Source: Arenibacter sp. F26102 | Lineage (GTDB): Bacteria > Bacteroidota > Bacteroidia > Flavobacteriales > Flavobacteriaceae | Length of the DNA: 64,000 nucleotides | Direction of reading: 5' to 3' | Assembly: GCF_023015865.1 (NCBI RefSeq) | Contig: NZ_JALKBC010000013.1 | Span: 1-64,000 of the forward strand | Shown here: piece by piece, positions 1 to 64,000 of the stretch | Position numbering within the stretch: the first letter of the stretch is position 1 | Layout of the letters: each line of letters begins with the position of its first letter | The notes under the pieces: generated by a model | What the model saw: the letters and a program-made list of their open reading frames with translations, nothing else | What the model was told of the DNA's origin: nothing | Database searches by the model: none | Program-made: the position numbers and the translations under genes

Positions 1-3000
1 CCCACTGCATCGGTAACCAATACCTTATCGTTACCTCCACTTAATATGTTTTCTGTCTGAACTGCATTATCCGCCAATTTAGCATTGGTCACCGCATCAT
101 CACCCAATTTTACCGTGGTCACTGCGCCATCGGCCAATTTTGCCGTTACAATGGATAGGTCCTCAACCTTAAAAGGATCTGCTGTCGTTCCAACACCTGT
201 AATCGTTACTTGATCGGATATGGCATCGAAGCTGGACTTGTCAACCCAGGCAACTGTACCAACCGCATCGGTAACCAAAACCTTATCGTTGCCTCCACTT
301 AATATGTTTTCTGTCTGTACCGCATTATCCGCCAATTTTGCATTGGTCACCGCATCATCACCCAATTTTACCGTGGTCACTGCGCCATCGGCCAATTTTG
401 CCGTTACAATGGATAGGTCCTCAACCTTAAAAGGATCGGCTGTCGTTCCAACACCTGTAATCGTTACTTGATCGGATATAGCATCGAAGCTGGACTTGTC
501 AACCCATGCAACTGTACCAACCGCATCGGTAACCAAAACCTTATCGTTTCCTCCACTTAATATATTTTCTGTCTGTACCGCGTCATCCGCCAATTTTGCA
601 TTGGTCACCGCATCATCACCCAACTTTGCAGTTACAATGGATAGGTCCTCAACCTTAAAAGGGTCGGCAACCGTGCCCACTCCTGTAATCGTAACCTGAT
701 CCGAGATGGCATCGAAGCTGGACTTGTCAACCCATGCAACTGTACCAACCGCATCGGTAACCAAAACCTTATCGTTTCCTCCACTTAATATGTTTTCTGT
801 CTGTACCGCATTGTCCGCCAATTTAGCATTGGTCACCGCATCATCACCCAATTTTACCGTGGTCACTGCGCCATCGGCCAATTTTGCCGTTACAATGGAT
901 AGGTCCTCAACCTTAAAAGGATCAGCTGTCGTTCCAACACCTGTAATCGTAACCTGATCCGAGATGGCATCGAAGCTCGACTTGTCAACCCAGGCAACTG
1001 TACCAACCGCATCGGTAACCAAAACCTTATCGTTACCGCCACTTAATATGTTTTCTGTCTGAACCGCATTGTCCGCCAATTTAGCATTGGTCACTGCATC
1101 ATCACCCAATTTTACCGTGGTCACTGCGCCATCGGCCAATTTTGCCGTTACAATGGATAGGTCCTCAACCTTAAAAGGATCAGCTGTCGTTCCAACACCT
1201 GTAATCGTTACTTGATCCGAGATAGCATCGAAGCTCGACTTGTCAACCCAGGCAACTGTACCAACCGCATCGGTAACCAAAACCTTATCGTTTCCTCCAC
1301 TTAATATGTTTTCTGTCTGAACTGCATTGTCCGCCAATTTAGCATTGGTCACCGCATCATCACCCAATTTTACCGTGGTCACTGCGCCATCGGCCAATTT
1401 TGCCGTTACAATGGATAGGTCCTCAACCTTAAAAGGATCAGCTGTCGTTCCAACACCTGTAATCGTTACCTGATCCGAGATGGCATCGAAGCTGGACCTG
1501 TCAACCCAGGCAACTGTACCAACCGCATCGGTAACCAAAACCTTATCGTTACCTCCACTTAATATGTTTTCTGTCTGTACCGCATTATCCGCCAATTTAG
1601 CATTGGTCACCGCATCATCACCCAATTTTACCGTGGTCACTGCGCCATCGGCCAATTTTGCCGTTACAATGGATAGGTCTTCTACCTTAAAAGGGTCGGC
1701 AACCGTGCCCACTCCTGTAATCGTTACCTGATCCGAGATGGCATCGAAGCTGGACTTGTCAACCCAGGCAACTGTACCGACCGCATCGGTAACCAAAACC
1801 TTATCGTTGCCTCCACTTAATATGTTTTCTGTCTGTACCGCATTATCCGCCAATTTAGCATTGGTCACCGCATCATCACCCAATTTTACCGTGGTCACTG
1901 CGCCATCGGCCAATTTTGCCGTTACAATGGATAGGTCTTCTACCTTGAAGGGATCCGCTGTTGTTCCAACACCCGTGATCGTAACCTGATCCGAGATGGC
2001 ATCAAAGCTCGACTTGTCCACCCAGGCAACTGTACCGACCGCATCGGTAACCAAAACCTTATCGTTTCCTCCACTTAATATGTTTTCTGTCTGTACCGCA
2101 TCATCCGCCAATTTAGCATTGGTCACTGCATCATCACCCAATTTTACCGTGGTCACTGCGCCATCGGCCAATTTTACCGTGGTCACAGCGCCATCGGCCA
2201 GTTTGGCCGTTACAATGGATAGGTCCTCAACCTTAAAAGGGTCGGCAACCGTGCCCACTCCTGTAATCGTTACCTGGTCCGAGATGGCATCGAAGCTGGA
2301 CCTGTCAACCCAGGCAACTGTACCAACCGCATCGGTAACCAAAACCTTATCGTTACCACCACTTAATATGTTTTCTGTCTGTACCGCATTATCCGCCAAT
2401 TTAGCATTGGTCACCGCATCAGGGCCAAGTTTGGAATTTACTATTGAAAGGTCTTCTACTTTGAAGGGATCCGCTACCGTTCCTACTCCGGTAATAGTTA
2501 CCTGATCGGCCAAAACAGCGAAGCTGGACTTGTCAACCCAAACTACTGTGCCCACTGCATCGGTAACCAATACCTTATCGTTACCTCCACTTAATATGTT
2601 TTCTGTCTGAACTGCATTATCCGCCAATTTAGCATTGGTCACCGCATCATCACCCAATTTTACCGTGGTCACTGCGCCATCTGCCAATTTTGCCGTTACA
2701 ATGGATAGGTCTTCTACTTTGAAGGGATCCGCTACCGTTCCTACTCCGGTAATAGTTACCTGATCGGCCAAAACAGCGAAGCTGGACTTGTCAACCCAAA
2801 CTACTGTACCCACTGCATCGGTAACCAATACCTTATCGTTACCTCCACTTAATATGTTTTCTGTCTGAACTGCATTGTCCGCCAATTTAGCATTGGTCAC
2901 TGCATCATCACCCAATTTTACCGTGGTCACTGCGCCATCGGCCAATTTTGCCGTTACAATGGATAGGTCCTCAACCTTAAAAGGATCAGCTGTCGTTCCA

Positions 3001-3690
3001 ACACCTGTAATCGTTACTTGATCCGAGATGGCATCGAAGCTGGATTTGTCCACCCAGGCCACGGTACCAATGGCATCGGTAACCAAAACTTTATCGTTAC
3101 CTCCACTTAATATGTTTTCTGTCTGAACTGCATTGTCCGCCAGTTTTGCATTGGTCACTGCATCATCACCCAATTTTACGGTAGTCACCGCTCCATCGGC
3201 GAGTTTTGCAGTGACAATGGAAAGGTCCTCTACCTTGAAAGGGTCCAAGGTGGTACCTAAACCTGTTATAGTAACCTGATCGGCGATGGCATCGAAGCTG
3301 GATTTGTCCACCCAGGCAACAGTACCAATGGCATCCGTAACCATAACCTTGTCATTGCCACCGGAAGCCAAATCCTCCGTAAGGATGGTCCCGTTCAATA
3401 TATTTTCTGTTTGTACCGCGTCATCTGCCAATTTTGCATTGGTAACCGCATCATCACCTAATTTTGATGTTACTATGGAAAAATCCTCCACTTTGAAGGG
3501 GTCTGCAACTGTACCCACTCCTGTAATTGTTATTTGGTCGGCGATAGCCGTAAAGCTCGATCTGTTAACCCAGACTACAGTACCAACGGCGTCCGTAACC
3601 AATACCTGGTCCACACCCCCGCTTAAAATATTTTCTGTCTGAACAGCGTCATCCGCCAATTTAGCATTGGTAACAGCGTCATCCCCAATT
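1..3690 (-). repeat. Tandem 258-bp coding repeat array with 30-bp submodules
   Basis: Equivalent unit boundaries fall at plus coordinates 220, 478, 706, 964, 1222, 1480, 1738, 1996, 2284, 2512, 2770, 3028, 3286 and 3544. This gives 13 complete units in the window: ten of 258 bp, two of 228 bp and one of 288 bp. The size classes differ by one 30-bp (10-residue) module. Many units are nearly identical at the DNA level, while those nearest the gene start (above about 3290) are more diverged. Such an array is expected to expand and contract by recombination, and is also a likely place for assembly error. Confidence 0.95.
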
Positions 3691-4100
3691 TCCAATACTA
3701 CATCACCCAACAAGGCATTTACATCTCCACTCACGTTTATGGTAGTGGAGATAATATTGCCATCACCTGTTAGACTACTTAAATCGGCATTAAAAGTTCC
3801 CCCATTCTCTAAGGTTAGTGTCAATTGATTGTTAGCGGGATTAAAGCTAAAGACCTGAAGTTGTTGACTATCCGTAGAAGTTAACTCCCAAGAATCTCCA
3901 TCCCAAAAATAGATAGTTCCTGTATTTGTATTTACGTATATATCTCCAATATCTGCCCCAGTAGGCGTTGCAGTCCCAGGTGCAGTAACAAGTGTGCCGC
4001 TGAGCACCTCGCAATTACACTGGTCTTCCAAATTCACTGTGGTTTGCGCCATGGCAAATCCAGAAATTAGAAATATGATTAATAAAATCCCCTTCTTCAT
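1..4100 (-). CDS. Giant secreted tandem-repeat surface protein (3' end beyond window)
   Basis: The frame starts at the ATG at 4098-4100 and stays open to the left edge (at least 1366 codons), so the gene is 3'-incomplete here. The N-terminus is a signal peptide (MKKGILLIIFLISGFAMAQ). A short domain of about 130 residues follows, with a YVNTNTGTIYFWDGDSWEL-type segment. The rest is a tandem array of units of about 86 residues, each with two to four 10-residue modules such as KLADGAVTTV, KLGDDAVTNA and KLADNAVQTE, then ENILSGGNDKVLVTDA and a WVDKSSFDAI...DPFKVEDLS segment. KLADGAVT-type repeats are familiar from trimeric fibre and adhesin stalks, so a surface fibre or adhesin is the best inference; no enzyme motif is visible. 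All unit-length changes are multiples of 30 bp, which keeps the frame. Plus-strand open frames over this region are antisense shadows. Function unknown; coding status very likely. Confidence 0.9.
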   Translation of the reverse strand, partial: MKKGILLIIFLISGFAMAQTTVNLEDQCNCEVLSGTLVTAPGTATPTGADIGDIYVNTNTGTIYFWDGDSWELTSTDSQQLQVFSFNPANNQLTLTLENGGTFNADLSSLTGDGNIISTTINVSGDVNALLGDVVLEIGDDAVTNAKLADDAVQTENILSGGVDQVLVTDAVGTVVWVNRSSFTAIADQITITGVGTVADPFKVEDFSIVTSKLGDDAVTNAKLADDAVQTENILNGTILTEDLASGGNDKVMVTDAIGTVAWVDKSSFDAIADQVTITGLGTTLDPFKVEDLSIVTAKLADGAVTTVKLGDDAVTNAKLADNAVQTENILSGGNDKVLVTDAIGTVAWVDKSSFDAISDQVTITGVGTTADPFKVEDLSIVTAKLADGAVTTVKLGDDAVTNAKLADNAVQTENILSGGNDKVLVTDAVGTVVWVDKSSFAVLADQVTITGVGTVADPFKVEDLSIVTAKLADGAVTTVKLGDDAVTNAKLADNAVQTENILSGGNDKVLVTDAVGTVVWVDKSSFAVLADQVTITGVGTVADPFKVEDLSIVNSKLGPDAVTNAKLADNAVQTENILSGGNDKVLVTDAVGTVAWVDRSSFDAISDQVTITGVGTVADPFKVEDLSIVTAKLADGAVTTVKLADGAVTTVKLGDDAVTNAKLADDAVQTENILSGGNDKVLVTDAVGTVAWVDKSSFDAISDQVTITGVGTTADPFKVEDLSIVTAKLADGAVTTVKLGDDAVTNAKLADNAVQTENILSGGNDKVLVTDAVGTVAWVDKSSFDAISDQVTITGVGTVADPFKVEDLSIVTAKLADGAVTTVKLGDDAVTNAKLADNAVQTENILSGGNDKVLVTDAVGTVAWVDRSSFDAISDQVTITGVGTTADPFKVEDLSIVTAKLADGAVTTVKLGDDAVTNAKLADNAVQTENILSGGNDKVLVTDAVGTVAWVDKSSFDAISDQVTITGVGTTADPFKVEDLSIVTAKLADGAVTTVKLGDDAVTNAKLADNAVQTENILSGGNDKVLVTDAVGTVAWVDKSSFDAISDQVTITGVGTTADPFKVEDLSIVTAKLADGAVTTVKLGDDAVTNAKLADNAVQTENILSGGNDKVLVTDAVGTVAWVDKSSFDAISDQVTITGVGTVADPFKVEDLSIVTAKLGDDAVTNAKLADDAVQTENILSGGNDKVLVTDAVGTVAWVDKSSFDAISDQVTITGVGTTADPFKVEDLSIVTAKLADGAVTTVKLGDDAVTNAKLADNAVQTENILSGGNDKVLVTDAVGTVAWVDKSSFDAISDQVTITGVGTTADPFKVEDLSIVTAKLADGAVTTVKLGDDAVTNAKLADNAVQTENILSGGNDKVLVTDAV

Positions 4101-4590
4101 GATATATACTTTACTTAAGTTGGTCTTTATTCAGTTGGCGTTAATAAGTTCTAGACAGTATTAATCTTTCTTTAATTCTGTAAAACTCATTGGATAATTC
4201 ATAATCTTGGTAAATCCTATACTGGTTTAGAGATAACAACAATTTACTTTGTTGTTTTTTAAACCATGTTGAAAAAATGTTCTTATTCAAATTTTTCATA
4301 AGTAGGATTATCTAGTCTTTTAAAATGGTAATATTTATGTTTGTCCTATTTTATAATTAAACGGATCAATAACACCATACAAAATTAACCGTACTGCTGG
4401 CTACAAGAAATAAATGTTGTGTAACCCTATATTTATACTGTCTATACATCGATAGTTGAGGTTTTATAAATTTCACAACCACTTTTCCGGGCTATTTCAC
4501 TCGTCGATCATCCTAATAATAGCAACACTTGCCGAAATTTAATTGTGGGAAAAATCACATGAATTGACTTTTGTGGATTGACAGAATTCT
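4101..4590. other. Intergenic region, 490 bp
   Basis: No convincing gene is seen on either strand. The region holds the predicted promoter and activator-like motif of the repeat-protein gene (4380-4424, minus). The long stretch from there to the ATG at 4100 would be a 5' untranslated region of roughly 270 nt. No clear intrinsic terminator is visible for the upstream gene ending at 4591. Confidence 0.6.
4380..4424 (-). promoter_or_regulatory. Promoter with shared TTACACAACAT upstream motif (repeat-protein gene)
   Basis: On the minus strand, TTACACAACATTTATTT (4408-4424) is followed after exactly 20 bp by TAATTTTG (4380-4387), a good Bacteroidetes TAnnTTTG -7 element. There is no TTTG at the standard -33 distance; the upstream motif ends there instead. 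The same 17-mer at the same spacing precedes the next gene (9328-9372). Regulatory function is inferred. Confidence 0.6.
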
Positions 4591-7500
4591 CTAATTCTTT
4601 TTAACTCTATAGGTTATCCTCCTATTGGTTATTACAGTTTTAACCTGAACGGTAAGTAGAGCAGAAGAAGATGCTACTGCAGAACAACTGGACCCTGATT
4701 TTGAGGCCAAAATCCTAAATAGATAATTATTTTGGTCAATATCGACTTTATGTATTGTAAGGGTTTTTGTATTTGTACCAGTGTAATCTGCTCCTTCTGT
4801 TAGATTCAAAAAGCTACCTCCTCCATCAGTACTGAACTGCCATTGATAAATATCTGCGTTGCCTGTAGTTGCTGTAAAACTAGTTGTTTCACCTACAAAT
4901 ACTGTTTTATCGGGTCCTATAGTTGCCGTTGATGGAGTATCCTCCGTAACTGAGACGCCAGTTCTCGTTGCACTTTTACAGTTGGTGGCGGTATTCCTAG
5001 CTTCGGCATAGTATGTCCCCGGCCCCAAGGGAGTATAATTTGTACTACCAAGCAATAACAATGTACCTCCACTGGCCGAATCGTACCAGTCTACGGTTTG
5101 ACCAAAACCTACATTAGCCGTAATTGTTGGGACAGTGTCCCCTGCACAATAACTCTGGTTGCCACCACTGGTAGGGGCATTGACCACCGGACAGCTACAA
5201 TTGGGTGCCGTCACTGGTAGGTCCTCGCTACATCCATTGGCGTCCGTTACAGTTATTGTGATATTGGTACCTGAAGGTACGTTAACAATTTCCCAAACGT
5301 TCCCTGAAGTGTTGGTTACCGTACCAGCGGTACTGGTAACAGTACCCGAGCTAACTGTAACCTCTAGTTCATAGGTCGTTGGTTGAAATAAGCGGAATAC
5401 ACAACTGGGCGAATCGGAAACCGTAATCGTAGGTCGTGGATGGACCGTAAGGGTAACTGAATTTGAGGTAACAGGATCACAAACGTGGCTAGAGCTTGAT
5501 ACAATCACCCTATATTGGCTACCATTATGTGAGTTTTGGGCGTTAGTAATGTTTAATTGGTTGGTATTACTACCACTGTGTATACCCGAATCCGTAAGGT
5601 CTTCCCAAATAGATCCATTAAAAAACTGCCATTGATAGGTATCAACATTGGAGGCCACGACCGAGAAAGAGGTATCACCATCTTCGCAAATACTTTCGTC
5701 CGCGGGTTGAGTATTAATAAGTGGGGCAGCTCCTGCTTCCCTATAATCTGGTGTTCCATTGGCATCCCCATCGGCAGGAACGGGATATGCCGCCGAGCTT
5801 ACGGATCCGTCGGAGTTAATTGATGGGGGAATTCCAGTTCCGTAATATCCATTTGTATCTCCATCCACTGCTATATCTGCATAGGCCTCCATGGCATCGT
5901 TACATCCGTCTTCATCACTGTCCAAATCTAAAAAATCTTGTACAGCATCTCCATCCGTATTTCTAATCGTATAGTTAATGATGCCACTTTCTGGAGAGGT
6001 CTCCACTATATTAGCCAAGCCATTGGCACCATATCCGCTGTTGACCACACCATTGGTATGTGCCTGACCATGGCCTGCTTCAACAGCGTCGTAAATACCG
6101 TCATTATCAGAATCCAAATCTAAATGGTTGGGTATTCCGTCATTATCAGAATCGCAATTTGCTGCGGAAAAATCTCCAAAGAAAAATACTTTACCATCCG
6201 GTCCATCCGAGGTAGCTCCAGGGAACGTCATTCGTAACCCTCTAACCTTACTTCCCAAAGGTGCTATATCATCTATGGGAAATAAAGCCACAAACATTCC
6301 GCCAGATTGGTAGTTATTCACCTTGTGTCCAGAATCTACATAATCGGTAAGATTCACCGAAATACTTCCCAATACGTTTCCATTAACATCCAATGCTTCA
6401 ACGAAATAAGGGTTATTACCGTTTCGTTCCGTAATGATCAAGGTTACTTCCCCTGTAGACGTTATAGGAGAATCATATAGTAAGGTATAATTATCAGCAG
6501 TATAGTTAGAATTATCCATGGCATGATAATAATTTAAATCCCTGCTTTGAAAACTGGGTATTATTTGATCGGAAAAATTGGGATTATTATAATAGTCATA
6601 GGAATTCACGGTATGATCCGATAAATACACTCTACCAGTTGCATTTATATTATTGTAACTAGCACTATACGAGTCTGGAGCTATAAAATCCCCAAATGTT
6701 CGGCCTTTTAGAGTAATCTCATTTAGAATATGGCTCCCGGAAATGTTATTTGGATTAGCACTTGAAATGTTTAAAGAGAAGTCAGAGGCGGGATAAGATC
6801 CATCATGACCACTATCGGTAATCTCACATTCCTGAGAATCCGGGATCCCGTCATTGTCATTGTCCAAATCGATGTCATCTGGAGTACCATCACCGTCATT
6901 GTCCAGTTCACAGCTATATGTTGAAACGGTTTTACTGGCATCTACGTAACTAAGGTTATCCTCTGAACTATCATCACTACTTTTAAAGCGAATATAAAGC
7001 CAATCTATAGGAGAAGTAAAGGTAAAATCGAGCTGTGCATTATTGCCTACTTGTGTCCATGGTCCCGTAGCACTGGAAGAAATCCAAATATCAAAATCAT
7101 CACCATCTTCTCCATATACTGTAACCGAATCCCCACTATTTATGGCCTCGCTCATTTCCAGTACCAATTCATCATTCTCATTATTGAACCTTGCATTGGT
7201 ACCATCGTTGTTGCCCAGGGCATTATTTTGATTGCCTACATTATCATCTACAATTACCCCCGAAGCGTATACGTTTATGACACTGGTATATTCAACCATA
7301 GTATTTCCCGACGGACATGCCGTATCGTCCTGTATAATTATTTGGTAATCTTCCGCCTCCCCATCACTTGCCTCAGAATTACCAGCCGGTAAACCTGTGT
7401 CCGATGAAAATCTAAAACGGGCATAGGAAGTTCCTATAGTCGCTGTACCGGGTACAGTTACATTTAGTGTTATACTTCCTCCGCTCGGAGCCAGGTCTGT

Positions 7501-9258
7501 AGCAATTTGCTCTCCAGAGTCCTCAAAATCCCCATCCCTATTAAAATCGATCCAAGCATTTAAAACTCCTGCACCATTCGTAGTTATATCGATCACTTTT
7601 GTGGTTCCACGATCTAGAACCTGTCCACTAAAATCAATTCCCCCACTGAAAACACCATCTTCATCGTCTCCCGTATTGTCATCGCTATTACCAATACTGA
7701 AATTCATGAAGGGATTTTCACTATCTGGTGGCACCGATCCCAAATATATTGTAATTGGAGTTGTCGTTAATACCGGTAAAATATGAGCTGCAAAGCCATA
7801 TGAGGCAGGTGCATCACCAGCATCATTTCGTGTACCAAGGTTTCCCATTATGGATTCAACATCACCTGTACTACCTAATTGCGCGGCCGGTGTTAATTCT
7901 CCTGTTGAAGTATTTACTATAAAAATGGTTCTTCCCAATCCCACATTATTTTCATCTTCAATGTAATTTGTTCCGTCACTCGCATAGGTAATTCCCTCTC
8001 CATCTATGGCGGAAGATGTAGTAAAGGCATAAGCTGTGACTCCAGTGGTTATATCCACTGTGTAATAATCTACGTTATTGTCATTCTGAATATAAAACTC
8101 GGCTGTATCAGGATTCCACGAAATTCCATCAGCGTTAGATCGCGCCCCGGACATCACCACTGGAAATCCTGCATAAGGGGACCATGCTGGTAGTGAACCG
8201 TCCACATTGGGATTGATAGCCGTTATACGATCCGCACCTCCATTAGTTCCATTATTGTAAACTATTACTAAAATTTCTTCTCCCGTATTGTTATTGATGT
8301 AGAATTCGGCCCCTTCCACATGCCCCGGAACTATACCCGTTTTCACCAAGGTAGCTACTCCTGTTATAGGATCAATAGAATACATATCGGAACTAGGTGT
8401 GGGTTCATCTCCCTCGAAAACATATACCTGTCTATCCGTTGATCTATAGCCACCCCCTTCCCCTGAAAAGATAATCGGTGATCCCCCATAGGTTATATTC
8501 GTAATTGTAGGGGAAGGCAAAGGAGAAGCAGTTGGATCTGGTGCCACGGAATACAATTCGGACCTATTATCCGACATATAATAAATATAGGGTAGTCCTC
8601 TATTTAGATTTGGTACTATGGTTGGTAATGTCGTAAGCGGCGGGGGAGTAAAATCTGCCACAATGGACAAAACGGGTGATTTGGACGAATCCCCGTTGTA
8701 TGCTTCCGCTGTACGCTCACCTGATCCATTGATTACAAAAGCCATTGCGTTACCATTGACCCAACCACCTCTATTTACAATTTCTTGTACAATAGCTGTA
8801 AGATCCGGTGTTCGTTGATTAGCCCCTGCTTGTCCTACTGAATTCCAAGAAGGTATGCTGTTCCAAGAAACAGAGGCCGATGTCAATGTTCTGCTTGAAA
8901 TATTATAATTTGAGTTAGAAAATATACTGGCATTGTTGGTATCTTCACCTCTAATGGTCACCGAAGTACTACCTGTGTCAGTCTCATCCGTTGTAAATTG
9001 AATACTGGCACTTAAAATAGTGGTTCCCTGAGGTATGTTGATATTTTGAAATCGAATGCCCACGTATTGGTTTGTTCCACCGTCACTGGTCAATTCCAAA
9101 TCGGAACTACCAAGATCCATATTTCCGTTCGAAACCTGCTCTTCGGCATCATCATTGCCCTGAGCCACCTGTGAGGTAATTGTCGTCTGGGCAGAAGCAA
9201 TGCCCGCCAAGATCATCAACAAACCAAAAAGAATTTTATGTAAGCTTGGAAATCTCAT
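4591..9258 (-). CDS. Secreted multidomain surface protein (DNRLRE-like, GEVED, TSP3, Ig-like)
   Basis: A 1555-residue protein with a signal peptide (about 1-23). In order: a DNRLRE/CBM-like beta-sandwich region (about 24-205); a propeller-like region read as temporal data (about 215-480); a GEVED domain (about 490-650, with DAGDAPASYG, AWIDFNRDGDFED and EAEDYQIII); a calcium-binding thrombospondin type 3 stretch (DNDGDGTPDDIDLDNDNDG); a lectin-like region; a second DSDNDGI...DLDSDNDGIYD stretch; and Ig-like modules. The last roughly 290 residues closely match the C-terminus of the neighbour at 9498-11174 and end in VITNRRITYRV. No standard T9SS type A or type B C-terminal domain is recognisable. 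It is probably an exported, surface-exposed or released protein. Its upstream motif is shared with the adjacent repeat protein. Substrate unknown. Confidence 0.9.
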   Translation of the reverse strand: MRFPSLHKILFGLLMILAGIASAQTTITSQVAQGNDDAEEQVSNGNMDLGSSDLELTSDGGTNQYVGIRFQNINIPQGTTILSASIQFTTDETDTGSTSVTIRGEDTNNASIFSNSNYNISSRTLTSASVSWNSIPSWNSVGQAGANQRTPDLTAIVQEIVNRGGWVNGNAMAFVINGSGERTAEAYNGDSSKSPVLSIVADFTPPPLTTLPTIVPNLNRGLPYIYYMSDNRSELYSVAPDPTASPLPSPTITNITYGGSPIIFSGEGGGYRSTDRQVYVFEGDEPTPSSDMYSIDPITGVATLVKTGIVPGHVEGAEFYINNNTGEEILVIVYNNGTNGGADRITAINPNVDGSLPAWSPYAGFPVVMSGARSNADGISWNPDTAEFYIQNDNNVDYYTVDITTGVTAYAFTTSSAIDGEGITYASDGTNYIEDENNVGLGRTIFIVNTSTGELTPAAQLGSTGDVESIMGNLGTRNDAGDAPASYGFAAHILPVLTTTPITIYLGSVPPDSENPFMNFSIGNSDDNTGDDEDGVFSGGIDFSGQVLDRGTTKVIDITTNGAGVLNAWIDFNRDGDFEDSGEQIATDLAPSGGSITLNVTVPGTATIGTSYARFRFSSDTGLPAGNSEASDGEAEDYQIIIQDDTACPSGNTMVEYTSVINVYASGVIVDDNVGNQNNALGNNDGTNARFNNENDELVLEMSEAINSGDSVTVYGEDGDDFDIWISSSATGPWTQVGNNAQLDFTFTSPIDWLYIRFKSSDDSSEDNLSYVDASKTVSTYSCELDNDGDGTPDDIDLDNDNDGIPDSQECEITDSGHDGSYPASDFSLNISSANPNNISGSHILNEITLKGRTFGDFIAPDSYSASYNNINATGRVYLSDHTVNSYDYYNNPNFSDQIIPSFQSRDLNYYHAMDNSNYTADNYTLLYDSPITSTGEVTLIITERNGNNPYFVEALDVNGNVLGSISVNLTDYVDSGHKVNNYQSGGMFVALFPIDDIAPLGSKVRGLRMTFPGATSDGPDGKVFFFGDFSAANCDSDNDGIPNHLDLDSDNDGIYDAVEAGHGQAHTNGVVNSGYGANGLANIVETSPESGIINYTIRNTDGDAVQDFLDLDSDEDGCNDAMEAYADIAVDGDTNGYYGTGIPPSINSDGSVSSAAYPVPADGDANGTPDYREAGAAPLINTQPADESICEDGDTSFSVVASNVDTYQWQFFNGSIWEDLTDSGIHSGSNTNQLNITNAQNSHNGSQYRVIVSSSSHVCDPVTSNSVTLTVHPRPTITVSDSPSCVFRLFQPTTYELEVTVSSGTVTSTAGTVTNTSGNVWEIVNVPSGTNITITVTDANGCSEDLPVTAPNCSCPVVNAPTSGGNQSYCAGDTVPTITANVGFGQTVDWYDSASGGTLLLLGSTNYTPLGPGTYYAEARNTATNCKSATRTGVSVTEDTPSTATIGPDKTVFVGETTSFTATTGNADIYQWQFSTDGGGSFLNLTEGADYTGTNTKTLTIHKVDIDQNNYLFRILASKSGSSCSAVASSSALLTVQVKTVITNRRITYRVKKN

Positions 9259-9327
9259 TAAATAAGTTTAGACCAGTAAAATTTTGTAACGGTATAAAAA
9301 ATTGACGTTAAATGAATTACTAGATTA

Positions 9328-9372
9328 CAAAACTACCACAGTTGAAGAATGAGGAAAATAAATGTTGTGTAA
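9328..9372 (-). promoter_or_regulatory. Promoter with shared TTACACAACAT upstream motif (4591-9258 gene)
   Basis: Minus strand: TTACACAACATTTATTT (9356-9372), 20 bp, then TAGTTTTG (9328-9335). The motif and its spacing to the -7 box are identical to those at 4380-4424. The predicted transcript start lies about 60 nt upstream of the ATG at 9258. Confidence 0.6.
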
Positions 9373-9497
9373 GGGGCAAATAACACTGCAAAGCCCCTAA
9401 AGGATGAAGTTAAATAGTTTTAACTGCCCGCCAAAACTAAGGAATATGAATTAAAATACTGAAAATAAAGATTTTAAAATCTTACCTAGTAATGAGA

Positions 9498-11174
9498 TCA
9501 ATTTGCATCGACCCTATAGGTTATCTTCCTGTTGGTAATGACCGTTCTTACCTTAACCGTTAGCAAGGCCGAGGATGATGCTGTTGACGGACAACTTGAT
9601 CCCGATTTTGAGGCCAAAACACGATACCTATATCCATTTTTATCGGCTCCAGCAGTCTTAACGGTCAAGGCTGTAGACTGCGTTCCAGCATACTCCGCAC
9701 CGTTTGAAATATTGTTGAACACCGTTCCCCCATCTGTACTTATTTGCCATTGATAGGTGTCGGCATTAGTTGCGGTTACGGTAAAAATGGCATTGCCACC
9801 TGTAAAAATTGATTGATCCGGTCCAATGGTAGCCGTAGGAGGGGTATCTTGCGTAACTACTATGGCCGTTCTGGCACCACTGCGGCAATTGGTTGTGGTA
9901 TTCCGTGCTTCCGCATAAAAAGTCCCTGGGCCGCTAGGAGTATAAGTTGTATTGCCCAATAGCAATAAAGTACCTCCACTGGCCGAATCGTACCAGTCCA
10001 CCGTCTCCCCAAAACCTACCGATGCCGTTATGCTTGGCACAGCATCTCCTGTGCAATATGATTTATTCCCACCGCTAGTAGGTGAATTTACTACCGGGCA
10101 GGCGCAATTGGGGGCGGTAACGGGTAGTTGATTTGTACAACCATTGGCACCAGTCACCGTTACCACAATGTTGGTTCCGGAAGAAACATTGGTAATGGCC
10201 CATACATTGCCCGATGTATTTGTAACGGCCCCAGCCGTACTTGTTACTGTTCCCGTGCTAACGGTTACCTCCAATTGATAGGTAGTAGGTGAAAATAGCC
10301 TAAATACACATGTAGGAGGACTACTGACCGAAATGGTAGGTCTTGGAAGAATGGTTAGTTTTACCGCAGTTCTAAATAGGCTTCTGCGATTGGAATCTGA
10401 ATTGTCCACACTTTCTCCGTAATAGGTAACATTTCCTACCGTGTTTAAGGTTGGAGAAACTGGAGAACCACCACTTGTAGCCGTATACCATACCACATGG
10501 GCCCCAGAAGGAGGGGTTGCGGAAGCAGTGAGGGTCTGTATTGGATTTTGGGCACATTCGGTAATATCCCCATTACTGGTTGGAGGAGGAAGTGCTGATT
10601 CTATATCGTCGAAAGAGTAATCAGTTCCACCATTACCATTACACGCAGAAAATTTTCTTGATCCAAGCCAAATTAGTTGGGAAGCGCTACACTGGTTTTG
10701 CTTCAAAGTATCAATCTGCCCACCATTGTTGTAGATTATAGCATCTGCGGGTAAACGCAGATCGGCATTCTTAACCCATTTAAGAATACCGTCACTCTGT
10801 ATGGCAATCAACATAATGTCAACTTGAAAATCTCCATTATCTGGCAATAAAAGAGTATCATTGCCCCCAGTTTCATCCCCAATAATAAGCTTGTCTATGA
10901 TATAGGAAGTTATGTTCACATTTAGAGTTACGGTATTACCACTACCTATGGTTACCGTACCCACATTACTGTTTTGCCCGGGATATGATGTGGCATTTAC
11001 CCATGCAATGCCATTATAGAATTGCCATGTGCTAGCACTACCCCAATCGCCAGAAGTCTTGGACCTATAATCTCCAGTAACCTGAGCAAATACCGGGATA
11101 CTAAAAAATACAAACAAAACTACTAAAACCGTTTGCTTTAATTTCTGGCTCAAAAACTTGGATCCAAAAGACAT
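9498..11174 (-). CDS. Secreted Ig-like repeat protein sharing C-terminal cassette
   Basis: 558 residues with a long, basic signal peptide (about 1-31, ending FAQ). The N-terminal part has a G8/MBG-like beta-rich look (DWGSASTWQFYNG...). It is followed by PKD/Ig-like modules with paired cysteines (CPVVNSPTSGGNKSYC, ATNADTYQWQISTDGG). Residues from about 275 to the end are a close paralogue of the C-terminal cassette of the 1555-residue neighbour, including the tail VITNRKITYRV. The two genes therefore look like different N-terminal modules on a duplicated C-terminus. No enzyme motif is visible. Likely a T9SS-era surface or extracellular protein of unknown ligand. Confidence 0.88.
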   Translation of the reverse strand: MSFGSKFLSQKLKQTVLVVLFVFFSIPVFAQVTGDYRSKTSGDWGSASTWQFYNGIAWVNATSYPGQNSNVGTVTIGSGNTVTLNVNITSYIIDKLIIGDETGGNDTLLLPDNGDFQVDIMLIAIQSDGILKWVKNADLRLPADAIIYNNGGQIDTLKQNQCSASQLIWLGSRKFSACNGNGGTDYSFDDIESALPPPTSNGDITECAQNPIQTLTASATPPSGAHVVWYTATSGGSPVSPTLNTVGNVTYYGESVDNSDSNRRSLFRTAVKLTILPRPTISVSSPPTCVFRLFSPTTYQLEVTVSTGTVTSTAGAVTNTSGNVWAITNVSSGTNIVVTVTGANGCTNQLPVTAPNCACPVVNSPTSGGNKSYCTGDAVPSITASVGFGETVDWYDSASGGTLLLLGNTTYTPSGPGTFYAEARNTTTNCRSGARTAIVVTQDTPPTATIGPDQSIFTGGNAIFTVTATNADTYQWQISTDGGTVFNNISNGAEYAGTQSTALTVKTAGADKNGYRYRVLASKSGSSCPSTASSSALLTVKVRTVITNRKITYRVDAN

Positions 11175-11272
11175 ATATTATTAGTAATTACGACCGTCAT
11201 TAACTTCTGACAATTGTTTCTATGATGAATACTTAAATAGTACGAAAACTACTGTTTAACGCAATAATGGGT

Positions 11273-11317
11273 GAAAATATTACATGAGCAAAGCATCTAA
11301 AACATTATGTTGTGAAA
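11273..11317 (-). promoter_or_regulatory. Diverged copy of the CACAACAT upstream motif
   Basis: Minus strand TTTCACAACATAATGTT (11301-11317) aligns with the 17-mer before the two downstream genes. An AT-rich ATATTTTC (11273-11280) sits at the same 20-bp offset as their -7 boxes, but it is a poor match to TAnnTTTG. It lies about 100 bp upstream of the 9498-11174 gene. Confidence 0.4.
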
Positions 11318-11452
11318 CAGCAACAAACTGTTGTATATGAATAATTAAACGAGAAGTGGAAACATGAATACAGTAGAAATAAAGCTTTCATTTACTAGGA
11401 TCCTAGTGTCCTGTATATCTTTTTATTGGAAAAAGCCTTATTATTCTAAACA

Positions 11453-11492
11453 ATAAAGCAGCTGTGAAAACAGCTGCTTTATATATTTTTTT
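11453..11492. terminator. Hairpin terminator after the OmpA-family gene
   Basis: ATAAAGCAGCTGT (11453-11465), a GAAA loop, then ACAGCTGCTTTAT (11470-11482): a perfect 13-bp stem. The better T-run is on the plus side (ATATATTTTTTT). The minus side has only a broken T tract, so efficiency for the minus-strand operon ending at 11503 is uncertain. Confidence 0.55.
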
Positions 11493-11502
11493 AGGGCAAA
11501 TA

Positions 11503-13440
11503 TTATTCCAATATCAAGAATTCCGATCTACGATTCAATTGGTGTTCTTGTTTACTGCATTTCACCCCATTGACACATCTGTTTACCAAACGGGTCTCAC
11601 CAAAGCCTTCCCCTTCCAGTCTATCACTTGCTATTCCTTTAGAAACCATATAGGCCACGGTAGATTCCGCTCTTTTTTGTGATAGCCATAAATTATAGGC
11701 ATCAACCCCCTGACTGTCCGTATGGGAAGTAACCTTAAGCTTTAAACTTGGATACTTTTCCATGGCCGCAATTACCTTTTGAATTTCAATTTCAGCGTCC
11801 GGCCTAACATTATACCTGTCGAAATCAAAATATATGGTGCTTAACTGCAGTAATTTGGCCAAATCGTCGCCATAGCCCGCTGTTACAGTATCTCTTTCAA
11901 GGTAAAAATCGATAATTCTTGGTTTACTGTCCGATAAATTTAAATACTCCTCTGAAGGCACATATCCCTGCATAGTTGCCCTGACAAAATTGCCTTTATT
12001 ACAATCTATTGCAATGCTATAGTTGCCATTGGAATCTGTAATTACAGAAGCCAATTCCTCATTATTTTCATCAATAACTTTAACCGTTGCCCCAACCAAT
12101 ACTTCATTGGATATTTTATCCCTAACCGTACCTGTAATTGGCTTAATACAATCGAATTCCAGTTTTTTGGTCTCAACAAAACTATATATATCATCCTCTC
12201 CCACTCCATTCTCTCGGTTAGAAGCAAAGTAACCGTTTCTGGTTTCTTCGTTCATAATGAATGTAAAATCGTCCAACTCACTGTTTACGGGCTTTCCGAC
12301 ATTTAAAACGGTCCCTATATACTGACTGTTGGAAATTTTCGTAGCAAATATGTCCAAACCACCTAAGCCTGGATGACCATCCGATGAAAAGTAAAGTATA
12401 TTTTCACTGGTAACGTATGGGAAAGTTTCCCGAGCCTCCGTATTTATGATGTCTCCTAAATTTACAGGTGTCCCATATGTACCATCACTATTTATAGCCA
12501 CCTTAAATATATCCGACTCCCCATAAGAACCGGGCATATCGGATGCAAAATAAAGCAGATTTTCATCTGGACTAAGTGTTGGATGTGCTATTGAATAGGA
12601 TTCACTGTTAAAGGGAAGCTCTTCAATTTGGGTCCACACCCCATTTTCTTTGGTCGCCTTAAATATTTTAAGACGTACAACCCCTTTTTTGTCCTTTACC
12701 GTTTTACCATCAAAAAGATTATTTCTGGTAAAATAAAGCGTATTGCCGTCTTTGGTGAAAACAGAGGTGGATTCGTGAAATCTTGTATTGATCTCATCTC
12801 CAAATTTCACCACCCTATTCTCCGAAATACTGTCGATATTTATCTTGTATAGATCTAAGAAATCCTTGGAATTCCAAGTATGCCTATAACGAGCCAAGTT
12901 ACCCGTGTCTCTATCCGAAGAGAATATTAACCCCTGCTTATAGAATGTAGGAGCAAAATCCGAATATCTGGAATTAAATTCAAATTTACCAATTTCGTAT
13001 CTACCTGAATTTTGTTCTATTTCCGCCAAATAGTCCCTTTCCGCCATATAAAGATTGGCCCTAACATCTGCGGATGTCATTTGGGAAAACTGTGCCATTA
13101 CTTCTTTGGAAAGATCATACTCTCCGAGGGACCTTAAGGTCTGGGCATATCTAAAATAGTATTCCGGCCCAATGCCTTCTTTGTATTCGTTTAAAAGTCT
13201 TTTATATATTTTGGAAGCCTCCTTGTAATCAGCATTAAAATAATAAGAATTTCCAAGTTTCATTAATAGATCTGCTGAGGAATATCCCTTATCCAATACA
13301 CGTTTATAGATATCAATGGCCGGACTAAAGGAGTAATCCCTATATTTTTCATCTGCCTTGTTTACCAATCGGTCCTGGGCAATGACAACATTACCAATGA
13401 CAGAAAATAACAACGTCAGCAAAAATATTCTTTTTATCAT
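11503..13440 (-). CDS. PorE-like OmpA-family protein (TPR, PD40 propeller, CRD, OmpA)
   Basis: 645 residues with a signal peptide (about 1-21). N-terminal TPR-like repeats (about 25-130: DEKYRDYSFSPAIDIYKRVL, LGNSYYFNADYKEASKIYKR) precede a PD40/WD40-like propeller (about 150-430). Next come a carboxypeptidase-regulatory-like fold (about 437-515, ITGTVRDKISNEVLVGATV) and a C-terminal OmpA domain (about 530-645, IYFDFDRYNVRPDAEIE, HTDSQG, NRRSEFLI) expected to bind peptidoglycan. This is the architecture of PorE, a T9SS-associated component. It lies 10 bp after a SprF/PorP-like gene and in the same operon as a type B adhesin. The inferred role is anchoring that adhesin's dedicated outer-membrane partner to the cell wall. 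Confidence 0.88.
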   Translation of the reverse strand: MIKRIFLLTLLFSVIGNVVIAQDRLVNKADEKYRDYSFSPAIDIYKRVLDKGYSSADLLMKLGNSYYFNADYKEASKIYKRLLNEYKEGIGPEYYFRYAQTLRSLGEYDLSKEVMAQFSQMTSADVRANLYMAERDYLAEIEQNSGRYEIGKFEFNSRYSDFAPTFYKQGLIFSSDRDTGNLARYRHTWNSKDFLDLYKINIDSISENRVVKFGDEINTRFHESTSVFTKDGNTLYFTRNNLFDGKTVKDKKGVVRLKIFKATKENGVWTQIEELPFNSESYSIAHPTLSPDENLLYFASDMPGSYGESDIFKVAINSDGTYGTPVNLGDIINTEARETFPYVTSENILYFSSDGHPGLGGLDIFATKISNSQYIGTVLNVGKPVNSELDDFTFIMNEETRNGYFASNRENGVGEDDIYSFVETKKLEFDCIKPITGTVRDKISNEVLVGATVKVIDENNEELASVITDSNGNYSIAIDCNKGNFVRATMQGYVPSEEYLNLSDSKPRIIDFYLERDTVTAGYGDDLAKLLQLSTIYFDFDRYNVRPDAEIEIQKVIAAMEKYPSLKLKVTSHTDSQGVDAYNLWLSQKRAESTVAYMVSKGIASDRLEGEGFGETRLVNRCVNGVKCSKQEHQLNRRSEFLILE

Positions 13441-13450
13441 TTTATTTTTT

Positions 13451-14404
13451 TTAAAAGAAACGCGGTGATACCATTCTTTGGAACGATTTTACCAATTCAA
13501 ATCTTAAAAACACTTCGATAGACCCATCATTAAATTGAGTTCCACCCAACTCAGTGGTTTCCCTATCATAAGCTAGCCCAACCATGAACTGATCACTCAA
13601 CTGGAAACCTAGCATACCACTTAATGCCGCATCCCATCTGTAAGCTGCACCAAAACTAAACTTGTCATTAAACAGGAAACTCGCGGACAAATCTATTTGC
13701 AAAGGTGCACCGCCCACTACTTTGGTCAATATCGCCGGCTTGAATTTAAAATTATTATTTAAGTCAAATACATATCCAGTAATCAAATAAAAATTCATCC
13801 GTTCGGCCGAAAGGAACTGTACTGAATTGGGATCTCTTTGTGAATTGTCAAAATACTGGGTTTCCACTAGGTTAGGTGCAGAAAGTCCGGCATAAAATTT
13901 ATTTGTGTGGTAATAAATGCCCACCCCAAAATTGGGAGAAAATTTATTATCAATATTATCGCCTTGAATATTTTCCGAATCAAAATTGTTCAATCCGTTA
14001 AAATCCAAATTTAACATATTACCTCCTACCTTTAATCCAAATGACAATTTGGCATCCAAAGCAACATCAACAGTATAGGACAACACTGCATCGAACTGTG
14101 TTTCCTGAACAACACCGTCCCCAATATTATCATTGATAATAGAAATTCCGTAACCCAATCTGCTATTCCTTATGGGCGAGTGCAAGTTTAAGGTCTGCGT
14201 TTTAGGGGCTCCTTCCAGACCTACCCATTGAGATCTGTAAAGTGCCGCAATACTCAATTGCCCCCTAGAACCTGCATATGCCGGGTTAACGCTCATTGTA
14301 TTATACATATATTGGGTATATTGGGCGTCTTGTTGGGCGTGAAGCCCGGCAAAAATGGAAAACAACATTAAAACGGTAACGAAGAGACTCTTTTTATATA
14401 TCAT
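13451..14404 (-). CDS. SprF/PorP-family T9SS outer-membrane protein
   Basis: 317 residues with a signal peptide (about 1-23, LHAQQ). The diagnostic PorP/SprF opening QDAQYTQYMYNTMSVNPAYAGSRG follows, then alternating amphipathic beta strands typical of a small outer-membrane barrel, ending in FF. In flavobacteria SprF supports secretion or surface attachment of SprB, and PorP/SprF homologues are usually encoded beside type B (CHU_C) cargo, as here. It lies 15 bp downstream of the adhesin gene and 10 bp upstream of the PorE-like gene. The inferred role is partner or anchor for the 1375-residue adhesin. Confidence 0.92.
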   Translation of the reverse strand: MIYKKSLFVTVLMLFSIFAGLHAQQDAQYTQYMYNTMSVNPAYAGSRGQLSIAALYRSQWVGLEGAPKTQTLNLHSPIRNSRLGYGISIINDNIGDGVVQETQFDAVLSYTVDVALDAKLSFGLKVGGNMLNLDFNGLNNFDSENIQGDNIDNKFSPNFGVGIYYHTNKFYAGLSAPNLVETQYFDNSQRDPNSVQFLSAERMNFYLITGYVFDLNNNFKFKPAILTKVVGGAPLQIDLSASFLFNDKFSFGAAYRWDAALSGMLGFQLSDQFMVGLAYDRETTELGGTQFNDGSIEVFLRFELVKSFQRMVSPRFF

Positions 14405-14419
14405 CTACTCTAAAATATA

Positions 14420-17400
14420 TTATTTACTGACATAAATATAACCACTATCTGTAATATTCTGCTGTTTATTTTCATAGTTGAAAATATAATAATAAACACC
14501 GGCGGGCAAATAATTGTTTCCAGTAACGGTAGATCTTGCTTTGGACCTACCATCAAATACATTATTTTGGTTATTGTATCCTTTACCTTCATATACCGAA
14601 ACTCCCCATCTATTGAAGATTTTCAAGGTATTGTTATTGGCATTTCTAACCCCTCTAATAAATAGGAAGTCGTTTTTACCATCAGAATTGGGGGTCACCA
14701 ATTGATTCACTTCAATTTTTTCATCTTCATCACCTTCTTCCACAATAACTGTAACCGTTGCCGTATCGCAATTGTCCGTATTGGCCGCTTCACAGATCAT
14801 GTAGTCAATGGTATAGGTGCCATCGGCGGTACCAGGGGCCACGCTTAGGCTGCCATCCTCGTTTATCGCTAGTTCGTCCGTTGGGGTCGAAGTGAGTACC
14901 ACATCCGTAGGCCCAACAGGATCTCCGTTAAGGGTATCGTTATCAAGTACATTGCTGTCAGGGATAACTCCGCTAACACCCGTATCCACGGTATAGCTAT
15001 CGTCAACCGCATCAAGTACATTATCCATATCAGGGCCTACCTGAATGGTCACTGTGCCCGAATCGCAATTGTCCGTATTGGCCACCTCACAGATGGTATA
15101 TTCTATAGTGTAGGTGCCATCGGCAGTGCCGGGGGCCACGCTTACGCTGCCATCCTCGTTTATCGCTAGTTCGTTCGTTGGGGTCGAAGTGAGTACCATA
15201 TCCGTAGGCCCAACAGGATCCCCGTTAAGGGTATCGTTATCAAGTACGTTACTATCAGGGATAACTCCGTTAACACCGCTGTCCAAGGTATAGCTATCGT
15301 CAACCGCATCCAATATATTATCCATATCCGGACCTACCTGAATGGTCACTGTGCCGGAATCGCAATTGTCCGTATTGGCCGCTTCGCAGATCGTATAATC
15401 AATGGTATAGGTGCCATCCGCGGTACCGGGGGCCACGCTTACGCTGCCATCCTCGTTTATCGCTAGTTCGTCCGTTGGGGTCGAAGTGAGTATTACATCC
15501 GTAGGCCCAACAGGATCGCCGTTAAGGGTATCGTTATCAAGTACGTTACTGTCAGGGATAACTCCACTAACACCCGTATCTACGGTATAGCTATCGTCAA
15601 CCGCATCAAGTACATTGTCCATATCAGGGCCTACCAGAATGGTCACTGTGCCCGAATCGCAATTGTCCGTATTGGCCGCCTCGCAGATCGTATAGTCTAT
15701 GGTATAGGTGCCATCCGCGGTACCGGGGGCCACGCTTACGCTGCCATCCTCGTTTATCGCTAGTTCGTCCGTTGGGGTCGAAGTGAGTACCACATCCGTA
15801 GGACCAACAGGATCCCCGTTAAGGGTATCGTTATCAAGTACATTGCTTTCAGGGATAACTCCGCTAACACCCGTATCTACGGTATAGCTATCGTCAACCG
15901 CATTAAGTACATTGTCCATAACAGGGCCTACCTGAATGGTCACTGTGCCCGAATCGCAATTGTCCGTATTGGCCGCCTCGCAGATCGTATAGTCTATGGT
16001 ATAGGTGCCATCCGCGGTACCGGGGGCCACGCTTACGCTGCCATCCTCGTTTATCGTCAGTTCGTCCGTTGGGGTAGAAGTGAGTACCACATCCGCAGGC
16101 TCTACCGGATCCCCGTTAAGGGTATCGTTATCCAGTACGTTACTGTCTGGGATAACTCCACTAACACCCGTATCTACGGTATAGCCATCGTCAACCGCAT
16201 CAAGTACATTGTCCATATCAGGGCCTACCTGAATGGTTACTGTAGCCGATGCACAAACATTAGGATCGGGAATAACGTTACATACTTGATAAATTATAGT
16301 TACAATTGTATTGGATTCCGATTCAACAGGAGTGTAGGTCACAAAACCAGTTTCGGCATCAAAGACAACAGTTCCTAGCGCACTACCACCTATCATGGTC
16401 AAACTGGTAATGCCTATATTATTAGAATTATTATTTGGCAAGTAATCATCGTTCTCTAAAATATTGATAGCAACCTCGGTCAAAGCAGGGGTTGAACCCG
16501 AATCATCCCTTGCAGTAGCTACAAGTGGATCTGGATCCGTTCCATTAGGATTGCCATCATCATCACAGTCGAGAACCTCCCAGGCCACCGAAGGTGTTAG
16601 CGTAATGCTTTCCGGATTGTAATCACAGGGATCTAAAGGATCTGTACCATCTGTTTTCTCATCCTCATTGGTCACCCCGTCACCGTCACAATCCAAGCCG
16701 TTCCAGGTGCTAGAAGTTTCCACCGTCTGATGTTCCAAGACAAAATCACAGGAATCAAGCGGATCTGTACCGTCCTCTTTTTCTTTTTCGTTGGTCACCC
16801 CGTCCCCATCACAATCGGCAGTTAAATAGGCTCCATTTTGTGTTAAGGTTATACTTTCCGGTTTATAGTCACAGGGATCTAGTGGATTGGTATCATCTTC
16901 TTTCTCCTTTATGGTGGTTACCCCATCCCCGTCATCATCGATATCCCGATAATTTACGTCATCGGCACCATCGGTATTTGGAAGGTCTCCAGATGGATTA
17001 TCTATTTCATCATTTACATCGAAGTCATCATTTACATCATCACCTTCATAACCATCGTCCAAACCATCCCCGTCACTATCAATTCCTCTAAACATTTGAT
17101 CAGGATTTCCATCAAAATTGAAGTCATTCCCCTCGATATTATCAGGAACCGAATCGTTGTCTGTATCCAAATCCAAATAATCTGGCATATCAGTACCGTC
17201 CGTATTCACTGGAATAAGTCCCTGGTTAACTGGCCCATCATAGGCATTGTCCAACCCATCATTGTCATCATCGAGACCGGTTGGCGGAATATAACCATCA
17301 GTAAGCTGAGCCTCCACATTATCGGGAATACCGTCATTGTCCGAATCGATATCTACCCTATCTGGATAGCCATCACCATCAGAATCTATATCCTTACTGA

Positions 17401-18547
17401 AACTAACAGTTTGTGGATCAACGAAGTTATCTAGACAGGAAAATTGAATTCCGGATTGTCTAGGAACATTGGTTGTGAAATTATCATTGGTAGTGGTCTG
17501 AATCCCAAATCGGAATACAAAAGTACTTATATCCACAAATTCAACTGCCACATTAACGGAAGGATGAGAATTGGATATCCCAGCATATTCTTTCATTCCC
17601 CCATTGATCAATAGCCCACCTGATGTATAGTTAACCCCAACTTCGGTAGGATTGTCATAAGTATAGCTTACCGGTGTATCGAATCTATTGAATTCCTGAT
17701 ATTGAACATTCCCATCTACGTCGATAAAATTGGCAATAAGCTCATCAAGAACAGCAGTTTCATTGGTACCTGTTTTCACCATGGAGATTCGTAAATCTAC
17801 ATAAGGCCTTCTTATATCATCAGTTGTTGTAAACTCAATCTCAGGCTTAAAAAATTCAGGGTCAACCGAATTTTGATCCAATGTGCTTATTCGGCCACTT
17901 ACAACACTTTCAATGGTTACTAAAGCATCAAGATCATCTGTAATATTAGAAAACCTGTATACGGCACCTTCTGCCAAAGCATTACCAGATTCCAAGGTTG
18001 GTACATTACTGAAATTCAATTTTGGTATGCTTTCACAATCAAAATCCGTACTTATCACACTGGATTCAAGACTATCGAGTATTCCATCATTGTCGGAATC
18101 CAAATCCAAATAATCAGGAATTCCATCCTTATCCGTATCTACTGGAATGAGACCTTCACCACTTCCTGCAGTGGTCTCATATGCATCATCCAATCCATTC
18201 TTATCATTATCAGCATTGGAAGGAGCAATGTAATTCCGCGAAGCCTGTGCCTCAATATTATCCAATATCCCGTCATTATCCGAATCTACATCCAGATAAT
18301 TCGGAATTCCATCTCCATCAGTATCAATATTGCCTTCAATTGAATCTATTATGCCATCACCATCAGAATCAACATCAATGGAATCTAAAACTCCATCACC
18401 ATCTGAATCCATATAAACCATGTCATACGGTTGAAAAGTAGAAATATTGTCAAAAGAGGAAGTAAGTAGTAAGGCCAAAAATGCTATTGGCAAAATTAAG
18501 GCACTACTCACTTTTCCTTTAAAATTAAAGAAAGTAATTTTTTCCAT
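14420..18547 (-). CDS. Large T9SS cargo adhesin with TSP3 repeats, five 99-aa repeats and type B C-terminal domain
   Basis: 1375 residues. A hydrophobic N-terminal signal (about 14-31) is followed by clustered thrombospondin type 3 calcium-binding motifs (DSDGDGVLDSIDVDSDGDG and related). Then come a beta-rich region, more Asp/Gly-rich repeats and a VLEND-type cadherin-like module (about 690-770). Five near-identical 99-residue repeats follow (about 777-1270), each starting near DAVDDSYTVDTGVSGVIP and containing SNVLDNDTLNGD. The C-terminal roughly 90 residues are a gliding-motility-associated/type B sorting domain (VTPNSDGKNDFLFI, LKIFNRWGVSVYEG, LPAGVYYYIFNY). In flavobacteria this domain directs T9SS export and surface attachment. 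First gene of the three-gene unit with SprF/PorP-like and PorE-like proteins. Ligand unknown. Confidence 0.92.
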   Translation of the reverse strand: MEKITFFNFKGKVSSALILPIAFLALLLTSSFDNISTFQPYDMVYMDSDGDGVLDSIDVDSDGDGIIDSIEGNIDTDGDGIPNYLDVDSDNDGILDNIEAQASRNYIAPSNADNDKNGLDDAYETTAGSGEGLIPVDTDKDGIPDYLDLDSDNDGILDSLESSVISTDFDCESIPKLNFSNVPTLESGNALAEGAVYRFSNITDDLDALVTIESVVSGRISTLDQNSVDPEFFKPEIEFTTTDDIRRPYVDLRISMVKTGTNETAVLDELIANFIDVDGNVQYQEFNRFDTPVSYTYDNPTEVGVNYTSGGLLINGGMKEYAGISNSHPSVNVAVEFVDISTFVFRFGIQTTTNDNFTTNVPRQSGIQFSCLDNFVDPQTVSFSKDIDSDGDGYPDRVDIDSDNDGIPDNVEAQLTDGYIPPTGLDDDNDGLDNAYDGPVNQGLIPVNTDGTDMPDYLDLDTDNDSVPDNIEGNDFNFDGNPDQMFRGIDSDGDGLDDGYEGDDVNDDFDVNDEIDNPSGDLPNTDGADDVNYRDIDDDGDGVTTIKEKEDDTNPLDPCDYKPESITLTQNGAYLTADCDGDGVTNEKEKEDGTDPLDSCDFVLEHQTVETSSTWNGLDCDGDGVTNEDEKTDGTDPLDPCDYNPESITLTPSVAWEVLDCDDDGNPNGTDPDPLVATARDDSGSTPALTEVAINILENDDYLPNNNSNNIGITSLTMIGGSALGTVVFDAETGFVTYTPVESESNTIVTIIYQVCNVIPDPNVCASATVTIQVGPDMDNVLDAVDDGYTVDTGVSGVIPDSNVLDNDTLNGDPVEPADVVLTSTPTDELTINEDGSVSVAPGTADGTYTIDYTICEAANTDNCDSGTVTIQVGPVMDNVLNAVDDSYTVDTGVSGVIPESNVLDNDTLNGDPVGPTDVVLTSTPTDELAINEDGSVSVAPGTADGTYTIDYTICEAANTDNCDSGTVTILVGPDMDNVLDAVDDSYTVDTGVSGVIPDSNVLDNDTLNGDPVGPTDVILTSTPTDELAINEDGSVSVAPGTADGTYTIDYTICEAANTDNCDSGTVTIQVGPDMDNILDAVDDSYTLDSGVNGVIPDSNVLDNDTLNGDPVGPTDMVLTSTPTNELAINEDGSVSVAPGTADGTYTIEYTICEVANTDNCDSGTVTIQVGPDMDNVLDAVDDSYTVDTGVSGVIPDSNVLDNDTLNGDPVGPTDVVLTSTPTDELAINEDGSLSVAPGTADGTYTIDYMICEAANTDNCDTATVTVIVEEGDEDEKIEVNQLVTPNSDGKNDFLFIRGVRNANNNTLKIFNRWGVSVYEGKGYNNQNNVFDGRSKARSTVTGNNYLPAGVYYYIFNYENKQQNITDSGYIYVSK
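14735..16219 (-). repeat. Five 297-bp in-frame tandem repeats inside the adhesin gene
   Basis: Equivalent bases recur at 15031, 15328, 15625, 15922 and 16219, a constant 297-bp (99-codon) period. Copies are nearly identical at the DNA level, implying recent duplication or homogenisation. Each encodes one cadherin/Ig-like domain with a VLDND motif. Confidence 0.95.
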
Positions 18548-18606
18548 AAATGATAGTTTTGTTTCAACTAATCACCATGGCATAATAGGTAACAATAGAT
18601 GTAAGA

Positions 18607-18629
18607 AGTTGGGGCCAACTCCAAAATTA
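18607..18629 (-). promoter_or_regulatory. Candidate adhesin-operon promoter with palindrome at the start site
   Basis: Minus-strand TAATTTTG (18622-18629) is a good -7 element but has only weak -33 candidates. Immediately downstream lies AGTTGG-GG-CCAACT (18607-18620), a palindrome over the predicted start site, about 65 nt before the ATG at 18547. Confidence 0.4.
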
Positions 18630-19118
18630 CATGCAAGATATGTCTAAAAAATCAATAGTCATAAGGTTTTCAAGCCATAAATTGAAGAAAATCTGCCAAT
18701 AACCGTATTACTCGACAAAGTGTTAAAATTACTTAAGAACGACCATAAATGAACGCCGTTTATCCAATAAAAAACCTTCAGATTACAATAGCAATTAGTA
18801 GTTATTTACTTACGAAATAGGTAAGACAAATTGGTTGCTACATTAACAATAAACATGTCATTAAATCCAATAACCACATAATGCAGCAAAGCTTAAAATC
18901 AAAAAATGAGGACTTATACGTATATAAAACATATGCCTTTTGAGCACATTAAGAAGTCAACAATTAAACTAAAAATCGGTCGTAAAATTTTGCGATATTA
19001 CCAACATCAAAATCCACAGAAGTGAATCAATGTATCCATAATTCCCTATTACACTGTTCCATAAACCAGAATACCGTCCAATTCTGAAATCTTTGTTGTA
19101 TTTACCCGAGATTGCCTA

Positions 19119-19147
19119 TTGAAAAAAATTAATTTGACTTATTTTTG
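19119..19147 (+). promoter_or_regulatory. prfC promoter
   Basis: TTG (19119-19121), 18 bp, TATTTTTG (19140-19147): a Bacteroidetes-type promoter. The start codon at 19165 leaves only about 10-14 nt of untranslated leader. Confidence 0.65.
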
Positions 19148-19164
19148 CCGAAATCAAATGATCA

Positions 19165-20754
19165 ATGAGTTTTAGGGAACAAATTGAAAGAAGAAGGACT
19201 TTCGGAATAATATCACATCCCGATGCGGGAAAGACAACACTTACAGAAAAATTACTGCTATTTGGCGGAGCCATTCAGGAAGCAGGGGCCGTAAAGAACA
19301 ATAAAATAAAGAAAACGGCAACGAGTGACTTTATGGAAATTGAAAAGCAAAGGGGTATTTCCGTTGCAACCTCTGTACTTGCCTTTCTTTACAAAGACAA
19401 AAAAATAAATATCCTGGACACGCCGGGCCATAAAGATTTTGCGGAGGACACTTTTAGAACGCTTACCGCTGTTGACAGTGTAATTGTCGTTGTTGATGTT
19501 GCAAAAGGTGTGGAAGAGCAAACTGAAAAATTAGTGGAAGTTTGTAGGATGCGAAACATTCCTATGATTGTTTTCATAAACAAATTGGACCGGGAAGGGA
19601 AGGATGCTTTCGACTTATTGGACGAAGTGGAACAAAAACTAGGTCTTTCCGTAACACCTTTAAGTTTCCCAATTGGAATGGGCTATGATTTTAAGGGAAT
19701 TTATAATATCTACGAAAAAAACATTAATCTATTTAGCGGGGATAGTAAAAAGAATATTGAGGACACCATTGCTTTTGATGACATAAACAACCCGCAACTT
19801 GAAAAAATTATCGGGGCCAAGGCTGCTACAGAACTAAGGGACAATCTAGAATTGGTAAATGGGGTATACCCACCTTTTGACAAGGAAAGTTACCTTAAGG
19901 GAACACAGCAACCCGTATTTTTTGGTTCCGCACTTAACAATTTTGGGGTACGTGAACTGTTGGATTGTTTCATAGACATTGCACCTTCTCCACGTGCAAA
20001 AATGGCCGAAGAGCGCATGGTACAAGCCAATGAAAAGGAATTGACCGGTTTTGTTTTTAAAATACACGCCAATATGGATCCCAAGCACAGGGACCGCTTG
20101 GCATTCATAAAAATAGTTTCAGGGACCTTCGAAAGAAACAAACCCTATCTTCATGTCCGTCAAAAAAAGAATTTAAAATTTTCAAGTCCCAACGCTTTTT
20201 TTGCCGAGAAAAAAGAAATCGTGGATATTTCGTATCCCGGGGATATTGTGGGATTGCATGATACCGGAAATTTTAAAATTGGTGATACGCTGACAGAAGG
20301 TGAAATATTACATTATAAAGGAATCCCAAGTTTTTCACCAGAGCATTTTAGATATATCAACAATGCCGACCCCATGAAAGCCAAACAACTAAACAAGGGC
20401 ATTGATCAATTAATGGACGAAGGGGTGGCCCAATTGTTCACCCTGGAAATGAACAATAGAAAAGTCATTGGAACTGTAGGTGCCTTACAGTTTGAAGTAA
20501 TTCAATACCGTCTGGAGCATGAATATGGAGCCAAATGTACCTATGAAAATTTCCCCGTCTATAAAGCATGTTGGGTAGATCCAAAAGACAAAAATAGCGA
20601 CGAATTTAAAGAATTTAAACGTGTTAAACAGAAGTTTTTGGCCATGGATAAACGAAAACAACTTGTTTTTCTTGCCGATTCCCAGTTTTCATTGCAAATG
20701 ACCCAGCAAAAATATCCAAATGTTAAACTTCATTTCACATCCGAATTTGAGTAA
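19165..20754 (+). CDS. prfC: Peptide chain release factor 3 (RF3)
   Basis: 529 residues, the usual RF3 length. This translational GTPase recycles RF1/RF2 from the ribosome after termination. G1 is HPDAGKTT (18-25), the switch II motif DTPGH is at 85-89, and the G4 motif NKLD is at 139-142. Family signatures [17 protein letters not shown] and [10 protein letters not shown] are present. The start is supported by a promoter ending 17 bp upstream and by alignment of [18 protein letters not shown] with known RF3 N-termini. Monocistronic on the plus strand between two minus-strand blocks, and ended by the shared terminator at 20771-20806. Confidence 0.97.
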
Positions 20755-20770
20755 GCTTTACCATAAAACT

Positions 20771-20806
20771 AAAAAAACCTTCTGTACAAACAGAAGGTTT
20801 TTTTTT
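20771..20806. terminator. Bidirectional intrinsic terminator between prfC and the DUF3467 gene
   Basis: AACCTTCTG (20776-20784), loop TACAAA, CAGAAGGTT (20791-20799), flanked by an A-run on the left and a T-run on the right. It can therefore serve both converging genes. The stop codon of the minus-strand gene (20805-20807) overlaps the T-run. Confidence 0.85.
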
Positions 20807-21116
20807 AAGCTTCACCCGTAGGCCCAAAATTTAATGGTATCGGAGGCTGTTCATAATCCTTAATTGTGCCATGGGCCTTTTCAAAGCGACTCACATTATC
20901 GCCAAGCGCCTTTAAGAATTTTTTGGCATGTTGAGGGGTTAGTACAATTCTACTTTTGACCTTTGCTTTGGGAGCACCGGGCATCATACTAATAAAATCC
21001 ACTACAAACTCGGACACGGAATGATTGATTATCGCTAGATTGGAATAAATCCCTTCAGCTGTCTTTTCATCCAGTTCTATATTGATCTGCTTTTGGTTTT
21101 GATCTTTATCACTCAT
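20805..21116 (-). CDS. DUF3467 family protein
   Basis: 103 residues, single small soluble domain: INIELDEKTAEGIYSNLAIINHS, EFVVDFISMMPG, KSRIVLTPQHAKKFLKAL. This is a clear DUF3467 signature. These proteins are found in Bacteroidetes next to rpoC, as here (105 bp downstream of rpoC on the same strand). An intrinsic terminator lies between the two, so transcription is likely by readthrough or from its own promoter. The biochemical role is not known; proximity to RNA polymerase genes only hints at a transcription link. Confidence 0.88.
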   Translation of the reverse strand: MSDKDQNQKQINIELDEKTAEGIYSNLAIINHSVSEFVVDFISMMPGAPKAKVKSRIVLTPQHAKKFLKALGDNVSRFEKAHGTIKDYEQPPIPLNFGPTGEA

Positions 21117-21181
21117 TCTAAAAAATGATTAACTATTACTTATATGTTAAACTACTTTGAACTATTTCTTGGCCGTATTCC

Positions 21182-21213
21182 AAAAAAAAACCTCGGTGAA
21201 TATCACCGAGGTT
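21182..21213 (-). terminator. rpoC terminator
   Basis: Minus strand: AACCTCGGTGA / TCACCGAGGTT stem with a 2-3 nt loop (about 21189-21213), followed by nine T residues. It starts 9 bp after the rpoC stop codon. Confidence 0.9.
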
Positions 21214-21221
21214 CTAATTAT

Positions 21222-24200
21222 TTAGAATTTCAATTCCTCTTTTCGAGCCATAATTTCATCGTATTCCTCTTTTGAGCCTACAATGATATTGTCATAATCC
21301 CTCATTCCTGTACCTGCAGGTATTTTATGACCCACAATAACATTCTCTTTCAATCCTTCCAGAGTATCTATCTTACCGCTCACTGCAGCTTCGTTAAGTA
21401 CCTTGGTCGTTTCCTGGAATGAAGCAGCCGATATGAATGATTTGGTCTGCAAGGATGCTCGCGTAATTCCTTGAAGAATTGGTGTCGCCGTTGCTGCAAC
21501 AGCATCTCTGGCAGTTACCAAATTCTTATCATTACGCTTAAGAATTGAGTTTTCATCCCTCAATTCTCGGGCACTTACAATCTGACCTGGTTTCAAGTTT
21601 TCGGATTCACCAGCATCCTCAACCACTTTCTGTCCATAAATCTCATCGTTCTCCTTGATGAAATCATCCTTGTGAACCAATTGATTTTCTAAGAAAATAG
21701 TATCTCCCGGATCCTCAATACGTACTTTACGCATCATTTGACGAACTACTACCTCAAAATGCTTGTCATTGATCTTCACACCCTGTAAACGATATACTTC
21801 CTGAACTTCGTTCACCAAATATTGTTGTACAGCTGAAGGCCCTTTGATAGACAAAATATCTTCAGGCGTAATTGACCCATCGGATAATGGCATACCGGCA
21901 CGTACATAATCATTTTCCTGAACAAGAATTTGATTGGACAATTTAACCAAGTATTTTTTAACCTCACCCAATTTGGATTCGATGATTATCTCACGGTTAC
22001 CTCTTTTAATTTTACCAAAAGAAACAACACCATCAATTTCGGAAACAACCGCAGGGTTAGATGGGTTACGTGCTTCAAACAATTCGGTAACTCTTGGAAG
22101 ACCTCCCGTAATATCCCCAGCCTTAGCTGATTTACGAGGTATCTTAACCAAGATTTTACCTTCTTTAATTTTATCACCATCATCTACCATGATGTGCGAT
22201 CCAACCGGAAGGTTGTAAGAACGCAATACTTCATCCTTATTGTTCTTGATCAATAGGGTTGGTATTAATTTCTTGTTCCTAGATTCCGAAATTACTTTCT
22301 CTTGGAATCCAGTTTGCTCATCTATCTCTACCTGGTAGGTAATACCTTGTTCAATATTTTCATACGCGATCTGTCCAGGGAATTCTGAAACAATAACCCC
22401 GTTATATGGATCCCAAGAACAAACAACCTGACCTTTTTCTATTTTTTCGCCGTTCTTAATAAACAATTGAGAACCGTAAGGTATATTATTGGTACTTAGG
22501 GTTATTCCCGACTTGGCATCTACAACCTTAATTTCAGAAGTCCTAGAAATAACGATTTCGGATTTTTTACCTTCACCATCCTGACTGGAAACAGTCCTTA
22601 AATCTTCTATTTCTGCAATTCCACCAAACTTGGCCTCTAATTTATTATCCTCGGAAATGTTACCTGCAATACCTCCAACGTGGAAGGTACGCAATGTTAA
22701 CTGTGTTCCTGGTTCACCGATCGACTGAGCAGCAACGACACCTACAGCTTCACCTCGTTGTACCATTTTATTGGTAGACAAGTTTCTTCCGTAACATTTA
22801 CCACAGATACCTTTCTGAGCCTCACATGTAAGGGCAGAACGTACCTCTACTTTATCAACAGGAGATGCCTCGATTTTCTTAACATCGGACTCCATAATTT
22901 CTTGACCTGCCGTTAAAAGCAATTCTTCAGAAATAGGGTCATAAACATCATGTAAAGAAACCCTTCCCAGGATACGCTCCCCTAAAGTTTCAACAATCTC
23001 TTCGTTTTTCTTAAGTGCCTCTACCTGTACACCTCTTAAGGTTTCACAATCTTCAATATTGATGATTACATCTTGTGAAACATCCACTAGACGACGCGTC
23101 AAGTAACCAGCATCCGCCGTTTTCAAAGCCGTATCCGCAAGACCTTTACGTGCACCGTGAGTAGAAATAAAGTATTCCAAAATGGATAGACCCTCTTTAA
23201 AGTTGGATAAAATAGGGTTTTCAATAATTTCCCCACCTCCAGCTGTAGATTTCTTTGGTTTCGCCATTAATCCACGCATACCGGTCAACTGGCGAATCTG
23301 CTCCTTGGAACCCCTCGCACCAGAATCCAACATCATGTAAACTGAGTTGAAACCTTGTTGATCTTCACGAATACGTTTCATGGCCAATTCCGTCAACATT
23401 GCATTGGTAGAAGTCCAAACGTCAATTACCTGATTGTAACGTTCGTTATTGGTGATAAGTCCCATGTTATAGTTGGCCATAATACCATCTACCTGAACAT
23501 TGGCTTCATCAATCATGGACTGTTTTTCTGGTGGAATGATAATATCCCCCAAACTAAAGGACAAACCACCTTTAAAGGCGAATTCATATCCCATAGTTTT
23601 TATCTTGTCCAAGAAATCAGCTGTTGTTGGTACATCGGTAACTCTTAAAATATTACCAATAATATCCCTAAGGGATTTCTTGTTCAAAACATCATTGATA
23701 TATCCTGCTTCTTCAGGAACAACCATATTAAACAATACCCTACCAACTGTAGTTGGTATAATTTGATTAACCAATTCTCCAGATTCATTAAAATCTTTGG
23801 CACGTACCTTAATACCCGCGTTAAGATCTAATCTACCTTCATTAAAGGCGATAACCACCTCTTCATATGAGTAGAATGTTAATCCTTCACCTTTTACAGC
23901 TACTTCTGGAGTTGATTTTCTTTCTTTGGTCATATAATATAGACCCAAGACCATATCCTGTGATGGTACGGTAATAGGCGAACCGTTTGCAGGGTTCAAA
24001 ATATTATGCGAAGCCAACATTAATAATTGACATTCCAAAATAGCTTCTGGTCCCAATGGTAAATGAACCGCCATTTGATCACCATCAAAATCCGCATTAA
24101 ATGCAGTACATACCAATGGATGTAACCTAATGGCTTTTCCTTCGATAAGTTTTGGCTGGAAAGCCTGGATACCCAATCTGTGCAATGTAGGGGCCCTGTT

Positions 24201-25520
24201 CAACATTACAGGATGTCCTTTTAATACATTTTCCAGAATATCCCAGACAACTGGCTCTTTTTTATCTATAATCTTTTTGGCCGATTTCACCGTTTTTACG
24301 ATACCTCTTTCTATCAATTTACGGATAACAAAAGGTTTGTAAAGCTCAGCTGCCATATCTTTTGGCAGACCACATTCGAACAATTTCATTTCTGGTCCAA
24401 CAACGATCACCGAACGGGCGGAGTAATCCACACGTTTACCTAATAGGTTTTGACGGAAACGCCCTTGCTTACCTTTTAATGAATCTGAAAGTGATTTTAA
24501 TGGTCTATTGGATTCAGTTTTAACTGCAGACGCCTTACGAGTGTTATCGAATAAGGAATCTACTGCCTCCTGAAGCATACGTTTCTCATTTCTAAGAATC
24601 ACCTCAGGCGCCTTAATCTCTACCAATCTTTTTAGACGGTTGTTTCTAATGATAACCCTTCTATAAAGGTCATTCAAATCCGAGGTTGCAAAACGGCCCC
24701 CATCCAATGGCACCAATGGACGTAATTCCGGTGGAATAACAGGGATTACCTTCATGATCATCCAATCTGGCCTGTTTTCCCTATTTTCCTGTGATTCCCT
24801 TAAAGCTTCAACAACTTGAAGTCTTTTCAAGGCCTCGGTTTTACGTTGTTTGGAAGTTTCAGTATTGGCTTTATGTCTTAGATCATAAGACAACTGGCTC
24901 AAGTCTATTCTGGCCAAAAGATCAATAAGACATTCTGCACCCATTTTAGCGATAAACTTGTTGGGGTCAGAATCTTCCAAGTACTGATTCTCTTGTGGAA
25001 TGGACTCTAATATATTTAAATACTCCTCTTCGCTTAAGAAATCCATTTTTTGAATTTCCTCACCGTCCGGTCCTTTGGCAATACCTGGTTGAATTACTAC
25101 ATAACGTTCGTAGTAAATGATCATATCCAATTTCTTGGAAGGTAAACCTAAAAGGTAACCAATTTTATTGGGCAGGGAACGGAAATACCAGATATGGGCA
25201 ACAGGAACCACCAAATTAATGTGTCCTACCCTATCTCTACGTACCTTTTTCTCTGTTACTTCTACCCCGCAACGATCACAAACTATACCACGGTAACGGA
25301 TTCTTTTGTATTTTCCACAGGCACACTCATAATCCTTTACAGGACCAAAAATACGCTCACAGAATAGACCGTCCCGCTCAGGCTTGTGCGTTCTATAGTT
25401 AATAGTTTCAGGTTTTAAAACCTCACCTCTTGACTCTGCCAAAATAGCTTCTGGAGATGCCAATCCGATTGAAATTTTATCGAACCTTTTAATGGTATTA
25501 TTATCTTTTAGTCTAGCCAT
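21222..25520 (-). CDS. rpoC: DNA-directed RNA polymerase subunit beta'
   Basis: 1432 residues, the normal Bacteroidetes beta' size. The N-terminal zinc ribbon has Cys66, Cys68, Cys81 and Cys84 (CACGKY...CDRCG). The catalytic Mg2+ motif NADFDGDQM is at about residue 480. The second zinc site [11 protein letters not shown] lies in the C-terminal half, along with the trigger-loop region [16 protein letters not shown]. It forms the active centre with beta. It lies 62 bp downstream of rpoB in the secE-nusG-rplKAJL-rpoBC cluster and is followed by a strong terminator. Confidence 0.99.
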
Positions 25521-25582
25521 AACTATAATCTGATACTAATTTAATTCTTGTTATTAGGAATAGTGTTCAAAACCTATCCTTG

Positions 25583-28500
25583 TTATTCTTCCAATCTAAT
25601 ATCCAAACCTAATCCCTTAAGTTCGTGCATTAATACGTTGAAAGATTCTGGCAAACCAGGTTCTGGCATGGTCTCTCCTTTTACGATCGCCTCGTAAGTC
25701 TTGGCCCTACCTATAACATCATCCGACTTAACGGTCAATATTTCACGAAGTGTAGCAGAGGCACCATATGCTTCAAGTGCCCAAACTTCCATCTCTCCAA
25801 AACGCTGTCCACCAAATTGTGCTTTACCACCCAATGGTTGTTGCGTAATAAGTGAGTATGGTCCAATAGATCGAGCATGCATCTTATCATCAACCATATG
25901 TCCTAATTTCAACATATAGATAACTCCTACGGTTGCCGGTTGATCAAAACGCTGACCTGTACCACCATCGTGAAGATACGTATGTCCAAATCTTGGGATT
26001 CCAGCTTCATCTGTATAAGCATTAATTTGATCCAAGGTTGCACCGTCAAAAATTGGGGTTGCATATTTCTTCCCTAATTTTAGACCTGCCCATCCCAATA
26101 CGGTTTCATAAATCTGCCCAATATTCATACGGGAAGGTACCCCAAGTGGATTCAATACGATATCCACAGGTGTTCCATCCTCCAAGAACGGCATGTCCTC
26201 ATGACGTACAATTCTAGAAACGATACCTTTGTTACCGTGACGACCTGCCATTTTATCACCAACCTTAAGTTTACGTTTTTTAGCGATATAAACTTTGGCC
26301 AATTTCATAATTCCAGCTGGCAATTCATCTCCCACAGAAATAGTAAACTTATCCCTTCTTAGGTTACCTTGAAGATCGTTAAGTTTTATCTTGTAGTTAT
26401 GTAAAAGGTCTGTTACCAGAGTATTGCTTTCCTTATCCGTTGTCCAAGTTCCACCAACCAAATGGGCAAAATCATCAACAGCGTTCAACATTTTCATGGT
26501 ATACTTCTTTCCTTTGGGAAGAACTTCTTCCCCAAGGTCATTTAATACCCCTTGTGAAGTTTTGCCGTTGACTAATGTAAATAACTTTTCAACCAATACA
26601 TCTTTCAACTGTTCGAATTTCACTTCGTATTCCAACTCCAATTTAGCAAGGTCTTCCTTATCTTCGGAACGTTTACGCTTGTCCTTGACAGACCTGGAAA
26701 ACAATTTCTTTTCAATAACTACACCTCTTAAAGATGGAGAAGCCTTTAAAGAAGCATCTTTTACATCACCGGCTTTGTCACCGAAAATGGCTCGTAATAA
26801 TTTTTCTTCAGGAGTAGGGTCCGATTCACCTTTTGGAGTAATCTTACCAATTAGGATATCTCCAGGCTTCACTTCTGCACCAATACGGATCATTCCGTGT
26901 TCATCCAAATCTTTGGTAGCTTCTTCGGAAACGTTAGGAATATCATTGGTCAACTCTTCAGCACCCAATTTCGTATCCCTTACCTCCAAAGCGTACTCAT
27001 CTACGTGAATAGAAGTAAAGATGTCCTCACGCACTACTTTTTCAGAAATTACGATAGCATCTTCAAAGTTATAACCTTTCCATGGCATAAATGCCACTAC
27101 CAAGTTTCTTCCAAGTGCCAATTCGCCACTTTCCGTTGCATATCCTTCACAAAGAACCTGTCCTTTTTTAACCTTGTAGCCCTTTTTAACAATAGGCTTA
27201 AGGTTAATACTGGTTCCTTGGTTTGTTTTCCTAAACTTGACCAACTCATAAGTCTTGGAGTCTTCTTCGAAGCTCACCAATCTTTGTTCTTCTGTGCGGT
27301 CGTATTTTATGGTAATTTTTTGGGAATCAACATACTCAATAACCCCATCTCCTTCTGCATTGATCAACACCCTTGAATCAGAAGCTACCTGACGCTCCAA
27401 ACCTGTACCTACAATTGGCGATTCTGGTTTTAACAAAGGAACTGCCTGGCGCATCATGTTAGATCCCATCAATGCCCTGTTAGCATCATCATGCTCCAAG
27501 AATGGAATTAAAGACGCTGAAATAGAAGCGATTTGGTTTGGTGCAACATCGGTAAACTGAATTTCTGCAGGGTCAACTACCGGGAAATCCCCTTCTTCCC
27601 TTGCAATAACCTTTTCCGCTGTAATATTGCCTTTTTCATCCATAGGAATGTTTGCCTGGGCAATTTTCATTCCTTCTTCCTCTTCTGCACTTAGGTACCT
27701 AAAATCGTTAATATCTACAGTACCATTTTCCACTTTACGATATGGTGTCTCCAAGAAGCCCATAGGGTTTACCTTGGCAAAAACCGAAAGTGAGGATATC
27801 AATCCAATATTTGGTCCTTCCGGTGTTTCAATAGGACACAGTCTTCCGTAGTGCGTATAGTGAACATCACGTACTTCAAACCCTGCTCTTTCCCTAGAAA
27901 GTCCACCTGGCCCCAATGCCGATAATCTTCTTTTGTGCGTAATCTCCGCCAATGGATTTGTTTGATCCATAAACTGTGATAACTGGTTGGTACCAAAGAA
28001 CGAATTGATAACCGAAGACAAGGTCTTGGCATTGATCAAATCGATCGGGGTAAATACTTCATTATCACGTACGTTCATACGCTCGCGAATTGTTCTGGCC
28101 ATACGTGCCAGACCAACACCAAATTGCTGGGATAATTGCTCACCTACAGTCCTAACCCTACGGTTTGAAAGGTGATCAATATCATCGATCTCAGCTTTTG
28201 AGTTGATCAACTCGATCAAATATTTTATAATGGTAATGATATCTTCCTTAGTCAAGACTTGCTTGTCCATTCCAATATCCAATCCCAATTTTTTGTTCAT
28301 TCTATAACGCCCAACTTCACCAAGATTATAACGCTGATCAGAGAAGAACAATTTATCTATAATACCACGAGCCGTTTCCTCATCTGGCGGTTCTGCATTA
28401 CGTAGTTGACGATAAATATGTTCAACAGCCTCTTTTTCAGAGTTTGTTGGATCCTTTTGAAGGGTGTTATGGATAATGGCATAATCGCTCTGTGCATTAT

Positions 28501-29392
28501 TCTCTTTATGCAAAAGAATAGTTTTCACATCAGCTTCCAATATCTCATTAATATGATCCTTTTCTAAAATAGTATCACGGTCAAGGATAATCTCATTTCT
28601 TTCAATAGACACCACTTCGCCGGTATCCTCATCCACAAAATCCTCGTGCCATGTGTTCAACACTCTAGCCGCCAATTTACGACCCAATACTTTTTTCAAG
28701 CCGGCATTGGAAACCTTAACCTCTTCAGAAAGGTCAAATATCTCCAATATATCCTTATCCCTTTCAAAGCCAATAGCCCTGAACAAGGTTGTAACCGGTA
28801 ATTTTTTCTTTCTATCAATATAGGCGTACATAACACCATTGATATCTGTTGCAAATTCTATCCAAGAACCTTTAAAAGGAATAACCCTAGCAGAATACAA
28901 CTTAGTTCCGTTGGCATGGAAAGATTGACCAAAGAAAACCCCTGGAGAACGGTGTAACTGAGAAACAACAACACGTTCCGCACCATTGATAACAAAGGTA
29001 CCACTTGGAGTCATGTAAGGAATAGTTCCTAAGTACACATCTTGTACAATAGTCTCGAAATCCTCATGCTCGGGATCTGTACAATATAATTTTAATCTTG
29101 CTTTTAATGGAACACTATAAGTAAGTCCACGCTCAATACATTCTTGAATGGAATATCTTGGTGGATCAATGAAGTAATCTAAAAATTCTAATACGAACTG
29201 GTTCCTCGTGTCTGTAATGGGAAAGTTTTCCATGAAGGTGTTATACAACCCTTCATTGCCCCTCTCGTCAGATTTAGTTTCAAGCTGAAAAAAATCTTGA
29301 AATGATTTAATCTGAATGTCCAAGAAATCCGGATAGTTCGGAGTGTTCTTAGCGGATGCGAAACTTATTCTTTCAGTCTGATTTGTGAACAT
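25583..29392 (-). CDS. rpoB: DNA-directed RNA polymerase subunit beta
   Basis: 1269 residues, full length. It has the rifampicin-pocket region [34 protein letters not shown], the substrate-contacting segments [12 protein letters not shown] and [13 protein letters not shown], and the C-terminal [24 protein letters not shown] clamp segment. The rifampicin region keeps the wild-type residues Gln, Asp, His, Arg and Ser, so no resistance substitution is apparent. Separated from rplL by 136 bp with an attenuator-like hairpin, and followed by rpoC. Confidence 0.99.
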
Positions 29393-29461
29393 CTATGGAC
29401 AAAATTTTGAACGTGAATATTTTAATTGGGTAGTGTACTACACTATACACGGTATGTATAA

Positions 29462-29503
29462 AAAGGCTTAGGTCTAGCCACAAAAAGCGGAAAGACCTAA
29501 ACC
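29462..29503 (-). terminator. Possible rplL-rpoB attenuator
   Basis: Minus strand: TTAGGTCT (29493-29500) pairs with AGACCTAA (29468-29475) across a 17-nt loop, followed by GCC and five T residues. The weak stem and short T-run fit a partial terminator. It is positioned like the rplL-rpoB attenuator of Escherichia coli, which lowers rpoBC relative to ribosomal protein transcription. Confidence 0.5.
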
Positions 29504-29528
29504 AAAATAATAATGGTTGTTGTTACTA

Positions 29529-29909
29529 TTATTTAAGCTCAACTTCCGCTCCTGCTTCTTCCAAAGATTTTTTAATTCCTTCAGCTTCGTCTTTAGAAAC
29601 ACCTTCCTTAACGGCTTTTGGTGCGCTATCAACGATATCTTTAGCATCTTTCAATCCTAAACCAGTTAATTCCTTAACCAATTTAACAACAGCTAATTTA
29701 GAAGCACCAGCTGCTTTCAATATAACATCAAACTCAGTTTGAGCTTCAGCAGCCTCACCACCATCAGCAGCACCGCCACCAGCAGCAACAGCAACTGCAG
29801 CAGCTGCAGGCTCTATACCGTATTCATCTTTTAATATATTAGCCAACTCATTTACTTCCTTTACTGTAAGGTTAACCAATTGTTCTGCGAAATCTTTTAA
29901 ATCTGCCAT
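29529..29909 (-). CDS. rplL: 50S ribosomal protein L7/L12
   Basis: 126 residues. The N-terminal dimerisation helices ([26 protein letters not shown]) are joined through an Ala/Gly-rich flexible hinge (about 34-52) to the C-terminal factor-binding domain ([36 protein letters not shown]). It forms the ribosomal stalk with L10 and recruits translational GTPases such as EF-Tu and RF3. Lies 53 bp after rplJ. Confidence 0.98.
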
Positions 29910-29962
29910 TTTTCTATCGTTTAATAAAATTTTAAAATATAATTGTTTTTAGTGCGTACGTA

Positions 29963-30478
29963 TTATCTTTCTGATAATGTCTTAAGGATTCCGGCAAGTT
30001 TACCTCCACCAGATTTAAGTCCAGAAATAACATTCTTGGCTGGGGATTGTAACAATCCAATAATTTCTCCAACCATTTCCTCTTTAGACTTAATGCTTTC
30101 TAAAGCATCCAATTGATCATCACCAACATAAATTGCTTCGGCAATATATGCTCCTTTCAACAAAGGCTTGTTAGACTTCTTTCTAAAAGTCTTGATAAGC
30201 TTTGCAGGTGCATTTCCGGTTTCCGAAAACATTAAAGAGGTATTCCCCTTTAATACAGTAGGAAGTTCACCGAAATCTTTATCCGAAGCCTCCATTGCTT
30301 TTGCAAGCAAGGTATTTTTAACTACAGCAAGTTTTATATCAGCCTTGTAGCACGCCCTTCTTAAAGCTGAAGTTGTTTCAGCATTTAATCCAGAAATGTC
30401 AGCTAAATATATAGTGGAGCTATCCCCTAACTGTGCAGTTAAATCTTGTATAACATTTAATTTCTCTTCTCTTGTCAT
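29963..30478 (-). CDS. rplJ: 50S ribosomal protein L10
   Basis: 171 residues, typical L10 length. The N-terminal rRNA-binding domain (TREEKLNVIQDLTAQL, YLADISGLNAETTSALRRACYKADIKLAVVKNTL) leads into a C-terminal helix that binds L7/L12 dimers. Only 22 bp separate it from rplA, so any L10 autoregulatory leader would have to lie in or near the end of rplA. Confidence 0.98.
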   Translation of the reverse strand: MTREEKLNVIQDLTAQLGDSSTIYLADISGLNAETTSALRRACYKADIKLAVVKNTLLAKAMEASDKDFGELPTVLKGNTSLMFSETGNAPAKLIKTFRKKSNKPLLKGAYIAEAIYVGDDQLDALESIKSKEEMVGEIIGLLQSPAKNVISGLKSGGGKLAGILKTLSER

Positions 30479-30500
30479 AATAAAAATTTTTAACTACCAG

Positions 30501-31190
30501 TTAAACTACTTTTGGATCTAATGCAACACTTGGGCTCATAGTACTTGACATGTAAATAGTCTTTACATATATCCCTTTGGATGCTGTTGGTTTCAATTTC
30601 ATCAAGGTTTCCAAAAGTTCATTGGCATTTTCTGCTATTTTATCAGCTGAGAAAGAAACTTTCCCGATTGCAGCATGCACAATTCCTGTTTTATCCACTT
30701 TAAAATCGATTTTACCAGCTTTTACTTCCGTAACCGCTTTGGCAACATCCATAGTAACCGTACCTGTTTTTGGGTTAGGCATAAGACCTCTTGGTCCCAA
30801 GACCCTACCTAAAGGACCTAGTTTACCCATAACACTTGGCATTGTGATGATTACATCAACATCTGTCCAACCGCCTTTAATTTTCTCCAAATATTCGTCC
30901 AATCCTACGAAATCAGCTCCAGCTTCTTTTGCTTCTGCTTCTTTGTCCGGTGTTACCAAAGCCAAAACTTTTACATCTTTACCGGTACCATGGGGAAGTG
31001 TAACAACACCACGAACCATTTGATTGGCTTTTCTTGGATCAACGCCCAAACGTACCGCCAATTCAACAGATGAATCAAATTTTGTATTGGTTATTTCTTT
31101 TACTAAAGCAGAAGCCTCTTCAACAGAATAGAGTTTATTCTTATCTATTTTACCGTGGGCTTCTTTTTGCTTCTTTGTTAATTTTGCCAT
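30501..31190 (-). CDS. rplA: 50S ribosomal protein L1
   Basis: 229 residues, full length. The signature [10 protein letters not shown] lies in the region [20 protein letters not shown]. It builds the L1 stalk that handles E-site tRNA, and in many bacteria it represses its own operon by binding the leader of rplK. Lies 20 bp after rplK. Confidence 0.98.
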
Positions 31191-31210
31191 TCTAAATTGC
31201 TTTTAAGATT

Positions 31211-31648
31211 TTAAAAAGGTCTATTGCCCGAAACTTTTAAACCCATAGATCTAGCTGTACCTGCAACCATACTCATTGCGGATTCTACCGTAAAGGCATT
31301 TAGATCTACCATTTTGTCTTCTGCGATCAACTTGACCTGGTCCCAAGATACACTTGCAACCTTGTTTCTGTTAGGCTCGCCAGATCCTTTTTTAATCTTA
31401 GCCGCTTCCATTAATTGAACTGCCGCCGGCGGTGTCTTTACAACGAAGTCGAACGACTTGTCTTTATAAACCGTGATCGCAACTGGCAATACTTTGCCTG
31501 GCTTATCCTGTGTACGCGCATTGAATTGCTTACAGAATTCCATAATGTTGACCCCGGCAGCACCTAAAGCGGGTCCAACCGGTGGCGACGGATTCGCTGC
31601 ACCTCCCCTAACTTGTAGTTTAACTACTTTACTTACTTCTTTTGCCAT
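31211..31648 (-). CDS. rplK: 50S ribosomal protein L11
   Basis: 145 residues. The conserved N-terminal [25 protein letters not shown] proline-rich factor-binding segment and the C-terminal rRNA-binding domain ([15 protein letters not shown]) are both present. It forms the GTPase-associated centre with the L10 stalk base. Lies 69 bp after nusG. Confidence 0.98.
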
Positions 31649-31717
31649 TGTTTAAAATTAAATTTAAAAAGTGTTAATTTGGAAGCAACACTTCTTTTAA
31701 CTATGTAACAGTTCTTA

Positions 31718-32269
31718 TTAAACTTTTTCTACTTGCATATAACTGAGTTCCAATGGCGTCTTTCTTCCAAAAATTTTCACCATTACTTCCAGTTTGCGTT
31801 TTTCTTCGTTAATTTTTTCAACAGTTCCATTAAAACCGTTAAAAGGCCCATCAATCACCTTTACAGTTTCACCAAACACAAATGGTATGGCAACACTATC
31901 GGTCTTAATAGCCAATTCATCAACTTTCCCCAACATTCTATTCACTTCCGACTTTCTCAAAGGAACAGGATCCCCGCCTTTGGTCTCGCCCAAAAATCCA
32001 ATTACATTGGTGATGGAACGGATAATATGAATCATCTCCCCTCCAAGGTTCGCTTTGATCATTATATATCCCGGAAAATAAACTCGCTCTTTATTTATCT
32101 TTTTTCCATTCCTAATTTGAACCACTTTTTCAGTAGGAACTAGAACCTCCTCCAAATAATCTTCAAAACCAAGCCTAGCAATTTCTGCCTCTATATAGCC
32201 CTTTATTTTGTTTTCCTGACCACTTACAGCTCTTACAACATACCATTTCTTATCCAATACTTCTGACAT
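31718..32269 (-). CDS. nusG: Transcription termination/antitermination factor NusG
   Basis: 183 residues. The N-terminal NGN domain (KWYVVRAVSGQENKIKGYIE, ERVYFPGYIMIKANL) binds the RNA polymerase clamp. The C-terminal KOW domain (about 128-180, GETVKVIDGPFNGFNGTVEKINEEKRKLEV) contacts Rho or ribosomal S10. Directly downstream of secE (10 bp), the near-universal bacterial arrangement. Confidence 0.98.
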   Translation of the reverse strand: MSEVLDKKWYVVRAVSGQENKIKGYIEAEIARLGFEDYLEEVLVPTEKVVQIRNGKKINKERVYFPGYIMIKANLGGEMIHIIRSITNVIGFLGETKGGDPVPLRKSEVNRMLGKVDELAIKTDSVAIPFVFGETVKVIDGPFNGFNGTVEKINEEKRKLEVMVKIFGRKTPLELSYMQVEKV

Positions 32270-32279
32270 ACAGTGCTTC

Positions 32280-32468
32280 TTAATTGATTATGTTATTGAA
32301 ATACAGTTGTATCAACTTACCAAACAAACTATCAACACCCCAGGTCGCAAGCGCAAAAATTATAGAAAATACCGCCACGATGACCATCAAGTTGGAAGAC
32401 TCCTCTCTTGAAGGTAATGTAACATTATTTCTAAGTTCGTCTATAGATTCCTTTATATATGTAAACAT
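32280..32468 (-). CDS. secE: Preprotein translocase subunit SecE
   Basis: 62 residues, the short single-span form. An N-terminal amphipathic helix (YIKESIDELRNNVTLPSREESSN) is followed by one transmembrane helix (about 27-47, LMVIVAVFSIIFALATWGVDSLF). It stabilises SecY in the inner-membrane translocon. Between tRNA-Trp and nusG. Confidence 0.95.
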   Translation of the reverse strand: MFTYIKESIDELRNNVTLPSREESSNLMVIVAVFSIIFALATWGVDSLFGKLIQLYFNNIIN

Positions 32469-32562
32469 GCTGCGAAATATTTTTTTTCTTAACTATAAAA
32501 CAAGATCTTAACAATACTCTGACGACATCATCCCAATCAGAAAAGAACCCCTTATTTTTTTG

Positions 32563-32635
32563 CACGGGCGGAGAGGCTCGAACTCCCGACACCTGGTTTT
32601 GGAGACCAGTGCTCTACCAACTGAGCTACACCCGT
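32563..32635 (-). tRNA. tRNA-Trp (CCA anticodon)
   Basis: A 73-nt cloverleaf. The acceptor arms ACGGGTG/CGCCCGT pair, discriminator G is as expected for tRNA-Trp, the D arm is GTAGCTCAGTTGGTAGAGC and the T loop TTCGAGC. The anticodon loop reads CTCCAAA, with anticodon CCA. Between tuf and secE, the same place as in many bacteria. CCA is not encoded in full. Confidence 0.96.
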
Positions 32636-32640
32636 TTATA

Positions 32641-32687
32641 TTTACATTGAAAGGTATCCCGCTTTAGCAAGACACCCTCAATGTAAA
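32641..32687 (-). other. Long-loop hairpin between tuf and tRNA-Trp
   Basis: TTTACATTGA (32641-32650) is the exact complement of TCAATGTAAA (32678-32687), a 10-bp stem with a 27-nt loop and no T-run. It lies in the tuf 3' spacer just before the tRNA, so a processing structure separating tuf mRNA from the tRNA is more likely than a terminator. Confidence 0.5.
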
Positions 32688-32705
32688 CAATACTATACTA
32701 AAATA

Positions 32706-33893
32706 TTAATCCAATATCTTGGTAACCTGACCAGCACCAACTGTTCTACCACCTTCACGGATTGCAAAACGCAAACCTTCACTAAGTGCAATTGGAGACA
32801 ACAAATCAACAATAATAGTAAGGTTATCACCAGGCATAACCATTTCTACTCCACTAGGAAGATTAATAGTACCAGTAACATCGGTAGTTCTTACATAGAA
32901 CTGAGGACGATAGTTATTATGGAATGGAGTGTGACGTCCACCTTCTTCTTTTTTAAGGATATAAACCTCAGCTTCAAATTTAGCATGTGGCTTAACAGAA
33001 CCTGGCTTACAGATTACCATCCCTCTTTTAATTTGAGATTTTTCAATACCTCTCAAAAGGATACCTACGTTATCACCAGCTTCACCTCTATCCAATATTT
33101 TACGGAACATTTCAACCCCAGTAATTGTAGAGTTCAATTTCTCAGCTCCCATACCGATGATCTCAACAGGATCTCCTGTATTTGCAACTCCAGTCTCAAT
33201 ACGACCAGTAGCAACAGTACCACGACCTGTAATAGTAAATACATCTTCAACTGGCATTAAGAAAGGCTTATCAACATCTCTCTGTGGCAATTCGATCCAG
33301 CTATCAACAGCCTCCATCAAAGACATAACTGTATCAACCCATTTTTGCTCACCGTTAAGGGCACCTAAAGCAGAACCAGAGATAACAGGACCATTGTCAC
33401 CATCATACTCATAGAAAGAAAGCAATTCTCTTACTTCCATTTCAACCAATTCCAAAAGCTCCTCATCATCAACCATATCAACCTTGTTCAAGAAAACAAC
33501 GATTCTTGGAATACCAACCTGACGTCCTAAAAGGATGTGCTCACGAGTCTGTGGCATAGGACCATCAGTAGCAGCAACAACCAAAATAGCACCGTCCATT
33601 TGAGCAGCACCAGTAACCATGTTCTTTACGTAATCCGCGTGACCTGGACAATCCACGTGAGCATAGTGACGGTTCGCGGTAGAGTACTCTACGTGTGAAG
33701 TATTAATAGTAATACCTCTTTCCTTTTCTTCAGGAGCGTTATCGATAGAATCGAAACTTCTCATTTCAGAAAGTCCTGCGTTTGCCAATACCGTAGTAAT
33801 CGCAGCAGTCAATGTAGTTTTACCGTGATCCACGTGTCCAATAGTACCTATATTTAAATGCGGTTTGGAACGATCAAATGTTGCCTTTGCCAT
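32706..33893 (-). CDS. tuf: Translation elongation factor Tu
   Basis: 395 residues, full length. GTPase motifs: GHVDHGKT (19-26), DCPGH (82-86) and NKVD (137-140). The domain 2 and 3 signatures [13 protein letters not shown] and [19 protein letters not shown] are intact. It delivers aminoacyl-tRNA to the ribosome. The gene sits after four tRNA genes and before tRNA-Trp, echoing the thrU-tyrU-glyT-thrT-tufB order of Escherichia coli. Confidence 0.99.
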
Positions 33894-33947
33894 GTTTGTT
33901 AATTTTAATTCTTAGTTTATATTAGTGTACAAATAATGCCTTAATTG

Positions 33948-34019
33948 AGCCAATGATGAGATTTGAACTCATGACCTCTTCCTTACCAAGGAAACGCTCT
34001 ACCCCTGAGCTACACCGGC
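33948..34019 (-). tRNA. tRNA-Thr (GGT anticodon)
   Basis: 72 nt. The acceptor GCCGGTG/CATTGGC pairs with two G-T wobbles. Anticodon stem TTTCC/GGAAG with loop TTGGTAA, anticodon GGT; T arm ATGAG-TTCAAAT-CTCAT. Last tRNA before tuf. Confidence 0.95.
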
Positions 34020-34083
34020 ATCTTTAATTTTAACAATTGAGCTAGGCCCAATTTAAAACTATAACCCTATACCCAAAGTTTAA

Positions 34084-34106
34084 GAGCGTTGACGAAGTTT
34101 ACCCTC
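34084..34106. repeat. REP-like fragment in the Gly-Thr tRNA spacer
   Basis: The minus-strand text AGGGTAAACTTC here matches AGGATAAACTTC (plus) at 34529-34540 in 11 of 12 bases, in opposite orientation. Both sit in GC-rich patches unlike the AT-rich spacers around them. Low-complexity coincidence is not excluded. Confidence 0.35.
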
Positions 34107-34197
34107 GGCGGCGCTCTGGACAGGATACAAAAATCTCGTCCATTTAATTTTAATTGCGCAAAGCCCCATCAAAGGAGCTTTTGCTTTTAAAATCTTG

Positions 34198-34270
34198 AGC
34201 GGGAGACCGGGTTCGAACCGGCGACATTCAGCTTGGAAGGCTGACGCTCTACCAACTGAGCTACTCCCGC
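34198..34270 (-). tRNA. tRNA-Gly (TCC anticodon)
   Basis: 73 nt. The perfect acceptor GCGGGAG/CTCCCGC is present. Anticodon stem TCAGC/GCTGA with loop CTTCCAA, anticodon TCC; T arm CCGG-TTCGAAC-CCGG. Confidence 0.96.
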
Positions 34271-34362
34271 ATTGTAATTTTTAGGCAAACCTAAAAATTA
34301 ATTTCATCATTTCAAAAAAAACTTTCTGTATTTTCATACAAAGACCATTAAAGGCCTTTTTG

Positions 34363-34444
<82 letters not shown>

Positions 34445-34488
34445 AAACCATATTTTAAAGAACTTAAGAAAATTAAATTTTCTTACTT

Positions 34489-34513
34489 TTTTTTTGAGTT
34501 AATAGAGGGACTC
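34489..34513 (-). repeat. Remnant of a tRNA-Thr 3' end
   Basis: The 25 bp here match the 3' end of tRNA-Thr(TGT) plus its downstream T/A-run (34602-34626) at 22 of 25 positions: GAGTCCCTCTAT, three changed bases, CTC, then the A-run. Only the T-arm/acceptor strand is copied, so it is not a functional tRNA. Confidence 0.6.
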
Positions 34514-34560
34514 CCCTCAACTACGCTCAGGATAAACTTCTCGCCCCCGGACGCTTTTCA
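34514..34560. repeat. REP-like GC-rich element abutting the tRNA remnant
   Basis: Sequence around CTCAACTACGCTCAGGATA resembles the widespread Bacteroidetes palindromic element of the CTTCGACTGCGCTCAGGAT type. It directly abuts the tRNA-Thr 3' remnant. Family assignment is from memory of the motif, not a search. Confidence 0.4.
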
Positions 34561-34609
34561 ACCCTATTTCAAAAATCCAAACAAAAATAAAACTATTTCT
34601 GTTTTTTTG

Positions 34610-34683
34610 AGCCGATAGAGGGACTCGAACCCACGACCTGCTGATTACAAATCAGCTGCTCTAGCCAGCTGAGCTACATCGGC
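34610..34683 (-). tRNA. tRNA-Thr (TGT anticodon)
   Basis: 74 nt. Acceptor GCCGATG/TATCGGC, D arm GTAGCTCAGCTGGCTAGAGC, anticodon stem GCTGA/TCAGC with loop TTTGTAA, anticodon TGT; T arm GTGGG-TTCGAGT-CCCTC. First gene of the tRNA-tuf transcription unit, just after the promoter at 34733-34762. Confidence 0.96.
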
Positions 34684-34702
34684 TTTTGCTACTTTTTTCG
34701 TT

Positions 34703-34732
34703 AAAAAAAAGTCCGCTATTTCTAACGGACTG
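34703..34732 (-). terminator. hpf terminator
   Basis: Minus strand: AGTCCGTTA, GAAA, TAGCGGACT with one mismatch, followed by eight T residues. It lies about 50 bp after the hpf stop and immediately downstream of the tRNA promoter -7 box. Confidence 0.75.
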
Positions 34733-34762
34733 CAAATGTAGATATTTATTTATTTAATCAAA
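34733..34762 (-). promoter_or_regulatory. Promoter of the tRNA-tuf unit
   Basis: Minus strand TTTG (34759-34762), 18 bp, TACATTTG (34733-34740): a near-consensus Bacteroidetes promoter between the hpf stop codon and the hpf terminator. Predicted transcription begins inside the terminator's stem, about 45 nt before tRNA-Thr. Confidence 0.7.
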
Positions 34763-34781
34763 ACTTTTTTTGATAATTTTT

Positions 34782-35084
34782 TTAAGCATTTAATCTTATT
34801 TTTTCTTTTCGCTTAACCAGCTTTCTTTCCAACGAACTACATGCGGTATCAATAGCCTCTTCAAAAGACTTACATTGCTTCTTAACTACGAACTTATCTT
34901 TTGGAACTAGTACCTTGATTTCCACAATTTTATTCTCCTTGGCACTTGTGTTCTCAACCTTAAGATATACATCCGAACTAATTACTTTATCATAAAACAG
35001 TTCCATCTTATTCAACCTTGTCTGAATAAAATCAATAAGCTTTCCGTCTGCAGTGAAATTCACCGATTGTGCATTTACTTTCAT
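34782..35084 (-). CDS. hpf: Ribosome hibernation-promoting factor, short form (HPF/RaiA)
   Basis: The start is taken at the ATG at 35084 (MKVNAQSVNFTADGKL), giving 100 residues, because family members begin there. An upstream in-frame ATG at 35117 would add 11 atypical residues. The fold is the beta-alpha-beta-beta-beta-alpha of S30AE/YfiA proteins, with a basic C-terminus (CKSFEEAIDTACSSLERKLVKRKEKIR). It binds the decoding region of the 30S subunit to inactivate ribosomes in slow growth. It lacks the dimerising tail of long HPF. In the rpsU-xerC-hpf cluster typical of flavobacteria. Confidence 0.93.
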   Translation of the reverse strand: MKVNAQSVNFTADGKLIDFIQTRLNKMELFYDKVISSDVYLKVENTSAKENKIVEIKVLVPKDKFVVKKQCKSFEEAIDTACSSLERKLVKRKEKIRLNA

Positions 35085-35130
35085 AGAATGAAGTTTTAAA
35101 AGAGTTAAACAATCCAATACAACTAGAGTA

Positions 35131-36021
35131 CTATTTCTTGTTTCTAGGGTGAGCCGAGAAATGTACTTTTTTCAATTCCGCAATACTATTATGGGTGTAT
35201 ACTTGTGTTGAGGCCAAACTTGAATGTCCCAACAGCTCCTTTACGGAGTTTAAATCCGCACCCTTATTCAACAAATGTGTAGCAAAGGTATGTCTTAAAA
35301 TATGCGGACTCTTTTTCACCTTGGCCGATACTAAACTAAAATACTTATTTATAATTCTATAAACAAGTGTTTCATACATTTTATTGCCTTTTTCAATAAG
35401 AAAAATATACGCATCGTCCTCAATTGTCTCCAATTTATTGCGCTGAAGATTATAGCTCAAAAACAATTCTTTGGTAGCCTCCAAAAGGGGAATTATCCTC
35501 TCTTTGTTGCGTTTCCCCAAAACCTTTATCGTCATGGCCTGACAATCAACATCTTTCACCTTAAGCCCAATAAGTTCAGCCCGTCTTATCCCGGTAGTGT
35601 ATAATAATTCTATAATTAATTTATCTCGCCTACCTTCAAAATTATCCTCGAATGGCATCTGGGAAAGCACTCCCTCCATTTCCACTTCAGAAAAAGGAAT
35701 CTCAATTTTTTTTGCAGTTTTTAAAGCCTTATGCTTTGCCAACGGATTAACAGATAGAATTCCAAGTCCCAACAAAAACTTGTAATATGCTTTCAAGGAA
35801 GCGATTTTTCTATTTACAGACCTATGGGACACCCCAGATTCCACTAATGCAACAACCCAACTTCTAATTAAGCTATAGGAAACTTGATCAATATCACCTA
35901 CTTCAAACTGTTGCTCACAAAAGTTCCGAAAGGCAATTAAATCGTTATGGTAGGCTTTGGTGGTATGCGGAGAATAGTTCTTCTCCAATGACAAATAGGA
36001 AATAAAGGATTTAATAGCCAT
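35131..36021 (-). CDS. xerC: Tyrosine recombinase XerC-like
   Basis: 296 residues. An N-terminal SAM-like core-binding domain (about 3-90, FISYLSLEKNYSPHTTKAYHNDL) precedes a C-terminal catalytic domain. Catalytic residues are visible: Arg146 (TTGIRRAEL), Lys170, His240 and Arg243 (HILRHTFATHLL), His266 (LLGHSS) and nucleophile Tyr275 (TQVYTH). Its length and position beside rpsU and hpf indicate the housekeeping dimer-resolution recombinase acting at dif with XerD, rather than a mobile-element integrase. XerC versus XerD cannot be settled from sequence alone. Confidence 0.9.
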   Translation of the reverse strand: MAIKSFISYLSLEKNYSPHTTKAYHNDLIAFRNFCEQQFEVGDIDQVSYSLIRSWVVALVESGVSHRSVNRKIASLKAYYKFLLGLGILSVNPLAKHKALKTAKKIEIPFSEVEMEGVLSQMPFEDNFEGRRDKLIIELLYTTGIRRAELIGLKVKDVDCQAMTIKVLGKRNKERIIPLLEATKELFLSYNLQRNKLETIEDDAYIFLIEKGNKMYETLVYRIINKYFSLVSAKVKKSPHILRHTFATHLLNKGADLNSVKELLGHSSLASTQVYTHNSIAELKKVHFSAHPRNKK

Positions 36022-36063
36022 AAATCAAAGTTACAAAAGATAATACCCATTATTATATGGCAC

Positions 36064-36096
36064 AAAAAAAAGTCCCACCTTAGGTGGAACTTTTTA
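36064..36096 (-). terminator. rpsU terminator
   Basis: Minus strand: AGTTCCACC/GGTGGGACT stem (36071-36091), one G-T wobble, followed by eight T residues. It lies between rpsU and xerC, so xerC-hpf must rely on readthrough or another promoter. Confidence 0.8.
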
Positions 36097-36119
36097 TACT
36101 GATATGCATTCAAGCGGAA

Positions 36120-36314
36120 TTAGATTTCCTCCTTATCCCTTAAACCTTGAATATATTGAGCTTTCTGAATCTTCGCTCTGTTCTCTACAGATGGCTTTGT
36201 AAACTGTTGACGCTTTCTCAACTGTCTCATTGTACCTGTCTTATCGAACTTACGCTTGAAACGCTTTAAAGCTCTATCGATGTTTTCTCCTTCTTTTATT
36301 GGTATTATTAGCAT
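36120..36314 (-). CDS. rpsU: 30S ribosomal protein bS21
   Basis: 64 residues starting at the ATG at 36314 (MLIIPIKEGENIDRALKRFKRKFDKTG). A TTG two codons upstream is in frame but unlikely. The basic helix-rich sequence is typical of bS21 (RQLRKRQQFTKPS). In Bacteroidetes, bS21 with bS18 and bS6 sequesters the 16S anti-Shine-Dalgarno sequence. Unlike its neighbours, this gene carries a strong Shine-Dalgarno sequence (36323-36329), fitting the reported autoregulation in which ribosomes lacking bS21 preferentially translate rpsU. Confidence 0.97.
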   Translation of the reverse strand: MLIIPIKEGENIDRALKRFKRKFDKTGTMRQLRKRQQFTKPSVENRAKIQKAQYIQGLRDKEEI

Positions 36315-36322
36315 GGGCAATA

Positions 36323-36329
36323 ACCTCCT
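36323..36329 (-). promoter_or_regulatory. Strong Shine-Dalgarno of rpsU
   Basis: AGGAGGT, seven bases complementary to the 16S 3' end, 8 nt before the ATG at 36314. This is exceptional in a window where ordinary genes lack such sites. Confidence 0.85.
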
Positions 36330-36349
36330 CTCTTTTGTGATTAAGGCTG

Positions 36350-36379
36350 CAAATATAAACCTTAAAACCGAATTACAAA
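36350..36379 (-). promoter_or_regulatory. rpsU promoter
   Basis: Minus strand TTTG (36376-36379), 18 bp, TATATTTG (36350-36357). The predicted 5' leader is about 30 nt and contains the Shine-Dalgarno sequence. It sits directly after the stop of the acyl-CoA dehydrogenase gene. Confidence 0.7.
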
Positions 36380-36382
36380 TAA

Positions 36383-37546
36383 TTATTTCAAAATTTTTCT
36401 AGCGATCACCACTTTCTGTATTTCGGTAGTGCCTTCCCCAATAGTGCAAAGCTTGGAATCCCTATAAAATTTTTCTACAGGAAAATCTTTCGTATAGCCA
36501 TATCCACCGTGAATTTGAACAGCTTCGTTAGCTACTTTAACACATACTTCGGAGGCAAACATTTTGGCCATAGCCCCCATTTTGGTAACGTTACGACCTT
36601 CGCTTTTAAGAAAAGCAGCTTTATGCAACAGCAATTCCGAAGCCTCAATTTCCGTAGCCATATCTGCCAACTTAAAGGAAATACCCTGAAATTGACTAAT
36701 AGGTTTTCCAAACTGCACTCTTTCTTTAGAATATTTTAGTGCCGCTTCATAAGCACCTTTAGCAATACCTAGGGACAAAGCACCAATGGAAATTCTTCCA
36801 CCATCCAAGATTTTCATGGACTGTACAAACCCCTCTCCTACTCCTCCTAGCCTATTGGCATCGGGAATCTTACAATTATCAAAGACCAATTCCGCGGTTT
36901 CACTGGCCCTCATCCCCAACTTATTTTCTTTCTTTCCGCTGGCAAATCCAGGTGTTCCTTTTTCTACTACAAAGGCCGTCATACCATGACTATCCCCTTT
37001 ATCCCCAGTCCGTACAATTACGACGGCAATATCACCACTCTTGCCATGGGTAATAAAGTTTTTTGCCCCGTTCAACACCCAGGAGTCGCCTTCCTTAACC
37101 GCCGTTGTATTCATACCTCCCGCATCGGAACCCGTATTGTGCTCGGTTAGGCCCCAAGCGCCGATCCATTCGGCAGTAGCCAATTTTGGAATCCATTTTT
37201 TCTTTTGCTCCTCATTTCCGAAGGTAAGTATATGATTGGTACACAAGGAATTATGTGCCGCCACGGACAATCCAATGGAGGGATCTACTTTGGAAATTTC
37301 TTCAAGAATAGCTATATATTCATGATAGCCTAAACCCGATCCACCAAGTTCCGCAGGAACCAAAACCCCCATAAAACCCATTTCCCCGGCCTTTTTAAAA
37401 ACTTCAATTGGAAAAATCTGCGCCTCGTCCCATTCCATTACAAAGGGCCTAATATATTGTTCAGCAAATTCCTTGGCAGAGGCCGCCACCATTTGCTGGG
37501 TTTCGGAGTAATCAAAACTCATCGTCGAAGAGGTATCAATAACCAT
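36383..37546 (-). CDS. Acyl-CoA dehydrogenase
   Basis: 387 residues from the ATG at 37546 (MVIDTSSTMSFDYSETQQM). A later ATG at 37522 is also possible, and the frame extends upstream without a likely start. Standard three-domain flavoprotein: N-terminal helices; a central beta domain with the FAD/substrate segment WGLTEHNTGSDAGGMNTTA; and a C-terminal helical domain with the catalytic-base region IGEGTTEIQ (Glu about residue 371) and RVQFGKPISQFQ. It performs the first oxidation of short- or medium-chain acyl-CoA, passing electrons to ETF. Substrate chain length cannot be told from sequence. It overlaps no gene; the HhH gene ends 13 bp upstream. Confidence 0.93.
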   Translation of the reverse strand: MVIDTSSTMSFDYSETQQMVAASAKEFAEQYIRPFVMEWDEAQIFPIEVFKKAGEMGFMGVLVPAELGGSGLGYHEYIAILEEISKVDPSIGLSVAAHNSLCTNHILTFGNEEQKKKWIPKLATAEWIGAWGLTEHNTGSDAGGMNTTAVKEGDSWVLNGAKNFITHGKSGDIAVVIVRTGDKGDSHGMTAFVVEKGTPGFASGKKENKLGMRASETAELVFDNCKIPDANRLGGVGEGFVQSMKILDGGRISIGALSLGIAKGAYEAALKYSKERVQFGKPISQFQGISFKLADMATEIEASELLLHKAAFLKSEGRNVTKMGAMAKMFASEVCVKVANEAVQIHGGYGYTKDFPVEKFYRDSKLCTIGEGTTEIQKVVIARKILK

Positions 37547-37559
37547 TATAGCAATTTTT

Positions 37560-38480
37560 TTATAATTGCAAATATAACTCAATTATATCTAATTTTTCCG
37601 TGGGAAAATCCTCGATTTCTATTAATTCATCAAATGAATTTATACCACCATTCTTCTCCCTATAAGCTATAATCCTTGCCGCAACGGCATATTTTATATA
37701 AACCAATTTCGTAAGATCATACAGGGACGCTTGGTTGATATTGATTTTGGATATGGACGGGCTTTCCAATATTTTAAATTGGCCTAGAAGTCTTGCAACC
37801 ACCTCGGATTCCAGGCCGTAGACGTGACTCAATTGTTTTTCGACCACAAATCCCCCTAACATATCTCTAAATTTTACAATGCGCCGGGACAAAACATCTC
37901 CAATTCCTTTAATGGACCTTAATTCCTCCGCCGTGACTTTGTTAAGGTCTTTAATCTTATCATCAATGGCAGAGTTGCCTATATTCTGAATTGGAATAGC
38001 TTTCAAGTTACTCGAAAGATCCAACTTATTGTTAACTATAGAATGGCTATTACCCTTATTCGTCCATTCCGGAAATTTAAAATAAGGGGCTAAAACTTGC
38101 AGTAGGGAATCTGAAACCAAAGTTACCTTCTGAAATTCCTTACCGGAATTAACATATTGATTCTTAGCTCTAAAGGCATGTAAACGATCAATTTCATCGG
38201 TAGACATCCCTAGGGTATAGCCCTTGTAATCCGATATATAGTTGGGATTAAAAGGGTATAACAAAAAGGTATCCTTCTTTTGGATAATATCTTTAAGTTC
38301 ATCTAATTTAGCTTGGTATTCCTCATCTATGAGAAAGGAATTGTCATTTTCAGATGCGGGATAAGACTTGCCCACAAAATAGAGTACTTGAAAAACAACA
38401 ATGAAAAGCAGTAAAAAGAAAACCCCACTTCGCTCTTGTTTATTGAACCTAAAGTGGGATTTGAATAAATTTCTGTTCAC
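37560..38480 (-). CDS. ComEA-like helix-hairpin-helix membrane protein
   Basis: 306 residues starting at a GTG (38480) that follows the upstream small gene's stop codon by 3 nt, which suggests translational coupling. An N-terminal SHFRFNKQERSG segment leads into one transmembrane helix (about 20-37, VFFLLLFIVVFQVLYFVG). A linker follows, then two or three helix-hairpin-helix motifs (LNKVTAEELRSIKGIGDVLSRRIVKFR; ININQASLYDLTKLVYIKYAVAARIIAYREKNGG). Such domains bind DNA non-specifically, and ComEA family members act in DNA uptake. The role in flavobacteria is unproven. Its 5' coding segment recurs as a decayed copy at about 38951-39004. Confidence 0.88.
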   Translation of the reverse strand: MNRNLFKSHFRFNKQERSGVFFLLLFIVVFQVLYFVGKSYPASENDNSFLIDEEYQAKLDELKDIIQKKDTFLLYPFNPNYISDYKGYTLGMSTDEIDRLHAFRAKNQYVNSGKEFQKVTLVSDSLLQVLAPYFKFPEWTNKGNSHSIVNNKLDLSSNLKAIPIQNIGNSAIDDKIKDLNKVTAEELRSIKGIGDVLSRRIVKFRDMLGGFVVEKQLSHVYGLESEVVARLLGQFKILESPSISKININQASLYDLTKLVYIKYAVAARIIAYREKNGGINSFDELIEIEDFPTEKLDIIELYLQL

Positions 38481-38483
38481 GGC

Positions 38484-38651
38484 TCAATATTTTTGCCTAA
38501 TCAACACCTCATCATTATCCGAATTGGAGTCCGGATCAGGTTTTGGTGGCATGGTCAATACTCTATAAAAAAAATAGGCTGCAACGGAAATAACAATTCC
38601 CTGCGCCAATAGCATCGTTATCAAAGCTGCTGAATTCATAAAATTATCCAT
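38484..38651 (-). CDS. Small single-span membrane protein
   Basis: A 55-residue frame from the ATG at 38651: an uncharged N-terminus (MDNFMNSAALITMLL), one transmembrane helix (about 8-30, ending YFFYRVL) and an acidic tail (PPKPDPDSNSDNDEVL). Its stop lies 3 nt before the GTG of the HhH gene, so the two are probably co-translated. The start resembles MetS-type small subunits of amino-acid transporters, and an AGCS symporter gene lies 375 bp upstream. A terminator between them makes that link weak. No function assigned. Confidence 0.65.
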   Translation of the reverse strand: MDNFMNSAALITMLLAQGIVISVAAYFFYRVLTMPPKPDPDSNSDNDEVLIRQKY

Positions 38652-39025
38652 TCTTTCCCTCTACGTTGTTAACAAGTTAAATATACTAAAAATGAAATAA
38701 ATTCAAATCACCTACCCTAGCCTATTCATTAAATGATTTTTTTTTAAGATAGCCCTATAGACAACTTGAAATTTCAACCGAGAATTTGATTTGTAATGCA
38801 CGCTTTATAAAAAGAGGGGTGCAACATACTTTTACACTACAGGCCGCTTATAATCTTCCCCCAGGTATGTTTCCATAGCAGCCTGCCTTCAATCAAATAT
38901 CAAAGCGAAAAGGATTACCCCAAAAAAAATGCAGTGTTGAATCAATTGTAATAAAAATAAAATCCCACTTCGGTCCTGTTCATAGAACTCGAAGTGGGAT
39001 TGAAGTTTATTATTTTAAAGTCTGT
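38652..39025. other. Intergenic region, 374 bp
   Basis: No complete gene. It holds the terminator-like decayed HhH-gene fragment (38951-39004) at the symporter end. The rest is AT-rich without a recognised element; the promoter of the small membrane protein gene is presumably near 38660-38760 but no consensus stands out. Confidence 0.5.
38951..39004 (-). pseudogene. Decayed copy of the HhH gene's 5' coding segment, forming a terminator
   Basis: 38951-39000 matches 38411-38460 at 40 of 50 bases with no gaps, exactly 540 bp apart. In the matching minus-strand frame it still reads SHFEFYEQDRSGILFLL against SHFRFNKQERSGVFFLL in the intact gene. It lacks a start codon and soon hits a stop. Within it, AATCCCACTTCG (38961-38972) and CGAAGTGGGATT (38990-39001) form a perfect 12-bp stem, followed on the minus strand by a T-rich tract. 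It therefore likely terminates the symporter gene ending at 39026. Confidence 0.6.
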
Positions 39026-41092
39026 TTATGCCTCTTCCTTTTTTTTATAAAGCAAATTCGCCTTAAGTTTTACTAAATAATCATCAAGATCTCTTTTCAC
39101 TTCACCGGACATTAAATAAAGCCCAATAATGTTAGGGAATGACATAGCCAAGATCATCATATCGGAAAAATCCAATACCGCTCCCAAACTCACCGATGCA
39201 CCTACCACCACGAACACTAAAAATAACATCTTATAAACAAATTCCACTTTTTTACTTTTTCCAAAAAGGTAGGTCCAAGCTCGCATCCCATAGTAGGACC
39301 AAGAAATCATAGTTGAAAATGCAAATAGAAACACTGCCAAGGCCAAAACATACGGGAACCAGGACAGAACACTACCAAAGGCATCAGAAGTCAACTGGGC
39401 CCCTGCCATTCCTTCTACTTCGTGCATACCGGTAAAGATTAAAACCAATGCAGTCAAGGTACAAACCACTACCGTATCTATAAAGGGCTCCAAAAGCGCA
39501 ACAAAACCTTCCGATGGTGGATGATTTGTCTTTGCTGTACTGTGAGCAATTGCGGCAGAACCCACTCCGGCTTCGTTGGAGAATGCAGCCCGTTGAAAAC
39601 CAACGATCAGAACCCCTACAACACCACCTCTAAGAGCGCTTGGACTAAAAGCACCGTCGACTATAGCAGCGAAAGCAGGTCCAATATTTTCTATATTGAT
39701 TATGATTACCGTTAAGGCAGCCAGAATATAAATGGAGGCCATTATGGGAACTACTCTACCTGTAACTTTGGCAATACTATTTATACCCCCAATGATTACA
39801 ACCCCAACAAGTATTGCTGTAATTATACCAAACCAGAACCCATTGCCCTGCAATGCCGGGAACTGTCCGGACAGCTGTTCAAAAGATTGATTGGCTTGGA
39901 ACATATTTCCTCCACCAAAAGAAGCCCCTACAGCCAGAACTGCAAATAATCCAGCAAGTACTTTACCGAATCCCTTTAAGTTTCTCTTCTCCAAACCGTA
40001 ACGTAAATAGTTCATTGGACCACCAAATACTCGGCCATCGGGAAGTATATTTCTATATTTTACCCCCAAAGTACATTCCACGAATTTGGAAGACATACCC
40101 AGCAAGCCGCATACGATCATCCAAAATGTTGCACCTGCACCTCCAAGGGAAACTGCTACGCCTACCCCGGCTATATTCCCCAGTCCGACCGTTCCGGATA
40201 CGGCAGTTGCCAATGCCTGAAAATGGGTTACTTGACCTGGAGCATCCGGGTCATCATATTTACCTCTGGCAAGGTCCAGGGAATGCCTGAAGCCCCTAAT
40301 ATTTATAAAGCCCATTCTCAAGGTAAAGAATGCCGCTCCTATAACTAGCCAAACTACTATAAATGGAATTGCCTTTTGTTGTGGATCCCCGTTGGGATGG
40401 GTAATAACAACGGGTTCATCATATTTTATCTCTGCCAAAATATGTGCTCCTTGCTCTATTACATGTTCCTGATTTTCCGAATTATATATTACTCCGCCTT
40501 CTTTGGCCAAATGCTTTATTTTACCATTTACCGGCGAAATTATCGTTTCAGTAGTTCCATCCTTTTTAGAAATAACGGCAATTTCATCTCCCTTTTTTAC
40601 GTCCTGCCCCTCAGACTTCAACCACTGTTTTAAAATAAATTTATCCTGTAACTCTGGCGACCATCCTGGAATCGAAATACGTTTCACATCCGAGTATGCC
40701 ACGGGATCGTAGATTCCAATCGCTGCGAAGGGATCCCAAAAAAGAACGGACCCCAAAGCACTTACCGCTGGTGTCATAACTCCATTAAAAAATTCAGTAA
40801 TTGCTTGCGTAGGAACCTTGTACTCCTTGGTTACCTGCAGTCCCTTTGAATCGGTAATGGTAACCGTATAGGGCAACCCTTCTACTAAATTGGTAGCTTG
40901 ATTGGCCGTTAAAGGGGTATTTTGATTACTCCATTTATACTGGTATGGAGGAATCCCTCCGTCTACCTCTAATTTTATAACACCATCATTGATATTGCTT
41001 GAAGGATTGAAAATAGATTCCTTTACTACTAGTTCTTGAGAAAATAAGACAAATGAAAATAGTAAAAAAATGGAAGATATATAATTCCTCAT
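39026..41092 (-). CDS. AGCS sodium:alanine/glycine symporter fused to SprB-repeat and lipoyl-like domains
   Basis: 688 residues, against roughly 450-550 for ordinary AGCS carriers. Order: signal peptide (about 1-19); a SprB/PKD-like repeat (about 30-92, [31 protein letters not shown]); an amphipathic helix resembling the usual AGCS N-terminus (about 97-120); a lipoyl/biotinyl-like barrel-sandwich domain (about 150-225, [35 protein letters not shown]); then the transporter core (about 243-670) with signatures [21 protein letters not shown] and [20 protein letters not shown]. It should import alanine or glycine with sodium across the inner membrane. The barrel appears inserted between the N-terminal helix and the first core helix, placing it outside the cytoplasm. 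No obvious lipoyl-lysine motif. Confidence 0.9.
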
Positions 41093-41190
41093 AAGTAGCT
41101 GAAAAAGTTTAATTTTTGTTGGTTAAGCCTAAAATATCCGAGCAATATCCTAAAAATAATTCTTGAAATCAAATATAATTGGCAATATAC

Positions 41191-42204
41191 TTATTCTATA
41201 TGGAACATGTCATTTAATTTTTTAATCTGTTCCGGCCTGCCCAATACAATTACCTTACCCTGTGGCTGCAATTTTAAATCGGCCTCGGGATTGATAATGT
41301 AATTCCCATTTGGCTCTATATAGCCAATAATTGTACAACCCGTCTTTTTTCTCAAATCCAGATCACGGAGGGAATGATTATCCACCTTTGCCATAAAGGA
41401 TTCTATGGTTACCTCTTCCAAATTGGTGGTATGCTCCCCTTCCGTTGAAAGTTTGTCCATGAAAGTAATTAGGTCCGGCATAACCACAAGGGATGCCATA
41501 TGATCTCCGCCAATTTTGTCTGGCATTATTACCTTGTCCGCACCGGCCAGTCTCAATTTCTTTTGCGATGTTAATTGGGATGCCCTGCTGATAATAAATA
41601 GATTTTTATTCAATTGTCTTGCCGAAAGCACCACAAATAGGTTTGCTGCATCATCCGGCATGGCGGTAATTAAATATTGGGCCCTATCTATCCCTGCTTC
41701 TATCAAAGTTTCATCCTCATTGGCATCGCCTTCTATAAAAAGAATCTCATCTTCAAATTTCTCAATGACTTCCTTATCTTTTTCAATTACCACAAAAGAC
41801 CTGTTGTATGCCTTCAATCTTTCTGCCGCCTGATTTCCATTGCGGCCATAACCGCAAATAATAATGTGGTTGCTTAAACTACTGATTTTATTTTTCACCC
41901 TTTTTTTCTTTAAAAGTTGAAGCGCATTTCGACTTAGGATATATTCGGTTATTACTGAAATTGCAAATGCAAATATAAATACACTAGTGATTATTAAAAT
42001 TACGGTAAAGATCTTTGCCTCTACATCCAACGGACGTACCTCCGAAAAACCAACGGTAGTTACCGTTATTATGGTCATATAAAAGGCATCTACCCATGTA
42101 TAATCCGAGAGGAACCTGTATCCAAATACCCCAAACAAAAGTACCAGTACCAACAAAGCCAGCGCCAAATACATTCGGGAGCGAAAAAGTTTAATCATAT
42201 TCAA
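41191..42204 (-). CDS. Potassium channel with RCK (TrkA-N/TrkA-C) domains
   Basis: 337 residues. Two transmembrane helices (about 11-30 and 64-88) flank a pore loop with the filter-like TTVGFSE (49-55), a variant of the canonical TVGYGD. The cytosolic RCK domain has a Rossmann GYGRNG (118-123) and conserved acidic residues (VVIEKDKEVIEKF, EGDANEDETL). A TrkA-C domain ends the protein. MthK-like architecture; gating by nucleotide or ion is expected. The Phe-Ser substitution leaves K+ selectivity to be shown. It overlaps the PspC-like gene by 4 bp (ATGA), so the two are translationally coupled. Confidence 0.88.
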   Translation of the reverse strand: MNMIKLFRSRMYLALALLVLVLLFGVFGYRFLSDYTWVDAFYMTIITVTTVGFSEVRPLDVEAKIFTVILIITSVFIFAFAISVITEYILSRNALQLLKKKRVKNKISSLSNHIIICGYGRNGNQAAERLKAYNRSFVVIEKDKEVIEKFEDEILFIEGDANEDETLIEAGIDRAQYLITAMPDDAANLFVVLSARQLNKNLFIISRASQLTSQKKLRLAGADKVIMPDKIGGDHMASLVVMPDLITFMDKLSTEGEHTTNLEEVTIESFMAKVDNHSLRDLDLRKKTGCTIIGYIEPNGNYIINPEADLKLQPQGKVIVLGRPEQIKKLNDMFHIE

Positions 42205-42428
42205 AGATCAAATACAGAGGTTCTTTTGGTGTACAACAGGTCCTTTATCCTCAACCAAAAGGCCATAAACAAGTACAGGGCAAATCCAAAACCCAATGTA
42301 ACGAAAGTTAGGTATATAAAGGTGGTACGGACCACCCTGGTCCTTATACCCATACGTTCAGCTATTCGCCTACATACCTCAAATCCTCTTTTCTGAAAAT
42401 AATAAAGTACTTTGTAGAAAATGTTCAT
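42201..42428 (-). CDS. PspC-like small membrane protein
   Basis: 75 residues with the PspC layout: a basic N-terminal helix (KRGFEVCRRIAERMGIRTRVVR) followed by one hydrophobic helix (about 35-58, TTFIYLTFVTLGFGFALYLFMAFWL). PspC proteins sense envelope stress in other phyla. In flavobacteria the role is undefined. The 4-bp overlap with the downstream channel suggests a functional pairing. Confidence 0.78.
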   Translation of the reverse strand: MNIFYKVLYYFQKRGFEVCRRIAERMGIRTRVVRTTFIYLTFVTLGFGFALYLFMAFWLRIKDLLYTKRTSVFDL

Positions 42429-42437
42429 GCGTTAAAA

Positions 42438-43721
42438 TTAGGGTTTTCTATTTAATAATTGATGGCCCACTGCACAATGTAAACATTTATTTTTGGTACA
42501 GTATTCATTGTATAACTGCAAAACAGCCTGACTCTCTTTAGCTGAAGGAAATTGCAGTTTCAGTTTCTCAAATTTGGAAATAACGTTATTGCTTTCTGAT
42601 GATATACTGGAAATAATATTAATTATCTCCTCGTTTACATCTCTCCCCATATCCTTTGCGTAACTTAATTTAATTGGAAGAATAGTATTGATAATTAGTA
42701 AATCAACAAATTTTTTGGAAAGCTTCGTGCCATATTTCTTGGAAATTTTTCCAAATGTATAATGGTTATCCCAATATTTACTGGCAGTAACATTAAAAAC
42801 CTTATAAATTTCCCCAGCACTTTTGACCCCTATAACTTTACTAAATATGTTTTGGTGAAGTGCATATAAATTGGCCAATTGAGAAAGCCTTATTGTAGGG
42901 AAGTTGGAAGGTCTCAATTTAAAAAACTCTGGTTTTTGCATTGGACGGTCCAATAGGCTATACTTTGCCTTAAGAAAGTGGAATTCCCCTTTTAAATTTT
43001 CATAATAATCATCCCCAACAATATCGTCTTCCAAAAGTCCAGCCAAACCGTATAGCACACTTTCCAACTGCAAGGTATTGCCCTGTATTTTGCGCACCAC
43101 AGGGTATTGGATTCGCTTGGCAATTTCAAAAAAAGTCTCACCGTTTATTTTTAAACCAAAATTTTTGAACAGTAGAATAAAAAATACGCGCTCCCAATCG
43201 TTATTGTATTCCAATAGTAATTCGGTTACTAAATCCGTTTTCTTTTCCAAACGCTCAAAATAGAGCACCTCCAGCCAATTCTGCAAAATGAAATCATCAA
43301 TATTCCCGATCTCATTCCTACAATTGATCAATGACCTCTCATTGTGATGGAACAATTTTTGATATTCCAATAATATACTCGATGAAATATAATCTTTAAG
43401 TACCAAGGTAGGAATTGCCGTATTATCGCTTCTGAAAACATCGCAATCATCATCCCAAACCACATGCAGTATTACATTGTGGTAATTAGGGTCCATTTCG
43501 TGATTATGGGCATACCAATCTGACGATTTAATATGCATTTCCACTGTACCCGCCCATAATTGTTCATCAATTTTAATCTTGGCGTTAAAAAAGTCTGGTC
43601 CCGATAAAAAGTTATGCGAACCCACATCCAATATATGAATGGTTTCGTTGTTGGAGCCCCGTAAATTCTCCAATTGAAGTTTTTTATACTTCCAAATAAA
43701 ATGCAAAAGATCTTCCCGCAT
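42438..43721 (-). CDS. DUF2851 family protein
   Basis: 427 residues, cytosolic. Family features: MREDLLHFIWKYKKL, HILDVGSHNFLSGPDFFNAKIKI, WAGTVEMHIKSSDWYAHNH, YHNVILHVVWDDD. The C-terminus has a small Cys cluster (CTKNKCLHCAVGH) that could bind metal. No characterised activity is known to me for the family. It sits 9 bp upstream of the PspC-like gene, so it likely heads a three-gene unit with the channel. Confidence 0.85.
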   Translation of the reverse strand: MREDLLHFIWKYKKLQLENLRGSNNETIHILDVGSHNFLSGPDFFNAKIKIDEQLWAGTVEMHIKSSDWYAHNHEMDPNYHNVILHVVWDDDCDVFRSDNTAIPTLVLKDYISSSILLEYQKLFHHNERSLINCRNEIGNIDDFILQNWLEVLYFERLEKKTDLVTELLLEYNNDWERVFFILLFKNFGLKINGETFFEIAKRIQYPVVRKIQGNTLQLESVLYGLAGLLEDDIVGDDYYENLKGEFHFLKAKYSLLDRPMQKPEFFKLRPSNFPTIRLSQLANLYALHQNIFSKVIGVKSAGEIYKVFNVTASKYWDNHYTFGKISKKYGTKLSKKFVDLLIINTILPIKLSYAKDMGRDVNEEIINIISSISSESNNVISKFEKLKLQFPSAKESQAVLQLYNEYCTKNKCLHCAVGHQLLNRKP

Positions 43722-43831
43722 AATTAAATGTAAAGAAAAAACTACTAGATCACAAGCTTAATACCGGAATAAGATGTGCACTACTACGGTCCCCAGGAAA
43801 CCTTAAACAAAGGGTATGGCCTACAAGTAGA

Positions 43832-44143
43832 CTACTCTACCACATCACCTTCCCAGTTCATAAAACCACCTTCCAAATTAAAGGCGTTCTCAAAACCCAA
43901 TTTATTCATAATGGCGCATGCCTGCCCACTGCGTTGGCCAGACCTACAATAGACATAATAGTTTTTTGTTTTGTCCAATTTCTCCAATTCGGCAACAAAT
44001 TCTTGACCTAGGTATATATCTATATTGGTAGCCTTAGGTATGTAGCCTTCCTCTACTTCTTCCGGAGTCCTTACATCCAGCAAAAAAGCATTGTCGTCGC
44101 TTTCCAATTGTTCACTCCATTCCTCTTGTGATAAATCTGCCAT
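43832..44143 (-). CDS. Rhodanese-like domain protein
   Basis: 103 residues, a single rhodanese domain: LLDVRTPEEVEEGYIPKATNI, then the active-site loop CRSGQR with Cys66, and GFENAFNLEGGFMNW. It carries sulfane sulfur on Cys66; the partner is unknown. Cytosolic, no signal peptide. Divergent from the marR gene. Confidence 0.93.
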   Translation of the reverse strand: MADLSQEEWSEQLESDDNAFLLDVRTPEEVEEGYIPKATNIDIYLGQEFVAELEKLDKTKNYYVYCRSGQRSGQACAIMNKLGFENAFNLEGGFMNWEGDVVE

Positions 44144-44303
44144 TTGTTTTATTATTTAGTCCTCAAAAATAATGTATTACAAAAAATCATCCAATAATTG
44201 AGGTATAAATATGTAAGGAACCTTATAGGTTAAATAAACCTACCTATTTTTTCTCCTTGTACGTTCCGTTTAAATATTTAACAAATTTTTATAACCAAGG
44301 TTA

Positions 44304-44336
44304 TTGTAGCATTCAATTAAATACATACATTTGTAT
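44304..44336 (+). promoter_or_regulatory. marR-operon promoter with overlapping operator-like palindrome
   Basis: TTG (44304-44306), 19 bp, TACATTTG (44326-44333) is close to the Bacteroidetes consensus. The palindrome ATACA-TT-TGTAT (44325-44336) covers the -7 element, where a MarR dimer could block transcription. Autoregulation is inferred. Confidence 0.65.
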
Positions 44337-44355
44337 ATACAATTGTTGTAGCGAC

Positions 44356-44802
44356 ATGAATGTAGAAAAAATTATTAAGACCGAGAAACAAATTCCTATA
44401 GCAAGTAGGACCCTTATACATTTAAGTCTGGTGGAAGCCAAGATTAATGAAATCATGACCACAGCGCTTAAGCCACACGGTGTGTCCCTTCAGCAATTTA
44501 ATGTGTTAAGAATTTTAAGGGGACAAAAGGGCAAACCCGCGAATCTATCGACGCTGAACGAAAGGATGGTAACCAAAATGAGCAATACCACTAGGTTGGT
44601 AGACAAGTTGATCTTAAAAGGATATGTGGATCGTGTGGTATGTCCAAGCAATCGCAGGAAGGTTGAAATAAATATTACAGTCCAAGGAGAAAGCGCATTA
44701 TCCGAAATGGATACCGCCCTGAAAGAAGCAGAGGAAAAGTTATTAAACAACTTTACCGTGGAAGATTTAACCGCTTTAAATGTGCTATTGGATAAATTTT
44801 AG
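44356..44802 (+). CDS. MarR-family transcriptional regulator
   Basis: 148 residues from the ATG at 44356 (MNVEKIIKTEKQIPIAS). The frame extends further upstream, but the promoter at 44304-44333 fixes this start. The winged helix has LKPHGVSLQQFNVLRILRGQKG, then the recognition helix region NLSTLNERMVTKMSNTTRLVDKLILKGYVDR and the wing PSNRRKVEINIT. Conserved beside nitroreductase and YceI genes; a repressor relieved by a small aromatic or oxidant ligand is plausible. Confidence 0.92.
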   Translation: MNVEKIIKTEKQIPIASRTLIHLSLVEAKINEIMTTALKPHGVSLQQFNVLRILRGQKGKPANLSTLNERMVTKMSNTTRLVDKLILKGYVDRVVCPSNRRKVEINITVQGESALSEMDTALKEAEEKLLNNFTVEDLTALNVLLDKF

Positions 44803-44843
44803 TGAACATAAAAACGAATACAAATAATTATTAAATTCAAAAC

Positions 44844-45476
44844 ATGAATACATATATTGAAAATTTAAATTGGCGCTATGCCACCAAAAAATTTGACGCT
44901 TCTAAAAAAGTGTCCGAAAAGGATTTGGAAAATTTATTGGAAGCTACGTCCTTAAGTGCCTCATCATATGGTTTGCAACCTTATGAAATTCTAGTTATAG
45001 ATAATACGGACATCAGAAGCAAGTTACAACCTGCCGCCTGGGGACAGTCCCAAATAACAGAAGCCTCGCATTTAATTGTTTTGGCCAACCAGTCCACTTT
45101 TGGTGAAGAATTGGTAGATGATTATTTGGACAATGTAAGCGAAACCAGAGGTGTTCCTGCAAACGACCTGCAAGGGTATGCAGATTTTATGAAGTCAAAA
45201 TTAATGCCGTTATCCGAATCGTCCAAAGCTATTTGGACGGCGAGACAGACGTATATAGTACTTGGGAATTTATTATCCGCAGCGGCCGACCTAAAAATAG
45301 ATACATGTCCTATGGAGGGTTTTGACAGCGCCCAATTCAATGAAATTCTAGGGTTAACCCAAAAAGGACTTAACGCAGCTGTCCTTGTTGCAGTAGGCTA
45401 CCGTTCCGAAGAGGACAGTACCCAGCATTATAAAAAAGTCCGCAAATCCAAAGCAAATTTAATTACACATATATAA
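44844..45476 (+). CDS. NfsB-like NAD(P)H-dependent nitroreductase
   Basis: 210 residues, FMN nitroreductase fold. N-terminal WRYATKKFDASKKVSEKDLENLL and ATSLSASSYGLQPYEILVI supply the FMN-binding residues, and GLNAAVLVAVGYRSEEDS the C-terminal signature. It reduces nitro compounds and quinones in the cytosol. 41 bp after marR, 38 bp before the YceI gene, so likely one operon. Confidence 0.9.
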   Translation: MNTYIENLNWRYATKKFDASKKVSEKDLENLLEATSLSASSYGLQPYEILVIDNTDIRSKLQPAAWGQSQITEASHLIVLANQSTFGEELVDDYLDNVSETRGVPANDLQGYADFMKSKLMPLSESSKAIWTARQTYIVLGNLLSAAADLKIDTCPMEGFDSAQFNEILGLTQKGLNAAVLVAVGYRSEEDSTQHYKKVRKSKANLITHI

Positions 45477-45514
45477 ATAGAAACTCTAACAAACATTATT
45501 TAAAATTCAGAATT

Positions 45515-46093
45515 ATGAGAAAAATTGCATTAAGTTTAGTATTAGCCACATTTACAGGTTTAACCGCCATTGCTTCTACTCCCGTGGACAAGGAAATTAA
45601 GGAAGTAAAAACTGATGAAAGCACCGTTACTTGGAAAGGATATAAAGTTACTGGTTCCCATCATGGTACGATTGCATTAAAAGAAGGATCCTTAATTTTT
45701 GAAGGTGATAAATTATCCGGAGGAGAATTTGTAGTGGATATGCCAACATTGGTTTCAAATGATTTACAAGGGGAATACAAAGGGAAGTTGGAAGGTCATT
45801 TAAAATCTGACGATTTTTTTGGTGTCGAAGCACATCCTACTTCCAAATTGGTTTTCACTACCGTAAAAGCAACTGGAAAAAATTCATATGAAGTTAAGGG
45901 AAATCTTACCGTAAAGGGAAAAACAAACCCTGTAACCTTTGATATCTCTGTTTATGGAAACAAGGCAACGGCCACTATGAAAGTTGATCGTTCATTGTAC
46001 GACGTTAAATACGGATCTGGAAGTTTCTTTGATAATTTAGGGGACAAAACCATTTATGATGAATTTGATCTAGTAGTAGATTTGGTATTCTAA
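45515..46093 (+). CDS. YceI family periplasmic protein
   Basis: 192 residues with a signal peptide (about 1-21, MRKIALSLVLATFTGLTAIAS). A YceI lipocalin-like barrel follows: VTWKGYKVTGSHHGTIALKEG, LEGHLKSDDFFGVEAHPTSKLVF, VKGNLTVKGKTNPVTF, YGSGSFFDNLGDKTIYDEFDL. The family binds polyisoprenoid or quinone-like lipids, which suits a redox-stress operon. Third gene after marR and the nitroreductase. Confidence 0.93.
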   Translation: MRKIALSLVLATFTGLTAIASTPVDKEIKEVKTDESTVTWKGYKVTGSHHGTIALKEGSLIFEGDKLSGGEFVVDMPTLVSNDLQGEYKGKLEGHLKSDDFFGVEAHPTSKLVFTTVKATGKNSYEVKGNLTVKGKTNPVTFDISVYGNKATATMKVDRSLYDVKYGSGSFFDNLGDKTIYDEFDLVVDLVF

Positions 46094-46116
46094 ATGCAAT
46101 CACATAGCCATGTTTA

Positions 46117-46142
46117 AAACCTCACAATTGTGGGGTTTTTTA
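46117..46142 (+). terminator. Terminator of the marR-nitroreductase-yceI unit
   Basis: AACCTCAC, AATT, GTGGGGTT (about 46118-46137, one G-T pair) followed by a T-run. 25 bp after the YceI stop and before the trp promoter. Confidence 0.8.
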
Positions 46143-46160
46143 TTTTTTACGTAACACAGG

Positions 46161-46191
46161 TTTGTAAATTTAAAATTCCTTCTTATATTTG
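46161..46191 (+). promoter_or_regulatory. trp operon promoter
   Basis: TTTG (46161-46164), exactly 19 bp, TATATTTG (46184-46191): a full match to the Bacteroidetes consensus. Transcription would begin about 46195-46199, at or just before the leader ATG (46199). Confidence 0.8.
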
Positions 46192-46198
46192 GCCTTCA

Positions 46199-46255
46199 AT
46201 GAAGAACATGGTATCAAATACTTGGTGGTGGAGCAACTTACGAACAACATCGTGA
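46199..46255 (+). CDS. trpL: trp leader peptide
   Basis: An 18-residue frame, MKNMVSNTWWWSNLRTTS, with three consecutive TGG codons at 46223-46231 and a TGA stop at 46253-46255. It starts within a few bases of the predicted transcript 5' end, so the mRNA would be nearly leaderless. A terminator follows at 46284-46315 and trpE at 46374. Three adjacent Trp codons in so short a frame at this place are very unlikely by chance. It should report tRNA-Trp charging: stalling favours readthrough into trpE, completion favours termination. Confidence 0.85.
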   Translation: MKNMVSNTWWWSNLRTTS

Positions 46256-46315
46256 GCAAAGCATCATTGTAGTATAACTATATAAAAGGCTTGTCATCAC
46301 GACAAGCCTTTTTTT
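46251..46315 (+). promoter_or_regulatory. trp attenuator (antiterminator and intrinsic terminator)
   Basis: Terminator: AAAAGGCTTGTC (46284-46295), 5-nt loop, GACAAGCCTTTT (46301-46312), with T-run; perfect 12-bp stem. A candidate antiterminator pairs GTGAGCAAAGC (46252-46262) with GCTTGTCATCAC (46289-46300): GTGA/TCAC plus CAA(A)GC/GCTTG. A ribosome at the leader stop would cover the first segment, while one stalled at the Trp codons would leave it free. The terminator is clear; the alternative fold is a proposal. Confidence 0.75.
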
Positions 46316-46373
46316 CGTTTATCATAGAAATCATAAGCCCTAATGGCACCTAGTAGCAACAAACAGAATTATC

Positions 46374-47771
46374 ATGAAATACCAATTAGTTTCGCATCAT
46401 AAAAAAATACTTGCAGACACCATTACCCCTGTTAGCGTTTATCTAAAAATTAGGGATCGTTTTCCAAATAGTATCCTATTGGAAAGTAGTGACTACCACG
46501 CCAATGACAATAGCTTTTCCTATATATGCTGTAACCCTATCGCTTCCATAAAGGTGGAAAATGAGACTGTCATTAAACAATTTCCTGACGGCACTACGGA
46601 AGAAACCAACATTACGGAACACACGGACATCCCTGGAATTTTACATGATTTCAGTAAAAAATTTGATTCCCAGAACAACAACTTTAAGTTTATCAACAAT
46701 GGCTTGTTCGGATATATGGCCTATGATGCGGTTCGGTATTTTGAGGATATAAATATCTCCAAAAAAAGTAATAGTTTCTCCATTCCGGATATCTATTATG
46801 CCATTTATCAAAATATAGTGGCTATAAACCATTTTAAAAACGAAGCCTATATTTTTGCCCATTGTTATGAATCCGAAAATAACATTGGGGAAATAGAACA
46901 GATACTCAACGCCAAGAATTTCGCTTCCTACAATTTTTCCAAAGAGGGCAAACCAGAATCCAATTTAAAGGATGAGGAATATATGGAACAAGTGGAACTT
47001 GCCAAAAAACATTGCAACAGAGGGGATGTTTTTCAACTGGTATTGTCCAGAAGATTTTCCCAAGAATTTAAGGGAGATGAGTTCAATGTATATCGTGCCC
47101 TACGTTCTATAAACCCTTCACCCTATTTATTTTATTTTGATTATGGTGATTTTAAAATTTTTGGAAGTTCTCCGGAAGCCCAATTGATCGTAAAAGAGGG
47201 CAAGGCTGAAATTCACCCCATTGCAGGAACTTTTAAAAGAACGGGTAATGATGAACAGGATGCCGAGTTGGCCAAGAAACTAAAAATAGATGATAAAGAG
47301 AATAGCGAACACGTTATGTTGGTTGACCTTGCCAGAAACGATCTAAGTCGCAATGGAACTATGGTAAAGGTGGAAAACTATAGGGAGGTTCAATTCTTTT
47401 CCCATGTAATCCATTTAGTATCCAAGGTAACCGGACAAAAGAAAAAGGATATCCCAACTATGAAAGTGGTTGCCGACACCTTTCCTGCCGGTACCTTAAG
47501 TGGTGCACCTAAGCATATGGCCATGCAACTTATTGAAAAATATGAAAAAACCAGTAGGGGCTATTACGGCGGGGCCATAGGATTTATGGATTTCAATGGC
47601 AATTTTAACCACGCCATTATGATCCGGACCTTTTTAAGCAAAAATCATCAATTACATTACCAGGCCGGAGCCGGTTTGGTGGCCGCTTCAATTCCTGAAA
47701 ATGAACTTCAGGAAACATACAACAAATTAGGAGCCCTGACCAAGGCACTTGAAATAGCGGAAAGTATATAA
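46374..47771 (+). CDS. trpE: Anthranilate synthase component I
   Basis: 465 residues. It converts chorismate and ammonia to anthranilate, first step of tryptophan synthesis, with TrpG supplying ammonia. The tryptophan feedback site LLESS is near residue 38. The chorismate-binding core includes DVFQLVLSRRFSQEF, GSSPEAQLIVKEGKAEIHPIAGTFKRTG, SEHVMLVDLARNDLSR, FPAGTLSGAPKHMAM and QAGAGLVAASIPENE. First structural gene after the attenuator. Confidence 0.98.
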   Translation: MKYQLVSHHKKILADTITPVSVYLKIRDRFPNSILLESSDYHANDNSFSYICCNPIASIKVENETVIKQFPDGTTEETNITEHTDIPGILHDFSKKFDSQNNNFKFINNGLFGYMAYDAVRYFEDINISKKSNSFSIPDIYYAIYQNIVAINHFKNEAYIFAHCYESENNIGEIEQILNAKNFASYNFSKEGKPESNLKDEEYMEQVELAKKHCNRGDVFQLVLSRRFSQEFKGDEFNVYRALRSINPSPYLFYFDYGDFKIFGSSPEAQLIVKEGKAEIHPIAGTFKRTGNDEQDAELAKKLKIDDKENSEHVMLVDLARNDLSRNGTMVKVENYREVQFFSHVIHLVSKVTGQKKKDIPTMKVVADTFPAGTLSGAPKHMAMQLIEKYEKTSRGYYGGAIGFMDFNGNFNHAIMIRTFLSKNHQLHYQAGAGLVAASIPENELQETYNKLGALTKALEIAESI

Positions 47772-47852
47772 AAAACGCCCATTAATTTGTCTTTTCCTAA
47801 AAGAGGCATTTGCAAGAACAATATAAAATGTTCAATAGAGAACGTCAATAGT

Positions 47853-48470
47853 ATGAAAGAGAATACAGATAATAAAACAAATACCAACTCCTTGGACAAA
47901 GGCCAAGGAAAGTCCATATTGGTAATAGACAATTACGATAGCTTTACCTACAACCTGGTACATTATTTGGAAGATTTGGATTGTATAGTAACTGTTAAAA
48001 GAAATGATCAAATAAGTCTGGAGGAAATAGATGGTTTTGACAAAATCGTTCTTTCACCAGGTCCTGGTATCCCTGACGAGGCAGGTCTACTCAAAGAAAT
48101 TATAGCCATGTACGCACCTACAAAAAGTATATTTGGGGTATGCTTGGGACAACAGGCCATTGCGGAGGTCTTTGGGGGTTCATTGGTTAACATAGACCAG
48201 GTCTACCACGGTATAGCCACCAAAATAGATATTGTAAAGGATGATATTTTGTTTGATGGATTGCCTAAGGAAATTGAAGTGGGACGCTACCATTCCTGGG
48301 TAGTTAATCCAGACCTACCAGAAGTATTGGAAGCTACTTCTTTTGATGAAAATGGACAGGTCATGTCCCTGCGCCACAAAATATATGACGTAAGTGCCGT
48401 ACAATTTCACCCAGAGTCCGTATTGACTCCCAATGGAAAAAAAATATTGGAGAATTGGGTAAAAAACTAA
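47853..48470 (+). CDS. trpG: Anthranilate synthase component II (glutamine amidotransferase)
   Basis: 205 residues from the ATG at 47853; an in-frame TTG further upstream is unlikely. A class I amidotransferase with oxyanion loop LSPGPGIPDEAG, nucleophile Cys97 (FGVCLGQQ) and the His186/Glu188 pair (QFHPES). There is a charged N-terminal extension of about 20 residues before ILVIDNYDSFTYN. Releases ammonia from glutamine for TrpE. Not fused to trpD. Confidence 0.97.
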   Translation: MKENTDNKTNTNSLDKGQGKSILVIDNYDSFTYNLVHYLEDLDCIVTVKRNDQISLEEIDGFDKIVLSPGPGIPDEAGLLKEIIAMYAPTKSIFGVCLGQQAIAEVFGGSLVNIDQVYHGIATKIDIVKDDILFDGLPKEIEVGRYHSWVVNPDLPEVLEATSFDENGQVMSLRHKIYDVSAVQFHPESVLTPNGKKILENWVKN

Positions 48471-48582
48471 AAGCAATTAATGGGTACGAACTATTAATTT
48501 TCTTTAAAGCCTTATCAACAACAAAATATAAAAACCGAGAATTACAAGTGCTCCGTACTTATGTCTCAACACCTTAGAAATA

Positions 48583-49575
48583 ATGAAAGATATTCTAAAC
48601 AAACTGATCAATCACGATGTGCTTCCAAAAGAGGATGCCAAACAGGTTTTGGTCAATATTGCCAAAGGAGATTACAACACAAGTCAGATTGCCGCTTTTT
48701 TAACCGTTTATATGATGCGTAGTGTCACCATAGAGGAATTGGAAGGCTTTAGGGACGCACTATTGGAACTTTGTTTGGCGGTGGACTTATCACATTACAA
48801 CCCAATAGACCTATGTGGTACAGGTGGTGACGGCAAGGATACCTTCAACATTTCTACCTTGGCCAGTTTTGTAACGGCCGGGGCCGATGTTAAAGTAACC
48901 AAACACGGCAACTATGGTGTATCCTCCAAATGTGGCAGCAGTAATGTAATGGAGTTTTTGGGAATAAAATTCAGTAATGATGCAGGATTTCTAGAAAAAT
49001 GTATAGATGAGGCCGGCATTTGTGTACTGCATGCTCCACTATTTCATCCCGCCATGAAGAATGTAGCTCCAATCCGTAGGGAACTAGGTGTTAAAACTTT
49101 CTTTAATATGTTGGGGCCCATGGTGAATCCCGCCTTTCCCAAGAACCAAATGGTTGGAGTTTTTAACCTAGAGCTGGCTAGAATGTACGGTTACCTTTAT
49201 CAAAAGACCGATAAGAATTTTACGGTTTTGCATGCCTTGGACGGTTATGATGAAATTTCATTGACAGGAAATACAAAAACCATTACCAACAAAGCCGAAG
49301 GAATGTTAAAGCCTTCCGATTTTGGCGTGGAAACCATTTTGGCGTCGGAAATAGTAGGTGGGGATAGTATTGAAGAATCCGCTCAAGTTTTTCTCAATGT
49401 TTTACAAGGAAAAGGCACCACTCCACAAAATAATGTAGTCTGTGCCAATGCTGGTATTGCCATAGCCACAGTTAAGGGAATAAGTCCTAGGGAAGGCTTT
49501 GAGCAAGCCAAGGAATCCTTGGTCAGCGGAAGAGGGTTGGCAGCCTTAAAAAAATTACAGGCGTTAAGCCAATAA
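48583..49575 (+). CDS. trpD: Anthranilate phosphoribosyltransferase
   Basis: 330 residues. It transfers phosphoribosyl from PRPP to anthranilate. The PRPP/Mg site is LCGTGGDGKDTFNISTL (about 78-94), with KHGNYGVSSKCGSSNVMEFLG and the anthranilate-site region HPAMKNVAPIRRELGVKTFFNMLGP. Lies 112 bp after trpG, with no terminator seen in the gap. Confidence 0.98.
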   Translation: MKDILNKLINHDVLPKEDAKQVLVNIAKGDYNTSQIAAFLTVYMMRSVTIEELEGFRDALLELCLAVDLSHYNPIDLCGTGGDGKDTFNISTLASFVTAGADVKVTKHGNYGVSSKCGSSNVMEFLGIKFSNDAGFLEKCIDEAGICVLHAPLFHPAMKNVAPIRRELGVKTFFNMLGPMVNPAFPKNQMVGVFNLELARMYGYLYQKTDKNFTVLHALDGYDEISLTGNTKTITNKAEGMLKPSDFGVETILASEIVGGDSIEESAQVFLNVLQGKGTTPQNNVVCANAGIAIATVKGISPREGFEQAKESLVSGRGLAALKKLQALSQ

Positions 49576-49621
49576 CAAATAATAAATAAACCGCCCAGCA
49601 CAGACTGGCGTTATAGTACCC

Positions 49622-50404
49622 ATGAATATACTGGACAAAATAGTTTTGGATAAGAGAAAGGAAGTAGATTTAAAGAAATCGATTATCCCGGTTTCCCAAT
49701 TGGAAGCTTCTGCATTGTTCAACAGAACTACCGTTTCATTGGCAGATGCCCTTAGAAATAGCAATAGTGGAATAATCGCTGAGCACAAACGCAGGTCCCC
49801 GTCCAAATCGGTCATCAACCAAAACAATAGTGTTTCGGATGTTGCGGTCGGCTATGAAAATGCAGGTGCCTGCGGTATGTCCGTTTTAACCGACGGAAAG
49901 TATTTTGGAGGTTCTTTGGACGATCTACTATTGGCAAGGGCATCTGTTCAAATGCCTTTACTTCGCAAAGAATTCATCATAGACGAATATCAACTTTTGG
50001 AAGCCAAGGCCTATGGTGCAGATGTAATTTTATTAATTGCGGCCATATTGACAAGGGCCGAGATAAAAGCCTTTTCCGAATTTGCCAAACAGTTACATTT
50101 GGATGTATTGTTGGAAGTTCACAACGAAGAAGAATTACAAAAATCCATTATGCCCAGTTTGGACATGCTGGGTGTAAATAATCGAAATCTAAAATCGTTT
50201 GAAGTAAGCCTTGATACCAGTAAAAAATTATCCCCTTTAATTCCTGACGATTTTGTGAAGGTTTCGGAAAGTGGTATAAGCACCATTGAAGCCATTCAAG
50301 AATTAAAACCCTATGGATACCAAGGATTTTTAATAGGTGAGAATTTTATGAAAACCGATAATCCTGGAGAAAGCGCCTTACATTTTATTAAATCGATTAA
50401 ATAA
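49622..50404 (+). CDS. trpC: Indole-3-glycerol phosphate synthase
   Basis: 260 residues, TIM barrel, monofunctional (not fused to TrpF). Catalytic motifs are IIAEHKRRSPSK, the catalytic-lysine segment LLRKEFIIDEYQ, LLEVHNEEEL, LGVNNRNLKSF and SESGIST. Closes the ring to form indole-glycerol phosphate with loss of CO2. Confidence 0.98.
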   Translation: MNILDKIVLDKRKEVDLKKSIIPVSQLEASALFNRTTVSLADALRNSNSGIIAEHKRRSPSKSVINQNNSVSDVAVGYENAGACGMSVLTDGKYFGGSLDDLLLARASVQMPLLRKEFIIDEYQLLEAKAYGADVILLIAAILTRAEIKAFSEFAKQLHLDVLLEVHNEEELQKSIMPSLDMLGVNNRNLKSFEVSLDTSKKLSPLIPDDFVKVSESGISTIEAIQELKPYGYQGFLIGENFMKTDNPGESALHFIKSIK

Positions 50405-50414
50405 CAAAATAGCC

Positions 50415-51065
50415 ATGAAACTGAAAGTGTGTGGTATGAATTTGAATACTTTGGAGGTAGCCACCCTATATCCGGATTATCTTGGTTTCATATTTTGGAA
50501 ACCCTCCAAACGGTTTAATGAAGGAAACATTCCGCAATTACCACCGTCCATTAAAAAAGTAGGTGTTTTTGTAGATGCTACTATTGAGGAAGTTTTAGAA
50601 AAAATTGAAACCTTTGGCTTGGATGCGGTTCAATTGCATGGAAAGGAAAGTCCAGAATTCTGCAGCAGCCTTAAGAGGTTTATCAATGACCGTACAAAAG
50701 CTTTGGGGGCGGCAAACCTTAAAATCATAAAAGTGTTTTCTATAAAGGACGATTTTGACTTTGGCGTTTTGACTCCCTACGAAGAGGTATGCGATTATTA
50801 TCTTTTTGACACCAAAGGAAAATTGCCCGGTGGCAATGGCTACACCTTTAGTTGGGAGGTCCTGAAAAACTATCACTCCACCAAACCATATTTCCTAAGT
50901 GGTGGAATAGGCTTGGACGAGATTGAAAAAATAAAGGAATTTAAAAAAAGACCGGAATCAAAATATTGCCATGCCATTGATGTCAATAGTAAGTTTGAAT
51001 TGGAACCGGGCTTAAAGGATATAGACAAATTAAAGGAATTTAAAGAAGTATTGGGAATTGGGTAG
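50415..51065 (+). CDS. trpF: Phosphoribosylanthranilate isomerase
   Basis: 216 residues, TIM barrel. The catalytic Cys is in MKLKVCGM (Cys6), with DYLGFIFWKPSKRF, AVQLHGKE, YYLFDTKGKLPGGNG containing the catalytic Asp, and FLSGGIGLDE. Directs the Amadori rearrangement before TrpC. 10 bp after trpC. Confidence 0.97.
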   Translation: MKLKVCGMNLNTLEVATLYPDYLGFIFWKPSKRFNEGNIPQLPPSIKKVGVFVDATIEEVLEKIETFGLDAVQLHGKESPEFCSSLKRFINDRTKALGAANLKIIKVFSIKDDFDFGVLTPYEEVCDYYLFDTKGKLPGGNGYTFSWEVLKNYHSTKPYFLSGGIGLDEIEKIKEFKKRPESKYCHAIDVNSKFELEPGLKDIDKLKEFKEVLGIG

Positions 51066-51121
51066 TTGGAATACAATACTCGATATTTGATACCCTGTAC
51101 TGAATACTAGATTATAAAATC

Positions 51122-52303
51122 ATGAATTACAACGTAGACGAAAAAGGTTATTATGGGGAATTCGGAGGAGCATTTATTCCTGAAATGCTCTACCCTAATG
51201 TTGAAAACCTTAGGCAGCAGTATCTAATAATAATGGCTGAGCCTTCCTTTAAAAAGGAATTTGACCAGTTACTGAAGGATTATGTAGGCCGGCCTTCACC
51301 TCTGTATTTTGCTAAACGTTTGTCCGAAAAGTACAACACCAAAGTTTATTTAAAGCGCGAAGACCTAAATCATACCGGTGCCCATAAAGTTAATAATACC
51401 ATCGGGCAAATATTAATGGCCAAACGCCTTGGCAAAACAAGGATTATAGCGGAAACAGGTGCTGGTCAACATGGTGTGGCAACAGCAACGGTATGTGCCC
51501 TTATGGGAATGGAATGTATTGTGTATATGGGAGAAATAGATATTGCCAGACAGGCTCCCAATGTTGCCCGTATGAAAATGCTTGGAGCAGAAGTAAGGCC
51601 AGCACTATCCGGAAGCAGAACCCTTAAGGACGCCACCAATGAAGCAATCAGGGATTGGATCAACAATCCAGTGGACACCCATTATATTATTGGATCTGCT
51701 ATTGGCCCCCACCCCTACCCCGATATGGTAACAAGGTTTCAATCCATTATTTCTGAGGAGATAAAGTGGCAGTTGAAAGAGAAGGAAGGCAAGGAAAACC
51801 CAGATTTCGTTGTGGCATGCATAGGTGGCGGTAGTAATGCGGCAGGCACCTTCTACCATTTCCTACATGAAAAGGAGGTAGGTATTATTGCTGTTGAAGC
51901 TGCAGGAAAAGGTGTGGATAGCGGTGAAAGTGCGGCAACTTCAGTACTTGGGAAAATGGGAATTATTCATGGATGCAAAACCCTGTTAATGCAAACCATA
52001 GATGGGCAGATTACGGAACCCTATTCCATTTCCGCAGGACTGGATTATCCAGGGGTTGGACCAATGCACGCGCATTTATTTAAAACAGGAAGAGCCGAAT
52101 TTATTGCGGTAACAGACGATGAGGCCATGCAGGCCGGGATGGTATTGTCCAAATTGGAGGGAATTATACCCGCCATAGAGTCCTCACATGCCTTTGCCAT
52201 TTTGGAAACCAGAAAGTTTAAACCTGAAGATGTAGTAGTTATTAACCTTTCTGGCCGAGGTGATAAGGACTTGGACACCTACATTAAATATTTTAAACTG
52301 TAA
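51122..52303 (+). CDS. trpB: Tryptophan synthase beta subunit
   Basis: 393 residues. The pyridoxal-phosphate lysine is Lys89 ([12 protein letters not shown]), with the phosphate-binding loop [13 protein letters not shown] and the conserved [10 protein letters not shown] start and [11 protein letters not shown]. Condenses indole with serine. Main TrpB1 type, fitting partnership with the adjacent TrpA. Confidence 0.98.
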
Positions 52304-52355
52304 GCCTCTTATACATTCCTACCAAGGTGGAAATGCAAAAAAAAATAAAGTTAGA

Positions 52356-53120
52356 ATGAATAGAATACACCAAAAACTACAGGCAGATAATAAAATATTA
52401 TCCATATACTTTACTGCCGGTTACCCATCTTTGAACGATACAGTCAAGATTATTCAAGATCTTGAAAAAAACGGAGTTGATATGATCGAAATTGGATTGC
52501 CCTTTAGCGATCCATTAGCCGATGGGCCCACCATACAGGCCAGTTCTACCCAAGCCTTGAAGAATGGGATGACCACCTCGCTATTATTCCAGCAGTTAAA
52601 AGATATTAGAGAATCAGTTTCCATACCCTTAATCCTTATGGGATATTTCAATCCTGTTCTACAATATGGTGTAGAAGATTTTTGCAGAAAATGTCAGGAA
52701 ATAGGAATAGACGGACTTATTTTGCCCGATCTGCCATTGGACGTGTATCAGGAAAACTATGAAGCAATATTTAATAAATATGGCCTTGTAAATGTTTTCT
52801 TGATTACTCCACAAACCAGTGATGATCGTATCGATCAGATCGATGCTGCTTCGGACGGTTTTATCTATATGGTAAGTTCTGCAAGTGTAACAGGTTCCCA
52901 AGATGGTTTCGGTAATAATCAGGAAACCTACTTTCAGCGCATTGCGGATATGAAATTGAAAAACCCACAGGTAGTTGGTTTTGGAATAAGTAATTCAGAA
53001 ACCTTCCAACAGGCAACCAAACAGGCCAAGGGGGCCATTATTGGCTCGGCCTTTATTAAATTTTTGACGCAAAATGGTGTTGACAAAATTGGGGATTTCG
53101 TGAAGGGAATTCGAAAATAG
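52356..53120 (+). CDS. trpA: Tryptophan synthase alpha subunit
   Basis: 254 residues from the ATG at 52356; the frame opens earlier, overlapping trpB, but family members start here (MNRIHQKLQ). Catalytic Glu45 (MIEIGLPFSDP) and Asp56 (LADGPT), plus FTAGYP and ILMGYFNPVLQYG. It cleaves indole-glycerol phosphate and channels indole to TrpB. Confidence 0.98.
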   Translation: MNRIHQKLQADNKILSIYFTAGYPSLNDTVKIIQDLEKNGVDMIEIGLPFSDPLADGPTIQASSTQALKNGMTTSLLFQQLKDIRESVSIPLILMGYFNPVLQYGVEDFCRKCQEIGIDGLILPDLPLDVYQENYEAIFNKYGLVNVFLITPQTSDDRIDQIDAASDGFIYMVSSASVTGSQDGFGNNQETYFQRIADMKLKNPQVVGFGISNSETFQQATKQAKGAIIGSAFIKFLTQNGVDKIGDFVKGIRK

Positions 53121-53124
53121 ACAT

Positions 53125-53340
53125 ATGGAAATTATAAATAATTGGAAAATAGTTTTGCTGTTGTGCCTTGCCCTTGGTCTGGCACCTTATTTTCCGGAAC
53201 CCCATATCCTAGGTAAGGTAAAATGGATATTGGGCAGCGCTACCGGAATGAAACCCATGGACTGGTTTGATGTTCTTCTACATGGATTTCCGTTTGTTTT
53301 GCTAATTAGGCTATTGGTCATAAAAGTCCTTAAAAAATAA
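53125..53340 (+). CDS. Small two-span membrane protein after trpA
   Basis: 71 residues. Two hydrophobic helices (about 8-24, IVLLLCLALGLAPYFPE; and about 49-66, LLHGFPFVLLIRLLVIKVL) flank a conserved-looking GKVKWILGSATGMKPMDWFD loop. It starts 4 bp after the trpA stop, so it belongs to the trp transcription unit. Similar small proteins occur in other flavobacteria by my recollection; no function is known. Confidence 0.8.
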   Translation: MEIINNWKIVLLLCLALGLAPYFPEPHILGKVKWILGSATGMKPMDWFDVLLHGFPFVLLIRLLVIKVLKK

Positions 53341-53368
53341 GTTACTCCCTCCTTTATACCGTGTTTTG

Positions 53369-53390
53369 GGATTCCTGCCTGCGCAGGAAT
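53369..53390 (+). repeat. REP-like palindromic repeat, left copy
   Basis: A 22-bp sequence beginning GGATTCCTGCC and ending GCGCAGGAAT, itself a near-palindrome (ATTCCTGC/GCAGGAAT). An exact inverted copy lies at 53520-53541. Confidence 0.8.
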
Positions 53391-53519
53391 ACATTAAAAA
53401 AAACATTTAGTTCCCTTCAACAATAATTATACAGATTGAAAAAGGCAAACTTCCATAATATCAGCTTTACTTCAATAATTACATGATCGGTTACTAGTTG
53501 CCTTTATTCACGCGATGTC

Positions 53520-53541
53520 ATTCCTGCGCAGGCAGGAATCC
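53520..53541 (-). repeat. REP-like palindromic repeat, right copy
   Basis: Exact reverse complement of 53369-53390. The pair resembles a BIME-type mosaic element or a tiny non-autonomous insertion with terminal inverted repeats. Confidence 0.8.
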
Positions 53542-53721
53542 AATGGTCTACAATTATTTATGGACCGCCTATTTTAATTAACCATAAAGCAGATTGTTTA
53601 TCCAAATTTAACATCTACCTTTAATATAGCAAACCATTAATTATCCGCTCCTTGAATACCTTAAAAAAGTAGTTGCCCCCTGAATAAGATGAATTTCTAA
53701 ATTGTCATTAATAAAAATGTC

Positions 53722-54123
53722 ATGAAATCAATTCGCTTACTTCTTGCATTACTACTTGTCAGCTCCGTTTTAGTGGGACAGACTAAAGAATTCTCCAAAG
53801 ATTATTTTTTACAAAAAAGCAAAAAACAAAAGACCACTGCTTGGATATTACTTGCGGGTGGAACGGCCATGATCGTTGGTGGGGGAACATTATTTGACAA
53901 CAATTATTATGGTGGGTCCAACAGTGGCGCGGACATAGGCGGTTATATAATGTTGGCAGGAATCGTAGCCAATGGGGCCAGTATTCCCTATTTTATCAGT
54001 GCCGGTAAAAACAAAAAGACAGCCATGTCCATTACATTTGATTATAAACCAATTTATTTATCCAGTGATAACTTGGTTGCAACCCAAGGGTATCCGACGA
54101 TGTCCCTAAAAATTAAACTTTGA
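53722..54123 (+). CDS. Hypothetical small membrane/exported protein
   Basis: 133 residues. Signal peptide (about 1-19, LLLALLLVSSVLVGQ), a charged KSKKQKTTAW segment, and two hydrophobic Gly/Ala-rich segments (about 42-58 and 75-95, GGYIMLAGIVANGASIPYFIS). A beta-like tail follows (MSITFDYKPIYLSS, MSLKIKL). The layout resembles small Bacteroidetes outer- or inner-membrane proteins of unknown function. Not recognised. Confidence 0.75.
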   Translation: MKSIRLLLALLLVSSVLVGQTKEFSKDYFLQKSKKQKTTAWILLAGGTAMIVGGGTLFDNNYYGGSNSGADIGGYIMLAGIVANGASIPYFISAGKNKKTAMSITFDYKPIYLSSDNLVATQGYPTMSLKIKL

Positions 54124-54218
54124 GCCTTAACATTCCCTAACAAAGGTTTAATAGGGCTTTAACGTCATTTTACGGATAGTTTTATTAAGTTGGAGGTGAA
54201 CCTTAAAACTTAATAAGA

Positions 54219-54362
54219 ATGGGAATTATGAATGATAAGAGAAAGTTTAAAAGAAAAGTACAACAATCCAATCCTACCAATCCCACTGGGAATACCAATG
54301 TAGATAATAATACCTTTGACATTGAAAAGGAAACTATAAAAGATCAGCAGAACAAGCATTAA
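54219..54362 (+). CDS. Small hypothetical hydrophilic protein
   Basis: A 47-residue frame, MGIMNDKRKFKRKVQQSNPT followed by a Thr/Asn-rich and a charged tail (FDIEKETIKDQQNKH). Codon use looks coding, and GGAGG lies about 25 bp upstream. No domain. Could be a real small gene or chance. Confidence 0.4.
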   Translation: MGIMNDKRKFKRKVQQSNPTNPTGNTNVDNNTFDIEKETIKDQQNKH

Positions 54363-54406
54363 AATATGCTGAGCAACCCCACAAACTATAGTTTGATGGA
54401 ATTCTA

Positions 54407-55114
54407 CTAGAAAAATTTTTTATACTGCAAAACCCTGAAATCGATCGTATTGAATTCAGGGTTTTCGTCTTTCATCCTTTTATATAACTTCAAGCTTCCA
54501 ACTGCCCTGTTAGCTGCCCCTGAAGGTGCCGTTAAGGAGACTGTTTTAATTATTCTCTTCTTGTTGACCTTTATCTTTACTGGGATTCTTGACGAAATAT
54601 CCAAATTGGAAAATGGTAGAACGAACTGATGTATACGGGGTACCTCATTGGAAACCGATTCCAAGCCAATTCCCTGTTCCTTCAGATATTTTCTAAAAAA
54701 ATACTCGGGACCATTTTTACTATTTCCTCCCGTAAACAATAGGGTATCCACTTTAGGACACTGTTCTAAATATCCCAACATATCCCTCAATACAATGTTT
54801 TCCATCCCCAAATCCGAAGCATCGATCTTGGAACGTTGCGCACTTTGCACTATATCGCATATTCCTATTTTGCGTTCCTTTAAAAAACCTATTCGTTGTT
54901 GAATGGCCTTTTCCGTAGTTTCAAAATCTAAATTGAGTCCAAAAATTCGATCTAAAATGGGCCACAATTGGCCATCCCGGCTACCGTAACAAAAATTAAC
55001 ATCCCCCTCCTTTAAATCACCAGTAGTAAATCTGGGCGGTGGCAAGGTTCCTACTATCAACTTGGTGACATCCTTGAATAAAAAGGGTTCATATGGATGT
55101 GTATGAAGAAACAT
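54407..55114 (-). CDS. Uracil-DNA glycosylase-superfamily protein
   Basis: 235 residues. The start LIVGTLPPPRF corresponds to the water-activating motif region of the superfamily. It is followed by FCYGSRDGQLWPIL, KIGICDIVQSAQRSKIDASD and TLLFTGGNSKNG, with SLTAPSGAANRAVG near the end as the second active-site loop. Similar Bacteroidetes proteins are annotated as UDG-like. Substrate (uracil or mismatch) cannot be determined. Confidence 0.75.
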   Translation of the reverse strand: MFLHTHPYEPFLFKDVTKLIVGTLPPPRFTTGDLKEGDVNFCYGSRDGQLWPILDRIFGLNLDFETTEKAIQQRIGFLKERKIGICDIVQSAQRSKIDASDLGMENIVLRDMLGYLEQCPKVDTLLFTGGNSKNGPEYFFRKYLKEQGIGLESVSNEVPRIHQFVLPFSNLDISSRIPVKIKVNKKRIIKTVSLTAPSGAANRAVGSLKLYKRMKDENPEFNTIDFRVLQYKKFF

Positions 55115-55251
55115 TGTTTTGTGGACTTAAGGAATTACACCGTTTTTTTGAACTTACAAAGGTAATGGCCTAAAACAAAAAGTTGCAGGGAATACCCGAA
55201 AAATTCGGATCACCCCTGCAACAATACTATAAAGCAAGAATAGCTTTGCTA

Positions 55252-58200
55252 TTATTTCAATACTACTACCAAATCCTCTGAATTCACCAAAGTTCCACCT
55301 TGTAACAGAACCCTATCCACAACACCCTCTTCCGTGGCGGTAACTGTTGTTTCCATTTTCATGGCTTCAATAACAAATAAGGGCTGGTTCTTTTTCACCT
55401 CTTGGTTCTTTTTCACCAATACATTGGACAACAATCCCTGCAATGGGGCGCCAATCTCCTTGGCGTTGGACGTATCCGCCTTAAGGTTTTCAACCTTATC
55501 TACCTTAACGGATTTATCCTTTATAATTACATTTCGCAATTGTCCGTTTACCTTAAAGTATATACTAACATTTCCTGCTTCATCAGGTTCCCCCTTGAGC
55601 ATAAGCGAAACAAGAATATTTTTACCCCTGTCCAACTCTACAATGATCTCTTCCCCGATTTCCATCCCATAAAAGAAATTCTTAGTAGGAATATTAACTA
55701 CATTACCATACTTCACATGATGATTATAGGCATCGGTAAAAACTTTTGGATATAATTTATAGGATAAGAAATCGGTAATAAGCAATTCCCGTCCCATTCC
55801 TGAACTAAATTTTCTTTTGAAGGCATTAAATTCCTTATCAAAATCTATAGATTCCAAATGTGCATTGGGTCTATCTGTAAACGGTTTTTCATCCTTCAGT
55901 ACAATTTTCTGCAGCTTAGCGGGGAAACCACCAACGGGTTGGCCCAATTCTCCTTTAAAAAAGCCTATTACTGATTGGGGAAAGGAAATGCTATCACCCC
56001 TTTCCAAAACATCCTCTGCCGTAAGTCCGTTACTGATCATATATTGAGCCATATCCCCCACCACTTTGGAACTAGGAGTTACTTTTACAATATCTCCGAA
56101 CAGTTTATTTACTTCACCGTACATTTTGGTAACCTCTGGAAATTTGTCCTCTAACCCCAATGCTATCGCCTGCCCTTTTAGGTTGGAATACTGTCCTCCG
56201 GGTATTTCATGGCTGTACACCTCTCCAGTACCCGATTTTAATCCGGACTCAAAAGTATAATAGTAATTACGTACGGTTTCCCAATAATTGGAATACTCAG
56301 CCAGTTTATCGGTATTCATAATATTCTGGCGCTCGTTAAAACGCAACATCTCCACCACCGAATTGAAATTGGGCTGGGAAGTAAGCCCGGACAATCCGCC
56401 CAAAGCAACATCAACTACATCCACTCCAGCTTCAATTGCCTTCAGATACATGGCCGCTTGTGTAGAAGAGGTATCGTGGGTATGAAGATGTATCGGAATA
56501 TTGATCTCTGATTTTAAAGCTGAAATCAATTCGTATGCCGCATAAGGTTTTAAAAGTCCAGCCATATCCTTAACTCCCAAAATATGTGCTCCCGCATTTT
56601 CTATGTCCTTGGCCAATTGCACATAATATTTTAAGTCGTACTTTGTTTTGGAAGGATCCAAAATGTCCCCTGTATAACAAATGGAGCCTTCGGCCAGACC
56701 CCCAGTTTTGGTACGTACATATTCAATACACGGAGCAAGGGATTTCATCCAGTTGAGCGAGTCAAATATTCGAAACACATCCACTCCGGACTTATAGGAT
56801 TCCTCTACAAACCGCTCTATTAAATTATCCGGGTAAGCAGTATAACCAACACCATTGGAGCCCCTTATCAACATCTGCAATAATACATTGGGCATTGCTT
56901 TGCGCAATAGCTCCAGACGCTCCCAGGGATTCTCCTGTAAAAATCTAAGGCAGACATCAAAGGTGGCACCTCCCCAGACCTCCATACTAAAAATTTCCGG
57001 GTGGTTCTTGGCATAACCCTCGGCCACTTTCAACATATCCACTGTTCGCATACGCGTAGCCAACAAACTTTGATGGGCATCACGCATGGTAGTATCTGTA
57101 AAATGGACCTTTTTTTCATTCTTAAGCCATTGTGAAAATTGTTCCGGACCCAATTCCGTTAAAAGATCCTTTGTACCCTTTGGATAACCTTCGAACTTAG
57201 CAAAAGAAGGAACTTTTGGTTTGGAAAAAATATGATCCTTATCCAATTTCTTCACATCGGGATTCCCGTTAACAATAACTTCTCCTAGAAACTCTACCAA
57301 TTTATTGGCACGGTTCCTTGGCTCCACAAACTTGAAGAGTTCTGGTTCGTTCTTAATAAAATTTACGGTAACCTTGCCTTCCCTAAAAGTAGGATGCTTA
57401 AGGATGTTGTCCAAGAAGGCCATATTGGTCTTAACACCACGGATACGGAATTCTGCCAATGCCCTTCGCATTTTTCTGCACGATCCGTCCAAAGTTCTAC
57501 TGATAGCGGACACCTTGACCAGCATGGAATCGAAAAATGGCGATATGGCCACCCCTTGATAAATACTACCGGCATCTAGCCTAATGCCTAATCCAGAAGC
57601 ACTTCTATATGTTGTAACAACTCCATAATCCGGCTTAAAATCATTCCCAGGGTCCTCTGTGGTTATTCTACATTGTAATGCATATCCGGTAACCACTACA
57701 GAGGCCTGATCTTGGATTTTTATTTGTTTATCGGATAGTTTATATCCCCCTGCTATAAACAGTTGTGCTTTTACCAAGTCGATGTTAGTGATCATTTCGG
57801 TCACTGTATGCTCTACCTGTATCCTTGGGTTTACTTCAATGAAATATATACTTCCATCATCATCCACCAAAAATTCGACCGTTCCAATATTGTTATAGTC
57901 TACGGCCTTGCAAATATCAATGGCATATTTGTATAGATTATCCTTTGTTTCCTGCGGCAGTCCAATGGAAGGAGCAAACTCTATAACCTTCTGATAACGG
58001 CGTTGTACGGAACAATCACGTTCATATAAGTGTACTATGTTGCCATGGGTATCGGCAACGATCTGAATTTCTATATGTTTGGGGTTTTCCACAAATTTTT
58101 CGAGGAAAACTGTATCATCACCAAATGCGTTCAGGGATTCCCTCTTTGCCTCAGGAAACCCTTTTTTAAGTTCATCCTCCGTACGGATAACCCTCATACC

Positions 58201-58704
58201 ACGCCCGCCACCACCGGAGGCAGCTTTAAGCATTAATGGATAACCGATTTCCTTTGCTTCCGAAAGCGCAATATCAATAGTAGTCAAATCCTTATCACTA
58301 CTTCTTATAATTGGAATATTGTTGGCTACTGCAACGTCCTTTGCAGTTATCTTATCCCCTAAAGCCTTTAAAACCGATACCTTTGGGCCTACGAAAATAA
58401 TACCGTTGTCGTCGCATTTTTGGGCAAATCTGGCATTTTCGGACAAGAAACCATATCCTGGATGTATGGCATCCACATTATTGTCCTTAGCAACCTTGAT
58501 AAGAGCGTCCATATCCAAATAGGGCTTTAAGGGTTCATTGTCCTCCCCTATCTGATAACTTTCATCTGCCTTATAACGGTGCAGGGAATAGCGGTCCTCG
58601 TAAGTATATACTCCTACCGTCTTAATTCCTATTTCTACACATGCCCTAAATATGCGAATGGCAATCTCTCCTCTATTTGCTACTAATACCTTTTTTATTT
58701 TCAA
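55252..58704 (-). CDS. pyc: Pyruvate carboxylase
   Basis: 1150 residues, the single-chain alpha4 form. Order: biotin carboxylase (about 1-460; ATP-grasp AASGGGGRGMRVIRTEDEL, EVNPRIQVEHTVTE); carboxyltransferase (about 530-800; FTDTTMRDAHQSLLATRMRT, HLHTHDTSS with metal-binding His); tetramerisation domain; and biotin carrier domain with Lys1116 in EAMKMETT. It makes oxaloacetate from pyruvate, CO2 and ATP to refill the TCA cycle and feed gluconeogenesis. Promoter at 58754-58784. Confidence 0.97.
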   Translation of the reverse strand: MKIKKVLVANRGEIAIRIFRACVEIGIKTVGVYTYEDRYSLHRYKADESYQIGEDNEPLKPYLDMDALIKVAKDNNVDAIHPGYGFLSENARFAQKCDDNGIIFVGPKVSVLKALGDKITAKDVAVANNIPIIRSSDKDLTTIDIALSEAKEIGYPLMLKAASGGGGRGMRVIRTEDELKKGFPEAKRESLNAFGDDTVFLEKFVENPKHIEIQIVADTHGNIVHLYERDCSVQRRYQKVIEFAPSIGLPQETKDNLYKYAIDICKAVDYNNIGTVEFLVDDDGSIYFIEVNPRIQVEHTVTEMITNIDLVKAQLFIAGGYKLSDKQIKIQDQASVVVTGYALQCRITTEDPGNDFKPDYGVVTTYRSASGLGIRLDAGSIYQGVAISPFFDSMLVKVSAISRTLDGSCRKMRRALAEFRIRGVKTNMAFLDNILKHPTFREGKVTVNFIKNEPELFKFVEPRNRANKLVEFLGEVIVNGNPDVKKLDKDHIFSKPKVPSFAKFEGYPKGTKDLLTELGPEQFSQWLKNEKKVHFTDTTMRDAHQSLLATRMRTVDMLKVAEGYAKNHPEIFSMEVWGGATFDVCLRFLQENPWERLELLRKAMPNVLLQMLIRGSNGVGYTAYPDNLIERFVEESYKSGVDVFRIFDSLNWMKSLAPCIEYVRTKTGGLAEGSICYTGDILDPSKTKYDLKYYVQLAKDIENAGAHILGVKDMAGLLKPYAAYELISALKSEINIPIHLHTHDTSSTQAAMYLKAIEAGVDVVDVALGGLSGLTSQPNFNSVVEMLRFNERQNIMNTDKLAEYSNYWETVRNYYYTFESGLKSGTGEVYSHEIPGGQYSNLKGQAIALGLEDKFPEVTKMYGEVNKLFGDIVKVTPSSKVVGDMAQYMISNGLTAEDVLERGDSISFPQSVIGFFKGELGQPVGGFPAKLQKIVLKDEKPFTDRPNAHLESIDFDKEFNAFKRKFSSGMGRELLITDFLSYKLYPKVFTDAYNHHVKYGNVVNIPTKNFFYGMEIGEEIIVELDRGKNILVSLMLKGEPDEAGNVSIYFKVNGQLRNVIIKDKSVKVDKVENLKADTSNAKEIGAPLQGLLSNVLVKKNQEVKKNQPLFVIEAMKMETTVTATEEGVVDRVLLQGGTLVNSEDLVVVLK

Positions 58705-58753
58705 CCTATTACGTTTTTAGAATTACTCAATTTAACATAATTTTACAATTCTA

Positions 58754-58784
58754 CAAACTTAGCATATTAGGGCTAGGTCGCCAA
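58754..58784 (-). promoter_or_regulatory. pyc promoter
   Basis: Minus strand TTG (58782-58784), 20 bp, TAAGTTTG (58754-58761). The predicted 5' leader is about 45 nt to the ATG at 58704. Confidence 0.55.
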
Positions 58785-58858
58785 TACGTAAAAAGTTTAT
58801 CTTTCAAGAAATTTGTTACAAATCAAAATTAAGGGTAAAAAAGTAGTTTATTCGAAAC

Positions 58859-58889
58859 TTGACAATGACCTATTTATGTTCTAACTTTA
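58859..58889 (+). promoter_or_regulatory. Candidate promoter of the bTHX gene
   Basis: TTG (58859-58861), 20 bp, TAACTTTA (58882-58889): one mismatch to TAnnTTTG. 23 bp before the start codon. Confidence 0.45.
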
Positions 58890-58912
58890 AAAAAGATAAA
58901 AAATAAATACAA

Positions 58913-59041
58913 ATGGGAAAAGGTGACAAGAAATCCAAAAGAGGCAAAATTGTTAACGGTACTTGGGGCGTTAGGCGCAAAAGAAAAATAAAAAAAAGAC
59001 CCACAATAGAAGAAAAGATAAATCCTGGAAAGAAAAAATAA
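58913..59041 (+). CDS. 30S ribosomal protein bTHX
   Basis: 42 residues, extremely basic: MGKGDKKSKRGKIVNGTWGV, then RRKRKIKKRP and a short charged tail. The MGKGDKK(S/T)(K/R)RGKI start is diagnostic of the bTHX proteins of Bacteroidetes. It lies in the 30S head stabilising rRNA. Alone on the plus strand between pyc and a lipoprotein gene. Confidence 0.93.
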   Translation: MGKGDKKSKRGKIVNGTWGVRRKRKIKKRPTIEEKINPGKKK

Positions 59042-59068
59042 GGGCTGGCCTATAATTCTAAATTCTAG

Positions 59069-59431
59069 CTAATCGACTCTAAAATCCAAAATAACGTTCC
59101 CCTCTTCGGATATAGTAAGCACATAGGTGTAGAACCCATTTTCCAATGGTGTTTCACCTACAAAATCTATAGGCTGTAAAACGTAATTCTCCTCACCAAC
59201 CTTTATATTTATATAAGCATATTCATAAGCAGTTTCATATTCCAAATATCCGGAATATTCGTCTGGAACAATATTTTCATGAACCATTTCCTCACTACCT
59301 ACTTGCACTAGATCAAAAGTGACACTGCTTTCATTTGTTATTCTGATATTGACTCCATCCAGATTATCATCCCGATCGGAACAACCAATAAAAATAGCAG
59401 CAACCAAAACCAAAAAAGCAAATCGTTTCAT
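59069..59431 (-). CDS. Hypothetical lipoprotein
   Basis: 120 residues. A lipoprotein signal peptide ends in the lipobox AIFIGC, with the lipidated Cys at residue 17. The following SDRDDN is acidic, resembling surface-export signals of some Bacteroidetes lipoproteins. The rest is predicted beta sandwich (VNIRITNESSVTFDLVQVGS, YEYAYINIKVGEENYVLQPIDF, GFYTYVLTISEEGNVILDF). No known family recognised. 56 bp downstream of yaaA on the same strand. Confidence 0.85.
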   Translation of the reverse strand: MKRFAFLVLVAAIFIGCSDRDDNLDGVNIRITNESSVTFDLVQVGSEEMVHENIVPDEYSGYLEYETAYEYAYINIKVGEENYVLQPIDFVGETPLENGFYTYVLTISEEGNVILDFRVD

Positions 59432-59487
59432 TTTAATCTCTATTAAGTAGGACTTATTTGAAATAACGCTTTTTTTTCAAAAATATT

Positions 59488-60249
59488 CTATCGTATAAAA
59501 ACAGGTTGGTTTTCCTTTAAAGTATGTTCCTTACTAAACATATATCCATCCATGTTAAACCCTCTAACATCCTCTAAGGTTTTGGCCTCGGTATCCAGAA
59601 TATACCGTACCATGGTTCCCCTTGCTTTTTTAGCGAAAAAGCTTATTATCTTTAAATTATCATTCTTCCAATCCTTGAATATTGGAGTAATTACAGGTAC
59701 TTTAAGCTGCTTTTCGTCTACTGCACTAAAATATTCATTGCTGGCAAGGTTAAGGAAAAGCTCATTGTCCTCCAATTCTGAATTTAGATTATCCGTAATC
59801 TGTTTTTTCCAATATTCGTATAAATTCTTTTTACGGCCTATTTTCAATTGCGTTCCCATTTCCAAACGATAGGGCTGCATAAGGTCCAAGGGTTTTAAAA
59901 CACCGTACAAACCTGATAATATTCGTAGCTTTTGCTGAAGACCTTCCAACTTTTCCGCTGCAATAGTGTAAGCATCAAGACCTTGATATACATCACCGCT
60001 AAAAGCATATATGGCCGGTCTGGCATTTTCCTCAGTAAAGGGGACTGAAAACTGCTGGTTCCGTTCCCAATTTAGTTCTGCAAGATTGGCCGAAATACCC
60101 ATTAATTTTGATAAAGCCTTTGGATTTTTTTTTACCAATACCTTATTCAACTGTTCCGCCTCTTTTAAAAAATAGGGTTGCGAAAATTCCTTAGTAGGCA
60201 ATTTACTTTCAAAATCCAAAGATTTTGCAGGTGATATAACTATTTTCAT
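59488..60249 (-). CDS. yaaA: Peroxide stress protein YaaA (DUF328)
   Basis: 253 residues, family length. Signatures are [66 protein letters not shown] and [14 protein letters not shown]. In Escherichia coli it limits free iron and DNA damage during peroxide stress and binds DNA. Possible transcript with the lipoprotein gene downstream. Confidence 0.96.
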
Positions 60250-60346
60250 TATAAGTTCTTATTAAGCATTAGGCCAAAAATAATGGCTGAACATTAAATT
60301 ACCTAACCCTTTAAAATCTTGTTATCAATATTGGTATAAACGAAAA

Positions 60347-61378
60347 CTATTCAGCTTGACTGCGCTTAGAGTATTGCTTCCATTTTTCAATACAGCTGGC
60401 CATATCCTCAGGGATTTCGGAATCGAACCGCATAAATTTTCCTGAAACAGGATGCACAAACCCCAAGGTCTTTGCATGAAGGGCCTGCCTTGGTAAAATT
60501 TTAAAGGCGTTATCTACAAATTGCTTGTATTTTGTAAAAGTAGTCCCCTTTAAGACTTTTTCACCCCCATATCGCTCATCATTGAACAGTGTATGTCCAA
60601 TATGCTTTAAATGCACTCTAATTTGATGAGTTCTCCCGGTTTCCAGTGTACAGGCTAGCATGGTTACATATCCAAGGCGTTCCAAAACCTTATAATGGGT
60701 AACCGCCTCCTTGCCCTGCTCCCCTTCAGGGAAAACCTGCATCTGCAATCTGTTTTTAGGATTGCGACCTATATGTCCTTCAATAGTTCCCGTATCCTCC
60801 TCCACATTTCCCCATACTAGAGCTATATACTCTCGTTCGCTTGATTTATCAAAAAACTGTTTAGCCAAATGTGTCATAGCAGCTTCGGTCTTGGCCACCA
60901 CCAATAGACCGGAAGTATCCTTATCTATTCTATGTACAAGGCCTGGACGTTCATCACTGTTTTTTGGCAAATTGTCAACATGGTAGATCAATGCATTGAT
61001 CAAGGTTCCGGAATAGTTGCCATGTCCAGGATGCACCACCATCCCTGCCGGCTTATTCACCACCAAAAGCACATCATCCTCATAGACAATATCCAAGGGT
61101 ATGTTTTCCGGTGTCAATAAATTTTCGTGTGGTGGATGGGCAAACATGACCCGTATATGATCCCCGGCCTTTACTTTGTAATTTTGCTTAACAGTAGCCC
61201 CATTTACCCAAACATTGCCATCTTTTGCGGCCTGTTGAATTTTATTTCGCGTAGCGTTTTCAATGAAATTCATTAAAAACTTATCGATCCTTAATGGGTC
61301 TTGGCCTTTAGAAGCAGTAAAACTATGATGCTCAAAAAGTTCCTCCTCATTTAATTCAAACTCATCCTGTGCTTCCAT
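60347..61378 (-). CDS. rluD: RluA-family 23S rRNA pseudouridine synthase
   Basis: 343 residues. The N-terminal S4 RNA-binding domain (about 27-80, LRIDKFLMNFIENATRNKIQQA, VNGATVKQNYKVKAGDHIRV) precedes the catalytic domain with Asp152 in HRIDKDTSGLLVV and ETGRTHQIRVHLKHIGH. Most like RluD (positions in helix 69), but the target is inferred. It lies 2 bp after the PASTA gene, and the pair is typical of flavobacteria. Confidence 0.92.
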   Translation of the reverse strand: MEAQDEFELNEEELFEHHSFTASKGQDPLRIDKFLMNFIENATRNKIQQAAKDGNVWVNGATVKQNYKVKAGDHIRVMFAHPPHENLLTPENIPLDIVYEDDVLLVVNKPAGMVVHPGHGNYSGTLINALIYHVDNLPKNSDERPGLVHRIDKDTSGLLVVAKTEAAMTHLAKQFFDKSSEREYIALVWGNVEEDTGTIEGHIGRNPKNRLQMQVFPEGEQGKEAVTHYKVLERLGYVTMLACTLETGRTHQIRVHLKHIGHTLFNDERYGGEKVLKGTTFTKYKQFVDNAFKILPRQALHAKTLGFVHPVSGKFMRFDSEIPEDMASCIEKWKQYSKRSQAE

Positions 61379-61380
61379 AA

Positions 61381-61968
61381 TTATTCGGACTCTGCCTTAA
61401 CTTCTGCTCTTGCGGTAATATTACCATTGCCACAAATCAATTCAATCTTCGATGTTTTGGGCAACTTGTCACCTGGGACAATGTATTTTCCTTTGTACTT
61501 TATATTATATACCATATCCTTTCCCAATTCGTCCACATAAGTAACACGTTCCACCTCCAAACCAACAGCTTTGAGCATAGAACTTGCATTCCTTTGGGTT
61601 ACCTGAATAATATTGGGAATAGTGACTTTTTTATAACCAGAGGGATTAACGGTAATATAAATTTTCCTGCTCTCCTTCACTTTACTACCTGCACGAGGTG
61701 TCTGGTCTATAATGGAAAACCTCGGATAGGTCGGATTATAATTAGCCGAATCCAGTACCTCATAACGCAATTTTGATTGATCGATTATTGACCTCATCTC
61801 CGTAACCGACAATTTGGATAAATCGGGTACCTCAACAAACTTACCGTGATTGGTGGTGGTCTTAAGCCATTGCATTGCACCAATAACCAACAATACCGAA
61901 ACTACCAGCGCCAATACCAACTGAATCAAAAAAGATTTACTCGTTAAAAACCTAAAAAAATTTCGCAT
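61381..61968 (-). CDS. PASTA-domain membrane protein
   Basis: 195 residues. One N-terminal transmembrane helix (about 12-34, LIQLVLALVVSVLLVIGAM), then periplasmic PASTA domains (VEVPDLSKLSVTEMRSIIDQ...; VTIPNIIQVTQRNASSMLKAVGLEVERV). PASTA domains bind muropeptide-like ligands in PASTA kinases, but no kinase domain is present. Coupled with rluD (2-bp gap) and divergent from ddl, a cell-wall context. Confidence 0.9.
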   Translation of the reverse strand: MRNFFRFLTSKSFLIQLVLALVVSVLLVIGAMQWLKTTTNHGKFVEVPDLSKLSVTEMRSIIDQSKLRYEVLDSANYNPTYPRFSIIDQTPRAGSKVKESRKIYITVNPSGYKKVTIPNIIQVTQRNASSMLKAVGLEVERVTYVDELGKDMVYNIKYKGKYIVPGDKLPKTSKIELICGNGNITARAEVKAESE

Positions 61969-62170
61969 AGTATATTTTCTTGTGTCGCAAAGATAGAAAA
62001 CCGAACGCTTTTTCTTTACTTTGAATGCATGATATTTGTTTATTGGTTTTGGCGGGCAGATTGCTTTTAAAATACACCCTTAAAATTAGGGCTATTCTTT
62101 AAAAATTCTTGCGCACCAAATACTTAAATAACGTTCAAAATGACCAAGTATTAAAAATTAGATTTAACGA

Positions 62171-63145
62171 ATGAAAAAAAATATTGCAATTATAATGGGC
62201 GGCTACTCTAGTGAGTATAAGATTTCCTTAATAAGCGGAGGTGTAGTTTATGACTATCTGGACAAGGAAAAATTCAACGCCTACAGAATCCATATTTTTA
62301 AAGACAAATGGGTCTATGTAGACAACAACCAGAAGGAATTTAATGTTAACAGGCATGATTTCACTGTACCCCTGGCCACCGAAATTTTAAAATTTGATTG
62401 CGTATTCAACGCCATTCATGGCACTCCCGGTGAGGATGGCCTAATGCAGGCCTATTTACAGCTTATTGGAATTCCACAAACTTCCTGCGACTATTACCAG
62501 GCCGCATTAACCTTTAACAAACGCGACCTATTAAGTGTTTTAAAACCCTACGGGATAAAATCTGCTCCCTCATATTACATGAATTTGGGCGACCCCGTTA
62601 ACGAAGATGCTATAATAGAAAAAGTAGGTTTACCCTGTTTTGTAAAAGCCAATAAAGCTGGTAGCAGTTTTGGTATATCCAAAGTCTATAAGAAAGAAGA
62701 GTTACTAAAGGCCATTGAGAATGCATTTCAGGAAGACAATGAAATACTTATAGAATCTTTTTTAAATGGAACCGAAGTTTCTGTTGGAGTGATCGGATAC
62801 AAGGGTGAGACCAAAGTGCTGCCCATCACAGAAATAGTATCTGAGAACGACTTCTTTGATTACGAAGCCAAATACGAAGGAAAATCCCAAGAAATAACAC
62901 CGGCAAGAATAACCAAAGACCAAGAAGAAAAAGTGACTGAAATTGCAAAAAGGGCTTATGAAGTTCTAAAAATGAAAGGGTTTTCAAGAAGTGAATTCAT
63001 TTTTGTGAATGATGAACCTTTTATGTTGGAAATGAATACCACCCCTGGACTTACTACAGAAAGTATTTTACCCCAGCAGGCCAAAATAGCAGGCCTTTCC
63101 CTTTCAGAACTCTTTGAAAGTGCCATTTGGGAAGCATTGGGATAA
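62171..63145 (+). CDS. ddl: D-alanine-D-alanine ligase
   Basis: 324 residues, ATP-grasp enzyme making the D-Ala-D-Ala dipeptide of peptidoglycan. Motifs: IIMGGYSSEYKISLISG, VFNAIHGTPGEDGLMQAYL, CFVKANKAGSSFGISKV, ILIESFLNGTEVSVGVIG, EITPARITKDQE and MLEMNTTPGLTTESILPQQA. Drug-target residues look intact. 113 bp before coaD on the same strand. Confidence 0.97.
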   Translation: MKKNIAIIMGGYSSEYKISLISGGVVYDYLDKEKFNAYRIHIFKDKWVYVDNNQKEFNVNRHDFTVPLATEILKFDCVFNAIHGTPGEDGLMQAYLQLIGIPQTSCDYYQAALTFNKRDLLSVLKPYGIKSAPSYYMNLGDPVNEDAIIEKVGLPCFVKANKAGSSFGISKVYKKEELLKAIENAFQEDNEILIESFLNGTEVSVGVIGYKGETKVLPITEIVSENDFFDYEAKYEGKSQEITPARITKDQEEKVTEIAKRAYEVLKMKGFSRSEFIFVNDEPFMLEMNTTPGLTTESILPQQAKIAGLSLSELFESAIWEALG

Positions 63146-63258
63146 ATTAAGTAATTTTAAAAACCATACCCACCAAAAAATAACGGGTATATATACCAAC
63201 GACCTTTTTTCCATCGCATTTACGGCAATAGAGCAAGGTCAACCTTAATAGTGTAAGA

Positions 63259-63717
63259 ATGAAAAAACGCGCCATCTTTCCGGGTTCCTTTGATCCATTG
63301 ACCCTTGGACATTACGATATAATAAAAAGAGGAATCACTCTTTTTGATGAAATCATCATTGCCATTGGCGTTAACACAGATAAACAATATATGTTTTCCC
63401 TGGAGGAGCGTAAAAAATTTATATCCGTGGCCTTTAAGGATGAACCGCAAATAACAGTTCTCACCTATCAGGGATTAACCGTGGACTTTTGCAAAAAAGT
63501 AAATGCCGGATTTATCCTAAGAGGCCTTAGAAACCCAGGGGATTTCGAATTTGAAAAGGCAATAGCACATACCAATCGAAAGCTTTCCGAAATAGAAACC
63601 GTTTTCTTGCTGACCTCTTCCGGCAAATCTTACATTAGTTCCTCCATTGTTAGGGATGTCATAAGAAATGGTGGCGACTACACTGGTTTGGTACCAGATT
63701 CGGTTAGAACAAAATAG
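63259..63717 (+). CDS. coaD: Phosphopantetheine adenylyltransferase
   Basis: 152 residues. The nucleotidyltransferase motif GSFDPLTLGH holds Thr15 and His18. FILRGLRNPGDFEFEKAIAHTNR, LTSSGKSYISSSIVRDVIRNGG complete the active site. It makes dephospho-CoA, the penultimate step of CoA synthesis. Confidence 0.97.
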   Translation: MKKRAIFPGSFDPLTLGHYDIIKRGITLFDEIIIAIGVNTDKQYMFSLEERKKFISVAFKDEPQITVLTYQGLTVDFCKKVNAGFILRGLRNPGDFEFEKAIAHTNRKLSEIETVFLLTSSGKSYISSSIVRDVIRNGGDYTGLVPDSVRTK

Positions 63718-63936
63718 AAAAATTCTATAGTTTAGGATTCACAAAAATTTATGTGTTTATGTTAGATTATCAAGAAATTCTGTGGACCAAGGACTACAGT
63801 ATCTCTGGCTATCGCAGTCTTAAATTCAATTGAATTTCATAGAAAAAATCTTTATTTTAACGATACACCACTAATTTTGTCCAATTCACAACAATCTATT
63901 CGCAAGTTTATATAATCACACTACTATTGTAGGAAA

Positions 63937-64000
63937 ATGCGACAGATGATTATGAAGACCCCCATTGTATCCAACCAATTCCTGATAAAGCAGCTGCCAA
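63937..64000 (+). CDS. Possible start of a gene running off the right edge
   Basis: An open frame begins at ATG 63937 (also ATGs at 63946 and 63952), MRQMIMKTPIVSNQFLIKQLP, and continues to the window end. A TAATTTTG box (63872-63879) lies upstream without a good -33. Too short to identify. The 219 bp between coaD and this frame show nothing else. Confidence 0.3.
   Translation, partial: MRQMIMKTPIVSNQFLIKQLP

Follow-up and report, generated by a model that had tools for sequence, protein, structure and literature searches.

The trp operon of the marine bacterium Arenibacter sp. F26102 is preceded by what we read as a classical ribosome-mediated trp attenuator whose leader mRNA would be leaderless, or nearly so, and to this reading we assign a probability of about 0.8. 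The subject of the analysis was a 64,000-nt stretch of DNA, hereafter the window, covering positions 1 to 64,000 of contig NZ_JALKBC010000013.1 in assembly GCF_023015865.1, forward strand. The sequences show the anatomy of the locus, its conservation and its alternative pairings; the start site, leaderless loading and the response to Trp are inferred.

Upstream of the trp leader lies a YceI-like gene (45515-46093; ORF with a Pfam YceI domain match), followed on the plus strand by a terminator-like hairpin with a 10-bp stem and a T-run (46116-46139), which would probably shield the leader from upstream read-through. That the upstream gene has a terminator-like hairpin of its own suggests that a promoter is needed within the next ~60 nt. 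Such a promoter is visible on the plus strand as a -33 element TTTG (46161-46164) and, at a distance of 19 bp, a -7 box TATATTTG for the housekeeping sigma factor (46184-46191), which is conserved in relatives. This is the only 6-of-6 TAnnTTTG box between the upstream gene and trpE, and of four boxes in this interval that match 5 or all 6 core letters, TATATTTG alone is preceded by a TTG at the right distance. In most of the 77 named relatives scored, xTTG likewise stands ~18-20 bp 5' of the box. After 7 nt past the -7 box, the ATG at 46199-46201 opens an 18-codon leader peptide ORF, MKNMVSNTWWWSNLRTTS (46199-46255, plus strand; stop TGA at 46253-46255). Its control codons TGG TGG TGG (46223-46231, plus strand) are invariant in all 45 aligned leaders. 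An intrinsic terminator, found by stem search and folding, follows at 46284-46312 on the plus strand with a perfect 12-bp stem, a 5-nt loop and a T-run at 46309-46315. It stands before trpE (ATG at 46374), the first structural gene of a trpE-G-D-C-F-B-A operon assigned by ORFs and Pfam domains (46374-53120, plus strand). Read directly, the promoter, the 18-codon frame, the TGG run, the terminator and trpE all sit, base for base, where the original prediction had placed them. The closest named relatives belong to Arenibacter, TrpE being 98% identical to those of A. hampyeongensis and A. arenosicollis. Elsewhere in the window, five tRNA genes are clustered at 32563-34683 on the minus strand.

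A scan of the 5.4-Mb genome for TTTG-N18-21-TAnnTTTG-N4-9-ATG gave 23 matches, against 15 in a reversed control. The promoter-plus-ATG string alone, barely above chance, is weak evidence for the trp leader arrangement, so conservation and the Rfam match serve as evidence against chance instead. Over 864 kb of the organism's own genome, 28 intergenic promoter-like matches (of 38) were found before 614 predicted ORFs, three of them at 4-8 nt, which is too few for a strong test alone.

The leader RNA at 46179-46295 matched the Rfam family RF01692 (Bacteroid-trp) with 52.6 bits against a gathering score of 49. Since this score is above the cut-off, the attenuator as such was already known. The locus resembles the family in RNA score, in its peptide pattern and in its position before trp genes; the Bacteroid-trp model has its AUG near consensus position 21 and is silent on the transcript start. 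A search with RF01692 (E 0.001, strict filters) matched 30 of 296 phylum genomes and missed many relatives. The locus has a short leader ORF with tandem Trp codons before the trp genes, conserved in 88 of 89 Flavobacteriaceae genera, and an intrinsic terminator before trpE. By its sequence, the locus is a functional-looking ribosome-mediated trp attenuator. The proposal of attenuation via the Trp codons was supported by the Rfam match together with the conservation of the leader.

The expected transcript start was taken from two flavobacteria. In Flavobacterium johnsoniae the -7 element spans T-12 to G-5, with 4 or 5 nt to the start marking probable promoters (PMC6847099), and in F. psychrophilum the box is reported at -12 to -5 (PMC9723704). 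Combined with the C-A often seen at nt 4-5 past the box, this spacing gives a predicted start zone of 46196-46199 on the plus strand: the 4-5-nt spacing predicts 46196-46197, and a C/A initiator predicts 46198 or 46199. The fifth nucleotide past the box is T in the window, and the exact predicted start is uncertain. A start in this zone would leave 0-3 nt before the leader AUG, which makes a leaderless or near-leaderless leader peptide probable by analogy. The placement of the leader peptide ~0-3 nt from the predicted 5' end also gained support from the broad comparison of spacing across Flavobacteriaceae and other families described below.

Of 199 Flavobacteriaceae genomes, each from a different genus, 183 contained TrpE, and upstream DNA was taken for 90 of these TrpE loci, selected mostly by TrpE rank and not randomly; one was too short, leaving 89. 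A leader was scored when its ORF had WW 7-9 codons from the start and a box matching at least 5 of the 6 core letters lay no more than 37 nt away. By these criteria 88 of the 89 genera have a Trp leader with a box, its start 7-9 codons before the Trp run. The remaining locus, L074, has a leader with an exact box 40 nt upstream, outside the scoring range. The box-to-start distance was bimodal, with modes of 5 and 18: 39 genera had 4-8 nt (the short class), eight had 9-12 nt and 41 had at least 14 nt (the long class), with L023, which has boxes at 4 and 18 nt, counted as 18. In mixture fits to the 87 values up to 22, which ignore relatedness, two or three groups did better than one, the BIC being 563 for one group, 504 for two and 227 for three. 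No distance below 4 nt was seen among the family genera and named relatives scored, and 4 nt is the least spacing that keeps the AUG within a transcript begun 4 nt past the box.

On the TrpE tree, 28 of the 29 rows in the window's clade had 4-8 nt. The short-spacing label requires nine changes over this tree, at least eight of them by well-supported branches, given unsettled bootstrap values and a midpoint root. Among the 80 nearest named genomes, 70 had 4-8 nt and ten had at least 15 nt. The spacing is retained although the first codons and the stretch from box to ATG diverge widely in sequence, and in seven named loci where the leader lies ~490-580 nt upstream of trpE the spacing is 5 or 7 nt. 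As a separate observation, an exception within the short-spaced clade, L270 (Pareuzebyella; also L008), has its leader ATG 30 nt past the box, an apparent secondary lengthening. Six Muricauda/Allomuricauda/Flagellimonas loci and one uncultured Flavobacteriaceae locus have ~430-520 nt between leader stop and trpE (L279 and L262; by distance L282, L291, L296, L306 and L327). In L279 a small ORF in this gap matches Pfam GIY-YIG, and L262 has a similar ORF by eye; both are flanked by short palindrome-like repeats, which looks like a small mobile element.

The two classes share some features of the start region and differ in others. C at nt 4 and A at nt 5 after the box occurred in 24 and 20 of the 39 short-class leaders, and in 26 and 30 of the 41 long-class leaders; this shared C-A tendency agrees with a single initiator occupying one position in the two classes. 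At -3, a Kozak-like position reported for F. johnsoniae, A was present in 28 of 41 long-class versus 4 of 39 short-class leaders, and the A-rich stretch before the start is missing from the short class. The short-class -3 position adjoins the promoter box, and promoter needs may also shape the base there. ATG is the start codon in the window, in 38 of 39 short-class leaders and in 39 of 41 long-class leaders; the one short-class GTG, in L028 at 5 nt, is a poor fit to leaderless loading.

Short spacing was also found beyond Flavobacteriaceae. In a TrpE search covering 119 genomes of the class, 39 matched and 30 loci were returned, 27 of them from other families; upstream DNA was too short in three, and by the fixed criteria a Trp leader was present in 17 of the other 24. 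A box with 5 or 6 of the 6 letters lay at 4-8 nt in 11 of these 17, from seven families; four were farther (10, 13, 18 and 18 nt) and two had no box. As a control, 22 of all 223 ATGs in these regions had a box at 4-8 nt, the 11 leaders included. In L493 the leader, spaced at 5 nt, lies farther upstream than the criteria allow, and this locus was counted among the seven without. A locus from another family of the order (L141) had 5 nt, and one from another family of the class (L119), read by eye before trpB, had 22 nt. The short spacing may be older than the long class of Flavobacteriaceae.

The competing RNA helices of a trp switch can be drawn at the locus. In the inner 1:2 hairpin (46237-46256, plus strand, from folds), strand 1 CUUACGA (46237-46243) pairs with strand 2 UCGUGAG (46250-46256), which contains the stop codon. 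The alternative partner of strand 2 is UCACGA at 46297-46302, consisting of the terminator loop and two bases of the 3' arm; additional pairs involve the 5' arm. Thus strand 3, the antiterminator partner (46289-46302, plus strand, from pairing in 45 leaders), comprises GCUU of the terminator 5' arm and UCACGA of the loop and 3' arm. The original prediction had singled out 46252-46262, which is near the antiterminator arm but does not delimit it exactly, the arm being 46250-46256 plus 46259-46262. An outer hairpin on the plus strand (46218-46275), with one arm over the Trp codons (46218-46230) and the other at 46262-46275, also folds in the window; with 76.8% of cells paired in the alignment and covariation no better than in shuffles, it could at most tentatively be a pause or protector hairpin. 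The leader fold as a whole beat all 200 shuffles (z -5.45).

Conservation of these helices was assessed in an alignment of 45 short-spaced leaders (A3), made of the window and 44 of 63 leaders. It leaves out 19, namely L252 (replaced by the window), L263, L300, L267 (incomplete) and others resembling kept rows, and its structures were drawn from the window, which favours the window. The share of paired cells was 89.2% for 1:2, 98.1% for 3:4, and 97.8% (UCGUGA:UCACGA) and 92.2% (second part) for the 2:3 antiterminator, against 18-56% in slid-partner controls over 1:2, 2:3 and 3:4 (18-45% for 2:3). By sequence, an antiterminator exclusive with the terminator appears to be conserved, and a ribosome at the stop would be expected to mask it. 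In 1:2 and 3:4, two pairs change on both sides, as many as in 143 of 500 shuffles, and the covariation score was reached in 9 of 500 (RNAalifold term -0.38); the 2:3 antiterminator had no two-sided changes among the 45 leaders. Covariation in A3 is low because the helices are nearly invariant. Across the family, read by eye, the base that follows UCGUGA and the one that precedes UCACGA change jointly. In that order, the two bases are A and U in many leaders of the long class, C and G in L075, G and C in both L087 and L107, and U and A in L111. In the window, as in most of its class, UCGUGA is followed by a G that faces an A in the loop, unpaired, so these joint changes come from other lineages. 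In several genera the leader stop is shifted relative to UCGUGA, still within ~10 nt; as the stop shifts while UCGUGA stays, the RNA segment is what is kept.

With these elements, the switch would work as follows. RNA polymerase would start at ~46196-46199, placing the AUG at 46199 right at the 5' end or at most 3 nt away from it. A ribosome would load at this 5' AUG without an upstream binding region. When Trp-tRNA is scarce, the ribosome would stall at the three Trp codons and cover strand 1; strand 2 (UCGUGA) could then pair with the terminator loop (UCACGA) and part of the 5' arm, and trpE would be read. When Trp-tRNA is ample, a ribosome at the stop inside strand 2 would block that strand, and the 3:4 terminator would form. 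An untranslated leader would fold into the 1:2 hairpin, so that transcription would stop too. The trpL leader of Escherichia coli follows the 1:2, 2:3, 3:4 logic and has tandem Trp codons, its leader ORF having a longer 5' UTR and an ordinary ribosome binding site. The Arenibacter locus shares this logic and the tandem Trp codons; unlike trpL, its antiterminator uses the terminator loop, and its stop codon lies inside strand 2.

Further leaders appear to be present in Arenibacter-type genomes, with His codons upstream of hisG (L145-L165), Thr upstream of thrA (L197-L204), Ile/Val upstream of ilvD (L209, L214, L225) and Phe upstream of pheA (L237). The His leader (MKNNRTHHHHFFTCSQAS in the window's genome) begins 7 nt past the box in 18 of 18 genomes of the genus, the boxes being 6-of-6 in 16 and 5-of-6 in two by eye; the trp leader spacing in the genus is 7-8 nt. 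By eye, the Ilv leader begins 4-5 nt past a TAnTTTT[AG] box (one of them perfect) in seven of eight congener loci; in the eighth, it lies outside the stretch examined. The Thr leader stands 13-17 nt past a perfect box in eight of ten loci, seven of them congeners; the other two, from other families, are without a perfect box. The Phe leader in the window's genome is ~19 nt past an imperfect box by eye. On the thr and phe distances we rejected the possibility that every leader peptide in this organism is leaderless. Within the genus, the trp and his leaders are predicted by their spacing to be leaderless or nearly so, and the ilv leader probably is as well.

Among 30 other genera, the His box lay at 7-8 nt in all 15 genomes with short trp spacing, and the best His box at 14 nt or more in all 15 with long trp spacing. 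Only 5 of 6 letters match in 14 of the 15 short His boxes, and for 11 of the 15 there is a rival 5-of-6 box at 14-16; a perfect box stands at 35 in two genomes of that set, and the genomes belong mostly to two clades. It is therefore only suggestive that his spacing tracks trp spacing across these genera. The Ilv leaders of other genera gave no reliable scoring, their boxes being degenerate. In other families a His leader could be scored in 14 of 23 loci, 12 of them at 11-21 nt; the exceptions are L536, with a perfect box at 7, and L533, with imperfect boxes at 8 and 12. In nine other-family genomes scored for both, His was farther from its box than Trp in seven, equal in one and nearer in one. 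Fisher and binomial values carry no weight in our reasoning, since related genomes are not independent. The His leaders of other families thus did not bear out short spacing as a genome-wide trait.

Leaderless amino-acid leaders have precedents in other phyla. In Sinorhizobium meliloti the transcript of the trp attenuator trpL (rnTrpL) begins with the leader AUG; this alphaproteobacterial leader encodes a 14-aa peptide and also acts in trans (PMC7298713). The 18-aa leader of Streptomyces lividans trpL1, MFAHSTRNWWWTAHPAAH, has WWW after eight residues and is reported as leaderless; it differs in coming from Actinobacteria, with 17% leaderless transcripts in that study (PMC8079986), while the studied Bacteroidota members use such transcripts less. 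The ilvB leader of Corynebacterium diphtheriae is also documented as leaderless (PMC5784534). The original prediction had implied a contrast with all established trp leaders, which does not stand, given the known family RF01692 and the leaderless trp leaders of S. meliloti (PMC7298713) and S. lividans (PMC8079986). For Bacteroidota, the F. psychrophilum study (PMC9723704) reports indications that leader peptides attenuate amino-acid operons, along with conserved 5' elements upstream of pheA and hisG. Literature searches covering article listings and selected passages, with most subscription journals and the F. psychrophilum tables that may contain such cases outside their scope, yielded no description of leaderless leader peptides in this phylum. 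What is new is mainly how widespread the short-spaced arrangement is and, outside the window's clade, how trp-specific.

Leaderless initiation had also been said to suit a phylum with a sequestered anti-Shine-Dalgarno, a rationale that found no support, since most mRNAs of the studied phylum members have leaders. In F. johnsoniae, leaders over 10 nt are carried by 87% of the transcripts with a probable promoter (PMC6847099); the mRNAs of 890 CDSs in F. psychrophilum are reported as 5.5% leaderless (PMC9723704), and in Bacteroides thetaiotaomicron ~3.7% of 5' UTRs are under 10 nt (PMC7366714). Two further points speak against it: the same-genus thr and phe leaders lie 13-19 nt past their boxes, and 41 of the 88 trp leaders from Flavobacteriaceae have a spacing of at least 14 nt.

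The alternative that we take most seriously, though we consider it unlikely, is that the short spacing is drift in promoter position without a role, one non-Shine-Dalgarno pathway operating with or without a few upstream nucleotides. The repeated changes of the spacing label on the TrpE tree (at least eight) fit this view, as does a peptide and RNA switch common to both spacing classes. Drift accounts poorly for two spacing modes with only 8 of 88 values at 9-13, for a spacing of 4-8 nt kept in 28 of 29 rows of one clade despite diverged N-terminal codons, and for the loss of the A-rich context in the short class; nor does it sit well with the Trp leader being nearer its box than the His leader in seven of nine genomes (one tie, one reverse).

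The same attenuator could also be translated, very improbably in our view, from the second ATG at 46208, which is in frame and 16 nt past the box and would give the mRNA a 9-12-nt leader. This Met at codon 4 occurs in L252-L255 (MKNMVSNT) but is absent from the Arenibacter loci L256 and L258, a start five codons before the Trp run is absent from the other family rows examined, and 88 of 89 genera retain the first start position. Least probable of all is control by a T-box, a TRAP-like protein or a repressor, with an incidental ORF and no ribosome stalling, as the reading frame, the Trp codons and the position of the stop near strand 2 are all conserved, and no T-box appeared among the six gathering-score Rfam matches in the 64-kb window or the 13 weak matches at the leader.

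We therefore keep to the attenuator on a leaderless or nearly leaderless leader mRNA for the window. A spacing of at least 14 nt in 41 of the 88 Flavobacteriaceae genera indicates that the mechanism does not require leaderless loading. For much of Bacteroidia we offer a broader and tentative view, at slightly less than even odds, that the trp attenuator works with a leaderless leader peptide maintained by selection. A 5'-AUG without or nearly without a leader, or a 10-18-nt A-rich leader, would both work and intermediates would be avoided; the arrangement would be trp-specific in most families, with a spread to his, and perhaps ilv, in the Arenibacter-type clade, leaderless mRNAs being otherwise a small minority in the phylum. 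Ribosome-mediated attenuation depends on the speed of ribosome loading behind RNA polymerase. Leaderless and leadered forms of one switch in related genera, in a phylum without Shine-Dalgarno sequences, would constitute a natural experiment on this coupling, and the bimodal spacing, together with the contrast between trp and his within genomes, makes the question of leaderless loading directly testable.
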